Shown piece after piece: positions 1 to 64,000 of a stretch of 64,000 nucleotides of DNA (positions within the stretch are counted from its first letter, which is position 1; the number at the start of each line of letters is the position of its first letter). Location of the stretch: NCBI GenBank assembly GCA_010356995.1, contig ML996697.1:182153-246152 (forward strand). Reading direction: 5' to 3'. The notes beneath the pieces were generated by a model. That model did no database searches. It was not told the DNA's origin and saw nothing but the letters and a program-made list of their open reading frames with translations. A program made the position numbers and the translations under genes. The stretch is from Trichodelitschia bisporula. Lineage: Eukaryota > Ascomycota > Dothideomycetes > Phaeotrichales > Phaeotrichaceae.

Positions 1-496
1 AAACAACGACGTCCCCAAGCCGGATGTCGGCTTTTGCGCTCGGCACACCGCCTCCGATGCCGACCAAGACGCCGAATTGAACCGAAGTGAAAGTTAACTT
101 CATTTGAGCAACCGCCGAGGCCGCCGAGTTTGTGCCCGTCAGTCCCAAGACCATGATGACCGTATTGTGTTCGCCAACGCGGCCGAGCGTGTAGCTATTG
201 GGATCGGACGCGTCCTGGGGAAGAGGTTGGTGCTCTTCGTCGAGCATCTCCTGGGCTGCTGCAAGTTCAATGTCAAGCGCGCAAATCCACCCTATTGTGT
301 AGTCTTCGTGACGAGGTTGGCGGGTTGGCTTTCTGTTGGTGGTTCTCTGGAGGGCAAGTGGTAAGGCTGAGGTCTGGCTGACATTGTTCGCGGGGGCAGG
401 TGTGGTGGTCTCACCAGTAACAGGTGAGGAGGGTCGTGAAAGACTGGAAGAGGCATGGAAGCGGTCCCGTGTCGGGATCCGCTTTGCAGGTGTCAT
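1..496 (-). CDS. PNP_UDP (nucleoside phosphorylase-like) domain protein, 5' part only
   Basis: Minus-strand open frame from an ATG at 494-496 to the left window edge, so the C-terminus is outside. About 65 residues of Ser/Thr/Pro-rich leader lead into a stretch beginning DYTIGWICALDIELAAAQ, then GTNSAA, then VGIGGGVPSAKADIRLGDVV. These are the hallmark opening motifs of the fungal PNP_UDP_1 domain; the GIGGG loop is the phosphate/nucleoside-binding segment. Known for the family: in filamentous fungi this domain is commonly the N-terminus of NLR-like proteins followed by NACHT/NB-ARC and ankyrin, TPR or WD repeats, and is thought to act in non-self recognition. Here only the N-terminal domain is visible, so a stand-alone phosphorylase-like protein is also possible. 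No intron is seen. Domain call is secure; overall architecture is unknown. Confidence 0.85.
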   Translation of the reverse strand, partial: MTPAKRIPTRDRFHASSSLSRPSSPVTGETTTPAPANNVSQTSALPLALQRTTNRKPTRQPRHEDYTIGWICALDIELAAAQEMLDEEHQPLPQDASDPNSYTLGRVGEHNTVIMVLGLTGTNSAASAVAQMKLTFTSVQFGVLVGIGGGVPSAKADIRLGDVVV

Positions 497-3400
497 CTTG
501 GAAATAATGATGCTAGTCAAGAAATTGCGGACTTGTGAAAATGCAAGGAGTGGAACTGGAGGTTAAAGGCGAGGCTTTGGGGCTTCGAGCTGAGCTCAAC
601 TGCGGGGCAGAATGCCAAGAATGAGGCTGTGAGCTGTCGGGCGCGGAGAGGAGGACGAGATGGGAGACACAGCCACATGCTACGGGGCATCAAGTTCTCC
701 TACCAACTGATCAGTTCATAGACGAAGACTTCACTGGAGGACATACCCGGTTGTTCATCCATGTTGCACCGCCCGCGCTACTTGCGTCGTCAATGCCCGC
801 GTCGTAGGTGCTGTATGGGATATCGAGACTGACCGGGGCTCGAGCATAAACAGGCTCAGGAGGATGCCGGGGTGGCGGTCATGGTTTTGGGTGGGAGTTT
901 GGCAGCGCAGTGAGGGACAGACGGAGCATACAGACTGTTCTGATGGAGGAGATATGTTGAATTTGTGGCGGCAACCTGGGGTGGCTGGAGCGGAGCCAGG
1001 AGACAGGGGTCATCTCCTGGCGAGGTATATAGTCAGCTCACTTCCCACTGTTAGTCAATTAAGCAACTCAGTCATGTTCACACTTCATTTTAACAAGATA
1101 CGTAGTTGATTCTGTGGAAGAGGTGGCCGGATAATGTGTAAGATGGGTGTTAGCAAGCGTCCTGGTGCTGGATTAAAGGCTCGATTGGAGTTGAGCAGAC
1201 GACATCATATCAGTCATATTGTATCGGGTCTTCAGCGCGGGACTCGAGAAACATACAGTATCGTGGAACAATTGAGCCCGCGAGAGCGTGCGGCCATTCC
1301 AACGACGAAGGAAAGGCCTCATCCCCATCGAGAAGAAACGATTGTCCATCCTCAACTCCACAACTTGTCGTCAACAGACCAACATTGGCAAAAGGTTGAA
1401 GTGATAGACGGCGCCTAGCTTCCCCTCGAACTAGCCTAGCGGCTCCTCCCGTCCATCAAGCGGCCCAATGTGGCCCGTATCCATCGCATTCCCGGCCTCG
1501 CAAGTACCCCATTCCACCACCCCTTCGTTTGCGAATAAACCGCGCCCAGCTTCCCCTCGTCAGATGGGCTATCGGAAATCACCTAGGCATACCCGCAGCA
1601 AGTCACGCCGCGCAAAGCCTTACCTATCAGCGTGTCGCTTCCCGGTGTGCAACCCTTCACTGGCCACTACCCCACCGCCGCTCGCACCTACACGCAGCCG
1701 CCCTTCTAGCAACCTCTCCCGCTCAGCCCCTCCTGCGGCCTGACGGATAACCTCTACTACTACCAGTCTACTACCAGCAGCTGCAGCAACTCATCCGGTG
1801 GACGCAAACAAAACTACCCGCAGTTCCCGACCCCCCCGCAGCACCGCCGAAACCTCCGCCAGTTCGTGACCCTCGTACCTCCCTACTCCCACTTCGCGTC
1901 TAGGCGCCCACAGAACCCACGCACACCCACGTCCTAACCCTAACCCACCGTGGCTTCGTCCATAGCACTGGTTCCCCCTCGGAAGTCAGCCTAATCACCG
2001 ACGCCACCTCCCTGCTGACCAGCATGCTGCCCCTCCCCCCCGAAACGGCTCCTCCCGCGCACGCCGTACGAAATTCGCGCTCCCAATATCTGACGCCACG
2101 AGCGTGTGCTCCCCGTGCGGCACATTACGGTCGCCAATCAACTTAACGCCCACCAACAAGCCCTCGTACGCCCCCGTCCTCATCCGCCAGTGCGCCCGAC
2201 ACGCCCGCCTCAATGCCCCACGCGAGCCAAGTAGGCAGTCTGTGCTCGGGCAGCGTGGCTGCTAGGGCGAGATCAGGCGAGATCAGGCGAAAAGGTAGGC
2301 GAGGCAAGGGGTAAAGCGAGAAGAAGAAGTGGGTGTCATGGGAGTAGCCCAAGGCCCCCATTCCTTCTCTCAAGCAACGGCCATGTTGGAGCCTCAGGCT
2401 CCAACCAGGCCGTCAGCCAATGCCGGGAGCTCAGTGCCTGGTAAACGTTTTACCCGGCACCGGCACCCCAACAAACCTAAGGGGCTCGCCCTCACCAATT
2501 TCTTCCCTCTTTATAGCAATCAACTTGGTTATGTCTCGCCCCATTGCCGTGAGTTTTTCATGCCGTGCGGTCCGCTGACACCGACTTAAAGTATCTACTT
2601 AGTAGTGGGCGATTTTTCAGCCTTGAGAGAAGGTGAGCGTAGTTTTGCGTCGACATTGGAATTGGGGGTGGAAGCTTAGAGTTTGACTCGGGGGGAGTGG
2701 TTGGGGATATTTAAATCAGACCATTAACCAGTTTACGTCCCAGCTCTCCTCAAGGCCATCTAACGAAGGCCCTACGTAAGGCGTGTAACAACGCCATATT
2801 TGTCTTCCCGGAGGCTTTTCAAAGTTGAAAGATATAATTGAGAATTCCATTACCGAGCGCGCTTAATGCTGATAACTTTTATTGGACAATATTCGCCAAT
2901 GCTGATGACAAAGCACTCAAAGTGCTTGGTCCAGATACGGAAATTTCCCAAGTCGGAAACGCGGATGTAGGTGCAGTCTCCGACCTATGGCCGTATGTGC
3001 CAGTCTTTGGCAAAGGAGCTAACAGATCCAAATCATTGATGATCTAAAAGATCAAAGTATGGAGCAAGGCCGCCACCAGTAAGAGCATTGGGCTAGGGTT
3101 CCATTACTGATCTTGCTGGTACTAGAGCAGGCAGCACGAGATATCCTGTCTTCTGTACTGAAGCCACGTGTGAAATGCTCCGACAGTACCGACGGATTTC
3201 TTTGACGGCCTCGAAGCACACGAAAGGGAGGTGATCCCTTGACACGCCTGTGGGTTCAAGCTTCTGCGCAAAGTATGCACGCACTTCAGAATAGTCTATG
3301 CTTGTCTAGATGGCCTTGATGCGCTGAGAGATGCCCGCAAGCTTCTCCGGTATCCGGGAGATCGCATGCATGGAATCCTTCCTTGCGGATATTTCTCACC

Positions 3401-4632
3401 GGTTGAATACTTCCTCGCATTCAGTCTTCAGTCCGAGGCCAACTGAACGGGTATCACAGCACGACCGAGGCTCGTGATGGTTACTTTCGGTTGCTTGTAA
3501 ATCATGAGATAGCCGCTGACGATAAGCGGCCAGATGAGATGAATGCTCACCCAGAACTGCGTTATCTCGGAGAGAGTCGTAAGAGCAGCCGGCGGAAGTG
3601 GAAGCTTAATCCTTAATCGTTGTACCCTTTGTTAGGCGCTGGTTCAGGCGCTGGCTGCTCGTCTAGATACGTGTATGGGCCTTGATATAGTCATATACCC
3701 ACTTGTTGCGGACTCGAGAAATAACAATGACTGCGCCTGGCTGGTCCAAGCAGCAGTTGTAAGTGACGCGGCCATGATAAGTGGGTATACATAGCAATAT
3801 CAACGCCCATACGCGTATCCAGACGAGGCCGGAAAAGGTGGCCTCAAATGCATGCGGCTATGTCTAGAAAGGCGGAGGCGGTAAGGCTGTTGGAGTCTCG
3901 GAAGAGCTCCAAGATAACCAGCTTCCGAGAAAGCGCACAGCGAGAAAGATGGACTGTCTATCTTCGAGCAACTGGATGTCCAGTTAGTTTTTTAGTCCCC
4001 TCATCAGTATTTGGGCCCTTTGAACCTCCGAGTCATCATGGGCCTCATCGCACCGAGAGTACACCATCCGCCATCATCTGCAGCTCGGCAGGGGATCGGA
4101 GTACGTACTTCACATTCCCATCAAGCCTCAACAAGCGTCGAACATACCGGCAGATCGACCCGCACCCTGCATCCATGGAACAATAATCGAAGCCCCCTCC
4201 CGCAATGATCCAATCCCGCGCAAAAATGACGTCTAACCATCACGAAACCATTACCCAACGCCCCGCCACAGCAGTCACGAACCCCTCACAAAAAATTTCA
4301 CCTCGCGCCTGCCGTTCCAATCATACCCGGCTCACCGCTCCCCGCACAAAAAGCTCCCCGCACCTGACCCGCCAGCCTCGCTGCCCGCGTACTCCGCCGG
4401 CATCGCCCTTCCGCCCTCAGGGCTCACGACGTCAAAAGAAGCTCTCACGCGCCCAGCCCCCCCGCAAGCTTGACACATAGAACCTCATGCTGACCAATAA
4501 AACCGCAGGGCAAGGCGGGAGGGCAGGCGTGGCGGCGCCGCATGATCGGCGCGGGAAAGGCGAAAGGCACGCATCACGGCTTTGCGCAGATTTTTTGCGG
4601 GGGATTACGTAGGAGGCAAGAGGCGGGGGCGG
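497..4632. other. Gene-poor stretch upstream of the PNP_UDP gene
   Basis: No open frame here looks like a conserved protein and none could be joined across credible splice sites. The stretch holds a degenerate C-rich segment at about 1400-2220, two copies of a 10-bp direct repeat (gcgagatcag) near 2260-2285, and the foldback repeat listed separately. A short minus-strand peptide at 3093-3284 has protein-like composition but no recognisable family. The part next to 497 presumably contains the promoter of the PNP_UDP gene. Confidence 0.5.
3658..3827. repeat. Imperfect inverted repeat (foldback, possible MITE remnant)
   Basis: The left arm at about 3658-3704 (starts ctcgtctagatacgtgtatg, ends tatacccactt) is matched by the reverse complement of the right arm at about 3779-3827 (starts ctcgtctggatacgcgtatg, ends tatacccactt). 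The arms are about 47 nt, with a handful of substitutions and a 2-nt length difference, separated by about 74 nt. Such a palindrome could be a small non-autonomous DNA transposon remnant or a fossil head-to-head duplication. No target-site duplication was convincingly seen. Confidence 0.8.
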
Positions 4633-4670
4633 AGGGGTTTCCGCGGAGAGGGGTGACACGAGTATATAAA
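4633..4670 (+). promoter_or_regulatory. STRE-like motifs and TATA box of the 57-residue protein gene
   Basis: Two AGGGG motifs (4633-4637 and 4649-4653), the core of the yeast/fungal stress response element, precede a TATATAAA box at 4663-4670. The ATG at 4791 lies about 120 nt downstream, a plausible fungal TATA-to-start distance. The motifs are seen directly; stress induction is inference. Confidence 0.6.
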
Positions 4671-4790
4671 GCGAGTTCACGATGGGGATTTGGGGGGGGC
4701 ATTGCAAGCTGCACCTTCTATCGATCAACTCAATTGACTCAGAATACATCAACTAGTTCTACACTTCGCTGTCTATTTTTTAAACCAGAA

Positions 4791-4964
4791 ATGTCCGGCC
4801 AGACCGCAACCCGCCGCATCATCAACCTCTTCCCCGACCTGCGCTCCGACGCGCAGAAAGCCGCGGACAAGCACGCGTACGAGCAGAGCCTGGCACAGGG
4901 ACACAAGGAGGCGGCTGAGCTGGAGAAGTCGCCGCGGTCGTCGACGCAGACCAACCGCTCGTGA
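4791..4964 (+). CDS. 57-residue hydrophilic protein of unknown function
   Basis: Intronless frame beginning MSGQTATRRIINLFPDLR and ending SSTQTNRS. It is small, highly charged, rich in Ala, Glu, Lys, Ser and Gln, with no signal peptide or membrane segment; the middle (SDAQKAADKHAYEQSL) should form an amphipathic helix. The start at 4791 is preferred to an in-frame upstream ATG at 4542 because a consensus TATA box lies between them, so the longer frame would not be transcribed whole. I do not recognise the family. The promoter layout (strong TATA, two AGGGG motifs) and composition resemble small stress- or conidiation-induced fungal proteins, but this is only an analogy. A spurious frame remains possible. 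Confidence 0.6.
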   Translation: MSGQTATRRIINLFPDLRSDAQKAADKHAYEQSLAQGHKEAAELEKSPRSSTQTNRS

Positions 4965-5517
4965 AAGGTTCGTCATTCCCTCGCTGATGAAGCGACCTGG
5001 CTAACAAGTTCAGACCCTTCTTCCACCTTGATGTTCTGATTGAGATTCGCAATTTGGTTGGGAACTGGGCTTTGAAAAAGTTTCGCTGTCGTTTTGTCAC
5101 AAGGGACGAGTTCTTCGGTGCGAAGTAATGCTAGTAGTAATTGAGACCACTACGGGGCCACGATGTCGCCGAGACCGCACTTCTTCGTGACCGCAGTGTG
5201 CAATTCCCGCCGCCGCTTAGTCGGCGGGCGAAAGCTATGGACTCCGTGTGAATTGAGCGTTTGCTGCGCTGAAGCTTACCCACTTCTGCGAAAGCCAATT
5301 CTCACGATCCCCTGTATTCTCCCTCGACATCTTCCTTTTCCACGTACCCTCATTTACCAAGTTTTGAACACGATCATCAACCACAAAGATCTCCCCATGC
5401 TTGCTTCTCAAGTTCCGACCTTCGCTCCTCGCTGGGTGGTATTCTCCTTCTCGTATGTTATGGCCGTGATTTCGTAAAGGGGAAAGATACTTATGAAATA
5501 GATTGAGCGTCATCGCA
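4965..5517. other. Intergenic region before the membrane-protein gene
   Basis: Contains the 3' side of the small-protein gene and the 5' flank of the next gene. Only short frames without recognisable content are present. An additional 5' exon of the downstream membrane protein cannot be excluded. Confidence 0.5.
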
Positions 5518-6883
5518 ATGGTGGTAACTCGGCTGTCCGTTGCATTCCTGGCCTCGACTGACGATCCCGTTTTGCCCCTGACGGCATACGGGCATTCCGA
5601 CAAGAACTGGCTCCTGTTCGTATTCGGGTTTATCCTGTCTGTTGCGCTGGTCACACTGACGGACTTCATGGTAAATGCTCCCCGAGTCCCCTGGAGACAA
5701 TGGACCTCGAAAGTCTTCAAGCAGGCCAGGAAGCGCAACTAGCTAACACTCGCCAGCGTTGGAAGCTTTTCAAACCTCATGGCATCGTGGCTCCCGGGAA
5801 CTATCGTGTTGATCTGATGCGCATTTTCCGCTGGTTGTTCTTCTTTGCCGAGCTGCTTGATCCTCTCCACACAGTCAACCTCGCGCGTGCCGTGAGCTGG
5901 GACTGGATCTTCTGGGTCCATACAGGGGTGGCAGGGCTCGCAGTTATGCTCCTGGACGTCATAGCACCGGGGCCGGCACAGGGGGCGCGCCCAGGATTTA
6001 AAGGGAAACTGTTCCTCCGGTGCCTCCGGTTCTTCAAGTACACGACGTTGCTGGCCTTCGGGGCGACGATCGTCTACAATCAGGCTGGCCGGAGCGTTCC
6101 GTTGATCGTCTTCGCTCTCATCCCGGTCACATTGGCGGTTTCGGTGGCTTCGTCCATCGCAGTCTCTCAGCGCAAGAACCGCCCACAGAACGTGAAGACA
6201 AAGAAATCGGTGTACTCGAAGAAGTTCCAGTCGACGGTCCTGATCTTTCTGTAAGTACCCTGAGCTTTGGGCGCCAACGCTGACCCAAATTAGGCATGGC
6301 TTCTTCAAGGGCGCCGTGGTTTACACCGCGACAATGGTCTACGCCAAGAAAGGCAAAGCGAGCGGCAGCGGTCCAGCGGTTTCGGCGGGGTCCATTTTGC
6401 GCGACAGCCTTGTAGGCCTTGTCGCTGCAGCGTGGCTGCGGATTGACCATGGACCTGCTGTCTGCAATATTATCAGCGGTTGTCTTGTTCTCGCAGCAGT
6501 GGGCGTCCTGAGCTTCGGCTCAGCTGAAATGGGAGTTGTCACCTGTTGGGTGTATCCCGCCCTATCCGTTACATCCCTCGATATGATGACTTCTGTCGTA
6601 TCAATCGAGGATTGGGGTAAGCGTGCTGAAGTCCGAGTACTGATTGCGCTTGCTAACGAAAGAAGATTCCGTTGCGGCTGCAGCCAACTTCTTTCGGATG
6701 TTAGGTGTATGGGCGGCTCTCGGGATGCATAGGACGCTCGAAAACTGCGTTGTGATGCCAGGCCTGGTGTCACCTCCCGTCGTCCCGGAATACGATCTGG
6801 AAACGCGCATGGCCATCCTTCTAGGGCCCGCCTTCGCAATGGTTGCCATTGCGACTACCATGTGGGCATTGAAAGAGGGGTAG
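5518..6883 (+). CDS. Polytopic integral membrane protein, unknown function
   Basis: Four exons with phases that close exactly: 5518-5670, 5757-6250, 6294-6616 and 6666-6883, giving 395 residues. Introns start gtaaat, gtaagt and gtaagc; two carry ctaac branch sites. I count roughly 9-11 hydrophobic segments, for example LLFVFGFILSVALVTLTDFM, WIFWVHTGVAGLAVMLLDVIA, SVPLIVFALIPVTLAVSVAS and MAILLGPAFAMVAIATTMWA, separated by short basic loops such as QRKNRPQNVKTKKS. There is no cleavable signal peptide. The start is the first ATG of the open frame. I do not recognise the family; no transporter, rhodopsin or P450 motif is visible. Upstream exons or a different first exon are possible. Confidence 0.75.
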
Positions 6884-8648
6884 GCAGTTCTGTTTCTTCG
6901 GCTTGGCCTTGTGGGTTTGCTCGACGAGCAGCGGTGAGCTCATACGTGTGCCTTTCTAGAACTCCGTAGTAGAGATAGATCAATGGACGTCTGTTATGCT
7001 TCTTTGAGGGGTGAAGTGCTTCCCAAAGCACCGGATCAGTAATAACAAGCTTCAGTAGCCGATTAGAGCATGCATATTCTGCCAACGCCCTGGACTTGTT
7101 GTGAGGTGGCACAGCTCATCTGACAGCTCGAGTCCAGAACGAGTCCATGTTGCATACGGTCTCCACCAAGTCAGGATATCTTTTCATCTGCGGGCCATGG
7201 AGGCCATGCGGACTTGTTTGGAAGCCAGATGGCGCTTGTGCTAAATTCCAGACCGCGAGCTAGCAGTACTTAGCACGACAGCAAGGCAAAGCTTATTCGG
7301 ACGGTAAAACAACTGTCTCCACATAGGCAACCTCAGGTTTGGACCCGTTATCGATACCGCCAGGGACGGCATGTCTTCACGTGAAAGATACGAAGCAATA
7401 TGGAAGAAGGCCATGAACAAAGCTAACGCGATGGAAAGAGGAAGGTGAAAGAACTCGACCTGATGCGGAATGCGATGTCAAGTTGTCATGTCAAGGTTTG
7501 TTCAATAGAAGGGAAGGTCGGAAAACGAGGAACAAAGGCCGGGCAGGCAGGGAGTTGACGTAGTGATTGGCTGATCCACGTCATCGCATACGCGGATACG
7601 GCGAAGATGCGACTCCCGGCCCGCAGTGGTCCCTGTGGTACTTTCAGCGGGGAGTAGCAACAAGAGGGTGTGAGGGACGTGTGGGAAGTTATGGGAACTG
7701 GAAGGCTGTGGGCCATTCGAATCCCTTTGATCCCCAGCTTTTGCTAGAAAGAAGACTGCAAGCGACCATGGGCTACCCGAAAAAGTCATATCACCCACCC
7801 TCAGCAAAAGTCGCGGGGATGGGGAGACATCACTTTTTCGATTGGTCCTTGGGCGAAGGAGGGAGAAGGAGGAGGGAAGGGGGGGAGTGGGTGGGGGACA
7901 CGCAGCCGAGACTTGCTCAGCCTCCTCCCCTAATTTCCGCCCCATTATTCTTTCCTTGGGCCTTGGGCGCTTTTGACGTGCAGCAACCACTTGAGGGGGA
8001 GGGAAGATGGAACAAGGTCAATTGTAGAACTAAACTGCACAACCATCATCATCACTTTTGCACCACTTTGCAATCAATAAGAAGCGCCTATCGACAGAGA
8101 TCTCTCCCCACCAAAAACCTTTCAAAGATCGTGCATTGCTGTGTGTTTATTGGCGCGTCCCAGGGTGGTTTGAGACTGACACGGCATCATCATCACTCTC
8201 GCACGCCCGGGTTTGGCGCTTCCCGCAGGGCCGACTTCCCCTTCTTTTCTCTCCCACACCAGTTCGTTCCACTCACACCCTGTCACTCTTCTCATCCTAC
8301 ACTCGCACGCCCCCAATCCCCCCTCTCTCAGCCCTCAACTCTCTCACCTCCGCCAAGGGTCAAACAACAACTTCCTCCTTCAACAACCAAGAGCGATCCT
8401 CACCTTCGCCACCCACCTTCGTTTCTTTCTACTACTCTCCGCAACACCACCATCGCAGTTCGAAGTCTTGCGCCATTGCACCACCCTCGACTTCGCAAGC
8501 CACAACGCCGAATTCGCTCTTTGGCCTGCCGCTGGTTTGGCTCCATCGCCTTGCTTGGGTGCTCGTCTGAGTGCCTCCTGAACCCTTTCCACGCCCCCGA
8601 CCTCCTCTGGTCGCGCGCAATCCAACTCTCCTCCGCTTCACCACCATC
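6884..8648. other. Intergenic region with purine tract and CT-rich leader of the FLC-like gene
   Basis: No conserved protein was found. A strongly purine-rich tract (GA/G runs) lies at about 7850-7900. From about 8200 to 8640 the plus strand is rich in C and T with frequent cac/ctc, the usual look of a fungal promoter/5' UTR before the ATG at 8649. A long plus-strand frame across 7567-8667 is rejected as compositional. Confidence 0.55.
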
Positions 8649-10934
8649 ATGCGTCGCTCGCTCATAATGTCGCCCTTTACGCTACTACTAGCGATCCTCT
8701 CCGCCTTCCTACCTTTCGCTTCCGCCCTCCGCTACATCGAGTCGAACTCGCTCAACCCGTGCATGACGAACTCAAGCTTCTCGGCCACCCTCTTCCACGT
8801 CATATTCACACCAGACAATGGCACGCTTTCGGTCAGCATCAACGGTGTTTCGCAAATCTCGGGATACGTCAAGGTCGAACTGCAGGTGCTGGGTTATGGC
8901 TACTCCATTTACCACGACACCATCGACCCATGCTCGGACAGCACGCTCAAGGGATTGTGCCCCATGAACACGGGCCAGCTCAACTTCCCCACCAACGCAC
9001 AGATCCCTAAGGATACGGTCAACAAGGTCCCGAGTACGTTTTGCGTGCCTTCGTAGCTTTGGCCATCGCTAACCTACCCTAGATGCTATTTACTACATTC
9101 CCGATCTCGATGGCCGTGTTCGCGTTTGGATTAACAGCACGGAAGGAGTACCGCTGGCCTGCGTCGAGGCCGAGCTCGGCAATGGCAAAACGGTCTACCA
9201 AAAAGGTGTCGCATGGACTGTTGCCGTCATCGCCGGCTTGGGGCTCGTCATATCCGCCATCACATCTGGCCTCGGACACTCCAACACTGCTGCCCACGTC
9301 GCGTCGAATGCACTGTCGCTCTTCGGTTTCTTCCAGGCCCAGGCCTTCATTGGCATGACTGCCGTCACCACTCCCCCGATTGTCCGCATGTGGACTCAAA
9401 ATTTCCAGTGGAGTATGGGTATCATTCGCGTTAGCTTCCTGCAGAGGATGGCGACATGGTATCAGCGCGCGACTGGAGGCACTCCCTCACGGCTCCTCTC
9501 CACACTCGCTACCACCTCGGTTCAGGTCCAAAAGCGTTCGCTCGACGTGGCCAACTTCCTTGCGAAACGCACCAACAGCCAGACCACCAACGCGGAGAAT
9601 CTCAAGACCCTCTCCGTCAAGGGCATCAGGAGAGTGGGGTTTGTCGCCAGGATTGAGCCTACCAACATCTTCTTCACTGGCTACATTTTCTTCATCATCT
9701 TCGTTCTGCTGGTCGTGCTTGGCGTCGTTGCCTTCAAGTACATCTGTGAGGCTCTCACCAAGTCGGGCAAAATGAAGCAGGACAAGTTCCAGGACTTCCG
9801 GAATGGCTGGACGTTGGTGCTCAAGGGCATACTGTTCCGCATCGTCCTCATCGGTTTCCCCCAAATGGTCGTGCTCTGCTTCTGGGAAATGACGATTCAC
9901 GACTCCGCCGCCGAAGTTGTGCTTGCCGTCTCCACCATTCTGGCTATGATCGCTATCCTGGGCTGGGCTGCGCTTAAGGTGTGGCGCATTGCGCGTCGCT
10001 CCATCGTGATGCACAAGAACCCGGCCTACATCCTCTACTCCGATCCGAAGGCGCTCAACAAGTGGGGTTTCCTCTACGTGCAGTTCAAGGCGACGATGTA
10101 CTACTTCATCGTGCCCGTCCTGTTCTACCTCCTCATCAAGGGCATGTTCATCGCATTCGGCCAGGGCAGCGGCACCGCGCAGGCGGTCGCGCTCCTTATC
10201 ATCGAGGCGGCCATGCTCATTGCCGTCAGCGTCATGCGCCCGTACATGGACAAGAAGACGAATGCCTTCAATATCGCCATTGCTGCGCTCAATTTTTTCA
10301 ACGTCGTGCTCCTGCTCTTCTTCTCTGGCATCTTTGGGCTTCCTGTAAGTTACCCCGTGACGTCACCTTGGCCCACCCTGACTTTCTCTAGACCCTGGCC
10401 GTTGGTATTATGGGCGTGCTCTTCTTCGTCGTAAACGCCGTGTTTGCCCTGGTCATTTTGCTCATGGTCATGTGGGCGTCCGTCTGGGCCATCACGTCCA
10501 AGAACCCCGACACCCGCTACCAGCCGATGCGTGACGACCGCGGCAGCTTCATCAAGTCGCAGACCAACCTCGGCACCACCGAACTCGACGCCCTGGGCGC
10601 CACTGCGCGCGGCGACAAGGCCGGCGGAGCCGGCTTCACGGAGCGCAAGCGCATGGATTTGGATGACGAAGAGGACAGCTTCTCTTCGACCAGCCAGGTT
10701 GGCCAGCGCGGAACGGGTGGCTGGGTGCCGCCGCGCAGCCCCGTCGAGCCGCCGTCGGCTCCCATGCTGCGCAATGACGTTAATGGCGCTGCGAGTCCGA
10801 TATTTCGCAGCCAGAGCCCGGCGCAGGCCGGCGGCGTGGCCGCACCGTATAGGCCTGGGAGTGGGCAAAACGGCGCGGCGGCGTTTAGGGCGCAGAATAA
10901 TGCTAGTCCGTGGCAGCGGGGCGTCGGGTATTGA
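8649..10934 (+). CDS. FLC / TRP-like membrane protein (ML-like domain)
   Basis: Three exons (8649-9033, 9083-10344, 10392-10934) give 729 residues. Residues 1-26 are a clear signal peptide (LLLAILSAFLPFASA). A luminal ML-like domain with paired cysteines (NPCMTNSSF, IDPCSDSTLKGLCPM) follows. Next come about nine membrane spans in the TRP-like region, including GYIFFIIFVLLVVLGVVAF, YYFIVPVLFYLLIKGMFIAF and LFFVVNAVFALVILLMVMWA. The C-terminus is a polar Gly/Ser/Pro-rich cytosolic tail. This architecture is that of the yeast FLC1-3 flavin-carrier family and related fungal TRP-like channels, which act in ER FAD import, calcium handling and cell-wall integrity. Which paralogue it is cannot be told. 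Start has a good context (caccatcATG). Confidence 0.92.
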
Positions 10935-12043
10935 TGCGGTTGTTCGTTATGTGGGTTAATGAGGAAAGCGCGCTTTCGGCACTTAAAAGGTCAGCATCAG
11001 ACGGCGTGAGAGCTGTTGTGTTCAGTGTATAATTTCGTACATTGCTTACTTTGTTGGGGGTGGGGTTATTACTTTGATTTTGTTTTACTCGGGCGGGTTT
11101 GGGCGGGGCTGCTGGTGTTGCATGACATCCTCGTTGTTATCTTGGTTTCTTGCGTCTTTCCACGGTATGGGACCGTCGGGCTGGGAATGTTTGTCATTTG
11201 TATCCATTCGTCGCGGGTCCCGGGGACTGGCACATTGTCGGTTATGTTCTCCGGGCGCTGAATCCGAGTGGAGGTCCATGTTGCCAGGCGTTTTTTGCCA
11301 ATTTCACACACGGTCTTTGAACATACTTGAAGTGGGGAAACTCGCATACATTTGCGGTTTTGTCAGAGGCGTTTTGGGAGCTAGGGTAGCAGGGTTGCCA
11401 CTCTTTCATGTGTTTCCCTTGCTGAGGCTGGTGATGAGGCTGGAGAGATATTGTTTTGTACTGTACTCTTAGGGGTCAGAGCAGGGCCTGTGAAGGGGTA
11501 ATGTGCGTTGCGTTGGATGGGCCTCGCCTCGCCTTGTCGTTGCCCGCTGGGGGGATGTTTCGTAGTGCAATAGAGCCGATAAGGCGGTTGGGATACTTCT
11601 GCTGAGATGTGTTCTTGACTGTGATGAGTGAGGGCTAACGTTGGTTGTGCAGGTCGTCTATTGTACCGGTTCTCGATGTGGGGGCAAGGCCTCTTTGGTG
11701 TGCATATGCGTGCGGGGGGGTCTGGTATTTGCTGGCGTGTGTCTTATGAATGGATATACTGTATCTCCTGCAACCGAGTGGCTTATGCGGGTCTGTGATT
11801 GTAGGCGAGCATGTGCATGGGATATGGCATATTCAGAGTCTTCTTCCGAAGACGTATATTTCAGCACCCAGTACGGATTATGAATCTAGATATATCCCAG
11901 AAAACTTGCATGGTGCAGCTACCAGAGCCCCGCAAAGCAAGATATCGACCTCAGCCTAGCAGCATAGTCCATATTTCCAAGCGTGGTTAAGCAGCAATGC
12001 GTAGGATTATGTATTTAGATTCCGCACAACCATTCATCAAATA
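10935..12043. other. Intergenic region between FLC-like gene and tRNA-Glu
   Basis: GT-rich on the plus strand just after the FLC-like stop, probably the 3' UTR. Only short frames without recognisable content occur. Confidence 0.5.
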
Positions 12044-12139
12044 TCCGGTATGGTCTATCGGCTAGGATCACCCGCTTTCATTCATGAAGCAGCTGTGTAC
12101 AGCACCGGGTAGGGCCGGGTTCGACTCCCGGTACCGGAA
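12044..12139 (+). tRNA. tRNA-Glu (anticodon UUC) with a 24-nt intron
   Basis: The acceptor stem tccggta (12044-12050) pairs perfectly with taccgga (12132-12138), followed by discriminator A. The D arm gtctatcggctaggat matches eukaryotic tRNA-Glu. The anticodon stem is acccg/cgggt, the loop is C-T-TTC-A-C with anticodon at 12077-12079, and the T arm is ccgggttcgactcccgg with a perfect B box. Between A37 and C38 there are 24 extra nucleotides (12081-12104), exactly the canonical tRNA intron position. Removing them leaves a normal 72-nt tRNA. Confidence 0.96.
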
Positions 12140-12145
12140 CTTCTC

Positions 12146-12149
12146 TTTT
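12146..12149 (+). terminator. Pol III terminator of tRNA-Glu
   Basis: A run of four T residues begins seven nucleotides after the mature 3' end, enough for RNA polymerase III termination. Confidence 0.6.
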
Positions 12150-12794
12150 GCACTTTGGTGTATATTTTTTTGCTCTGTTGTGCTGTCCGGCGCAATGGGA
12201 TTGTGGGAGGTGGGCTTAAGATGGAATGGAGGGGGCGTGAGAAAGCGCTGGAGGACGTTGAGAGCGCGGGGTATGGCAATCTACCACAGCTGAATTTTGT
12301 CATCGTCATCCGTGGTGTGGGGGATCGGCTCGTTAAGCGGCTCTTAGGGTCGGCCATCTACCGTATGTCGTCCAACGTCTGGTGATGTCGTTAACCAGGT
12401 GAGGGGAGGCAGATGACGATTCGGTGATCTTAACTGGCAAGCTAAAGCTTTAGCTGGTTTGCACCATCCACACTAGCTAAGAGAATGAGTAGCGAATATC
12501 AAGATCGTTTGCCGTTAGACTAGGCTTGAGCATGATAGTCGCCACTGGGATTGATATGCCTTTTGCAGACGGCTTGACAACAGTTTGCTCCTCACACACG
12601 AAGCGCAGCAATTGTGAGCTAGAGACCAACGAAGAGTCAATCGTGCCAGGCGTGTCACTGCCCAAACTCATGAAATTTCAGCCCATATCTAAGCCTACTC
12701 CATTTATCTCACGATGACAGAGATCCATAGAAAAGACCTAGCCCGCAGCAAACGCTAAACCGACATCAGACACCCCCAGAAGGGTTCGCAACTA

Positions 12795-13335
12795 CTACTT
12801 CTTCTTGCCATAGGTCTTCGGTTCGCCGATATTCTTGCCGCGCAGATGCACACGCAGCACCTTCTCCATATCGATGAGCACCTTCTCATTCGGCGGCGCA
12901 GAGCCACGCTCGAAATCCGCCACAATGGTGGGAGTCTGGTTGATCTTCGTCGCCAGATCGCGCTGCGTCATCGGCTGGCCCTTATCATTCTTGGCCTCTG
13001 AGCGCGCCTTCTTGATCGCGTCGCCCACTTGCACGCCGATCGTCTTCGGCTTCACGATGTCGTCGGCCCGGTCTACCTTCGTGAGGTGCTGGCCCTCGGT
13101 GCCGCCGCGCTGGGGAGATGTTAGAAGGGTGATTAAGAGAGGGTGGTGGGGATGAGCCCTGGAGTGTACGCACCGAGTTCGACCCGCCGAACTTCTTCTC
13201 CGTGTTAATGTCCGCGCCCTGCCGCCGCGCGGCGTTGAGCTGCGCCTCGCTGCGGATGACTTTCTCGCGGGAGGCTGCAGCGCCGCCGGCACGGGCCTTG
13301 CTCCCAATCTTGGTGACCGTGTCCCAGTCGTCCAT
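12795..13335 (-). CDS. mbf1: Multiprotein bridging factor 1 (transcriptional coactivator)
   Basis: Two exons on the minus strand, 13174-13335 and 12795-13109, split by a 64-nt GT-AG intron in phase 0, encode 158 residues. The N-terminal MBF1 domain starts [18 protein letters not shown] and continues through [19 protein letters not shown]. The C-terminal half is a Cro/C1-type helix-turn-helix ([20 protein letters not shown], then [20 protein letters not shown]). The protein ends in the basic KTYGKKK tail. MBF1 bridges bZIP activators (Gcn4 class) and TBP, and is implicated in stress responses and ribosome-collision frameshift control. Length and domain order are normal for ascomycete orthologues. 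Confidence 0.97.
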
Positions 13336-14051
13336 GGTTGCGGGTTGAGGGGCTTGTGTGGGGATGTGGAAAGACGGTGTGGGTGGCGGGAGTGAGGGGA
13401 AGGGGAGCTGAGGACTTGGTGAGTGTGGGGGGTGGATGGGTGGACTGGTGTTGTTTGTTGAAGAGTTGTGCTGCTGGAACGGTGAGTGGGGGGAGCTTCG
13501 TGGGAATATATACCACGTACGGAGGGTCGGGGGCTGTGGCTGTGGAGGGGGATGCTGATGTGTGCACTTGGTGAGTCGACGGCCGGAGTTTGTGCTGAGC
13601 TCTCTGAGTGGCTGAGCGGGGGCGATGTACAAGTTTGGACACCCCGATTCTGGCGCCTTCTCCCAAAGTGGCGGTGGCGGCCTTGTCGCCTGGGGCTGAA
13701 GGGCTCTTTGGCTGCAAACGACTTCAAACAACTCAACAACCGGTGATGCGGGCACATCCTAAGCCCGTTGCCTGGCTTGTCAGCCTCGTTGCACAAAATC
13801 ATCAAGGGTCTCAAAAGAGGTTTGTTGGTTCTCATTGTCAGGTTCATCTAAGAAATAGCATGTACACTGGACAACACCAGTAATGCATGAGTAACGCCCA
13901 TATAGTGTATCCCAGCCTGCAATTTGAAGAATGAGGGTAACACCGCCGTATCCCCACTTATGGGGCTCATCCAATCCGCAATCAAGAATCTAGCCTCAGG
14001 GAACAAGCAGCCTTGCCACCCACTTGCCGGAACATCAAGCAACCAACAGCA
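13336..14051. other. Intergenic region, MBF1 promoter and trehalase 3' flank
   Basis: The MBF1 start lies at 13335, so its promoter is here. The plus strand is G/T-rich (pyrimidine-rich on the MBF1 strand) at about 13340-13480, consistent with a fungal 5' leader. No additional gene was recognised. Confidence 0.5.
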
Positions 14052-16435
14052 CTATTCGTCAATCCCCAACGCCTGTGTAGCCTTCAGGTACGTATCCCAG
14101 GGCGTCAAGGCGCCGAGCGCCCGCTTCATATGCGCATTACAGAGAGTCAATCCATAGACATAACTGGCGTTCACCCATCCAAAACTGTCGAATCAGCATA
14201 CGTCAGAGCAAAACAAGACGAAGACGCTTACCCTTCACGCGGCACACCCTTGAAATCGGCTCCTTGGTTTCCATACTCAGCTTCAACCCTGTGCGGATCA
14301 ATTTCTCGCGTGACGTTGTACTTCTCCACCACAACTCCGTTGAAATCGACAAAAGCCTTTGTGACCATGTAACACCACCGATAGGCGAGACGCTGTGCTT
14401 CCTCTTCGAAGCCGTACCGCTGGAGACCGACCCAGGCGAGCATCTGCTGTGGTGCCCATCCGTACGGGTAATCCCACTGCCGGTTAGGACGGTCGATACC
14501 AACGGGCCCACGAGACTCCTCGGTACCCGACACCAGTCCACCGAAGACTTCAAGCTGGGGAAGGGCCTCGCTGACGAGCACTGCGGCTTGACGAGGAGTC
14601 GCTACGCCGGCCCACATCGGCCAGAAGGTTGTGGCACTCTTGTACTTCGTCTGCTCCTGTTTTACCGTGTTGTAGTCGAAAAACATACCAGCATCCTCGT
14701 TCCAAAGGTACTTTTCCATTGCAATGCGCCGCTTGCGTGCTCGGCGATCCCAGGAGGCAGAAGTTTCGAAATGGCCATCTTTCATCTCCTTGGTACGCCA
14801 TTCAGCAGGAATAACAAGCTTGTCCTTCCAGAAGGTGCGAATGCAGCGGCCGATATCGGTTTCATACTTGTACAACAAGGAGTTGAGGTCAACGGTCGCA
14901 AGATCAGCGCATACCTTCTCCAGACGGTAGGACGTGTCGTGACCGGATTCCCGAACGGCCCTATCATGCATGAAGTAGACATCCAGCTCGGGCTCGTCCA
15001 CTCGGCGGTGATTGTACGCATCCACGAACTCGGTGAACGTCATGTTGTGTTTCTTGGCGTAAGGTTCTAGGACATGTACAAAGTGGGAAGCCTCCGTCTC
15101 AGGTGGCACGCCAATTCCGCCAGGACGGTATCTCGAGAGGCCGGTCACGGGGTCCAAACGCGGAGCCGACATCCAGACCGAGTAATACTCCTTGATTGCC
15201 GCCAAAATGGCCGTTTTGAAAAAATCCATGGCGTCGGGTTCATGCTTGATGCGTTCGTACGCGCGCAAAGCCATGTCGGTTAGAAAAGGAGGCTGCGATC
15301 GGCACAGGTAGTACGAGCGATTAGCATTGAGGATCTTGCCATAGTGCTTGATGCAGAAGCAAAAATTCTGCACCATCGATTTGACCAAATCGACCCGATC
15401 ATTGACGAGCAATCCTAAAGACTCCATATAGCTGTCCCATCCGTAAAGCTCGTTGAAGCGGCCTCCAGGCACGACAAATGGCAGACCACGCAAATCTTTC
15501 GAACCGTCTGCTTTTGTGTACTCCTCCATAGCAACCGCAAGGAGACCGGGTGCCTCGTTCAGATCGCGCACGTAGTCGTCGTTGTCGCATGCATCGGCCA
15601 GCCAACGGACATCCAGGCGCATTTCCGGATGCTGCTGGGCAATTTTCGAGTAGTATTCATGCTGCTCCGGTGCTCCTTTAGGAATGTAGATGCGAGGACG
15701 CGGATCCGGTGTCCAGTCCTTTGGGTCCCGACCGACGAGTGCGATATTCGAGCCATCGATCCGACGAACCAGATTGGGCCAGAAGTGATCCTTGACCAGC
15801 CTCGAGAGACGGCTGACGGGATTCTCGTTCAGTCTAGCCTCGTCGAGAATGATGCTCTTGCGGCCAAAGTCTTTCGCGAGCGTGAGCTCCTGCAAGAGGT
15901 TCGACAGGAGGTATGTGCCCCGCACATCGAAGCGGTTATACCCTCCGGATGCAGCGGTTCCCAGGGACAGTACCTATTACAAAGGTCAGGAGCCAAGGCC
16001 TTGCCAAAATAGCAATTGGGCTCACTTTTGGACCCAGATCTTCAATTGTGATCTGCTCGTTCCTGTCCGTATCCTCGCGCTCCAGTAGCATCTTTAGCGT
16101 TTCATTGACCGGGATAAGGAACTTGCGGGGCTGGGAGCTGTGCTCATCTGGCAAGATCAATATCTGAAGTGCTGGGACGTCGGAAAAACATACCGTGGCT
16201 CGATCGCCTCGAGGCATTCTTGAGGGCTGTCAGCTGCTGGTTGCGCACAGCGGAGTCAATTATCTGTGAAGGTTAGCACGTACTGCGAGGACGCCTGCAG
16301 GGCTTGACACACCGAAGAATATGTCCGGACCCGGGCATTGCGTCCTTTGTGTGATTCCCCATAGTAAATATGGGCAGCAGACAGAGGATCGAGGTCAATT
16401 GTGGGCTGCCGATGGAGAGGCAACTGTGAACCCAT
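14052..16435 (-). CDS. Neutral (cytosolic) trehalase, GH37
   Basis: Five exons on the minus strand (16313-16435, 16194-16263, 16026-16147, 14232-15973, 14052-14184) give exactly 729 residues. The enzyme hydrolyses trehalose to two glucoses in the cytosol. Both GH37 signatures are present: [15 protein letters not shown] and [11 protein letters not shown]. The calcium-binding loop [12 protein letters not shown], diagnostic of neutral rather than acid trehalase, lies near residues 92-103. R60-R61-S62-S63 is a protein kinase A consensus in the regulatory N-terminus, as in yeast Nth1, where phosphorylation recruits 14-3-3. The last exon supplies the conserved [14 protein letters not shown] end. 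The first exon ([20 protein letters not shown], then IYYGES) was chosen because YYGES is conserved and the splice phases close; it is the least certain part. Family name in Aspergillus: treB. Confidence 0.95.
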
Positions 16436-18634
16436 CGTGGGGTTGTCACCGGAAGTTCCGTCAATGACGTCGGTGGTTGGCTAGGGTGCGCTAGCGATGG
16501 TTGGTTGCGGGGAGTGGAGGATGCTCGCAAAGTTCTTATACGCGTGTGCGAATTTGTGAAGACTGGGACTGTCACACAAAGGCTGTCGAAGGCGGGTGTA
16601 ACGGAGAACAATGTCTATCGGAGTGCAGTGGGTGGGGAGCCGTGGTGGTATGTAGGTTAGATGCGTATTTTGGCGGTAAGGACAGCAGTGGAGAAGCGGT
16701 TGGTGGGGACTATCCTAGGAATCTGTGTGGCAATGATGCACCTAGCGCTTGGCAGCAGTGCGTGGGAGATCAGTGGGGTGGTTGTTAGATTGAATGGAGG
16801 ACGGGGACGGAACGGGTTCGGTCTTAGGGTAGGGTCTAGCTACGTATGCGCGTGGTGAGATTCTTTTGCTCGAAGGTTCCGGAGAGAGAGGATACAGCTT
16901 TATGTGCAGAGGAGGGCGCAAGAGAAGACGGTAGGTATTTTAAGGGCGGCGGGTGGGCGGGTGAAGAGAAGAGTGGAGAGAGGGTGATGAAATGTACAGG
17001 TAAGAAGGGCATGACGATGGCGATAGGACCCAGTCCTTCCTAGCGTGAGCCAGGCAGCGGCAACTCGCTTTGCTGGAATGCACGATGTGTTGCACGGGAA
17101 CAAAGAAGGTGCGCCTGCCGCTTGGTGGGGGAGTCGTGGGGCAACAATGGCAACTGGTGGGGGGGAGTGAGCGAAATGCTGTGAGGAATATCAGCACCGG
17201 AGCGGGATCTCCAGTTCCATCCTGCATCATACATCATACATCGCGCTTTTGCTCCGCTCTCCCATCACTATCCAAGATAGGATAGGTACTGCTGCTCATT
17301 GCTCCTCATAGGTGCTGGAACGCTGTACTTGCTGCTTGGTCCCTGGGAAGGCGTGGAACAAAGGAGCAATGGGATCCCATGGCCTTGAGGGCTACCTGCA
17401 TAGCACAAGCTGTTGAGAATAGGTTATCCTATCCGATCTTGCTTAGAATAGGATTAAAAGCCATGGCTATCCCTAAATCCGATGCAAGCCTTCGCCTGTA
17501 CCCTCCATCAGACCGTTACCCCAGTTCTCTTGAGGTTAAGAGACGTTACTGGCTTGTCTTGCTTGTCAACCCACGACCCCAGGTTGACCTAAGCTGACCC
17601 AAGCGCCCGCTCAAGCACTCAGGGACCAACAACACGATCCAATGACTCTCATCATCACCGCTCCATTCAAAAAAGCTTCAGGGTCGCGTGCAACCATCGT
17701 GTGCACGACATGCTGGCCATCAGGGCCTGGCCGAATCACTGATCACCAGTCCATTTGGACTTCGAGGCGACGTGGGGGGCGCACGCGACTCTTTTGTGCC
17801 TCTCCGGACTCCGGCCGCTTCACAAAAGCCACCATGATGCCCTTCCCGTTCTTCGTTTGCCTTCCTGAACGGGCTTGAGAGTGGGCAAGCCATCGTGCAC
17901 CCACGCTCTGGATTGCCCCGCACCCTTCCCGTTCGCCTCACCACGATGGTTGCTGCAAGCGCGGGATGAAAGTGGCATGATTGGGGGCGGCAAGCGACAA
18001 CAGCGTGCACTCTGTACATGCGGAAAGGCGGTACGTGTCGCTGCACATGCATCGTGAATTGGCCAATTCCACTGGCTAATCATGACAGCACTCCGTGAGT
18101 CATGCAGATGCCTGTCCATCAATCTTCCGGAAGACTGTTGCATGCTGTTCTAAGGTCGTAAAGTCACGATGCTGACATCTTTCAAGCAACAACGTCGCCC
18201 AGAATGGAGGCTCGTGTACCCAATTACAAATCTGTCACCTAGTCAGTTGCTTTCGCCCACTTTCCCGCACTTTGCTCAGCGTCTGCAAGGCCTTATCTTC
18301 ATTCCACGATCGCGAATTTGCTGAAGATACCTGGGGCCTTCAACTAAGGAGCGGCCTGAATGCGATGCAAACCACAGCGGCCATGCCCCAACGTCCAAAG
18401 CGGCGACAACCACGCATAGTCGAGTTCACGAGATATTCGGCAGCTTTCTGGTTCTTCAGTAACTTGATTTTGGGGGCACATGCGCACTACTCTACAGGAA
18501 AGATGTGTCCTGTCTATGGAACCGCGAGAAAACAAGCAAAAGTCAAATACGAACTTCGGCCATTAAATCCATAGCTTGAAAGGCGCACAGCTCGACAGAA
18601 ATGCAACCCGAGGCAACCAGTCCCACAGCGCAAT
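16436..18634. other. Intergenic region, trehalase promoter side
   Basis: No gene recognised over about 2.2 kb. The part near 16440-17100 should hold the trehalase promoter; the minus strand there is C/T-rich. Several short frames occur on both strands, but none has conserved motifs or credible splice partners. Confidence 0.5.
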
Positions 18635-19226
18635 CTATTCCTTCTTACGACTCCCATTCAGAGTGCGCTTCGCCAAACGGGTCTGTCTTCGAACTCTCTG
18701 CTTCCCATCGGCCACAGCCTCGCCGAGGCCCTCTCCTGCCCGCGAGTACTCAACGTGCGCTCCATCCAGCCACCTTTCCTGGACAGTGTTCGGATCTCCC
18801 TGCTCAATTCCGTGGTCCTTCATGTACGTCCGATCTAGCCAAGGTTGGGGGCTATCAGTTGGGCTGCAAGCCCTGAACCGCTCTAATGGGGTGGCTCCCG
18901 AAGATTGTTGAGCGGCAGGATCCCAAAAGGAATTCCAAACCTTGTTGAGCTCTCTCCGAGACTCCTCACTGGTATACAGCATTCTGTCTGCTTCCAGTTC
19001 TTCGTCGGTCTTGAATATGCAAGGCTCGGAATCCGGACGGTGATGGGCAAGATATGCCCCGGAAGCCTCATTCAGTCTCTCCACTCGAGCGAGCTGGCTC
19101 ACGTAGGCCTGCAGTGCTGCTTGTTGTTCCTGCCGGGCGTCAAACAGAACTCAGCAATGGCCCTGACAGAGTGCTTACCTCAGTATAATCCTCCGCCTCA
19201 ATGATCTCGGGCTGGTTGTTATTCAT
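18635..19226 (-). CDS. Hypothetical protein, about 180 residues
   Basis: Two exons on the minus strand, 19179-19226 and 18635-19129, joined by a 49-nt intron (gtaagc...ccggcag) in phase 0. The protein begins MNNNQPEIIEAEDYTE, then EQQAALQAYVSQLARVERLN. It is hydrophilic and predicted mainly helical, with an acidic centre (DEELEADRMLYTSEESRREL) and a basic C-terminus (RVRRQTRLAKRTLNGSRKKE) that could serve as a nuclear-targeting signal. There are no membrane segments or cysteines arranged for metal binding. I do not recognise the family. Intron size matches neighbouring genes, which supports a real gene. Confidence 0.65.
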
Positions 19227-22200
19227 CGTACCGACTGGGTTTTATATGAATGAGATGTTGTGAAGGTGTACAGCTGGTACACTGTTGTAAGTACTTCTAT
19301 TCTTCTTGAGCTCCGTCCTTGTACTTTTTTGGGGTTGTGTTGTCGTTCGATACTGGTGGCGAAGTGTCTATGACTTCACTGTTAGTCATATCACTTCTGC
19401 TTTCTGCGCTTAAACACCAACCGCTTCTGTTATTGGCCTACGTTTCTGTCCAAGGCAGTAGGGTTATGATGGCGGATTTTGTGAATGCTGCTTGCTTCAG
19501 TCTTGTCCTGCAATGTCAATGACCGACTAACCCGTGGCCAGATGAATGAGAGTTCTCGAATCGCAATTGCCTACGGATAGGCTCTGTGCAGCAGCGGCCC
19601 ACCTCACGCTTGTAGAGAGCTGGGGATTGGTGACAAGTAAATGGTACGAAGTGCTAAACTGGACAGTAAGTTCGCCCGCCGCGGGGTTTTGAGGATCCAA
19701 TGCACGGCCAAGGTGTGAAGGGCTGCGGCGCACGATGATTAGGGCGTTGAACCTGATTTGCAACTGGGTGGAAGAATGATAACTAAGAGGCGTAGCGGGA
19801 GGAATTGTGAGGTCTGAGAGCATAATGCAGATATGGGCAGAGACAAATACTTATGTACACTCTAGGATATCGAAGCAATGGCCCCAGGTTGGGCGAAACG
19901 GAAGACGGCTGTCAACTGCGCAACTGCAGACGAATGATGCCTGGAAGTAGGAGCACTGAAGCGCTTCATTTTCCTTTTCCTTGGTTTCCTGCCTTGCATT
20001 CCCCGCGATACTCGACGCCCTCCTTTAAGGACCACCACATCGGCCCAAAGCTCCCACGGCTCCCTACCGATATTGCCGATCAGTATCACGCACCGACATC
20101 CGACAGATTATTTCCCGGCAGAAACTTGTGGCGTTTTTCGGGACGCCACAGCCGTCGACAAGAGTCACATGGGGTTAGATGTGAAACATCGCAGCGCCAC
20201 GATTTGCACCCAAGGCCTCGCGCTCGCAACCATCTGAGGATGCGATTCACACTCGAGTTAACTTCCGTACTCGAGACGTGACCTGCCAAACGGCCTCTAG
20301 ACTTCCTGCCCACTTCATAGGAATCAATGCATTCTCAATGCCGTGAGCTAAAGATGCGCTTTCTACTCCTCATAATCGCACGGTTGGCAAGGCTGGGACT
20401 AGAGACACGGGCCAACGCGATAATACGGTAGAAGGAGCGGCACGGAATCACCAGCCCGACCGTTGGCTAGAATTGCCTGATTAGAGTTGCCTAGCTGCCC
20501 GTAGAGTTTTCGCCCTGGCCGCGGCGTTACCTGACCGTAGTGTTACGTGAGGAAGGAGCAACTTCGCACGGCACTTTTGCAACTTCAGCTGCGAGCACAT
20601 CAGAACTGCCCGGGCACCTCGGAGAAGTCCGGCTCTGCATCCCAACCCTCACATCACATACTGTCGAGTACCATCGTCATCACTGTCGTGCGCACAGCAA
20701 ACGTTTTATCCATTGGCGCGGGATTCCTTTGCTGCAAGTTCAGTAAGGCGGGTTGGATGCAGTTGAAGACGGAACCAGCTCTTCCGCTTCCCCGGACGCC
20801 CTGGAGTGGTAGCACGATCTCATCATTGGGAGACATGAGGCTCAATCAACCTTTGGGACCATCAAGTCGCTCGGTAAACACCACAGCTTTGCAAGGCGGC
20901 GGTCAACTGACACTCTCGTGGTGATGATATCACCAGCTGGCCCATGTTGTCCAACCCGATTTGCATTTCCAGGGCCAATGGCAGCATTCAGGCGCGAGCT
21001 CTGTTTGCCAATCGGAGCGCGATGTCTATTTGCACTGATAAACTTCATCTACATTTTGCCCCCGAGTCAGGAACCATACAAGGGCGCTAGTGAAGCAGAG
21101 TTCACTTCACTTGCATAAGCCCTGTGCAACAACATAACCCCTTCCTCACGTCCCGTTGTCGTGCTTCCAAACTCGATTTCATCGTCGGACTCCGGGATTG
21201 CATCCGCTTCCCCACGAGCCGAATCCTCTGTACAACCGTTGCGCCCCGCAGTTTAGCTGCAGAAAATTGCCCTGCCGTGCGGTGCTCCCACGAGTTTGAT
21301 CCTCTTGCTCCCGCGTGGTGCCGGCAAGTACAGCGACCAAACGGAAACAAAGCTTCCGCAGCCGTATCCAATCACAAAATCAATATTTCAGAGATCGGCA
21401 CCACCACCTAGTAGTGCCGATACCACATGATCTATCCGTGCTATCTTCACCGACCCGCAGCTTGCAAGGTCGGCACGGCCCTTGAACGATCCGCCCGGGC
21501 CCTAATCCGACAACCGTTCGCTGTATTTCCAGGCTGAACAGTAAGCCTGAGCGTGATGATCCATGGGGAAGCGCGCGCTTGGCTTTCCAAATCAAGCTAA
21601 AAGGAAATTAACGATTCAGCCTTACTCCACCACAATGCACATCATCCATCACTCCACATCGTTTCCCCGTCAGACATTCTAGAAGTCTCTTTCCTCTCCG
21701 ACGGGTCCTACCGTAAATGGGAGTGTCTACCGTGCCGTAGGTCCACCTAACTTAACCGGATGAAATTCCCGTAGGAATGCCATGAAGGTCCTCCACAGCG
21801 CGAACCTCTCTTCTAGAAAGTGAGTTAACAGGCCCGATATCATGCCCCTGCTAAAGATGGCGAATCTCCTCGACACCGCTCTTTTGCTTCGAACAATTGG
21901 TCCCCGGGCGTCGTTCCTGGCACGCACGGATGAGATATCGTCCTATCAGGGAACCATGCAACCACCCGGACCACCTGGCAATATTATTTCAGCACCGCAC
22001 TGGAGAAGAAAGCGTTCATCACCTCAAAGATACCTAGGACTAGTTCTTGAGTGGACTGGCAAAGTGATCACAAGACGCTTTGTGGAAAAGTGTTGGGGAT
22101 GAGGCCGGCCTTTGGCGTCCCCTTGGTCTCAAGGGTCCGAGGGTCCTTCCGCGCGGGAAACCCGACAATGCCAGATGAAAGGCGCATTCATGCAAGCCGC

Positions 22201-22357
22201 GAGATGACTGGCTGCCGCATCTCTGACGTGTCGCTGTCTCCGCACGTCACTAATTTACATCCGTAGGGTACTACTCGTATGTATCGGCCTTGAGAAGTAT
22301 CACGTCTTGCTATTGTACGGTACTACTACGTATGGCTCGTGCTGGCCACGTGTGGAG
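19227..22357. other. Gene-poor stretch
   Basis: About 3.1 kb without a recognisable protein-coding gene, tRNA or rRNA on either strand. Frames are short and mutually overlapping. This is the start of the larger gene-poor island that runs to about 35.2 kb. Confidence 0.5.
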
Positions 22358-22360
22358 GTG

Positions 22361-22419
22361 TACGTGTACCTCGGAGGGTGTACGTGTACCTAGGAGGGCA
22401 TACGCGTACTTAGAGGGTG
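22361..22419. repeat. Short tandem repeat, about 20-bp unit, three copies
   Basis: Three consecutive units: tacgtgtacctcggagggtg (22361-22380), tacgtgtacctaggagggca (22381-22400) and tacgcgtacttagagggtg (22401-22419). They differ by a few substitutions and one deletion. The unit is rich in the palindrome-like tacgtgta. Confidence 0.85.
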
Positions 22420-22529
22420 TAAGCCTACAAGGACTCCCTCCCACCTTCCATACCACAGCACCACACATTACATTTGCCAGCAAACAACGCCAACACAACG
22501 CCTTTGGCTGATGAGCCACATTCTGCACA

Positions 22530-24194
22530 ATGCCAAACTCAGAGCCCCTTCGTCAGCTCAAATAAGCCGTCCCAGATGCTTCCACTGCTCCCTACGTGCC
22601 CTCCGAGCTGGAAGCGGACCTGTACTTCTACGGGTTCTCGAACAGGCCGGCTCTCATTGCTCGCTTCAGCTGGAACATTTGGGCGAGGCCCTAGGGTCCC
22701 TGGCCCATACTGGAGCCCAATAGCATGGTCGAACTCGGCCCTCACGCCCTCACTGCCGTCTGGGAGGAGATTGTCAGTCCCGCCTTCGCTCGTTGTCTCG
22801 ACGAGAAGGGGTCCAGACATACACCATGACCCCCGTTCGCATTGCTACGGAGTCCTTTTACAATGATAAGGGAGAGAAAGTGCAACCTGACTCTCCCACC
22901 GTCGTTCTCATAGGAGTCCCGCCTGACTCTCTCACCCACGAGACTGGCATCGAGGTAGCCGTCGCGTGCCGTAACATCCTCATCGAAAATTCTCTCTACG
23001 CCGTCCACGTCGAGATCAAGGGTTCCACGCCCACCCTATCTGCTAGTCTTTACAGGCCTCTCCCTAGGTCTTACCTTCTTCACCGCAGCATGGCACCTTT
23101 CACCACTTGCGTTGGTCTCTCCATCTGCAGCGCCAATATGACTTACTGCAAAGGGACGGCAGGCTTCTACTTCGTCGACTCTACGAAGCCTGGAAAGCTC
23201 TTTCTCCTTACTGCCCGGCATCTTTTGTTCTCTCCCGACGAGGAAAAAAACGAGCTGTACGTCTATGAGGGGAGTGCGCCGCAGAGGAAGGTAATGTTGC
23301 TAGGACAGCATGCCTTTGATGAGAGCGTCAAGGCCGTCAAGCGGGAGCTCAGTTATCTGGAGACCCGCCTCTCCGAGCTCGAAGAAATTGAGACTACGGA
23401 GTGGCTTGCTAGTTTGAGCGAGACGGATCGCGGATACGAAATAGCCGCAATTGAGGCTGAGAAGAAGAGGGTAAACAGGGCGATTCCAGCATTAAAGAAA
23501 TTGCTCGACGAAGTTCTCCGAGACTGGGAGAAGGAGCAAAATTGTGTTATTGGCCACGTCGTCTTGTCCCCGCCCATCAGCTTTAACGTCGACAGCAGCG
23601 GATATACCGAAGATTGGGCCATTGCTGAAGTCCACGACACCATGATCTCCGAGGCTAAGTTTGTGGGGAACGTCATCCAGCTTGGCTCCGTAGGCAGGGA
23701 CGATTTGGTATCTTGGATGTGCCCGAGCGACACCAGTCCGCTTCCCTTCAAGTACCCCTACACCGACCTCCTCCGCATCTCGAAAAAATCTCTGACGACG
23801 ACATGCTCAGTCCTCCTACGGGTACTAGAGCTAGAGATGGGGACAACGAGGAGGTGACCATGGTCATGAAGAATGGAAGGCCTCGGGCCTAACTGTTGGC
23901 CGCCTCAACAACGTCCGTTCGGTCAATCGCTATCACTTCCAGGGACAGCCTACCGCGTTGTCGAGGGAGATAGCCGTTCTCTCTCGTGGCCAGTGGTCTT
24001 CTTTTTCTGCGCGGGGAGACTCCGGTTCTATCGTGGTTGATGGTGTGGGCGGCGTCTGTGGTGTCCTCACTGGGGGAGAGGGATGCGATGGACGTTTGGG
24101 CGTCACCTTCGTCACCTCCATCAACTTCCTCTTCAAGCGCCTCGAGAACAATGGCTACAACGCCAACATCTTCATCACTGCAGATGACCTCTGA
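22530..24194 (+). pseudogene. Decayed trypsin-like (GDSGS) serine protease-fold gene
   Basis: Read along the plus strand, consecutive frames carry one continuous fungal protein family. An N-terminal part (YVPSELEADLYFYGFSNRPA, then MVELGPHALTAVWEEIVSPA) leads into a long intact block at 22793-23857. That block carries the His motif LLTARHLLFS, a coiled helix, and EDWAIAEV with the likely catalytic Asp. The Ser motif ARGDSGSIVVDGVGGVCGVL sits in another frame near 24014-24034, and the protein ends at 24194. The complete triad is therefore recognisable, but the frame changes about three times and at least one stop interrupts the N-terminal part. Two of the shifts lie at homopolymer runs, so assembly error could account for some. 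The family is a multi-copy fungal one of unknown role. Most likely a pseudogene. Confidence 0.75.
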
Positions 24195-27100
24195 AGGCCG
24201 TACTCTGTTAGTTGCCCCAATCCAGTCATGCCTTCTCTAATGAAATGCAGGCCTGTACGTTGGGTGGAGAAACCGTGGTAATCAGGCTAGCTAAGGCGTG
24301 CCCTTAGAGAACATTAGAACTTAGAGAAAATAATATAATGTTTATCCTTCGCACCCCCTTCTGTCTTTGCCTGCCCGTCATCATGTGCTATGAACTCGTC
24401 GTTAGCTAGTGTAGGATGCGGAAGAAACAAGCCACCGAAGTTTAATTCAAAGCGAACACAAACTGCGCATCGGCCAACTTGAAAAGGAGTAACCGACGGA
24501 AGGTGTATGTTGGCCCTACACTAACGAGCACCATGATTTGGTGCATCCAAGGTCAGGCGGTAAGCGTTTCCAAACCGTTCTTGGCATGGAACTCGTCAGA
24601 AGCATTTGGCTACAGGCCTTATCGTTCCATCGAAGGGCGGGAGAACTCCGCTGTTTGAGGTGGAAGATGTGCGGAGATCAGGAGCGGCTGAAGAACGGAC
24701 CCGGTTGGCTTCCAGTGTGGCTGATCTCAGTCCACTCACAGGACAGAAGACGCGCAGAACTCTTGGAAATCAATTTCCACCTTTACTTCCTGTACTCTTT
24801 ACAGCAACGAAATGGTGCCCGAATACGATATCAACATGGCTGAAGAAGAGAACGACCAATGGACACCATGCTCCGAGCCGGTTGAAGGATTCACGGCCGC
24901 CAATTTCTGTCGTTGGGCTCCTCATGTTTCGACATTTGACGTTCACCCGTCTGCCCACTAAACGCAAGCCTCGCGCGGCAATACAAGCGCAGTCTGTTTC
25001 GGATTGCAACTCCAAGGCCATGGTAAGGGAAATTGGCTTAGTTGTGGGAAATCACAGGCCCGCGTTGTCTCCCATTGGGTCACCACCTGGCGCCAAGTTC
25101 GAATTTGGACGACGCTTCCATCCATGCTTCTTGTTTTCCAGCCTTGTCAGCCAACCAACGAAACAATCGGCATTGGCCGTCAATCCTGGACGCCCTTGTG
25201 CTACCTGTCCAAGCACGGAGTAGAAGCCATTAAAGCTGCTGCAGCTTGCAGGAAGATGCGCACAAGATCAAGAGAGGGTCATGGCTGACGAAGTCCCATT
25301 GTGGGCTTTCGAACTTTGCTTCCGGCATACCCAATGAACTCTGGCTAAAGGATCCAATGTGTCTCACACTGTCCAATTAAGGCACTTACCGCAAACACAC
25401 TTGATTGAAGGTGGCCTTGTGCGACCTGCAAAGCCGCTACTTGTACATGGCCCCGAGACCAGGCATGTGGGCTCAGGATCTATGACCCGTTCTTTTGCTT
25501 CCTTTTGGACTAATTTGATGGGGACAATTGCTCCGTATCCTTGCAATTCGCATGGGTTGTATGGAGCACCTAAAGTTGCACGGCAACTTTCAGCTCGCGC
25601 TTCTGCTGTTGCCGACCTCGTTCTTGGATGAAGATCTGCTAACTGCCGGCCTCTGGTGCTCGGTACCGCTGGAGAGGTTGGGCGAAGAGACTTGACCGCT
25701 ATTTTCCCACTTTGCTCGGGCCCTTAGCAGAACTCCAGATACCTGATGGGAGCAAGGGTCAAGGGGCTAACCCCTCTATGGACAAAGGGGATGCACCGGG
25801 AGAGCAGTCCACCCTTCCTCAACGCCCTGGGGATGTCAGGCGCTCCGCGTTGCTTAGCGGGTTGGTTTTGTGGAAGGAATTATATTGGCAGGCTTGTTTG
25901 CATGGGATATGGTGCATTCTTGTGCTGTTTGGTTGGGACGGAACTCTCACTCAGTTGCCGATATCATACGCAAATGCATGTCTCATGCTGTGTTACATAG
26001 GCACGCGTACTCTGTGCTACATTCTGCTCCTACGCCCAATCTTATGAGATTGTCATCGCCATATGCCGCATGGACTCCTCCTATGGCAGTCGACTTTCTC
26101 TGATCATAGATGCAACCATTCCATTCCCGGGATACCTAGAGCGACATGGTTAGCGCGCAAGGCCTTTGGAATTCAAACTCAGGCTCAGATACGGATCTCC
26201 ACTCTCTATGGTGGCATTGCAAGTTGGTACTTCGACGATTATTGGCTATTTGGAACTCCCAGTGACCGTACCAGATGGTGAGTGATGTGACTCGCCAAGC
26301 TATCAAGACGCCAGGAGTGTGCATACGCCGTTGAGGTATGCTATATATTTACCGGGTATTCCGATGCGCAGGTTCGGACTTTGTCCCTTCTGTTTTCTGT
26401 TCAGCTCATACGTCCCGTGAGTAGTTGCGTTAGCGCGTCGTACATCATAAAGTCTATTCCAATTTCCAGTCTATCCAACAGCCGGCACTTCATTATCCAG
26501 CACCCTTGTGAAGCGCTATCTCGTCCAGAGCATGCATCTGCGCTGCGGGGCGTCAAGAGCAATATCCCTCACCAACATGCGAACGCCTAACCGAGCTCGA
26601 TCCGAACACCCAAGAACAGGTCATCGGTGCCTCCGACGGTACCCAAAACCATCGTGACAGGTTCGCACCCTTGGTATCACCACCCAAATAACGCACCCCT
26701 CCCCCGCCCGTTACACTTCCCCGCTCATCACACACTCCCCCACCGCTAGCGGGCCGGTAAAGTGGGTTCCCGCACCCGCCATCCAGGCGCCTGGGACCGC
26801 CCTAACCATTCACACGGGCCGCGAACGCCGCCCCGTCACCGGCCGCTAGCAAATCACAGGCCTCGTTCAGCGCCACTTCGTTTCAGCCAGGGAGGGGCCG
26901 CCGCCAAGACTGCCCCACGGCGGGGGGCATGCCTTGGCTAGCGAGGGAAGTATTGAAGATTGGCTGGCGAGGCTGCGACCTGCCGCTACGCCGCTACACC
27001 GCCGATGCGGCCATGATGCTGATGTCATGCAGTGTATCTGTCAGCTGGCGCGCGCTGGAAACGGCGGTGAGGCGCGTAGCGCGGATTGGAGTGCGTGCCT

Positions 27101-28030
27101 GTGAGGCCGCCTTGTGGGGCGCGGGGTGGCGGTTCCGGCGCCGTGCTATCGGTGTTTTGACTCCTATGTTGTGCGCCTGGCGTGGGGATTTACCGGTGGA
27201 GGAGGCAGGTGCGCCGGGCGCCTGGTGGGTGGTATTGAAGGTGAAATCGCAAGCCAAGGTGAGGGGCGGTGGATGGGGATGCGGGGGCGCGTGGGGGGAG
27301 GGGGTATTCCGGAGGATTGTTTCGCAATGCGTGAACTTGGGTTGGGGCCGGCTGTAGATAATCCGGCGACGCTGAGATGTCAATAGAGGAAAGAGATCGG
27401 ACAGCTTGGCAAAGAGAGTAGATACGCCTTCAAGCACGTTCAGTCTATTGCTTGTGGGGCGACTTGGGAAGTCAAGATCGAAGCTTTCCGATCTGAGTCT
27501 CGATGCCGATGTTAGTGGGGCATGGTCCAAGCACGTAAAATGGCAACGAGTGCAGAGTGAATGTATGAATGAAGAATGAGATCGGAAGAGAGAGATGAGC
27601 GACGGGGCCGCTCGCATCCGGGTACATTGTTCGTCCATATCCTCCAGTGTTCCTTCCGGCTTCTCCCTTTGCCACTTCCCCGGTTAGGTATGTTCCTTCC
27701 AAGATCATTGATGCACCTTCCAAAGTTATAGATGCTCCTTCTCCACCTCAGCATCAGATCTTCTGCCAACACTTAGGCTTTCGGATGCTTTTGAAAAGCT
27801 GAGGCTGACTTTTAGGGTGAGTGATGGCGAGGAGTTCAGGTACCGCGCATAGAAGCGCATATCAATTAGAAGGGCGGACCTCCAAGAACAGCGGTTAAAT
27901 GCTCATGTCTCATGGTTACTAGAATCGTCCCCGCTGGTGACTGATCGGCTCGGAACTCAGTCCGACGAAACCACTGTTCCAAGCAGCGGAAGACATCCAA
28001 AATATGTCCCTAAAGGAGACGTAACCCTGT
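24195..28030. other. Gene-poor stretch
   Basis: No recognisable gene over about 3.8 kb. A local AT-rich patch is seen at about 24300-24345. A GC-rich segment lies at about 26690-27310, where long antisense frames arise from composition. Some frames are moderately long (for example 24606-25223) but have no conserved motifs. Confidence 0.5.
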
Positions 28031-28148
28031 ACATACGGCCACAGGTTGTAGAAAGCACCAGTCCCCGTCTGCTCACTGAAGTTAAGCTGCAAACCGGTCG
28101 ATTAGTAGTTGCGTGGGTGACCAGCAGCGAATCCCGACTGCTGTATGT
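28031..28148 (+). rRNA. 5S rRNA gene
   Basis: About 118 nt beginning acatacggccacaggttgta and ending ctgctgtatgt. It carries the fungal 5S landmarks in order: gaaagcacca, ccccgtctgctc, the A-box region gaagttaagctgc, gattagtagttg, the C-box region gtgggtgacca, cagcgaatccc and the closing strand. The terminal helix ACATACGGC pairs with GCTGTATGT with a single G-U. A T5 run follows at once. Compared with the usual gttgggtgggtgaccaccagcg, this copy reads gttgcgtgggtgaccagcagcg, a double change that can re-pair as G-C and C-G. It is thus either a divergent functional copy or an ageing one. Single dispersed 5S genes are normal in filamentous ascomycetes. Confidence 0.93.
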
Positions 28149-28152
28149 TTTT
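28148..28152 (+). terminator. Pol III terminator of the 5S gene
   Basis: Five T residues directly at the 3' end of the 5S coding sequence, as at active fungal 5S genes. Confidence 0.75.
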
Positions 28153-28658
28153 CATCTTTTTACCTGAATGCTGTGCCATCATTATCTTTTTGCTCGGCGG
28201 TCATGCTGTTTTATCGTCATGCCAGGGACACAGGTTTGAACCACCATGTTGCCTACGTGATAGCAACTGCCTCATGCTACTCCTTTTCCGAGTGTCAAAG
28301 GCCTGCGGGCATGGCGGATGTAAATTAGATCGTCATGGAATGTTGCAGCCAGGCCCAAGAAGAATTTCTTTTTGGATTTACGTGGCTCCCCTCGCCTCCG
28401 CCGGTGCCAGGAGAAGGGGGTATCGATGGGTCACTCCCCTCCATAGGTTAGGAAGCCCCACCGACCCATTACTCCTGCAGAGGCTCCATAGGAAGTCGCG
28501 TCTATTGCTCAGGCAGCAGCTATCCCTAGAGATGGCATTCACCCCCCAGGTGTAAACACCAGGGAGAGGATATGTAGCCACCTCCCGCTCAATTAGCCTG
28601 GCTCATTCATCCGCTTTCTCCATCTCGCACTAGGGTTTCGTACTTCGTGCCAATAGCC
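28153..28658. other. Short stretch between the 5S gene and the 22-bp array
   Basis: No recognisable gene. Plus-strand frames here are short and lack conserved motifs. Confidence 0.5.
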
Positions 28659-28953
28659 GGCGACTTCCCTCGCGTTGGCTTGCGACTTACCTTGCAGTTG
28701 CTTGCGACTTCCCTCGCAGTGGCTTGCGACTTCACTCGCAGTGGCTTGCGAGTTCCCTCGCAGAGGCTTGCGATTTCCCTCGCAGTGGCTTGCGANNNNN
28801 NNNNNNNNNNNNNNNCTCGCAGTGGCTTGCGAGTTCCCTCGCAGAGGCTTGCGATTTCCCTCGCAGTGGCTTGCGATTTCCCTCGCAGTGGCTTGCGAGT
28901 TCCCTCGTAGTGGCTTCCGACTTCCCTGGCAGTGGCTTGCGACTTCCCTCGCC
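28659..28953. repeat. 22-bp tandem array, about 13 units, each able to form a hairpin
   Basis: Consensus unit tgcgacttccctcgcagtggct, 22 bp. Within each unit TGCGA and TCGCA are inverted around a 6-nt loop, so each unit can fold as a small hairpin. The loop's first base varies (c, g or t) while the arms are kept in most copies; edge copies are more degenerate. Two neighbouring units (loop g then loop t, with agaggct then agtggct) recur as a pair, showing a 44-bp higher-order duplication. Since 22 is not a multiple of three, the array is open in all frames without being a conserved coding repeat. Confidence 0.95.
28796..28815. other. Assembly gap of 20 N inside the tandem array
   Basis: Twenty N residues interrupt a repeat unit. 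Keeping the 22-bp phase would require 5 + 22k missing bases, so 20 cannot be the true length; it is a placeholder and the array length is unknown. Confidence 0.95.
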
Positions 28954-31900
28954 TTTTTGGGTGATGAACTGTCTGGCCCGAACGAAAGATCCTAATGTGC
29001 GGAGGCCCGTCACCTCTTCAGGGACCGACTGGTCCAGTAGGAGTTTGTTTGCCTTCCCCGCCGAGCACATAAGATAGGGGCTGTCGTCGCAAGTACAGCA
29101 CGCCGGTATCCGAATGCGGTCTTGATAGTTCGAGAGTAACACTCCGTCAGTCATCTCTAGAGCCCATTCGGTCCATTGACCGTCCCCCTTCCTTACCCTT
29201 CCGGCCTTGATGAGAATAACCGGGCGTCGTCTGTCCATCGCCATGCGCCTGCTTCGTACAGGCAACCCCTTCAGTTCTCTCGTTTCTCGTCGTGCTCGCG
29301 TCCGCCCTTGCCACCATATTTTGACCGCCCCTGCTGTGTCTAAATTGCATACTGAGACAGCAGTCGTTGGGGCCGGTCGTGACTGTCAGGGTGAGGCTCA
29401 GTGCGTCATTCACGTCCTCCATTGCCACTTCGGATTGCTTTATAGGCACCAGAAGTCTCCATTAAGTCTTCAGGAGGTTCACCAAGGCTGTTTTAAGCAT
29501 TGTCCGCCGCAAAGATGCTCCGGGAATCGGGTCCGCGTCCACTGAATGATGATGGTGCGTGCCTCTTGAAATGGGGTGCCTCGAATGTCCCTCGCAGCAT
29601 TGTTTCCGCAGTGATCCCCGTTTGTGGCAGTGCCTCGAATGTCCAGAGAACCGAAAGGGTCGAGTCGATGGTGGTGTTTCAACTTTTGAGACCACAGCGA
29701 AGCCCGCCATGCCATTCCATCTGCAATTGGGAAAACAAACCACAAACGAGTGTCCATTCTTTCACGTGCGCACCCTTTCCTGCACCAGTTTTCCTCCGTG
29801 GCGACTGTTGCTTCAAGAGCTATCGTGAATGGCGTGACTTCGGAGACGTTGCTTATGGTATGGAGATGAGGCCCGGAAGTGTTCAGGCCGCGGAGGACCC
29901 TCCACCTCGACCAGAAGTGGGACCAGATGATTCTCGGCTGCACAGGCGGCCTAGACCTGGTGGTAGATGTCCACAGCCGGATATGCCACTGGCCGGTTGG
30001 TACGGCGATCTGCGAAGCGGAAGGACTGTTTGACAACTTCCCAGGAGGGATACAAAGCCTGGACCAGTGCGGTATCCATGCCCGGAAAAGTGCTTTCACG
30101 CAGGCGGTGATGCTAGGAGCTGACGGTATCGTGAGATGGAGATGGGCGGCAAAGATGCGGCGGAGCTAAGGCGACGGAGATGTGATGAAGGATGATGCGG
30201 AGAGGGTCCAGAGTATACATCCAGACGTCTTGACTTCACGTCTCACGCTTGTACCTCTTTGAAAAGGGCATAGGTCGTGCTGAAGTGTAGAAGTGGGCGT
30301 GCGAGAAGGCGGTGGGCCAGTCGAGGGGGTTCGTCATATTCACTAAACATGTCAGCGGAGACAGAGAATGTAGGTCGTGCAGAATCTTGCATTTTCAATC
30401 TGCCTTCCCGTCCGCTTTGACTCCCTTCTTCTTTTTCTTCTGCTGCCATGCCCACAAGACCACTTTCTTCGGAGGAAGACGAAATAGCTTCTCGGCCTTG
30501 ACAAGCTTGAAGGGGGGGGAGGGATAGAAATCCGGCATCCTCCATGAATAGCTGACATATCCAAGAGCAGCCGCTCGTAGGGCATAAGTTCCGGCGTAGT
30601 GCTGCGACTGGGGTATTGCAAGTCCATGGAAAGACAAAACGCTGATTGCGGAGGACCTGTTCCACAGACATGTATTCTGAGTAGCTCGCAGCTGCTACGA
30701 ACAGTTGAGGCTGGACAGCGACGCCGACTGGAAGCACCCTTCTTCTTTTTGCAAGTGTCCGGCTTTCACACGACGACGGAGCATATCCAGCTCAGCCTCT
30801 CTCGGCAGAGATTCCGGTCCGCACTTTATTTGGCAAGACAGTGTGATGCTCCTCTTCCATTGTCAGCGGCCCATGAGCGCTCCTGACATAAACCGCATCC
30901 GTTGTGCGTACCGTGATGAGCGACGAACACAACGCATCCCTGGCAGGCTTTCGACGAAGCTCCAGAAGCTCCTGGGGCCGAGTTCGCTCTGAAATGGGAC
31001 CTCACTCCTCCTTGCGGCCAACTTGCGCCCACAGGTTCTACTGAATCTCCAATGCCTCGACAAAGTTGCTGGAGCAGGCTTGCCGACCGCTGGATTTCCC
31101 GGTTCAGCCTCTCCAGCGCTTGATCTCGCTTTTTGGCGGCCGCAAGACTTGAGCTCGGTATGTCGTGATTACTGATTTGAAACCAAATGGCTTGCGTAAG
31201 CAGGTAGGCGACGGCTAATAGAGCCCCTATCCGATATCCCACGATAGCGAGGATCGACTTTTGGCTAGTCCGATCGGAGCCATGGCAAGAGCGGTCTACC
31301 GTGACAGCGGGTGGCAGATGCGATTGCCTCAGGTAGGATCGAAGAGACGCCACCGCGCACCTCGCGCCTTCCCCTCCTCGATTTGGACAACGAGCCCTGA
31401 CACCACAACCCACGGGAACAGCTATAAGGCAGTATTTTCACCGAGGTCGACCGCTTACTTTGTTTTGCTGTTGCCTCCCGAAGATACAATGCTCAGTAGA
31501 GATCGATCGGCCGACTGATTACCCGCAAGGCTGCCTGGGAAGTGATCGGGTTAGAAGGTAGGGCGGCAGCTGAGAGACTCGAATAGTCTAATACGGCAGT
31601 CGGGCTTGAAAGTCGAGAAACGGAAGACGACGTCAGGAAAGTGCAGTCTGACGGCAGCGTCGGAGCATGTGAAGGTTCTCCGAGAGCTCTGAGCCGCTCG
31701 TTCCACTGAGTTGGTACAGACCGCCTGCTACTTACCTCGCTTACGAGTACGCGTCCGGCCCACACTGTGGCGGCTGAAGGAACTCAGCTTCCGGAGGCAA
31801 CCCCGGTTCGGTATTGGGGGCCATAAAGCTCGGAAAATATCATGCTGAGTAGGGTACCTCTGACTTATGTTGCAAGTAGCAGGTGTGATACCTCCAACAG

Positions 31901-34900
31901 AAAGTGTCCTCCACCATCGGCGGCTTCAAACGCAACAAAACAGCGCAGTACTCAAATGCCTTTCGAACCACAGTAAACTGACTCCGCCGTGCCGCACATT
32001 CACAAAACTGGACGTGTGAAGTCGGAGAAACGATGGTGCGGGGGTAAGCCATGCTGGAGGCTGGATAAGAGTCTAGACTTTGATCGCCGTCGAGCCCGCT
32101 AAACCCGAATAGCATCGGAGACTTTTCTGATCGCTTGTACGAATCAACACGCGTCTTGAGCAGCTGATTGAGACACGTCAGCCGATACGAAGATATGAGT
32201 AAGAAGAATCGTCATCATCACGTTCAAGGCGTACGATGGTATCTGTCCTCACTTCCGCCTGGCCGAGCTCTTGCAGTTCTGGGTTTGCCAAAGTCTGAGC
32301 TTCTGGCATTAGCGCATACCGTACGTTTCCGTCGACCTGGCACCAGAGCTGCGAACAGCTGCTTGGCAAGCCCTAAGGCTCGGAACACCGTCCGTGGGCG
32401 CCGAGAAAGATGCTCGTTGGTGCGGTGTGACCATCTGAGGCGCTCATGACTTCGTCTTTGCTGGGCGTTGACCGACGGAAACCACGCCATCCGTACTGCG
32501 GCGTCCTGCCACAGTGAGGCTGCTATCATCATCACCAAAGCCGTACGGTACATCAAGTGGACCTGATGTCGAGAGAAAAGGAAGGCTGGTGCACAGGATT
32601 CGCGCATCGGCCAATAAACAGATAAAAAGGCGAGCTACCTCTGTGGTGCGATGAGCCGAGATTGTTGGTGATTGGTCGTCATTCGACAGGCTCGCGATCG
32701 CATCAGGCCATGATCTTTGTTTCCTGCAGACCTGGCTGAAATCTGAAGAACGTGGCTGGTTCTGGGTAGCTGCGGCCTTTTGCGCTGATGCAAGTGTTAG
32801 CCCACCTTGTGAGAAACTTTCACAAGCCCATATTGCTTGTGGGCAATGGAGGATAGATAATCCATGTGCGAAGGTGCGTCAACCGGCATGGCTTTTCCAA
32901 GAAGGATTTGAGAAAGAGAGGGCTGGTGGTCGTTCAAAGTGTGACGAGAAAGAATGAGCATGATCGAGATGAACCGGGGGGTGTAAAAATCAGGTGACTC
33001 TGGTTGCGGGGGAAGTGACCGTGGTGACGTTCGTGACGATTTCTCGACGGTCAAAGGAAGGAGCAGAAGTCCCAACGGATGCAGAAGTTGGAAAGTGCTG
33101 AGGGGCTTGAGAATGCGACTTCTCCGCCCCCCTGCAGAATGGGATTGCCGTCGACGATTCAAGTAACGGTGCACCGGGTCCAAACCAACACTTTACCATC
33201 TTTGACGCCCACCGAGCTGCCGTTGGCAGCCTCGCCGTGCTTTGCCGTTCTGCCTCCAACTTGTTCCAAAGTCCAGCTTCGGCTCCAGACCCGCCGCCGG
33301 CCGATGTCCTGATTCGACGCAAACCCTGCACATGGCTTGCTCACGGCACACCACGGGGATGACAGCCCGGCGCCTGTCGCCAGGCACACAGCAGCCGCCG
33401 CATCTAGAACAATTGAACGGCCTGGCCAGCTGCAGAGAACAGGGCCACTACTCGTAAGGCGGGTCCACCCGGAATCGCCGACGAGCGGGAGATCGATCAT
33501 GATCATGGCCCCATCTCATCGGGGGGAGATCATCAAGAAAGCTAGGTGATCGGAATGCAATTCTGCGCGAAAAGCCATGCCGTACGTAATATGTCAAAGG
33601 TTTCCGGAGGCTAACCGATGTCCCCGATGTCACCGAAATTGCCCATGGCGGTCGATACCCGTACAACCCCGGGGAGGCGGGGAGCGGGGTTGGGATTGGA
33701 CGGGGAGGGGTGAGGCTGGGGTTTCGGTGGGAACCTCGAAAGGAATCCGAGCAACGTGGTTACCTCCACTTGCAGAATCCTTCCCCTCTTCCCCTCCGCA
33801 TTGCAAGCACTGCAAGAGGCTGGAGTAACGAAGCTGCGGATACCGGGTGCACACGTGGTGAATGGTGGCGCCGGGTCGCGTGTTTCCTGTGCAACTTGGA
33901 CTGCTTCCGACTGCCATTCAGGTCCAAGTACGAGTACAGTACATCCGCACCGTTTGGCAAGCTAAAACAGGCTCAAGTCTTACCCTCCTGATAGACCTTT
34001 GAAGGAAGCTGCTACGTGCGGTACTCGTATAGGGCGAGAGAGGCGCCAGAGGAGAATGGAATGGCACTTTACTCACTTCAATATACGAGGTTGGAAACGG
34101 AAGAGCCCGCAGCCGGCTGTCGGTGCTGGGGCTTACTGGTACAGTAACAGACATGGGGAATGTTCAGAGTTGCATCGGTGGCGGAGCTCAATGCTTGGTA
34201 GGTATGTGGTGCCGAGGCCCTTTGCATGTTCGAGACCTTTTGGGCCAGCATGTAGGAACTTCCCGATGGAATAGGCGCAGGAGGTTTAGTGCTCCATGGT
34301 GCTCTAGCGCTCTATTTCCATTCCTCCCGGAGTCTCAACAATGTTCGATGCGGGCCACATGCGAGCCACATGCAACGGGGACCTGGACACAAACGCATGA
34401 AGCTTGCGAACTGGGAATAAGCTCACTGAAGAAGAAGAAAAGAGGAAGGAATCCGAATCTCCCTATCGTCGCTTGAGCTTCTTGACCGGCCAAGGTGGTA
34501 TCTTTTCCTTCTTAACGTACGCACAATGCAAAGTCTCGGTGAAAGCTCCGCAGAATTACGCATTTTCACTCATCAGGCCATTTCCACCCCTCCCCCACCC
34601 CCAGCCATTCCACCCACACACTCCAAAACCCCTCCCCCTTCCTCATCCCCGCTCCCTCATCGCCCTTTGAACGAGTATCGTAGTATGCACAAGCGCATTT
34701 GTAGGCGTCTCTCCGATGACCGTCTCACTCACACTACCCCAAATTTAATCATCCACCCCACATTGGCACCCACACTCTATCCCCTTCTCATCCCTTCAAC
34801 CCCACTCCCACCCCTCCCCCAGCTCGCATAACCGCCGTCCGCCCTTCTTCTCCGCTCTTCGCCCCCTCTCCTGACATTCGACTCAAGACAACGTGCTCAG

Positions 34901-35243
34901 AGTAGTGTTCCCCTCCCCTACCAGACCCCCTGCACACCTAAACTTCGCCGCTGGCCTAGACTTTTCTTATTTTCGAGCGCGATCTAGCTAGTGGTATCGG
35001 CACTTTCCTATATCACCCCATCTTGTCCACCATGCCTTTCCCATGCCCGCCCTTCCACGTCATGACGCGATTTGCTTGCCCGTCATCATCCCCGCCTGCG
35101 TCTAGAATCAAGTTTAGACTCATCGTATGTCGAGACGTTTGAGGCTTCCCTTTCCTACCTCTGATCAGCTACGCCAGATCGTCGGCAGATCGGCACATAA
35201 TCCTTCTGGAAGGAAAAAACAAAGAAAATCATACCCTTGATTG
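28954..35243. other. Gene-poor stretch, possible decayed genes
   Basis: No gene could be modelled with confidence over about 6.3 kb. On the minus strand, 30863-31413 contains one hydrophobic segment (ILAIVGYRIGALLAVAYLLT) followed by a helical stretch (DQALERLNREIQRSASLLQQ), which may be an exon of an unrecognised membrane-anchored protein. A lysine-rich peptide lies at about 30395-30600, minus strand. Neither could be tied to a start or a family. From about 34570 to 35000 the plus strand is C-rich and probably belongs to the promoter/5' UTR of the gene starting at 35244. Confidence 0.4.
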
Positions 35244-37845
35244 ATGAAGATGGTGCCCTCTGCTTTCCTGTCGGAAAGGCTCGCCAGTCTCGGGCTGGCG
35301 CAGTACCTCCCGGTGCTTGCGGAAAACGGGTTCGATGATTGGGACACGGTGCTTGACATCACCGAGGAGGACCTGCAGACGTTGGGCTTCAAGCGGGGCC
35401 ATCGTCGCGTGCTCCAGCGCGAGATTGCCGCCCATCGGGGCCAAGCCTACCCCTCCGTCGTTCCCCCCACCTTCATCGACGTCACCCAAAGTCCAGGCTT
35501 CAGTGCGTACAACACCGGCACGAGCACAACGGCTACCAGCTCGGCGGAGCCAACCCCATTCGAGAAACCGCAGCCACAATTGCCTAGCGTCACAACTTCC
35601 TCGGAAACCAGCCAGTCCACCAAACGCTCCAAACGCCGCTACCGATGGCATCCTCGGCCAGACCCTCATGCTCCAAAGCGTCCCAAGACGGCTTACGTCA
35701 ATTTCGCCGACCACACGCGTATGGATCCTACCGTTGTGGGGCTGTCGTTTGTCGAGATTGCGCGCGAGGTCGGCCGACGCTGGCAGGTCATGAATCCGGC
35801 GGAGAAGCACGCGTGGGAGGCGAATGCTGCCGTGGCGCTGCAGTACTACGAGAACCAGATGGAGGAGTACCGCAAAACCGACGATTACCGCAAGTACCAG
35901 GATTACCTAGAGACCTTCAAGAAGGCGCCGGGAAAGTCGGCACGGGAAAAGATGCGCAGTCCGCAGCCCGGCCAGCCGAGCATCTCAAGCACCGATCCCG
36001 GTATGAGCCCTGTGCTGCGCCGATCCGAGTCGGTGTGTTCCCGCGACAGCCGTAGAATCTCCCCGGATTCGCCACGTGACCATGATCATTCGGTCGGCCA
36101 AAGGGACCTCTCGCAAGCATTGAGCAGGGCTTTGGGCGAGCTCACGCAGCTGAGACAAGAGTTCAAGGATGTGCGGCCGTACGATGCACATGAGCTATTG
36201 CCGCGCGAGCTGGCAGCGGCCACCATCCGGAATCTGCATACCGGACTGGGCAGCTTGATCTTCATCTACAGTGACCGACAGGCCGAAGCTCTGCTGGACA
36301 GCATTTACGAGCAACATCATGGCGCGCCGGATGCGCTCACCCTGGCGGAATTCTATCTCGCGCTGGCACTGGGCGGCTCCTCTCCCATGATGCCGGACAA
36401 CGTAGTTGACAAGCTCTTCGTATCTGCATGCGGCATGATTGAGAACGGGGCGCTGCGAGACACGACCTCATTGGGAGTCCTGCGGGTCTTGCTTTGCTTA
36501 TGTCTGTATGCGTTGCTAGAAGAGGGAGATGGCCCGCCTCGTGCGTTCATTGGTAAGTACATGCCACTTCACGCATGTATCAATCCCACTGCTTTCAAGC
36601 ACAATGCTTATTCCGACAGCTGCCGCTTTGAACATCGCCAAGTTCCGATTCCCTCAATTTCCAAACGATGAACTAGGGAGAGCTTCACAAGAAGAATGGC
36701 GCAGAGTGTACCGGTCGTTGGTGTTCTTGGAATGGTATAGTCAACACCGTCGTCTCGTTAAGCACCTCTAATCGTCCAAAGCTGGATGTCCTACTCCCTA
36801 AACTACCCATGCAACGTCCACAGTCACATCAAGGCATGTCCATCACAATATAGTCCAGCCCCCTAAACTAACACCCCTCAGAACGTCCTCCCTCAACCCT
36901 CCACCTGCCCCACCCCCCGCCCACCCCCCCCCCCCCCCGCCCCCACAGACACCACACTTCAAACCCACGCCACCCACACCGCCCCCCCCCTCTCCGACAT
37001 AAGCAGCGCAACCCACCCCTCCTCCCCCCCCCTAACCCCCGACCACCTCCGCTGCTTCGCATCCCAACTCTCCGCCTGGACCGAAACCCTCGAACCCCCC
37101 CTCGCCCTCCCCTCCCTCCTCTCCCCCCCTTGGCGCCCAACCCTAACCCCCCCCCAAACCCACGCCATGCTCCTAATCCACATCCTGCACCTCACGGCAA
37201 CAACCCTCCTCTACCGCGCCCCCCTCCTCTCCGACCACCGCCACCTCTCTGCCCCCTCCTCCCCCCTCCACCCGCGCTTCGACACGCACCTCCAACCCGC
37301 AGACCACGCGCAATGCCGTGCGGAGCTGGACCGCGCAACAAGCACCGCAGCCCAGGTCCTGGAGCGGCTCAACGACGCCCCCGCGCTGGAACCGTGGTGC
37401 TTCCTCCTCATGTACGTCCCCCACCCCTCCCCCCCTCCCCTCTTCCCTCCCAAACTAACCCCCCACCAGTCCCCTCGCCTTCACCCTCAGCACCTCCACC
37501 CTGCTCCTCTCCACCCTCCCCGGCCCCGCCCACCCCCCAATCCAAACCCCCCTCCAAACCCTCCGCCTCTTCAGCACCGACAAAACCCTCGCCGCACGCC
37601 ATCTCAACGCTTTAGACCCTTTGTACGCACTCCTCGCCCCGCGCGCGCCGCCGACTCCCGCGCCCCCTTCGACGAAGCAGAAAATCTCGATCCATGACTT
37701 ATTGCAGAGCGAGCCGGTTCCCCAGGCTGCGCCGACGCCGCCGCCGGCGGGCGCTGCGAGGGATGTACTGAATGCTGTGTTGGGGCTTGTGGGTGTGCGG
37801 CGGGAGGGGGTGAGGGCGAGCGATCCGTATCCTACGCCGCCGTAG
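35244..37845 (+). CDS. SAM + HMG-box + fungal transcription factor-like regulator
   Basis: Five exons (35244-36552, 36620-36734, 36782-36833, 36882-37411, 37470-37845) close in frame to 793 residues. Residues about 8-61 are a SAM domain (LGLAQYLPVLAENGFDDWDT, LQTLGFKRGHRR). Residues about 144-215 are an HMG box (PKRPKTAYVNFADHTRM, GRRWQVMNPAEKHAWE). The C-terminal half resembles the fungal TF middle homology region usually paired with Zn2Cys6 fingers: VLRVLLCLCLYALLEEGDGP, EEWRRVYRSLVFLECWMSYS, LNYPCNVHSHIK. A proline run follows from near residue 505. The third intron (36834-36881) has a GC donor; splicing it is needed to keep the conserved frame. From 36880 to 37620 the coding strand is extremely C-rich. 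Likely a nuclear DNA-binding regulator; target unknown. Confidence 0.85.
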
Positions 37846-38298
37846 CGCTGGGGAGAGGGGCTTGGGATATGCCGCATTTGAGCGGGGTAATTGCGGTCTG
37901 GGGTGTTTACGATGTTGTGTACCTCCCCTAGCCAGGAAGGTTGAAGCCCCATGTGGCGCTAGTGGTACGATCTGATACTGATCAGAAAAAGTGAAGCCCG
38001 CCGTGAGGCTTTCACCACTGTTTTTGCACTTTTGCGCCACGTGCATTAGGCTAATTGTAGAACAATAATTACCATTTGGACTACAGACATTAAACCGACC
38101 TCAACCACCCTTGATCCGCCGTCATACGTTCTATCATGCCAATCGTGCGATGCCGCACCCAAACGCCATCCACGTGATTATGTACAATATTTACCCCAAT
38201 CGCGGGGCGCACACGAGAGCGAATACGAAAATCCGCCAGAAGGACGTAGGGGTATTAACCGTATTACCCGTTCCCGGTCCTTAATGCGCCGAAGTCGA
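37846..38298. other. Intergenic, between convergent regulator and GH72 genes
   Basis: Shared 3' flank of two convergent genes. Nothing recognisable apart from presumed 3' UTRs. Confidence 0.5.
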
Positions 38299-39710
38299 TT
38301 ACAAAAGACAGAACCCGACCGCGACCGCACCGCCCAAGCCAGCTAGAACGTGTCCGACGCTAAGGGAATTAGCATCGCCCTTCTTGGTGCTCGTGGCCGA
38401 GGGTTGGACACTACCCGACGACGTCTTGGTAGCATCAGCCGAGTTGAACGTCTGCCCGACGCTGGGGAGCACGACATTGCCCTTGACCTCCCAGACGCCG
38501 GGGGTGGCGTCAGGGCAGGGTGGGGGAGTGAGGGTGGGCTTGTAATCCGCGGCCTTGATGGAGCTAGGGCTGACGGTTTTCCACTGGTTGGCCAGGTTCG
38601 AGAAGTCCGGCTGGACGGGGATAGGGGTGCCGGAGCGGGGGAAGCCATCGGGGGGCGCGCCGGGGGAGGACGCGTCGACCTTTGCGCCGTAGGAGATGAG
38701 GCCGTAATGGTTCGATTCCTCGATCCATTCGTAGATGATGGAGCCCGACCAGTAGGGCGACATGTCCTTGCCGAAGATGGCGCCTTGGTCGCCGAAGTCA
38801 CGGGGCGCGACGGTGTTGCACCCGGTCTCAGAGAAGAAGATGGGGACGGGGTACTGGGTGACCATGGCGTTGAGCGCCGAATAGCCGGAGCCGGCGTAGG
38901 TGTTCTGGCCGCACCACTCGTAGGCGTTCAAAGCGAAGAAATCGATGGACTCAGAAGAATTGCTGCCGCATGTGAGGTAGTTCTGGAGCATCGGGCGGAG
39001 CGTCGCAATATCCGCAGCAGAATAGCCAACGGGAATGTTGCGGTATTTCTTCCTGTCGCGGTACGCCTTGAGATCGCGAGTCGCAGCCTTAACGTACGGA
39101 GCTGCGACGGAACCGTTGCCTGATGCTGTCAGGTAAAGTTTACGAAATGTAGAAATCAGCCATACCAGTAGTGAGCACCTCATTTCCGATGAAGAACCCA
39201 GCGGTGTTGTCAAACTTCTGGAATTCATCCATGACCTTTTGGAACTCTTCAAGCTGTGTAGCGTTCCACTGCGGCTTGTCCTGCTCGATCTGAGTGGTGA
39301 ATGTGTCCAGGTCCAACCACAGGTAAATGCCAGCGTCGGCGAAAGTCGACATGCAGGCCCTGTGGTCACCACTCGGATCGACGTGGTAGACGCGAATAGA
39401 GTTGGCGCCCAGCTCCTTCATCAGCGCAGCATCCAGCTTACACTGGTTATTGTCGATGAGTGGATCGTCCGGGACAAGCTGATAAGCGACGCCTTGGAGG
39501 CGATGTTAGTTAATGACCTAGGGGAAACCATCGCACTATCTCAAGCCGCAAAGGCTGCGATCAACGGGCAATGAGGTACTAACCCTTGACGAAGAACTGG
39601 TTGCCATTGCTGTCAAAGAACTTGGAGCCCTTGACGGAGATGGTGGGAATTGCGGCTGCGGTGCTCGCAAGAATGCCGACCGCACCAGCGGCGAAAGTGG
39701 AAAAGCGCAT
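38299..39710 (-). CDS. GH72 beta-1,3-glucanosyltransferase, GPI-anchored (Gas/Gel family)
   Basis: Three exons on the minus strand (39584-39710, 39166-39492, 38299-39119) give 424 residues. The enzyme cuts and re-ligates beta-1,3-glucan chains in the cell wall. Residues 1-20 are a signal peptide (MRFSTFAAGAVGILASTAAA). The GH72 core runs from ISVKGSKFFDSNGNQFFVKG onward. The acid/base glutamate is E147 in FFIGNEVL and the nucleophile E249 in IFFSETGCN. The C-terminus has a Ser/Thr-rich stretch and a hydrophobic tail (VGHVLAGLGGAVAVGFCLL), as for GPI attachment. There is no C-terminal CBM43 (X8) cysteine-rich module, so it belongs to the shorter, Gas1/2-unlike subgroup. A long antisense frame across it is compositional. 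Confidence 0.95.
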
Positions 39711-41249
39711 AGCGAGATGTATGGCGCAAAGAAGCTGTCTATGTTCACGGTACGAAAGCGACTATTCGGAAACTGTTGATTGAAGCACTGGGCCGGAGAT
39801 GCAAATGCGCGCGATGAGGGCAGCTGGCTGATAGTCGCGCCTGGCAAAAAAAGAAACGAAGGATGCAATCTACAAGAGCGAAGGTGGGATCAGGATGCAG
39901 GATCTCTAGGACGCGCACCAGGAGAATCCAAGCAACCCAAGCACAGCGAAAGACAGCGACGATGAGAGGGGAGGAGGTGAGGTTGGAAAGCACAATGAGG
40001 TTGGGGAAGTTGGCTTTTGGAAAGAAATGAGGGAAAGTTAGATCGGGGGACCTTATCCCGTCATATCGACAAACAAACGGTCCGTGCGCCTATCAAAGAC
40101 GGCTTTTCGCCAAGGTGGGATGGGACGAGGTTGGCTGGAGGGGAAGCAGCAAGGCATTGGCTAGTACGGTAAAGGCGGGCCCCAAAGTGCAGCGCAAAGT
40201 AAAGCGAAGCAATGCAAAGCAAGGAAAACCACCCGCAGCTTCAATAATGGTGCAGAGCTTGGGGCTGCAGAATCGCGACGGCAACCGGGGCCAACCTAAC
40301 CGAGTAGAGAAAGCGGATATATTTCCTTGATTGTTTCTGGCGCTGGTTGCATCCTCTTGTCTTTTACGCCTCTCTCTTTGCTAGCTCGCAAAGGGGAGCT
40401 TTTTCGTTCTCCTGTTTTCATCTCTTCCAAGGAACTACCGAACGGTAAAGAGCATTTGACAGGGGAGTTCCAATGGCTTTTCTTGCTGGCAGTCGGCACA
40501 GCATGGCTTTATTCAAGTCCAATTGTAGACCAATGGATCCTGTGGATGGGTCGGCTCCAGCTTGGCCGATGGGTTGACGAAGGGAGATAAGGGCTTGGCT
40601 CTTGCGCGGCCCGTTGTCTGGTATCGAAAGCGTGGCGGCGAGGGTGGCGGCGAAGGTGGCGTCTTTGGTGGCTTGACTTCCCGTTCGCATCCCCAGAAAC
40701 TTGGCTGTGGGTCTCAGGTCCAAAACTGAACTTCATCTTTCAGGTCCACCACTCGTCATCAACCCTCGTCTCTCATCAATGCTCTTCTAACCCATCATCG
40801 TCTGAAACCATTTGCGACGTCACCACTACTCCCCAACAGTACCACTTGGCACAGTTTGCGAGAGAAGCACGAGACCAAATCACTAACTTTCACCGAGAAC
40901 AGCATGTGTGCTAGTCCTAGTCAACGCCCACTCCAAGGCGAGTCCAAACACCGTCTTAGACACGGCATGGAGAGTTGTCCAACGTACAGTTCACCACAAA
41001 GGGTCCAACCGGGATTGCATTGTTGATGTGCGTGTGAACATATGCAGGGTACAAGTCACTGTTGCACAACTTTCTGTCATGCGGTGTCCCCGCTCGGCAA
41101 CGGTGCCACACATTGCACCGCAGACCTCAACGACACACAATGCCACCAAGTCACCGTCCGCAGTCCATTTGAAAAAGCCATAGAAACAACCACAGAAACA
41201 ACCACAGCTTCGTGCTAGCTGCCCTGGTACACCACATTCAAGCCGGATT
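39711..41249. other. Intergenic region, GH72 promoter side
   Basis: Holds the GH72 promoter (39711 onward) and unassigned sequence. A 12-bp imperfect tandem (gtggcggcgagg type, about 2.5 units) lies at 40632-40661. No gene recognised. Confidence 0.5.
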
Positions 41250-42002
41250 CTAGCCCTCATCCTTCCTCGAAGGCTCGGATACAGGCTTGTCGTCTTCCTG
41301 CTTTAGCGCGTTCAGCATCTCCTGCCATGCGCCATCCCACGCACCCAAACTCTTTTGCGTCGTAACTCTCTCTTTTGCCCACTGCTCCTGCTCCGCAAGC
41401 CTGCGCATCAGCTTCTTCCGCTCAAACCGCATCTTTCTCAGTCGGTCTCTAATCGGCCTCCCTAAACTCGGCCACGAAATCGGGCACGCTGGTGCAGTTA
41501 TCTTTCCAGGCAGGTGCCGCGCCGGCCCGGTGCCCGAACCACTGTTGCCATAGCCGGGCGTACAGACCGGCGGCCCATAGCCGGCCGAGTAGCGGATTTG
41601 CGCTGGCAGCTCATGGTGCACCCCGGGTGGTGTTTGCAGCGGCGGATTTACAGGGCGTTGCGGCGTAATCGGCGGTGTCTCCATCATGCGAATCGGTAGC
41701 CTCCGCGGCGGTGTCTCATGAGGTGGCTGGTGCTCGGAGAGAGCCGCCGCCGGCAGGTTCGCAGAGCTGCTAGGTGGGCGGTTCATCTGCCGCGTGAAGG
41801 GAAATGTAGTCGGCCCGTGGCCGTCTCCGTGCCCGCTCAGGAGGATGGGATCGATACAGTCGTCTGGCGGTCTGTGGCAATCTTGCGGCGCAGTCAAACT
41901 CCTAGGCATGCCGCAGAGTGTGCATCTATCTTGCTGACCATAGTGAACCTCGTAGCACGAGGAGCATCTCCAAGCGGGCAGGGGATGCATCTGATGCTGC
42001 AT
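41250..42002 (-). CDS. RanBP2-like zinc-finger protein, about 250 residues
   Basis: Single open frame on the minus strand. The ATG at 42002 is chosen (MQHQMHPLPAWRCSSCYEV) because the frame further upstream has no ATG; a short upstream exon is possible. Near the N-terminus WRCSSC...CTLCGMPR has C13, C16, C27 and C30, the CX2CX10CX2C spacing with a leading Trp seen in RanBP2-type zinc fingers, though the usual Asn is not obvious. The middle is Pro-rich and disordered (PPITPQRPVNPPLQTPPG). The C-terminus is a basic, probably coiled helix (RDRLRKMRFERKKLMRRLAE). RanBP2 fingers bind RNA or ubiquitin; which applies here is unknown. Confidence 0.7.
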   Translation of the reverse strand: MQHQMHPLPAWRCSSCYEVHYGQQDRCTLCGMPRSLTAPQDCHRPPDDCIDPILLSGHGDGHGPTTFPFTRQMNRPPSSSANLPAAALSEHQPPHETPPRRLPIRMMETPPITPQRPVNPPLQTPPGVHHELPAQIRYSAGYGPPVCTPGYGNSGSGTGPARHLPGKITAPACPISWPSLGRPIRDRLRKMRFERKKLMRRLAEQEQWAKERVTTQKSLGAWDGAWQEMLNALKQEDDKPVSEPSRKDEG

Positions 42003-42700
42003 ATTCCGCTTTGGGAAGGAGCGGCCGCCCGGCGCTGGGGAGTTATATACCCGCCAGGCGACAGGTTTGAGTATCGTACGAGCGGTTTGGCGGTGCGTGG
42101 TTTGGTAAGGAATTTGTTGTTCTTTCCCTTTGGCCTCCGGTGTTTCAATCGCGCTTGCGTCAGGTTGAGGGGACAAGGTCGTTGTTTTGCTTTTGTCCTT
42201 TCAGGCGACTACCTGGGGCTTTGAGCGATATCTTGCCTAATAGTGTTTTGGTTACGCCCTTCAGTCAGTATGGTTGACGAATTTGTAGGATCTGTCTAGA
42301 ACGCACGTAGTACGTGGTATGAAAGGCGCCGGCCTTCTCTCCTCCGCGAGTCAGTTCTAAACCACCTGCCATATGCTTTGGGAGTGCCCTCCTTGGAACT
42401 TTCTTGTCTTCCTGAACTTCTGGCCTCAGCCTTGCTGAGGGATATTCCTCGATGCAGCGCGGCGGTTGAAGCTTGTACCAACAGCTCAGCCTTATGCTTC
42501 CCTTCACAATCGCTACTAGACAAGAGAGCAAATGCCAAATGGCTTGGTCGTAGCAGAAGCACAGAGGGAGGAAAATACAAGGCGACTATAATCACCATTC
42601 TTCCCTCCGCATCTCCGAGCGCACAGAATGTTCATGTCATATTTCACCCAATGCCTACATTTACCCATTATACCTTCAAACATCTCCAATCCATCCTCAC
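42003..42700. other. Intergenic region
   Basis: Contains the 5' flank of the zinc-finger gene and the 3' flank of the CmcJ-like gene. No gene recognised. Confidence 0.5.
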
Positions 42701-43691
42701 TCACCCAAAAACTAAAGCCCTAACCTCCACACTCTCCCTCTCCGCCTCCCACCCCTCCGACCTCGGATCCACAAACGCCGTATGCGGCGCCCGTCCCCCA
42801 GTCTCACTATCAAAGCATTGCAACGCCAGAACCTCCCCCCGGACGGGATCCATCCCACTCCAATACCACCACTGCGCCTCGGGATCATACCGTATCTGCG
42901 CCGTATACCCCGTCTTCGTCGGATACCTATGCTCCACCGCAACGAGATTATCCTCCTTGAACGTCCGCGAGTCGCCCACTGCGAGCGGGAATGTAACTAC
43001 CGGCCGCAGCGGGCGCCAGATGTTGATTAGCCTAACCCGGCCAGCCTGTAGTGCTGGCACGTCTTCGGCGGGTAGATGCTGCGCCACGCGCGCCAGCGCC
43101 GCTTCGGGCGTTTGGTCGATGTGTGCCGTGAGCACGGGCCCGCGCTTTGCGCCTTCCTGGCTGACGCGGTGGGTGTGGTCGAAGATTTGCACCCTGTGCG
43201 CGCCCGGGCACAGCTTGAGCAGCAGGGCCTCGACTTCGGGGTAGTACTTCCGCTGCACCGCCCCCTCGTCGCTCCAGTCCGCAGTCGTCATACTCGTGCT
43301 CACGCCGCTGATAGGCAGGAAAGACTGCTCGTCCAGCGCGACCTCGCCTTCGTGGCCGCGTACGTCCCGGATGAGCACTTCGTGCGATGCGCGGGTGAAG
43401 TTGCGCTGTGGGACGCCGGCTGGGGGGTCGTAGACGAAGTTGTAGGGCTGGAGCGGGATTAGTGGGGAACGGGTAAATCAAGAGGAGGCGAGGCTAGCGG
43501 GAGACGGGTGAGGGGGCGGGGCTTACGGTGGATCCATCTTCCGGCGGATTGTAGTAATTGATCGTAGCCTTGACGTCGCCGGCCGGTGCGACGAGGGGCA
43601 CAATGTTATGGCTCTCCGTCGTAGGCGCCGTGTGTGCGGGCTCGGCCTGGAGCTGGTGCGCGGGGGTCGGGGTGGGTGATAGAGCGGACAT
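42701..43691 (-). CDS. CmcJ/AsqJ-like family oxygenase-type protein
   Basis: Two exons on the minus strand (43527-43691 and 42701-43447) with a 79-nt intron in phase 0 encode 303 residues. The sequence runs through INYYNPPEDGST, FTRASHEVLIRDVRG, RVQIFDHTHRVSQ, the pair RLINIWRPLRPVVTFPLAVG and WYWSGMDPVRGEVLALQCFD. This is the order of motifs in the fungal family annotated as CmcJ-like methyltransferase or GA4-desaturase-like, now regarded as non-haem iron/2-oxoglutarate oxygenase relatives (for example AsqJ and related proteins). The HTHR segment may contribute an iron ligand. Family members are often in secondary-metabolite clusters, but no synthase gene is nearby, so the substrate cannot be guessed. 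Confidence 0.85.
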
Positions 43692-44418
43692 GGTTACGTG
43701 TACGGCGTCGAGAAAGCAGTAAAGTCAATGGATCGATATACGTGTATCCGGTTCAGATCTCGTGGGTGACCCACCACGGCCGCGAACCCGTCTTATATAC
43801 CCCCCCACTTCCCGGTCTTACTCGGTCTGATTTGAAATCGCCGCGACAAAACACGGTTCGGCCGTCCGATCACTTTCGGGTGCTGGATGGTACGTAGGGC
43901 GTGCGTGTTGCTTGGGTAAGCTGCGTCCGAGGATGGTCGATGGGGCGAATTGGACCCCGCTCTCGCAGTCTGTGGGCGAATGGGTGCGCGCTGCGGGTGG
44001 CGGGGATCATGACGCCATATGCAGGGCCGAGGGCGTGAGGTTCGGCGTCAGGTGATTGCGCGTTCGGGGGCGGGTGATGGTGCAATTGCCGTTGTGTGGC
44101 GGGTTTTACACGGGCTTGTCGGTGCCGGAAGACGTGCGGACACTGTCTGAGGGATTACAACACCCACGTTGAGAGATAATGGGTCCGTCACCTCTGAGCG
44201 ATGGAAGTTAGCCGGTGCTGTGCTCAGTACTGTGGCTAGACATCAATCCCATCACGGAGCTAAGATTATCGTTAAAGAAATCAGATTTCAATTGAACGAA
44301 CACCTCCTTTTCCCTGCGCACAATGACTGATCTCGCAGATACAAGTATACATAAAGAGGCCATCATCGCGAGGTCCAGAAAGCAACTCTCCAACCGCCCA
44401 TGCGAGTCTTGGAGAGCC
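43692..44418. other. Intergenic region with CmcJ-like promoter
   Basis: A tatata element lies about 100 nt upstream of the CmcJ-like ATG (cttatataccc near 43791-43800). Otherwise nothing recognised. Confidence 0.45.
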
Positions 44419-45183
44419 TTAATTCGAGTACCTGCTCTCAATCTCTGACGTCGACTTCTCCATGTCTAAGTGATCCGGATCAACGCGCCACTTCTCCTCC
44501 GCTTCCATCCCCAGAAGGTCCCGAAGATACGAAATACTAGCGCGGAAATACATCTTCCCGAGTCCATACGACCAAATATAGTCCCTCCTCGCCTCGAGCT
44601 TCACCAATAGTTGCCAAAACTGGTTTATATCCTTCACGTCCTCCCCCGCCGCTTCCAACATCTCAGCTCGCCTCTCGATGGCCCTACAGAGCACCTTGTC
44701 CATCTCGCGATAAGGCTGTGCCGTGCGTCCATTCCCTATCGCACCGAAGGTCATATTCCCGTACACCTGCTGCGCGATTGCGAGCATAAGTTCCACGGCG
44801 AGGTCTGGCTTGGGTTCGATAATCGCGCGTACTATCGGCAGCAACCTGACAAACATCTGGGCAAGCTCACTGGCGTCCGTGGCCGGCTCCTTGTCACCCT
44901 TGGGCAGCAGGGGTGCGTAGCGAGTTCTGAAATACCCAACGATTTTCTCAATGAGGGCCAGGGTGTTATGGTACTCTTTCTCAGCGAGTTGTTCGAGGGT
45001 GGGCGGCGGCGGCGACGGGCAGGTGCAGGTCCGGCAGTGCCTCAGGCGCTTCTCTTTGTCCTCGGGGTCTTCTGTGAGCTCAATTGCTGGCGAGAGGGAT
45101 CGCCCGAGGATGGGGTCCTCTTTGGGGGTAAATGTGGGGATGAAGGGAAGCTCAACTGGCATGGGAAGATTGACTGGCATCAT
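44419..45183 (-). CDS. Hypothetical protein, 254 residues
   Basis: Single-exon frame on the minus strand beginning MMPVNLPMPVELPFIPTFTP. After a Pro-rich N-terminus and a small cysteine cluster (HCRTCTCPSPPPP, near residue 50) the rest is predicted largely helical (LAEKEYHNTLALIEKIVGYF, IEPKPDLAVELMLAIAQQVY, RDYIWSYGLGKMYFRASISY). There is no signal peptide and no clear membrane segment. I do not recognise the family. The amino-acid composition and length are those of a real protein, and the start is the first ATG of the frame. It might be a cytosolic helical protein; no function is claimed. Confidence 0.7.
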   Translation of the reverse strand: MMPVNLPMPVELPFIPTFTPKEDPILGRSLSPAIELTEDPEDKEKRLRHCRTCTCPSPPPPTLEQLAEKEYHNTLALIEKIVGYFRTRYAPLLPKGDKEPATDASELAQMFVRLLPIVRAIIEPKPDLAVELMLAIAQQVYGNMTFGAIGNGRTAQPYREMDKVLCRAIERRAEMLEAAGEDVKDINQFWQLLVKLEARRDYIWSYGLGKMYFRASISYLRDLLGMEAEEKWRVDPDHLDMEKSTSEIESRYSN

Positions 45184-45870
45184 GATGATGAGGGTGATTG
45201 AGGAAAGGATGTAGTGGGGTGGAGAACGGAACAGTGGTGAAGGCCTTAGTCAGATGGACCCCGCTGGGGAGGGTGCAGTTGGTAAATATGCGGCCTCGTG
45301 GTAGTGCTATTCGTCTCGTGAGACGCAGCAAAAAGTGATCAGTGTCGTGTTGGGTACAATCGTGAAGAATGGATTGATGTCGATGTCGATGTTGATGTCG
45401 TAGAACTCAGTCGAGAAGAGATATAAATGCGTCTACCGGGTCGGAAGTGGCTCAGATGGGGCCGGTGATCAGGCGAGTACATTTCCAAATCCTGGAAGCT
45501 ACGGCCGAGCTTGGGGAAGGCGCTGTGCAGGTTGTCGGAAGGACCGGTGCATGGTAGAGGGCGAGAAGGTGTCCCTTGCGGGACGCGCGTCCGAGCACGA
45601 GGTAAGAGGGACGCTTTTGAAGGAGGCGTACCGGCTTCTTCGAGGTCAAGTATAGAGGAAGTGTTGCACCTTCGACATCATTTGATGCGAATCATCGACG
45701 AGAGAGGTCTTATTACGAAGGAGCAGTTTACGGTAAGCTGCTACCCATATCGAGTATATTCACGCTGGGGTCACAGCAGTCTAACGAAACCGACGAGTTC
45801 GGTAATGCGGACTGGCTTCTATTCTTTCGGCTCCACTTCTCCGTCATCCTCATCATCGTCATCATTAGTT
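45184..45870. other. Intergenic region with a short hexanucleotide repeat
   Basis: Holds the promoter of the 254-residue gene. A gatgtc-type 6-bp repeat (about four units, one with t for c) lies at 45376-45400, close to a tata-like atataaatg at about 45420. No further gene recognised. Confidence 0.5.
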
Positions 45871-48140
45871 CTACACTAATGCGATTAGACGCCGGCATGG
45901 GCTTGCTGCTAGCCATGCCTTCTCGTTGATCTCGCCAATATTGACCCTTCTGCATGTCCCATCGCTATGCCGCTCGAGCTGCAGTGCCAAAACCATTGGC
46001 ATAATGTCAGGGATCTCATCAATAGCACGTCTGGCGATGAGGGCAAACTCATGTGTGCCATTATCGTATCCGCCGGATTCCCAGTGCTCATCTAGCATTT
46101 GATTGGTATTTCCAATGACATTACCCGTGGCATCGAGGATGTCCGGATTTCCCTTGATGGTGGAGTACAAAGTGCTTGGATTCCCTCCACGCAAAGTGAA
46201 CGTGGCAGTGTCCGTCCAGAAGAAAATAACATATTCATCGGGATATTCGAAGAGGGACCCAGCGGCAAGACTTGGCAGTTGGGAAACGACGTTGTCCCAG
46301 GTCACCGGATCGTCGATCACGGACTCTTGGGAGACTGGCTCGATGGTGAGCGGATCGCTCTTGTGGACATGGCATCTGATGTTCGGGTTTTCGGTCTCCA
46401 ACCTCTCCTTGCGCACACCGACGTTCACCTCTCCAATCCACCCCATCCACGACCAGCTTGGGAATGTGACGCGCCCGTGCTTTGAAGTCACAGGCAAGGT
46501 CGATAGGACTGCTCGCCGCTTCTGCCCGGTGAAGGTATCCCATGCCATGCCAATGTCGAACCGGCTCCGCGGGATTCCCCAGTGAAATTGCTCGCCCGAG
46601 ATGCGCTGAAAGGCTCTGGTGATGCCGGTGAACGCATCACTGATATCACCCTCGAAGGAAAATTGCCGTTGGGTAAATCGTCTCACCAAAATCTGATACT
46701 GGCTCCAGGTCCTCTCGGATGAGTCGCCGACCTCGCCAAAGTTTAGAAACGTGCGTTGTACGGTCAATTCGTTACCAAGGCTGGAGAAGGAGCGGAACCT
46801 GGGCTCCGAAAGCTCAAAATAGGATTCCTCGCAAAATGCCGCTTCCATGCATCCCCAGTATATTTGCTCAGACGTGAAGACCAGTGCACGGCGTGAGAGG
46901 GCTCGCTCCTGCATTGTCCACCCCCGTCGACCCCACATTGTTGTATCGGTGTAGTGACCGCCGCTGAGGATGTTGGAATATATGGTCGTCATGAAGGATA
47001 ACCCATCTCTGAAGCCTGGCTCACTGCTGCCTGGCTCGATCACCACTATTTCTTGCTGCAAGAAGAAGCGAGTGTTCGGTCGGAGACCTGGTAATCCGGC
47101 GGAAGCGTCGGGGCCCGCGGCGGCCACGATTGTCAAGTATGCGGCGCCGTATATGGCGTGCATGTTGGAGATTTGCACGACTTTGTCGGCGTCGCTATCC
47201 TGAAGGATGCAAAGAGCGTCAACCCAAATATATTCAATGCCGAGTTTCAGGGCCAATTCCCGGGCGTCTGAGATGGTCAAAGCAACCGACTCGTCCTGGA
47301 GGGCTCCTGGCTTTTGAAGCTCTTCGATGTTACCGCTTGTTGCCTTCAACTTTTGCGATGCGCCCCATACGTAGCTGAGGGCTGCATATTTGACCGTGTC
47401 TAGCTTCACGGAGTCCATCGTCACGACGCATTGACGGTTGGTGTCAATCATGCGCACGCTGGATACCCTACACTGTATCAGTCACAAGCTCTGACATATC
47501 GTCAAACTTACAGAAACTGATCAGACTCTTCAGAATCTCGGCAGAGCTGGTGGCACTCTTCTGTATCGCAAATACGAATCCACTCTCGAATCCAATCCAG
47601 GTTGGCAACAAGCGGTCTCCGCCGACCGCCAAAGACCATTTGATCAACATCTGGTCTTGGGTCCCGAAATGACCCGTCTACCTGGACGGAAAGGGCTCCA
47701 ACGTTGCAAAGTTGGAAACAGTCGTCGAAGTACCCCTCTGGATACCAGGAATAGTCTTCGCCATCGACTGTCAGTGTCACCTGAAGTCGCCGGACAGCTA
47801 AGTTTTCGTGTTTGGCGAAGGAGAACCTCCCATATGCATGGCGATAGAACGTTACGTGGAATTCCTTTCCGTCCAATGATGTGCCTTTCTGCAAGTCGGT
47901 GACACCGCGTCTTTCAATCATCTGCCAAATCAAAGCACATAGGCGACATCTGTGCGTCCGGTCTTTCAACTCGGACAGCAGCCCGACTATACGGCTTGGA
48001 GTGTACATCGACTTAAACGGCGGCAGGTCGTCTCGAGAATTTGCATCTTCCAGGACAGCAGAGAGATCTGAAAGAGTTGGGTATCGGAAGGCCTGGAATG
48101 GGATTTGCTGGCAGATGGTGCACAAGGACGGCGAAGCCAT
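45871..48140 (-). CDS. HET-domain (heterokaryon incompatibility) protein
   Basis: Two exons on the minus strand (47512-48140 and 45871-47467), intron gtaagt...gtgtag of 44 nt, encode 741 residues. The N-terminus has paired cysteines (CTICQQIPF, HRCRLCALIW) common before HET domains. The HET domain itself shows its three conserved blocks: KYAALSYVWGASQ, ELALKLGIEYIWVDALCILQ and WGRRGWTMQERALSRRALVF. The C-terminal half has no recognised fold. HET-domain proteins trigger cell death when incompatible individuals fuse, or act as general immune-like effectors; many family members have no known partner. The frame looks intact. No NLR or second incompatibility gene is adjacent. Confidence 0.93.
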
Positions 48141-48731
48141 GTTGGACGGTGAATGTCTGAAGATTCTCAGCGAAATTTAACCCCATATTACGAATACATC
48201 CACACCTTTATACGGATGTATGGCGAGCCTTTTGCCTAATCGACTCGTTGTCAAGACCGACTTGAGGCCGCCCAAGCTTGGCCTTGGAGGGGTCAAGATT
48301 GCAGCCACACTCGACGTTCCGGTGGCTAATCACAGGTTGTCATTGCACCGCCCAGTACATGCGCTTGTCACCGACTGTGGCGATGCTTCTTTTAACACCA
48401 TGTGATGGCATGCGGAACGAAGACACCTAGAAAAGCAAAGTTTCCACGAAAAAAAGGAAGCGATGGTCTACCGCAGTTCAAGGAGCCGAAGTGACAGACT
48501 CCCCATTTTCTATGAGCATTAAGTTACCGTACGCCCAGTTATGCTCAACTCCGCAGCTGAACCCCGATCCATCAAGATTATAGGCACCATGCGCCGCCCA
48601 TTGCCCCGCGGCACGCTGATGATTGTACTCTCCCATGCATCCCTCGTTGCGCCTGCCCGAATGGAGAAAAAGCCCGCACATCCAGCCTGTTCCGAGAACG
48701 CCGAAACCCCTTCCGAAAGTCGCCAGGGCCG
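48141..48731. other. Intergenic region, HET gene promoter
   Basis: About 590 bp between two minus-strand genes: promoter of the HET gene and 3' flank of the gene ending at 48732. Nothing else recognised. Confidence 0.5.
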
Positions 48732-50782
48732 CTACTGCTTGGTAGGAACCCGGCGCAGCACAAAAACGGCAACCTCGATGCCATCCGTTGGATCGGGACC
48801 CTCGTAGTTGCGCTTGTTCAAATCTTCGATGAACTGAACCGTCAGCGCCTCAGCAGAGACATGCTCCTGCTGGCGCTCTGGCAACCTGACCTCGCGGAAA
48901 TTATCGACCGAGTTCCGCCACTGGTGCGAGTGGACGGGACTCGGCCCGGGCCGCACAGTGGTCAAGCGCGTTGTGAGGCCTTTGCGGAAAGCGGCGGTGA
49001 TATTGGCCCGTTCCTGGTGCGACCACCACTGTATCCAGTCCCTTTTTTGCAGGCGTACCACATCAGTGTCCTCATAGACAACTTCCAAGACACCCCCACC
49101 CGCAGTTTGCAGCTCGCGCGCAAGGTCGGCGATGCCTGTTGCCATTTGCGCGAACTCGGGCATGGGAATCAAAACGTTCATTCCGTTGTCAATGGCTGCG
49201 GCCGTGTCGCTCGGAAGCGTGTGCGTGGTAACGAGCTGGCGGAGCAGGGGCTCGATAAGGGGCTTCAAGTAAGATTTGGTAAAGGTTGTGGCTCCAGTTT
49301 TCGTCGGGTACATGAAAACGAGAACTCCATCGTCCGTTAACTCACAGATACGGTCCTTCAAAAACGAGTTCTTCGAGTCGACACTGAATAGATCCGCAAA
49401 CTCCGTTTCGGAAGATGGGGTAATGTAGCGCTCAATGACGGTCCAGTTCATGGAGCCGGGCGCGACGGCTGGTCGAGCTCTGAAACCGTAGGGAAACGGA
49501 TTGTGGATATGTTCAGGAAGTGAAAGCGGAGCCAGCATGTTGTAAATGCCTACAGTTTGGTTCAGTGAATCCGGCCCATCAATGGCTCCCATCCCCGAAT
49601 GCAAAAACCAAGGACGCGGAGGTTCAGCCGTGAGGCCTTGACCGGACATTCCATGGCAGACATTAACGGCTCGCGGCCTTTTTGACGCCGCGATATGGTG
49701 CAGGAGGTCGACGCACGCTGGAGGCGTGCAATCTTGGCCCGACAGGCCTGGCAAGCTGTGTGAAAAGACTGCAAGAACTGCTCTCTGCTGTTGCGAAAGG
49801 TCGTACACGCCGGCGTTCACTGTAGTGGAGTCAAGGGACTGCTCGAAGGCACGTACGGGAGGATATTAGGGGTCTTACGCATCGCATTTTCAGCTACTTT
49901 AAGCCAAGAGGCATCGCCGGAGCCTGGACTACGATCCGATTGACGGCCTTTAACAAGCCGGGGAGGTGTAGCGTCAGGGGACATGGCGCGATTGAGATGT
50001 GAAGTAGGAGTGGAGCTGCGGTCGCGAGTGGTATCTGAAGCGGGAGTGGGGGTGAGGTTGCGGTCTGGAGGTGGCGATGTTGGGATTTGGACGGGTACCA
50101 CAGCTTTCGGAACAGATGGCGATGTGCCCCAGTTGAGCTCCCTATCGTCGGATGGAGGTGTTTGCGGACCTTGAAGGCGCTGAAGTGAGCGTTCGATTAG
50201 ATATGCAGGCGCAAGGCTTTGCTGCGATGAAAAACAATCGTCCCCCAGTTCGTCGTCAAGGTGGCCACGGAAACGTGATGTTCGAGCAGAGAAAGCCGCG
50301 CCCCGCGAGTCGGCAGCGATATAATGGGTAGGCAATGGGGCCCAACGAGTAAAGCCGGGACGGCGATGGGCTGTCGCGTTCACAGGTATCGCCGAGCGTA
50401 CCGCCGAGTGTGCCGCCGAGTGCGTAGTCGTCACCTCACGATGCTTGGAAACCGAGCTGACAAAATGGGCTTGCGCTTCAAGCGGGTCCAAGTAAATTCT
50501 GTCTTTTTCGCAACCAGAGAAGATTGGTGTCGTTGTCTCTGCTGTTGCCCAAGTGGATTCGCGCAAGGACTCGTTGACGTCGGTCTCGCGAACTCTGCAA
50601 CCTCTGGACACTGAGACTTCCAAGGGTGCAGCTTCATTTTCCGAGGCTGTAGAGGTGCTTGACTCTGGCTGGCTTGCTTCCGTTAATGCCCCTCCCGCAG
50701 ACTCTACAGAGAGGAGTTTCGTCGTTTGAAAATTCTGGAGAACTGGCAGATTGTGGCAGGCGGGAGCGAAGGATTTTTGCAT
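48732..50782 (-). CDS. Hypothetical fungal protein with disordered N-terminus, 663 residues
   Basis: Two exons on the minus strand (49879-50782 and 48732-49819), intron gtaaga...ctacag of 59 nt in phase 1. The ATG at 50782 (MQKSFAPACHNLP) is the first in the frame; an upstream exon is possible. Residues 1-300 are Ser/Thr/Pro-rich and disordered. Around the junction is DASWLKVAENAM, followed by YDLSQQQRAVLAVFSHSLPG and then blocks such as RICELTDDGVLVFMYPTKTG, IQWWSHQERANITAAFRKG and DGIEVAVFVLRRVP at the C-terminus. I recall this block order from a widespread, multi-copy hypothetical family of filamentous ascomycetes with no assigned function. No catalytic motif is evident. Confidence 0.75.
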
Positions 50783-53700
50783 CACTGGGCTGCTGTTGAG
50801 ATCTGCATAAGGCGTACGGCTACCTTGAGCATTGGCTGTACGCACCGCTGATCATAGAGAGGAGCTGGTAAGTGACCTGACGTTCGACGGGTGATATGCT
50901 GTGAGCTGCTAACTTCATATAGCGAGATGTCCACGGGCGAAAATGGCCCACTTGTGAGCAACAGGTGAACGTTTAATGACCACTGGGCTTAGGAGCCATA
51001 AGAGGGGAAGAGTAGATGGCCAAATGGTCTAGGCCTTTGAGGACGAGGAGGGGACGGGCTTTTGTCGGCCTAGAACGCCGTCCAAGCAACGTTAAGTTTG
51101 ATGAAAAGAGGTAGGGTAAAGGAGGTGGGGAGCGACTTTGACTTGAGCAGGAGAATCAGAAACGGTTGTGACTGTTACAACTCTTTAGTAGAGTCGGCCA
51201 CCGCAGTCGCTCCAGCAAAGAAGTGAGAAGCGAGTGGAAGGATCGCAGTCCAGAGTCCAGTGTACCCTCTTCAGTTCTCACATGAGCCTGGGCCGGACCG
51301 GCCGAGAGTCTGCACAGCTGCTTGGGTTCAGAGGAGGGGAGGGAAGGGGAGGGGGAGGGGAGACGAGGGGTCGGCAAGATGGAGATGCAGCGAGCGGAAG
51401 CTCCCTAAGAAGAGCCTTCCAACGGCCGGACACGATGGACATGAGGGATGAGTGGACGGGTTCGAGGGAAGAGACTGCAAGCAGAGGTTTTTGGAAGCCC
51501 AGAGATTCGTTCTGTGTGCCAGTCCATGCCTCACCAGCGGTCCCGAACGTGAGTATTCCCTGCAGTCCCAGGCAACCAGCAGGTTGCAACTGCAGTGCAG
51601 AAGCAATGGATAAGCAGCAACAGCAATACTTAAAGGGACGGACGCAGTAGAGAAAGCGGGTAGTTTGAAGGATAGCAAACAATAAAAGTGAGTAATGGAG
51701 AAAACGACGTGCGGAGTGGGAACGAGAGCCGACGAATTAGGATGGATGTGCAAAACGATGCCCATGAGGGGACAATGTTACCATCAAAGGTCAGAGCAGT
51801 GGACGAGAGGCCAGAGTAGTCGAGAGGGGCCGCCCGTCGGTAGCAGTTAGTGGGCCCTACTACAGTGAGGGTCCATGCCCGCTAATACCACAGTAGGGTA
51901 CCGTAGACAACATAGGCACTCGCAACCCTTCATATATCTCCGATGGAAGGTAGCAAAGGGCTGGATACCGCAAGTGAAGCTCTCCCACACCATCCCCTCC
52001 TCCACCACTCCCCTTCATCATTCACACCATCACCACCGCCGACGAAGTACTCATCCACTAGCAAGCCTGCAGTGTGGGTGAGTGAGCTGTGGCTGCACGG
52101 CCGGCTGCCACGGCTACCAACCTGCTGCCGCCGCATAAGGCCTCGACCGCGATGGCCCAAACCTCTCCACATTCCTGCAGACAGCAAGCCAACCCCACGT
52201 CGGTCAGTGGAGAGGCGTGGCTTGGGACAACCTTTGAACCACACCGCGTCCAGCCGGCCTCTAGGATTGGTTCGGCTGCTTGTGCGCGGCCGCTGCCGTT
52301 GTCGCCCTGTCGGACCTTGGGGACGATTTTGTGTTGAGATTTCCGATGACCATAGTAGTAAAACGCCATCATCTTATTTTTGGAATGATATGGTTCGATG
52401 CTGTTTCCGCTTGAACGTCTAGCCGAATAGGAAGCCTTGGACCCACGAAAAGCCACAGCCGCCACGCGCCATTCGAGGCGGGGGAAACACAAACGAATTA
52501 GCTGGCCGTAATACGTAGTAGTTTTCTTTTGAGGGGGGAGGGCATGATCGAAAATCGAGATGCTCAGCACAATCATTATTTTGGTGATCGTCGTCCAAGA
52601 AAACTGGTGCTCTTTGGCCCGAGTCGAGGTTGCAGGGTGGGCCGTTCCTAGCGGGTTAGACCCGACGTGGGTGCAAAAAGCCATCGAATGATATTGGAAT
52701 GTTCACCCGCCTTCATACCCATCCTGAGGAACAACAAGTAGTTCCAACCGAGTAAAAAAATGCCAAAAAGTCTCCACATGGAGTTCCTGGACTTCTCGAT
52801 GGTTGCAAGGGCCTGGATTGTCCATATGGGGAATGGAGTACCGGTACGGCTACCGAATATGAAATGAGGCGCCAGCACCGTGAATACCATAGCACGGGTA
52901 ACGGAAGTCCGAGCTCCCGAGGAAATACCGTATTTCTGAATCGATTTTCTCCGATAGGATAAACGCCCACCTGTTCGGCTAGGCAAAAGAGTTCTCGACT
53001 CCCCATCGGAATGTAAGCCGCCCATGCCCTCCTCCAAGAACGGGTGAATACGTACCTCGCCCACACACCACCACGATACTACGTGGAAGGAGACAGAAGT
53101 GAAATGAAAGGGGTTAACTGCTCTCATCCCTCGCGCGCGCACAGTTGTGCAGCTCGTGTTCTGCTTCTGCTGGGTCGGCAGGTCGCATAACGTATCCCAC
53201 TCTTGTGACATGTCCGTGGCCGGGTCGGAAGCGGTCCAGACTCTCAAAGCCTGGGGACGCCAGTCAAGATGCAGAGGGCCAGAGGGACAGAGGGACAGCT
53301 GGGGATCCAGACGCTCGTTCTGTAAGACCGCCACTTTACTCTTCCTCTCCAACAGATCTAACCACTGGCGTAACCGTTAAGGGACCCTTGCAAAGCATTG
53401 CTCATCGTGGTGTGGTTGTGCGTCGGAAAAGCGGGCTTATCTCTTCGCCTGTGGCATGGGCGTATGCTTGCCAACGCCTTCCGTGTCGATGGGATGTCAG
53501 AACTTCCATATTGAACCATGCCAAAGTGAAAAGGCTTGCAAACTAATGCCATGATCGCGTTTAGCTCCACGATCAAGATGTGTGGGGAGACGTCGGGAGT
53601 TTTCTGTCATTCCGACCCCCCTTGCTGACCTTGATTCCAACGCGCGCGCTCACCGCGACGCCACGACGCCACGGCAAGCGGACTTCAATTACCGATGGTA

Positions 53701-55152
53701 ACCTCGCTGGAGATCAGAGGGGAATGCGCTCGACGTCAGCTATCGAGAAGTTGGGGGAGTCACGCGAGTTGACTCGCTTCCGTAAACATCCGAATCACGA
53801 CATCATGTACCGTTCTTCAGCAGCTTACATCTCATAGTTGCATCCAAAAGGCGCACTACTTTCTCGGCGACTCCTCTCCATCTGACTAACAAGATGTCTC
53901 TTGTCGGGCTTTTCAGACTATCGCAACACTCCACACCCACGACACCCTCTCCCGTTCGCCGAGACGTGCGTGCAGCAGCGTTTCCATGAGCCCGAGGGCC
54001 ACCTGGAAAGGTCATGGCCGCCTCGTGTGAGGGTCTTTGCGGACCAGGACGGCCACGAGTTTTTCGGGTGGCCCTTGACCCACTGAGCCCAAGCCCATGG
54101 CACTGCAGGTGATGCTGCATTGCTGCACCTCGAGACACAGCTCCTTCGCTCGATCTGTCGTGCTGCGTCCATACCCTCAATTTTCGCCTCAAACTGACCA
54201 ACTATTGAAGCGATTCAGGCAGGGCGTGTCGAGCGGGCCACGGAGCTGGATCCGCATATCTTGGAAGGTGCGTCTGCGTCCAAAACGCAACCGGACCGGA
54301 TCGGATTCGGATGGCAATGCGAAGTTGAAGGTAAGCCGAACAGGCTGACCCGAATCTCAGCTTCGACTATTCTCAAATAGTATAAGGTTGCTATCTGCAG
54401 CATTGCTGCCGATATACGCTGCTTCTAAGCTCATGAGTATCTGGGTGAAAGAAGCCTTTTCGGTCCCGATCTCCAGATCACCTCCATGTCTGGTGAGCTA
54501 CTGTTTACATAGCTTGCCACTCTTGCCCATCCGGAGGCCAAATGAGTGGATTGAATCCACAGAGAGACGCTTTATTGGCTTGGTGATGAATGAAAGAGGA
54601 TCTTTGCGAATGACTCGAACTGAATAGATCTATCGCGTCGACCATCGATGAGCCAAACGATCGACTCATCCAACCCCGGATTGCCGTTGTGCTTATGACT
54701 CCAAGCCGTCTATCGTCACCGGTCAGCTCAATGCGTATTGGAGATGAGGATTTCTTCCCCACAACTTGCGCTGGTCTGTCATGCCATTCACCGCTCAGAT
54801 AAGCCCCCACATGGAAGGTTAGGCCTACCAGCCACTTGTGGCTGCCTGCCTGGCGTCGATATGCGGAGTACGTACGGTACATGCTATTTTAGCTCTCGGC
54901 AGCGTCAAGAAATCCTCTCATACTACAGTACCTTCCTGTTCTGCTCGATACGCGGTGATTGCTTCAGGGTTACCGCTGCTGGAGGAATGACTGGACTAGC
55001 AAACTCATCGACTCATTCAGACCACAAAGGACCCGACTTCATCGCCCCGTATCCCTATCCTAACACTCGCACTTGCTTATTTGTCTTTAGACGCTATCTG
55101 GGTCCATATCAAACATTGCACGTCGACTACACTCCGTGGAATAGCTGACAAC
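50783..55152. other. Gene-poor stretch
   Basis: About 4.4 kb with no gene I can support. Several frames of 100-230 residues on the minus strand (51278-51765, 52058-52684, 52648-53352) lack conserved motifs and reliable splice partners. The segment 55080-55152 directly upstream of the vWA gene is open in the same frame but has no ATG before 55153. Confidence 0.5.
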
Positions 55153-58100
55153 ATGGCAGCTCAGGAGATCCAAGATTTGCTCATCATGGTGGATGCCACC
55201 GCCTCCATGTCGAATTATCTCAGAGCGCTGCAAAAGTCGCTTCCTCAAATCCTCTCCATATCTGCACTGACTGGCTGCTTCTCTCGCATTGGAGTGCTCG
55301 CGTACCGGGATTACTGCGACGATAACCTGCTCGAGTGGTCCGGATGGCTCAACTGTGATGCAGCGCCGGGGACTGCGCAGCCGAACCTCATTGCATTTGC
55401 CAATAACCTGTATGCGGACGGTGGAGGCGACGCGCCAGAAGCCACGAAAACGGGGCTCGCCCGGGCGTACCAGGAGATGCGGACGGAAGCATTGACGATC
55501 CTTCTATTCTACACCGATGCCCCTCCTCATGTCCCGGCCAATAGTGGCCCGTACTCTAACCATGCCTCCGAGCTGCGCGCACTCAATACAGAGGGAAGCT
55601 TTGGAGGTACTGGCCACCTCTTTGCGGACTGGGTATCGGCATGTCGAACTCTTCGGTATGGTGAGAAGAGGGCGAAGGTATTTTGCACCCTCGCGCCGTG
55701 GATGGGCGGCAGCGACTGGGGCTACTACGCGTTTCTCTCCACCATCACCGGCGGGGCATGCTTCTTCCTCAAAAACGAAAACCCGGTCACCATTTCGGAG
55801 GTTACTATCGGCGTGCTTCTCGCCTGGATGGGTGTCGAAAAGGCTGGGGCGGAAGAGGTCAAACTCTCTGCGGATATGTCTCGATATATTTCCGTCGATG
55901 ATATCAAGAATATCCAAAACGAGGAGGACAGCACCGCAAGCAAGTTCTTTGTGGCCAAGAGCTACTCAAGGTCCAGCCAGTCAGTTGGAAGCAACACCAC
56001 AAGGATACAGCTAGCCGGAGATGTAATGAAGAAACACCTGCCGAAGAAGTCGTCGCCGCTCCAGGACTTTGCAAAGAGGTATACCACTGATGAGGCTTAC
56101 AAGAAGATTGTGGCCACTCAGCTCAGGAAGATTATTGAGCATGACGTTCTCGCAATCTCGCTGAATCCCGTCTTTGGCAGCCTCTGGCGTGCCGTGTCCA
56201 ATGACCGCACGAATCCTGACCGGGACGAGCTCATTTCGGCCTTTGGCCTCGCTGTGGAGCGTATTGATCAGGGTGAAGAGAAGCAGAGGATGAAGACCTG
56301 GCTTGAGCAGTCTTATGACTATACTGCGGAAGTTTTGGAACTCATCGAATTGGTCCCGGTCGACCAACGCTTCCCATGCGTTTTCTTGGATCCAACACTT
56401 GATTTCGCTGCTGCGCCTTCCAAGGATGAAGCGGACGAGGAAGAAAACGACGTCCCCATCACCAAGTTCCGGCGCGATGAGCTTTTGGAGATTGGCCGCT
56501 CTTGCGATTACCGAATTCTCCGCAGGCTCGGCAAGATCCTCACCCAGCTCACTTTCGTGAATTCCGCGGACCAAATGCCGGCTCACATTGCGAGCATGGA
56601 CGACAAGGACGTGCCCAAGATTCCGCTGGCTCTTGCCCACTCAGATTACAAGCGGAAGTTCTGGGGTATCCTTTTGCACGTTGTGGTTCCGGGAACCATG
56701 CTGGGCCCTCGTCCGGCGACGTTGTTGGCGGCGCTGAGCCTTCATCTGGGGATCCGGCCCCTCGAATCCGCCGCAGTCCAGCAAATGCTCGCGTGGCGGG
56801 ATAAGTGGAATACTCTCGAGATCCCGGAAACTTGGAATACTAGCTGCCTCAGCCTACTTTTGGATGCAGACCTTGCGTACACTAAACTGCGGGACGAGGC
56901 CCGTCCTGTTGCGGAGGGAAACCCGAAAAGCCTCCTAAAGCCGAGTGACCGCAAGTTGTTCGAAATCTTGGTCTCCTACAAGCTTCTTGAGATGAACATG
57001 CTCACAACATTGTCGGCTAAAGTCGGTTGGACCCCGGACAAGACGCCGATGGCGATCGGCCCGCTCGTTATCTGCAAACGCTGCAAACTTCCCCGCTCAG
57101 TCACCATCATGGGGCTCAATCAGGCCTGTGGACTTTGCCTCGTCAAGGACTGGGGTTCCGAAGAAGTCCGCCAAAAGTCGCTCGCTCGGCGCGTCAGCAA
57201 AGATGATACTGAAGCATCCACGGCGATATGGGTGGAATGCGCCGATCGAACCTGCCGAGGCCAGTATGTGGTTTACAATACGGAAGCCTTGAATGTCAGG
57301 GCCAAATGCCACTACTGCAGGAACCAGCAGAAGGCGCCGTTGCTGGAATGCAAGAAGTGCCTGAATCACATGATCTATCCCGACAAATACCGTCCGGCCG
57401 GTCTCGATGTCTCGAAGTTCCACTGCGTGGCCTGCACAGTCGGGTCCCCTACCTCCATCATCGACGTGGAGACCACGGCTGACGAACTCACCAAAGAAAA
57501 TGGTACAGCCTGGCTCCTCATGAACCAAAACCAAAAGATCGCAGAGCCCTTCTCCAAGCGCACCCTCTTCCATGTCATCTCCACCGCCGGCACCGCCGAT
57601 TTCGCCACTCTCGTCTCCCTCTTCCCCCCTACTTCAACCCCACTTACCCTCAACCGCAAGCCCATCCACAACACCCCCGCCCTGATCGCCGAACTAGAAC
57701 CCTGGATCACCCGCCGCCGCACCCAACGCTCCACCTGCAGCCTCTGCTTCACCTCCCACCGGCCCGCCGATCTGAACGCCGCCTGCAGCCGCCGCGGCTG
57801 CTCCCAGCCCATCTGCCGCACCTGCCTGTCCTCCTGGTACGGCCTCAACAAACCCGGCAGCATCATCAACCCGTCCGCGCTGACCTGTCCCTTCTGTCGC
57901 CGGCACCCCGCGCCCAAGACGCTGACCGCGTACGGCATGGGCATCCACACGGTGGGTGATCTGCGGACTGCGCTCGGGGAGCGTGGCGAATGGATCCATG
58001 CCTGGTGCGCGCAGTGCGGGTTTGCGCGGAGGTTTGCCGAGCGTGCGTGTGCACGGGGTGCGCCGCCTGAGGTGCGGGGTTGGGTGTGCGAGGGGTGTGT

Positions 58101-58452
58101 CGAGGAGAATGCGCGGGTGGCGAGGGAGGAAGCGGAGCGGCTGGAGGTGCTGGCGCTAGCAGCGCGAGATGATGCTGAGGCTGCGAGGAGGGCGGAGGGG
58201 GCGCGGAGGGCGATGGATAGGGCGCTTGCAAAGGTGCCGGTTTTGGAGAGGAAGAAGTGTCCCGAATGTGGGATTCAGACGGAGAAGGCGGGTGGCTGTC
58301 ATCATATGGAGTGTTTTTGTGGGACACATTGGTGCTGGTTCTGTGGGGATAAGCAAGACTCGGCTACGATCTACGAGCACATGGACCGGAAGCACGGGGG
58401 TATGTTTGCAGGAGAGGCTGGATATGGGAGTGATGACGATGATGATTATTAG
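55153..58452 (+). CDS. vWA domain + RBR-type RING E3 ubiquitin ligase-like protein
   Basis: Intronless frame of 1099 residues. Residues about 8-210 are a von Willebrand A domain with a MIDAS motif (LLIMVDATASMSN; later LLFYTDAPPH). From residue 641 there are CX2C zinc ribbons (ICKRC/CGLC; CADRTC/CHYC; LECKKC/CVAC). From residue 862 a RING-like module follows (CSLC...CSRRGC...CRTC...CPFC), then an IBR-like pair (WCAQC...CEGC) after an intervening stretch. A coiled, Ala/Glu/Arg-rich helix leads to a RING2-like module at about 1036-1064 (CPECGIQTEKAGGCHHMECF, then CWFC), where the Cys in GGCHHM would be the catalytic thioester Cys of an RBR ligase. The end is acidic (GSDDDDDY). Inferred role: ubiquitin transfer to partners captured by the vWA domain. 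Confidence 0.88.
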   Translation: MAAQEIQDLLIMVDATASMSNYLRALQKSLPQILSISALTGCFSRIGVLAYRDYCDDNLLEWSGWLNCDAAPGTAQPNLIAFANNLYADGGGDAPEATKTGLARAYQEMRTEALTILLFYTDAPPHVPANSGPYSNHASELRALNTEGSFGGTGHLFADWVSACRTLRYGEKRAKVFCTLAPWMGGSDWGYYAFLSTITGGACFFLKNENPVTISEVTIGVLLAWMGVEKAGAEEVKLSADMSRYISVDDIKNIQNEEDSTASKFFVAKSYSRSSQSVGSNTTRIQLAGDVMKKHLPKKSSPLQDFAKRYTTDEAYKKIVATQLRKIIEHDVLAISLNPVFGSLWRAVSNDRTNPDRDELISAFGLAVERIDQGEEKQRMKTWLEQSYDYTAEVLELIELVPVDQRFPCVFLDPTLDFAAAPSKDEADEEENDVPITKFRRDELLEIGRSCDYRILRRLGKILTQLTFVNSADQMPAHIASMDDKDVPKIPLALAHSDYKRKFWGILLHVVVPGTMLGPRPATLLAALSLHLGIRPLESAAVQQMLAWRDKWNTLEIPETWNTSCLSLLLDADLAYTKLRDEARPVAEGNPKSLLKPSDRKLFEILVSYKLLEMNMLTTLSAKVGWTPDKTPMAIGPLVICKRCKLPRSVTIMGLNQACGLCLVKDWGSEEVRQKSLARRVSKDDTEASTAIWVECADRTCRGQYVVYNTEALNVRAKCHYCRNQQKAPLLECKKCLNHMIYPDKYRPAGLDVSKFHCVACTVGSPTSIIDVETTADELTKENGTAWLLMNQNQKIAEPFSKRTLFHVISTAGTADFATLVSLFPPTSTPLTLNRKPIHNTPALIAELEPWITRRRTQRSTCSLCFTSHRPADLNAACSRRGCSQPICRTCLSSWYGLNKPGSIINPSALTCPFCRRHPAPKTLTAYGMGIHTVGDLRTALGERGEWIHAWCAQCGFARRFAERACARGAPPEVRGWVCEGCVEENARVAREEAERLEVLALAARDDAEAARRAEGARRAMDRALAKVPVLERKKCPECGIQTEKAGGCHHMECFCGTHWCWFCGDKQDSATIYEHMDRKHGGMFAGEAGYGSDDDDDY

Positions 58453-58646
58453 GTCCCCGGGCCGGAAGTAAGTAGGTCTCTCCTGCGGACATGGTTCTCA
58501 TGAATAGTTATGAATCTTCTTGGTATACATGTTACATGCCTTCGTGACGGAGAGGCAGCAAGATGCTCATTTCTCCCTGGTTACTCGCGCCTAATGAGTT
58601 TCGCTCTAGAGGGTATCTTAACACACGCCCAATGCCAACAACATGA

Positions 58647-60278
58647 CTACGCCCAAACCCCCAGTCCCCAACTTCCCCTCTCACCTGCTGCCCCCGACAC
58701 GCCTCTCACTCCAGGTCCCATACTCTGTCGCTGAGGAACAACGCTCACATCCTTCTTCGCAGCCGACGCACCAGCCAGTCCGTGCTGCAGAAAGCGCTCC
58801 CTCTCAATCTCCACAACGCCTCGCACACGGTTATTGACTACCAAGCTGGCGCCCGCCCACGCGCCCAACGACTCGACCGCGCGGATCACACCCTCGACTG
58901 GAGGGGGCGAGTGCTTCATGTGCAGCTGCGAAATCTTGCGCATAATAGGATCGAATTCTCGATCCATGTTACTTTCAGAGTTTGAGAGAGTACCATCATC
59001 GTCCGGGATGGCGGAATAGCTGATTGGAGCGGATTTGGCTGTCGAGGGGTGGGAGAGACTGCGGGGATCTTTCTTAGTGGAACCATAGTTACGAACCGGG
59101 GTCCAGCCTCGCTTGTCGATGAGTGCCTCGAGGTCGGCGAGCAGGCGCCGCTTGATACCCGGAAGTTTGGAGACGCCACCGGTGATGATGATGCGGGACA
59201 TGCAGACGCGGCGGACATCAACCGGAAGGTGGAGGAGAGTGTCATACGTGAGTAGGGGGAGCGGCAGATTGTGGTCGTCCAGGTCATGCTCTGCAGCTTC
59301 TGGAGCAAAGAGAGCCAATTCCGCGGGATCGGAGAGACGATCGAATGATACATCGAGGGTATTTGGGTAGTGTGAAGTCGGGAAGGGTATTTTTATCTCT
59401 TTGCCATGGCCTTCTGGTCCGGCACCACAACGGCACCAGCCTATGCGCGTCATAACCTCTTCAATCTCTTCGAATGTAAATTCATCCTCTGATACGTCCC
59501 CCGCAGCGGCTGTGACATTGCGCAGCTCCTGATGTAGCAGTGTTCCAAACTCTTCACTAAGCGCTTTTCCAGCTCTCACAGAATGACGTTGGTGAACCTC
59601 GCGGTACTCATAAACGGCAGTTGCAGTGGTCTCTTCCCAGCCGATATCGATGACCAGTGCAGAACGTAGTCCAGCGGCGGTGGTGGCCATAACGGCTGTG
59701 GGTAAAAGCGTGATGGTTTGCGCCTGGACTCCATTGAATACGCCTCCAAGTAAGACAGAAAGTAACGGCTTAGGGAGTGAAGACGGCACAACCAGGGCAA
59801 CTCTTCTCGTCCGATTGTCCAGCAGGAAGTACTTGAGCTCCGCTTCCCGAACCAGTCGCTCAACCTTGTCCTCCACCAGCCCCAGGTCCAGGTCTCTGAT
59901 GTCCATACGCCAAAGCTCGTGGTCCCATCCCCAGGTTTCGCCGCTTCCCAATGGCCGGTGAGGGGGCTCGTAGTCGATGGCCCATCGCCTGTAGTCTCCG
60001 ACCCGACGCTCTAAGTCCGGGCTGTATTTCGTGGAGCATCGCGGAGAGCTCTCGCCTGCAAAGCCAGCCTGCATGCAGCGTGAGCCAAGCTCGAAAACCA
60101 AGAGATTTTCTTCCTCGCTACGGTAGCCGCCAGCTGGTGAGCCGTATAGTCCAGATATGGATCGGCTGAGAGGGGTATGTGGGGAAGGAAGCGAGCCCAA
60201 TTGTTGTCCTGCGGCGGTAGAAGGGCGTAAACGACTGAGAGTCGACTTGCGAACATCGTAGCTCGGAGTACTGGCCAT
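58647..60278 (-). CDS. Actin-related protein, Arp10/RO-7-like (dynactin pointed-end)
   Basis: Single exon on the minus strand, 543 residues, start ATG at 60278 (MASTPSYDVRKSTLSRLRPS). After a Ser/Pro-rich extension the actin fold begins at LLVFELGSRCMQAGFAGESS (phosphate-1 loop region), followed by KYFLLDNRTRRVALVVPSSL, SALVIDIGWEETTATAVYEY (phosphate-2 region) and RIIITGGVSKLPGIKRRLLA (adenosine loop). The last block contains RAVESLGAWAGASLV. Several nucleotide-contacting residues are altered relative to actin, as expected for Arp10/Arp11. In Neurospora the RO-7 orthologue is a dynactin component needed for dynein-driven nuclear movement. The long N-terminus fits that family. It is divergent from NOP58 and convergent with the vWA gene. 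Confidence 0.88.
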   Translation of the reverse strand: MASTPSYDVRKSTLSRLRPSTAAGQQLGSLPSPHTPLSRSISGLYGSPAGGYRSEEENLLVFELGSRCMQAGFAGESSPRCSTKYSPDLERRVGDYRRWAIDYEPPHRPLGSGETWGWDHELWRMDIRDLDLGLVEDKVERLVREAELKYFLLDNRTRRVALVVPSSLPKPLLSVLLGGVFNGVQAQTITLLPTAVMATTAAGLRSALVIDIGWEETTATAVYEYREVHQRHSVRAGKALSEEFGTLLHQELRNVTAAAGDVSEDEFTFEEIEEVMTRIGWCRCGAGPEGHGKEIKIPFPTSHYPNTLDVSFDRLSDPAELALFAPEAAEHDLDDHNLPLPLLTYDTLLHLPVDVRRVCMSRIIITGGVSKLPGIKRRLLADLEALIDKRGWTPVRNYGSTKKDPRSLSHPSTAKSAPISYSAIPDDDGTLSNSESNMDREFDPIMRKISQLHMKHSPPPVEGVIRAVESLGAWAGASLVVNNRVRGVVEIERERFLQHGLAGASAAKKDVSVVPQRQSMGPGVRGVSGAAGERGSWGLGVWA

Positions 60279-60442
60279 CGTTTACCCCCCGCTGGCGGTA
60301 GTGGTGGTGAAGTTTGGTGTTAGTGAGGAGCGGCAGCGAGGCCGCGAGGTGTCGTTGTGCAGGGGCCAAGAGCATGCGCAGGGATGTAGCATGAGTTCGG
60401 ACCAAAAAATCGGCGAACTCTTGGCGTCGAAGCTTTGATCCT

Positions 60443-60474
60443 AAAAATTTGTTTCCCCCAATTCTCCTCATCGC
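60443..60474. promoter_or_regulatory. RRPE + PAC ribosome-biogenesis promoter motifs
   Basis: AAAAATTT (RRPE core) lies at 60443-60450 and GCGATGAG (PAC; ctcatcgc on the plus strand) at 60467-60474, 16 nt apart and 84-115 nt upstream of the NOP58 ATG. This pair marks ribosome-biogenesis genes in yeasts, where PAC is bound by Dot6/Tod6 and RRPE by Stb3. The site is within the 279-bp region shared with the divergent Arp10-like gene. Confidence 0.75.
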
Positions 60475-60557
60475 ACAACTCGGATCAGCGTGGACAATCC
60501 TCACCGCCATCAACGCAATCAACGTCCAAGGGAGCTTTTGCAGCAGAATCTCTCGAA

Positions 60558-62297
60558 ATGGCGCCCCTTTTCCTGCTCACCGAGACCGCTGCAGGTTATG
60601 CCCTTTTCAAATCTACCGATAAAAAGCTCCTTGAGCGCGCCGATCTTGCAGACGTCGCTCAGGATCCTGTTCAGACTGGAAATGTGTACGTGAACGGCTT
60701 ACGACAAGTCAATACCTAGACTAATTGGTCTTCAAACAGGCTTAAGCTCAAAGATTTCAAGAAGTTCGACACCGCGGCTATCGCGCTGAGCGAAGCTGCT
60801 GCAATTGGCGAAGGCAAAGTGACGCCGTTCTTGGCCTCGTTCCTGAATTCTCTCAAGAGCGAGAAGAAGGCTTCGCTGGCCGTTGCTGATGCGAGGCTCG
60901 GCAAATCCATCAATGCGCTCTCGGAGTTCTCCATCAAGCCTATCGTCGACGCCGCAACTGCCGAACTACACCGCGCCGTGCGGCAGCACATGTCCGAGCT
61001 GCTCCCGCAGCTGACCCCCCAAGACATCTCCACCATGTCCCTTGGTCTGTCGCATTCGCTCTCGCGCCACAAGCTTAAGTTCTCGGCCGATAAGGTCGAT
61101 ACCATGATCATCCAGGCCATTTCATCCCTAGACGACCTCGATAAAGAACTTAATACGTACGCTATGCGCGTCAAGGAGTGGTACGGATGGCATTTCCCGG
61201 AGCTTGCGCGCATCATCAACGACAACATCGCATATGCGAAACTCGTACTCACTGTCGGCATGCGCCAGAACTTTTCGTCTTCGGATATGTCGGACATCCT
61301 CCCCGAAGAGATTGAGGGTGCCGTCAAGAGCGCCGCCGAAGTGTCCATGGGCACGGAAATCACCGACATTGATCTGGTTAACATCCAGGCCCTCGCCGAA
61401 CAGGTCATTGGCTTGAACGAGCTCCGCCAGGATCTGTCGAGCTACCTTACCTCGCGCATGCAAGCTATTGCGCCCAACCTCACCGCACTCGTTGGAGAGC
61501 TTGTTGGTGCTCGGCTCATCGCTCACTCTGGTAGCCTTATGAGCCTCGCCAAGAGCCCCGCCAGCACGATCCAGATTCTAGGTGCCGAGAAGGCGCTGTT
61601 CCGCGCTCTCAAGACGAAACACGACACGCCCAAATACGGTCTCATCTATCATGCCTCGTTGATCGGGCAAGCGACGGGCAAGAACAAGGGTAAGATCGCT
61701 CGCGTGCTTGCTGCGAAGGCTGCCCTCGGCGTTCGTGTGGATTCACTCGCCGGCTGGGGGGCGGATCAGGAGAACGCCAACAAAGAGGCGACCGAGGAGG
61801 AGCGCTCCGCTATGGGCGTTCAATCCAGGATTTACGTTGAGAACAAGCTACGCAAGCTAGAAGGCCGTCCCATCAACACCAAGGGTGCCCTCAACGCCAA
61901 TCTTCAACCCGTTCAGCCCGGCAAGTGGTCAGTCAAGGAGGCTCGCAAGTACAACAAGGATGCCGATGGTCTGGCCGGTGATGAACCTGCTGCTGCCCTT
62001 GCAGACCTCTCCATGACCGATGCGGCGCAGGCGGGTGCCGAGGAATCTTCTGATGAGGAATCCGAGGACGAGGAGGAGAAGCCCACTCCCAAGGCCAAGA
62101 ACGGCGAGATCTCTGAGAAGGAGCAGAGGGCGATGCGCAAGGCTGCTAAGAAGGCCGAGAAGGCAGCGAAGAAGGCTGCTAAGGAGGCAAAGAAGGCCGC
62201 TAAGGAGGCAAAGAAGGTGGGCGCCGGTGACAAGCGCAAGCGTGATGAGGATGCCACGACCCCAGAGAAGAAGAAGAAGAAGAAGAGCAAAGCGTGA
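60558..62297 (+). CDS. NOP58: Nucleolar protein Nop58 (box C/D snoRNP core)
   Basis: Two exons (60558-60685 and 60740-62297) with a 54-nt intron encode 561 residues. The NOP5NT domain starts [21 protein letters not shown] central coiled/NOSIC region ([38 protein letters not shown]) follows. The Nop domain carries [40 protein letters not shown], and [20 protein letters not shown]. The C-terminus is the characteristic KKE/D tail (repeated KKAAKEAK), needed for nucleolar function. Nop58 pairs with Nop56, fibrillarin and Snu13 in 2'-O-methylation snoRNPs and the U3 processome. The tail composition and the motif [18 protein letters not shown] distinguish Nop58 from Nop56. Confidence 0.97.
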
Positions 62298-62963
62298 GCT
62301 TGCATCGCACTTGAGGGGTTCTATGGCGTTCGGGCATGGGCTTGTACACTGGGATTGTGGTATTACTGGCGTGAAGGCGTGACACTGGATGGTGGCCTTG
62401 GTGTTTTCCAGCCAAGGGACAAGACTTGTCCATAGGAGTGGTCATAAATTTAGTAACTTCAGTATCCAAACGCATGTTCACTGTGCCTCGTTTAATGTGT
62501 TTCGATTGCATAGCTTCCGAAGGGCACTGATTCCCTTAGATGGGCGTGTTCGCGGGCAGCCTGTCACCCGCAGTGTACCAAGAATAATGGCCCATGGTTG
62601 GCGTAGGGACCAATAGGAGCGCTTCTCTCCATCACCTCAACACAGAATTCTTTCGAAGATTGACTCCGCGACGCCTTTTTCGATATCTTTGCTTTCCACA
62701 TCGCTGACCGAACGGAAAGATGCTTACAGTAGTATGTGAATACTGAACCTTTCGTATTTATAGTCTGACTAGCTCGTAAAAGATTTTAATCATTGGCCCA
62801 TGAACTCAAGCTCGGCCGAACACCACTTGAAAGTCCAAGTGTGATATTACGTTGTATATCACGGTCCCATTATCGCGTTGTGGGAGTGTCTCGAAGGACA
62901 GCATCAACCCGCCAAAGACTTCCTACCTTTTCGTTTCAAGCCTCAACTAATCCGCCACCAACC
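62298..62963. other. Intergenic region, NOP58 3' flank and RPC9 promoter
   Basis: About 670 bp with presumed 3' UTR of NOP58 and promoter of the next gene. No further gene recognised. Confidence 0.5.
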
Positions 62964-63550
62964 ATGCTGGCACGCATCACCTACCACTCCTCCATCTCAT
63001 CTCTAACGCATCCAGATCCTCGACCCGGGCACCCAGCCCCTCAGCAACGCCGAAGTCCTCGCCCACATCCAGTCTCTGGATGCAAAGTACGCGCGTGATG
63101 GCCGGACCGAGACGATTCCAGACAACCTACGCAAAGTGATGCGTGACGTAAGTACCTTACCTACCCCCCTCCCCCTCACCTAACCCGCAACCGCTCCCTA
63201 ACGCGCCCCAGGTCAAGTCCATCCTCACGATCCCAACGCAGCCCACTTGCCCGGTGGACACGGCGCCGCTGGTGACGGAGGCACAGAAGGCCGCTGCGCC
63301 GACATTCCGCTCTGAGCGCGTGTTCGCCGCGCTGGCGAGGCGCCTCCGCGCGAAGCCGTTCTCGCTCCTGCCTGCAGAGATCTTGCAGGTGTTCAATCAT
63401 GTGCCGCGGTCGCGGACGGAGTTGACGATGATTGTGCAGGAGGGAGAGGAGCGGTTTGCGGAGGAGGTTTTGGATCAGTGTCTCGATGTCATCAGGGAGA
63501 TTATGGTTGAGGGGAGGGGGCTGGATGTCGTTAATGGCAATGGAGTATAG
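62964..63550 (+). CDS. RPC9: RNA polymerase III subunit RPC9 (Rpb4-like, Rpc17)
   Basis: Three exons (62964-62969, 63016-63147, 63212-63550) give 158 residues. The first coding exon is only ATG CTG; the following 46-nt intron has a GC donor (CTG|gcacgc), a ctaac branch site and a cag acceptor. Without it the conserved start (M-L-ILDPGTQPLSNAEVLAHI) cannot be read. The body carries the RNA_pol_Rpb4 domain, ending LPAEILQVFNHVPRSRTELT and VQEGEERFAEEVLDQCLDVI. RPC9 pairs with Rpc25 in the Pol III stalk and contacts TFIIIB, so it is needed to transcribe tRNA and 5S genes. Length and domain are normal; the first exon is the inferred part. Confidence 0.85.
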
Positions 63551-64000
63551 GGTTAGGTGCTGGTAGCGGGTTGGACTTGTCGACGTCCTACTGCTACGTA
63601 CGTACGGATGTACTGACGATGGATAATGCCTATGTGTCCACAATGCCATTTCCCTAAAGCCATGTCTCCTCAGAGCAGCAAAAACCCCCGGTCTTAGATC
63701 TCAGTGCATAAACACAACCACACGAGCAACCTTAATCCCACCGATCACCAAACCCATCATTCCCTCTCCCCATCGGAGACGGCCCCAGCCCCGAACAATC
63801 GTAACCTTATAACCCGCAGCACCTCCGTAAAAAGTCAAAAAGCGCCGCAGTCCGGGATCCTGGATCTCAATCCATCGCCAATACCGCCTGTCGCCCAGCG
63901 CAACCCAGTCTCAGCTGCTCCCCGCGACTCAGTGGCTCAAGGAGGCAACCAAACCTTCTAGCGCGCTTCTCGAATCTCCTCCCGCCACGATGTAAGCACA
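63551..64000. other. Terminal intergenic stretch
   Basis: A low-complexity Ser/Pro/Asn/His-rich plus-strand frame (63704-63961) is the only open frame; it shows no conserved motif. The window ends before another gene can be recognised. Confidence 0.45.

What the first reader, a model, noticed from the sequence alone, without database searches (positions are those of the whole stretch)
55153..58452. vWA domain fused to a zinc-ribbon array and RBR-type (RING1-IBR-RING2) ligase
One intronless 1099-residue frame joins an N-terminal vWA with a MIDAS motif, several CX2C ribbons, a RING-like module, an IBR-like pair and a RING2 module with the GGCHHM catalytic-type cysteine. RBR ligases normally use UBA, UBL or ankyrin modules for substrate choice. 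A metal-dependent vWA capture domain would suggest a distinct ubiquitin-ligase class. The long helical linker and acidic tail look regulatory. Architecture is seen in the sequence; ligase activity is inferred from family knowledge of RBR proteins.
Basis: partly seen in the sequence, partly recalled or inferred. Interest (0 to 1): 0.7.

Follow-up and report, generated by a model that had tools for sequence, protein, structure and literature searches.

The report
vWA protein with RBR-like ligase end
A probably fungal gene encodes one protein with a metal-binding capture domain at its front and, at its back, the catalytic module used by ubiquitin ligases of the parkin kind, but the parts in between do not match the standard ligase layout.

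Summary
The frame is real: window 55153-58452, 1,099 residues, codon use like its neighbours. The front is a vWA domain with a full metal site (Pfam VWA_4, 27.9 bits alone, cut-off 27; mostly confident AlphaFold core; vWA folds in the PDB). The end is a RING2 module (Pfam IBR_2, 35.0 bits, cut-off 27; parkin RING2 by sequence) with all eight zinc-ligand positions filled and the spare GGC-HHM cysteine, C1049.

The middle is only partly right. The first module is RING-like but all-cysteine and closest to the FANCL RING (below cut-off), not the C3HC4 RING1 of RBR ligases. The 'IBR' is one CX2C...CX2C pair; it fails the C6HC signature and does not match an IBR profile that recognised six of seven left-out IBRs of the same genome.

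So it is not a textbook RBR. Most likely it is an RBR-derived transthiolating ligase: the RING binds the E2, C1049 takes the ubiquitin, the vWA (perhaps with the ribbons) holds the substrate. No fungal collection was searchable, so spread and conservation of C1049 are untested, and AlphaFold gave no confident fold for the ligase half. New variant of a known kind.

The parts
55153..58452 (+). whole gene, one exon, 1,099 aa
   Evidence: open frame; codon use and no in-frame intron signals; elsewhere in the genome only RING2-sized matches were found (best candidates only)
55165..55827 (+). vWA domain, residues about 5-225
   Evidence: Pfam VWA_4 27.9 bits alone, cut-off 27, stretch 79-126; 22.1 in the whole protein; 40 bacterial and viral relatives aligned; AlphaFold2 block pLDDT 73-94 over 11-130 and 171-220, 33-58 over 131-170; Foldseek lists integrin, alpha2delta, CLCA1, Rpn10 and anthrax-receptor vWA structures, best E 7e-7
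55192..55206 (+). MIDAS motif D14-x-T16-x-S18
   Evidence: D 39 of 40, T and S 40 of 40 relatives, partly by construction because these columns lie in one of the two search patterns
55420..55440 (+). GGGDAPE loop, residues 90-96 (second MIDAS loop)
   Evidence: G91 and E96 in 40 of 40, D93 in 38 of 40 relatives; not in the search patterns
55516..55530 (+). DAPPH 122-126 with D122 (third MIDAS loop)
   Evidence: D122 in 34 of 40, H126 in 40 of 40 relatives
55840..57057 (+). mostly helical middle region, residues about 230-635, no known family
   Evidence: no Pfam match there at E up to 1; model mostly under pLDDT 50
57073..57138 (+). zinc ribbon 1: C641 C644 C659 C662
   Evidence: sequence
57238..57318 (+). 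zinc ribbon 2: C696 C701 C719 C722
   Evidence: sequence
57349..57435 (+). zinc ribbon 3: C733 C736 C758 C761
   Evidence: sequence; weak Zn_ribbon_12 match, 13.7 bits, cut-off 27
57736..57897 (+). RING-like module with FANCL-type spacing, eight Cys: C862 C865 C878 C883 C888 C891 C912 C915
   Evidence: Pfam FANCL_C 17.9 bits, cut-off 27.3; PDB 4ccg FANCL E 0.034; 72.9% to an own-genome RBR RING1 profile over 35 columns
58006..58098 (+). single zinc ribbon in the place of an IBR: C952 C955 C979 C982
   Evidence: sequence; no match to IBR
58090..58230 (+). long helix before RING2, residues about 980-1026
   Evidence: block pLDDT 62-84 over 981-1030 and 61-87 over 980-1029 in the separate model; no related sequences covered this part in either job
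58258..58395 (+). RING2 module: zinc-ligand positions C1036 C1039 C1054 C1056 and C1061 C1064 H1076 H1081
   Evidence: Pfam IBR_2 35.0 bits (cut-off 27) and IBR 24.7 (cut-off 24.3); parkin, ARIH2, ARIH1 and RNF216 chains by phmmer; aligned with RING2s of five RBR-type proteins of the same genome
58297..58299 (+). C1049, candidate thioester cysteine (GGC-HHM)
   Evidence: aligned with the GGC of parkin chains and invariant with 5 of 5 own-genome RING2s; parkin ligand scheme with C431 free from PMC3305615
58420..58449 (+). short acidic tail GYGSDDDDDY
   Evidence: sequence

Best explanation
A transthiolating ubiquitin (or ubiquitin-like) ligase derived from the RBR kind. The FANCL-type RING (862-915) recruits a charged E2; the modifier passes to C1049 of RING2 and then to the substrate. 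The zinc ribbon (952-982) and the long helix (about 980-1026) stand in for the IBR and the IBR-RING2 helix as the hinge. The N-terminal vWA, through its metal site, with the middle region or the ribbons, holds the substrate. Shown here: vWA subtype, fold and metal residues; RING2 family match and its spare cysteine. Inferred: E2 binding, thioester, hinge role, substrate role of the vWA.
For: RING2 is over the Pfam cut-off and aligns with parkin RING2, best chain 5caw, E 1e-6. All eight ligand positions of the parkin scheme are filled and C1049 is left over. The triad of parkin is Cys, His, Glu (PMC9834252, passages); C1049 and H1051 (Cys+2, position recalled) fit; the third position is H1059, and the aligned 5caw chain also has His there. 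The best-scoring own-genome match of the RING2, 39% over 69 residues, lies in L002, a protein in which I read RING, IBR and RING2 by eye. FANCL's RING binds an E2 (established knowledge). Scrambles with fixed Cys/His do not reproduce the matches. vWA.
Against: No canonical IBR and no C3HC4 RING1, although known RBRs use RING1 for E2 docking and the RING1-IBR interface for allosteric ubiquitin (PMC9834252 passages). The FANCL_C match is below its cut-off. AlphaFold gives no confident C-terminal fold. The third triad residue is His, not Glu. No orthologues seen, so conservation of C1049 is unknown. Nothing here ties the vWA to a substrate.
Confidence: 0.6

Rival explanations
1. A plain RING ligase: the FANCL-type RING passes ubiquitin straight from E2 to substrate, and the RING2-like module is only a zinc fold that binds ubiquitin or protein.
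For: The RING's best Pfam and PDB matches are FANCL, which acts as a plain RING (established knowledge); no IBR.
Against: RING2 keeps the ninth, non-ligand cysteine with GGC-HHM, which a purely structural module would not need.
Confidence: 0.22
2. A canonical RBR ligase whose RING1 and IBR have diverged beyond recognition by sequence but keep the fold.
For: Order RING, zinc ribbon, helix, RING2 is that of RBRs; the RING gives 72.9% to an own-genome RING1 profile over 35 columns, and one true own-genome IBR (L005) also failed the same profile test at 3.7%.
Against: C952-C982 with H949 and C966 cannot fill eight ligands in the C6HC order; RING spacing is C-x4-C-x4-C-x2-C, not C-x-H-x2-C-x2-C.
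Confidence: 0.13
3. Not a ligase: a zinc-rich vWA scaffold protein with a ligase end that no longer works.
For: No activity data; no relatives of the whole protein seen.
Against: All RING2 ligand positions and the active-site motif are intact; codon use suggests a gene under use.
Confidence: 0.05

Closest known systems
RBR E3 ligases (parkin, ARIH1/2, RNF216)
   Same: RING2 module with the eight zinc-ligand positions and the active-site Cys and His; RING, zinc module, helix, RING2 in that order
   Different: no C6HC IBR, the RING is not C3HC4, a vWA at the N-terminus
FANCL RING (Pfam FANCL_C, PDB 4ccg)
   Same: C-x2-C, then C-x4-C-x4-(H/C)-x2-C-L-x2-W and C-P-x-C, as aligned
   Different: Cys replaces the ligand His; match is under the family cut-off; FANCL has no RING2 (recalled)
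Plant vWA-RING proteins (group FHH02 'von Willebrand factor type A', 8 Arabidopsis RING proteins, PMC6118397, passages)
   Same: vWA joined to a RING in one protein
   Different: listed as RING proteins apart from the RBR group; no RING2; their vWA was not compared here
Bacterial and phage VWA_4-type vWA proteins (L013, L029-L112)
   Same: same vWA subtype: DxTxSM, GGGDxPE, DAPPH
   Different: matched through the vWA only; what else those proteins carry was not studied

Membership tests
RBR ubiquitin ligase | RING1 of C3HC4 type | tested here: not met
   eight Cys with C-x4-C-x4-C-x2-C spacing; 72.9% hhalign to an own-genome RING1 profile over 35 columns, leave-one-out controls 94.4-99.0% in 6 of 6
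RBR ubiquitin ligase | IBR of C6HC type | tested here: not met
   five Cys and one His at 949-982; no Pfam IBR there; hhalign 1.4%, leave-one-out controls 86.8-98.4% in 6 of 7 and 3.7% in one
RBR ubiquitin ligase | RING2 with eight zinc ligands and a free catalytic cysteine | tested here: met
   by sequence; ligand scheme from PMC3305615 section 5
RBR ubiquitin ligase | ubiquitin thioester on the RING2 cysteine | not testable with these tools
   needs an assay
RBR ubiquitin ligase | catalytic cysteine conserved in orthologues | tested here: inconclusive
   no relatives of the whole protein in viral or prokaryote collections; no fungal collection could be searched
RBR ubiquitin ligase | RING1-IBR-RING2 fold | tested here: inconclusive
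   two AlphaFold jobs, mean pLDDT 52.1 for 850-1099 and mostly under 60 there in the full-length model outside the helix
vWA domain proteins | vWA fold | tested here: met
   (Foldseek output gives no query range; vWA is the confident part of the model)
vWA domain proteins | complete MIDAS | tested here: met
   D14, T16, S18, loop 90-96, D122 by sequence; metal binding itself not tested
FANCL-type RING | match to FANCL_C at its cut-off | tested here: not met
   17.9 bits against 27.3; near-identical spacing except His to Cys

The most novel reading that the evidence does not exclude
A class of ubiquitin-thioester ligases in which a RING of FANCL type, not an RBR RING1, feeds a RING2 across a single zinc ribbon, and a bacterial-type vWA with a metal switch chooses the substrate: a transthiolating RING-RING2 ligase without an IBR.
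Probability: 0.35. Interest if true: 0.7.

Novelty: new variant of a known kind. Interest (0 to 1): 0.42.

Why it matters
The IBR is described as structurally conserved and found almost exclusively in RBR ligases (PMC3305615 section 5). If C1049 carries ubiquitin here, a full IBR would not be needed for RING2 chemistry, and a metal-dependent vWA would join the substrate arms used by such ligases. Both can be tested with purified fragments.

Tried and rejected
Canonical RBR: rejected as a filing because the IBR and RING1 signatures fail. My regular expressions for RING1 and IBR also missed several RBR-type proteins of the same genome, so they are weak evidence alone; the profile test is better, though its rows were picked by hand (7 IBRs and 6 RING1s, not all that one search lists) and several are close kin of each other. 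IBR hidden in the ribbon array 635-765: 3.4% or less to both profiles. Paralogues: only RING2-sized matches, and none for residues 633-770; these searches score best candidates only. VWA_4 elsewhere in the genome: none at E up to 1; other vWA families were not searched there. Relatives of the whole protein: no pattern match in viral contigs; in genome contigs 17 stretches matched a pattern and none was confirmed; a single-protein query finds close relatives only. The phage collection gave 26 records, the 20 listed ones all vWA matches. The vWA as single query in viral contigs: one stretch matched, none confirmed. RING2 DNA pattern in viral contigs: no match. vWA alone against PDB sequences: nothing at E up to 10. 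AlphaFold of 850-1099 as a single sequence: mean pLDDT 52.1, not used for fold claims. RING segment against the RING2 alignment and against L002's RING: nothing of note.

Papers: ten searches; I saw the listings, which show only part of the hits. No listed title or abstract start describes a protein with vWA and RBR/IBR. The library lacks most subscription journals, and the 2007 RBR family review was not held. One listed review with both terms, PMC9180643, was checked: its vWA is that of Rpn10 (passages). PMC2904391, PMC9834252, PMC5913265, PMC6118397 and PMC8631298 were seen as passages, PMC3305615 as outline and one section.

Full report
Observation. Window 55153-58452 (+) is one open frame of 1,099 residues. 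Its codon use, scored against three other window ORFs, is 0.72, against 0.58-0.66 in the other five frames, and a scan for in-frame introns with donor, branch and acceptor signals found none. The gene lies in an assembly of 25.65 Mb in 30 contigs. Neighbours include an actin-family protein on the opposite strand, a Nop-domain protein and a HET-domain protein, so the genome is eukaryotic and, by inference, fungal; the species was not identified.

The vWA. Scanned alone, residues 1-240 score 27.9 bits to VWA_4, cut-off 27, over the stretch 79-126; in the whole protein the score was 22.1. The phage collection held 26 records with a match; the 20 listed are vWA proteins. Two scans with a three-row alignment gave 4 viral loci and 80 bacterial loci (84 confirmed, 80 kept). 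I aligned 40 of these 84 fetched loci with the window (37 of 80 bacterial, 3 of 4 viral, picked by hand for variety). T16, S18, M19, D53, G91, E96 and H126 are invariant; D14 is kept in 39 of 40, D93 in 38 of 40, D122 in 34 of 40. Columns 8-19 and 44-53 lie in the search patterns, so their conservation is partly by construction; 91, 93, 96, 122 and 126 do not. In the full-length AlphaFold model the blocks over residues 11-130 and 171-220 have mean pLDDT 73-94, those over 131-170 33-58, and 731 of 1,099 residues lie under 50. Foldseek reports 156 PDB matches at E up to 0.001; the 50 shown include integrin, alpha2delta, CLCA1, Rpn10 and anthrax-receptor vWA structures, with TM-scores by target length of about 0.5-0.7 for several short vWA chains. 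The output gives no query range; I assign these to the vWA because it is the confident part.

The RING2. Residues 1000-1099 score 35.0 bits to IBR_2 (cut-off 27), 24.7 to IBR (cut-off 24.3) and 25.1 to IBR_1 (cut-off 27). By phmmer the best PDB chains are parkins (5caw E 1e-6), followed by ARIH2, ARIH1 and, weakly, RNF216 (E 0.18-0.81). Parkin's proposed ligands are C418, C421, C441, C436 and C446, C449, H461, C457, with C431 free (PMC3305615 section 5). Here the same places are C1036, C1039, C1054, C1056 and C1061, C1064, H1076, H1081, with C1049 free. Parkin's triad is Cys, His, Glu (PMC9834252, passages); C1049 and H1051 fit (the Cys+2 place is recalled), and the third place is H1059, as in the aligned 5caw chain. 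The own genome holds several RBR-type proteins; the best-scoring RING2 match is in L002, 39% over 69 residues.

The middle modules. RBR proteins are defined by C3HC4 - C6HC - C3HC4 (PMC2904391, passages). The first module, C862 to C915, has eight Cys in nearly the spacing of the FANCL RING; FANCL_C gives 17.9 bits, below the cut-off of 27.3, and FANCL 4ccg E 0.034. In the own genome the one FANCL_C match over the cut-off is L015, which I take for a Listerin end (recalled, not tested). The 'IBR-like pair' is C952, C955, C979, C982, with H949 and C966 near. I built IBR (7 rows) and RING1 (6 rows) profiles from own-genome proteins picked by hand and compared by hhalign. The IBR candidate gave 1.4%; leave-one-out controls gave 86.8-98.4% in 6 of 7 and 3.7% for L005, so the test can miss a true IBR. 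The RING candidate gave 72.9% to RING1 over 35 columns (controls 94.4-99.0% in 6 of 6), so it is RING-like without being a typical RING1. RING2 gave 86.1% to the IBR profile, as expected of sister folds. The ribbon array gave 3.4% or less.

Chance. Ten scrambles with Cys and His fixed were scanned. None of five RING scrambles matched FANCL_C or another RING family (two had weak unrelated zinc or receptor hits under cut-off); two of five RING2 scrambles matched IBR families, at most 14.3 bits.

Limits. No fungal collection was searchable, so orthologues and conservation of C1049 could not be seen; whole-protein searches of viral and prokaryote collections gave no relative. From memory only, I expect relatives in other basidiomycetes; this is a lead.

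Verdict. A single-exon vWA protein with a true RING2 and a FANCL-like RING, without a canonical IBR. It probably works like an RBR ligase but does not meet the family definition. vWA joined to a plain RING is known in plants (PMC6118397, passages); no listing in my ten paper searches described a vWA with RBR or IBR.

Noticed in passing
window 45874-47457 (-): A HET (heterokaryon incompatibility) domain protein, 99.2 bits, about 8 kb upstream of the gene.
   Followed up: no
window 35241-36668 (+): One frame joins a SAM domain and an HMG box.
   Followed up: no
window 48732-50845 (-): Two long frames that overlap by four bases, without a Pfam match at E up to 0.001; perhaps one gene with an intron.
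   Followed up: no
window 12044-12140 (+): tRNA-Glu (TTC) of 97 bases, longer than usual, so perhaps with an intron.
   Followed up: no
L013 1396-2121, L014 1429-2196, L029-L032: Phage and crAss-like records carry small vWA proteins alignable with this vWA.
   Followed up: partly
L004, L025, L026 (own genome, contig C23) and L020 (C22): Similar-looking RBR-type proteins; three have IBR hits within about 20 kb on one contig, which suggests a local expansion of RBR genes.
   Followed up: no
L015 (own genome, contig C5): The only FANCL_C match over the cut-off in the genome, at the end of what looks like Listerin (name recalled).
   Followed up: no
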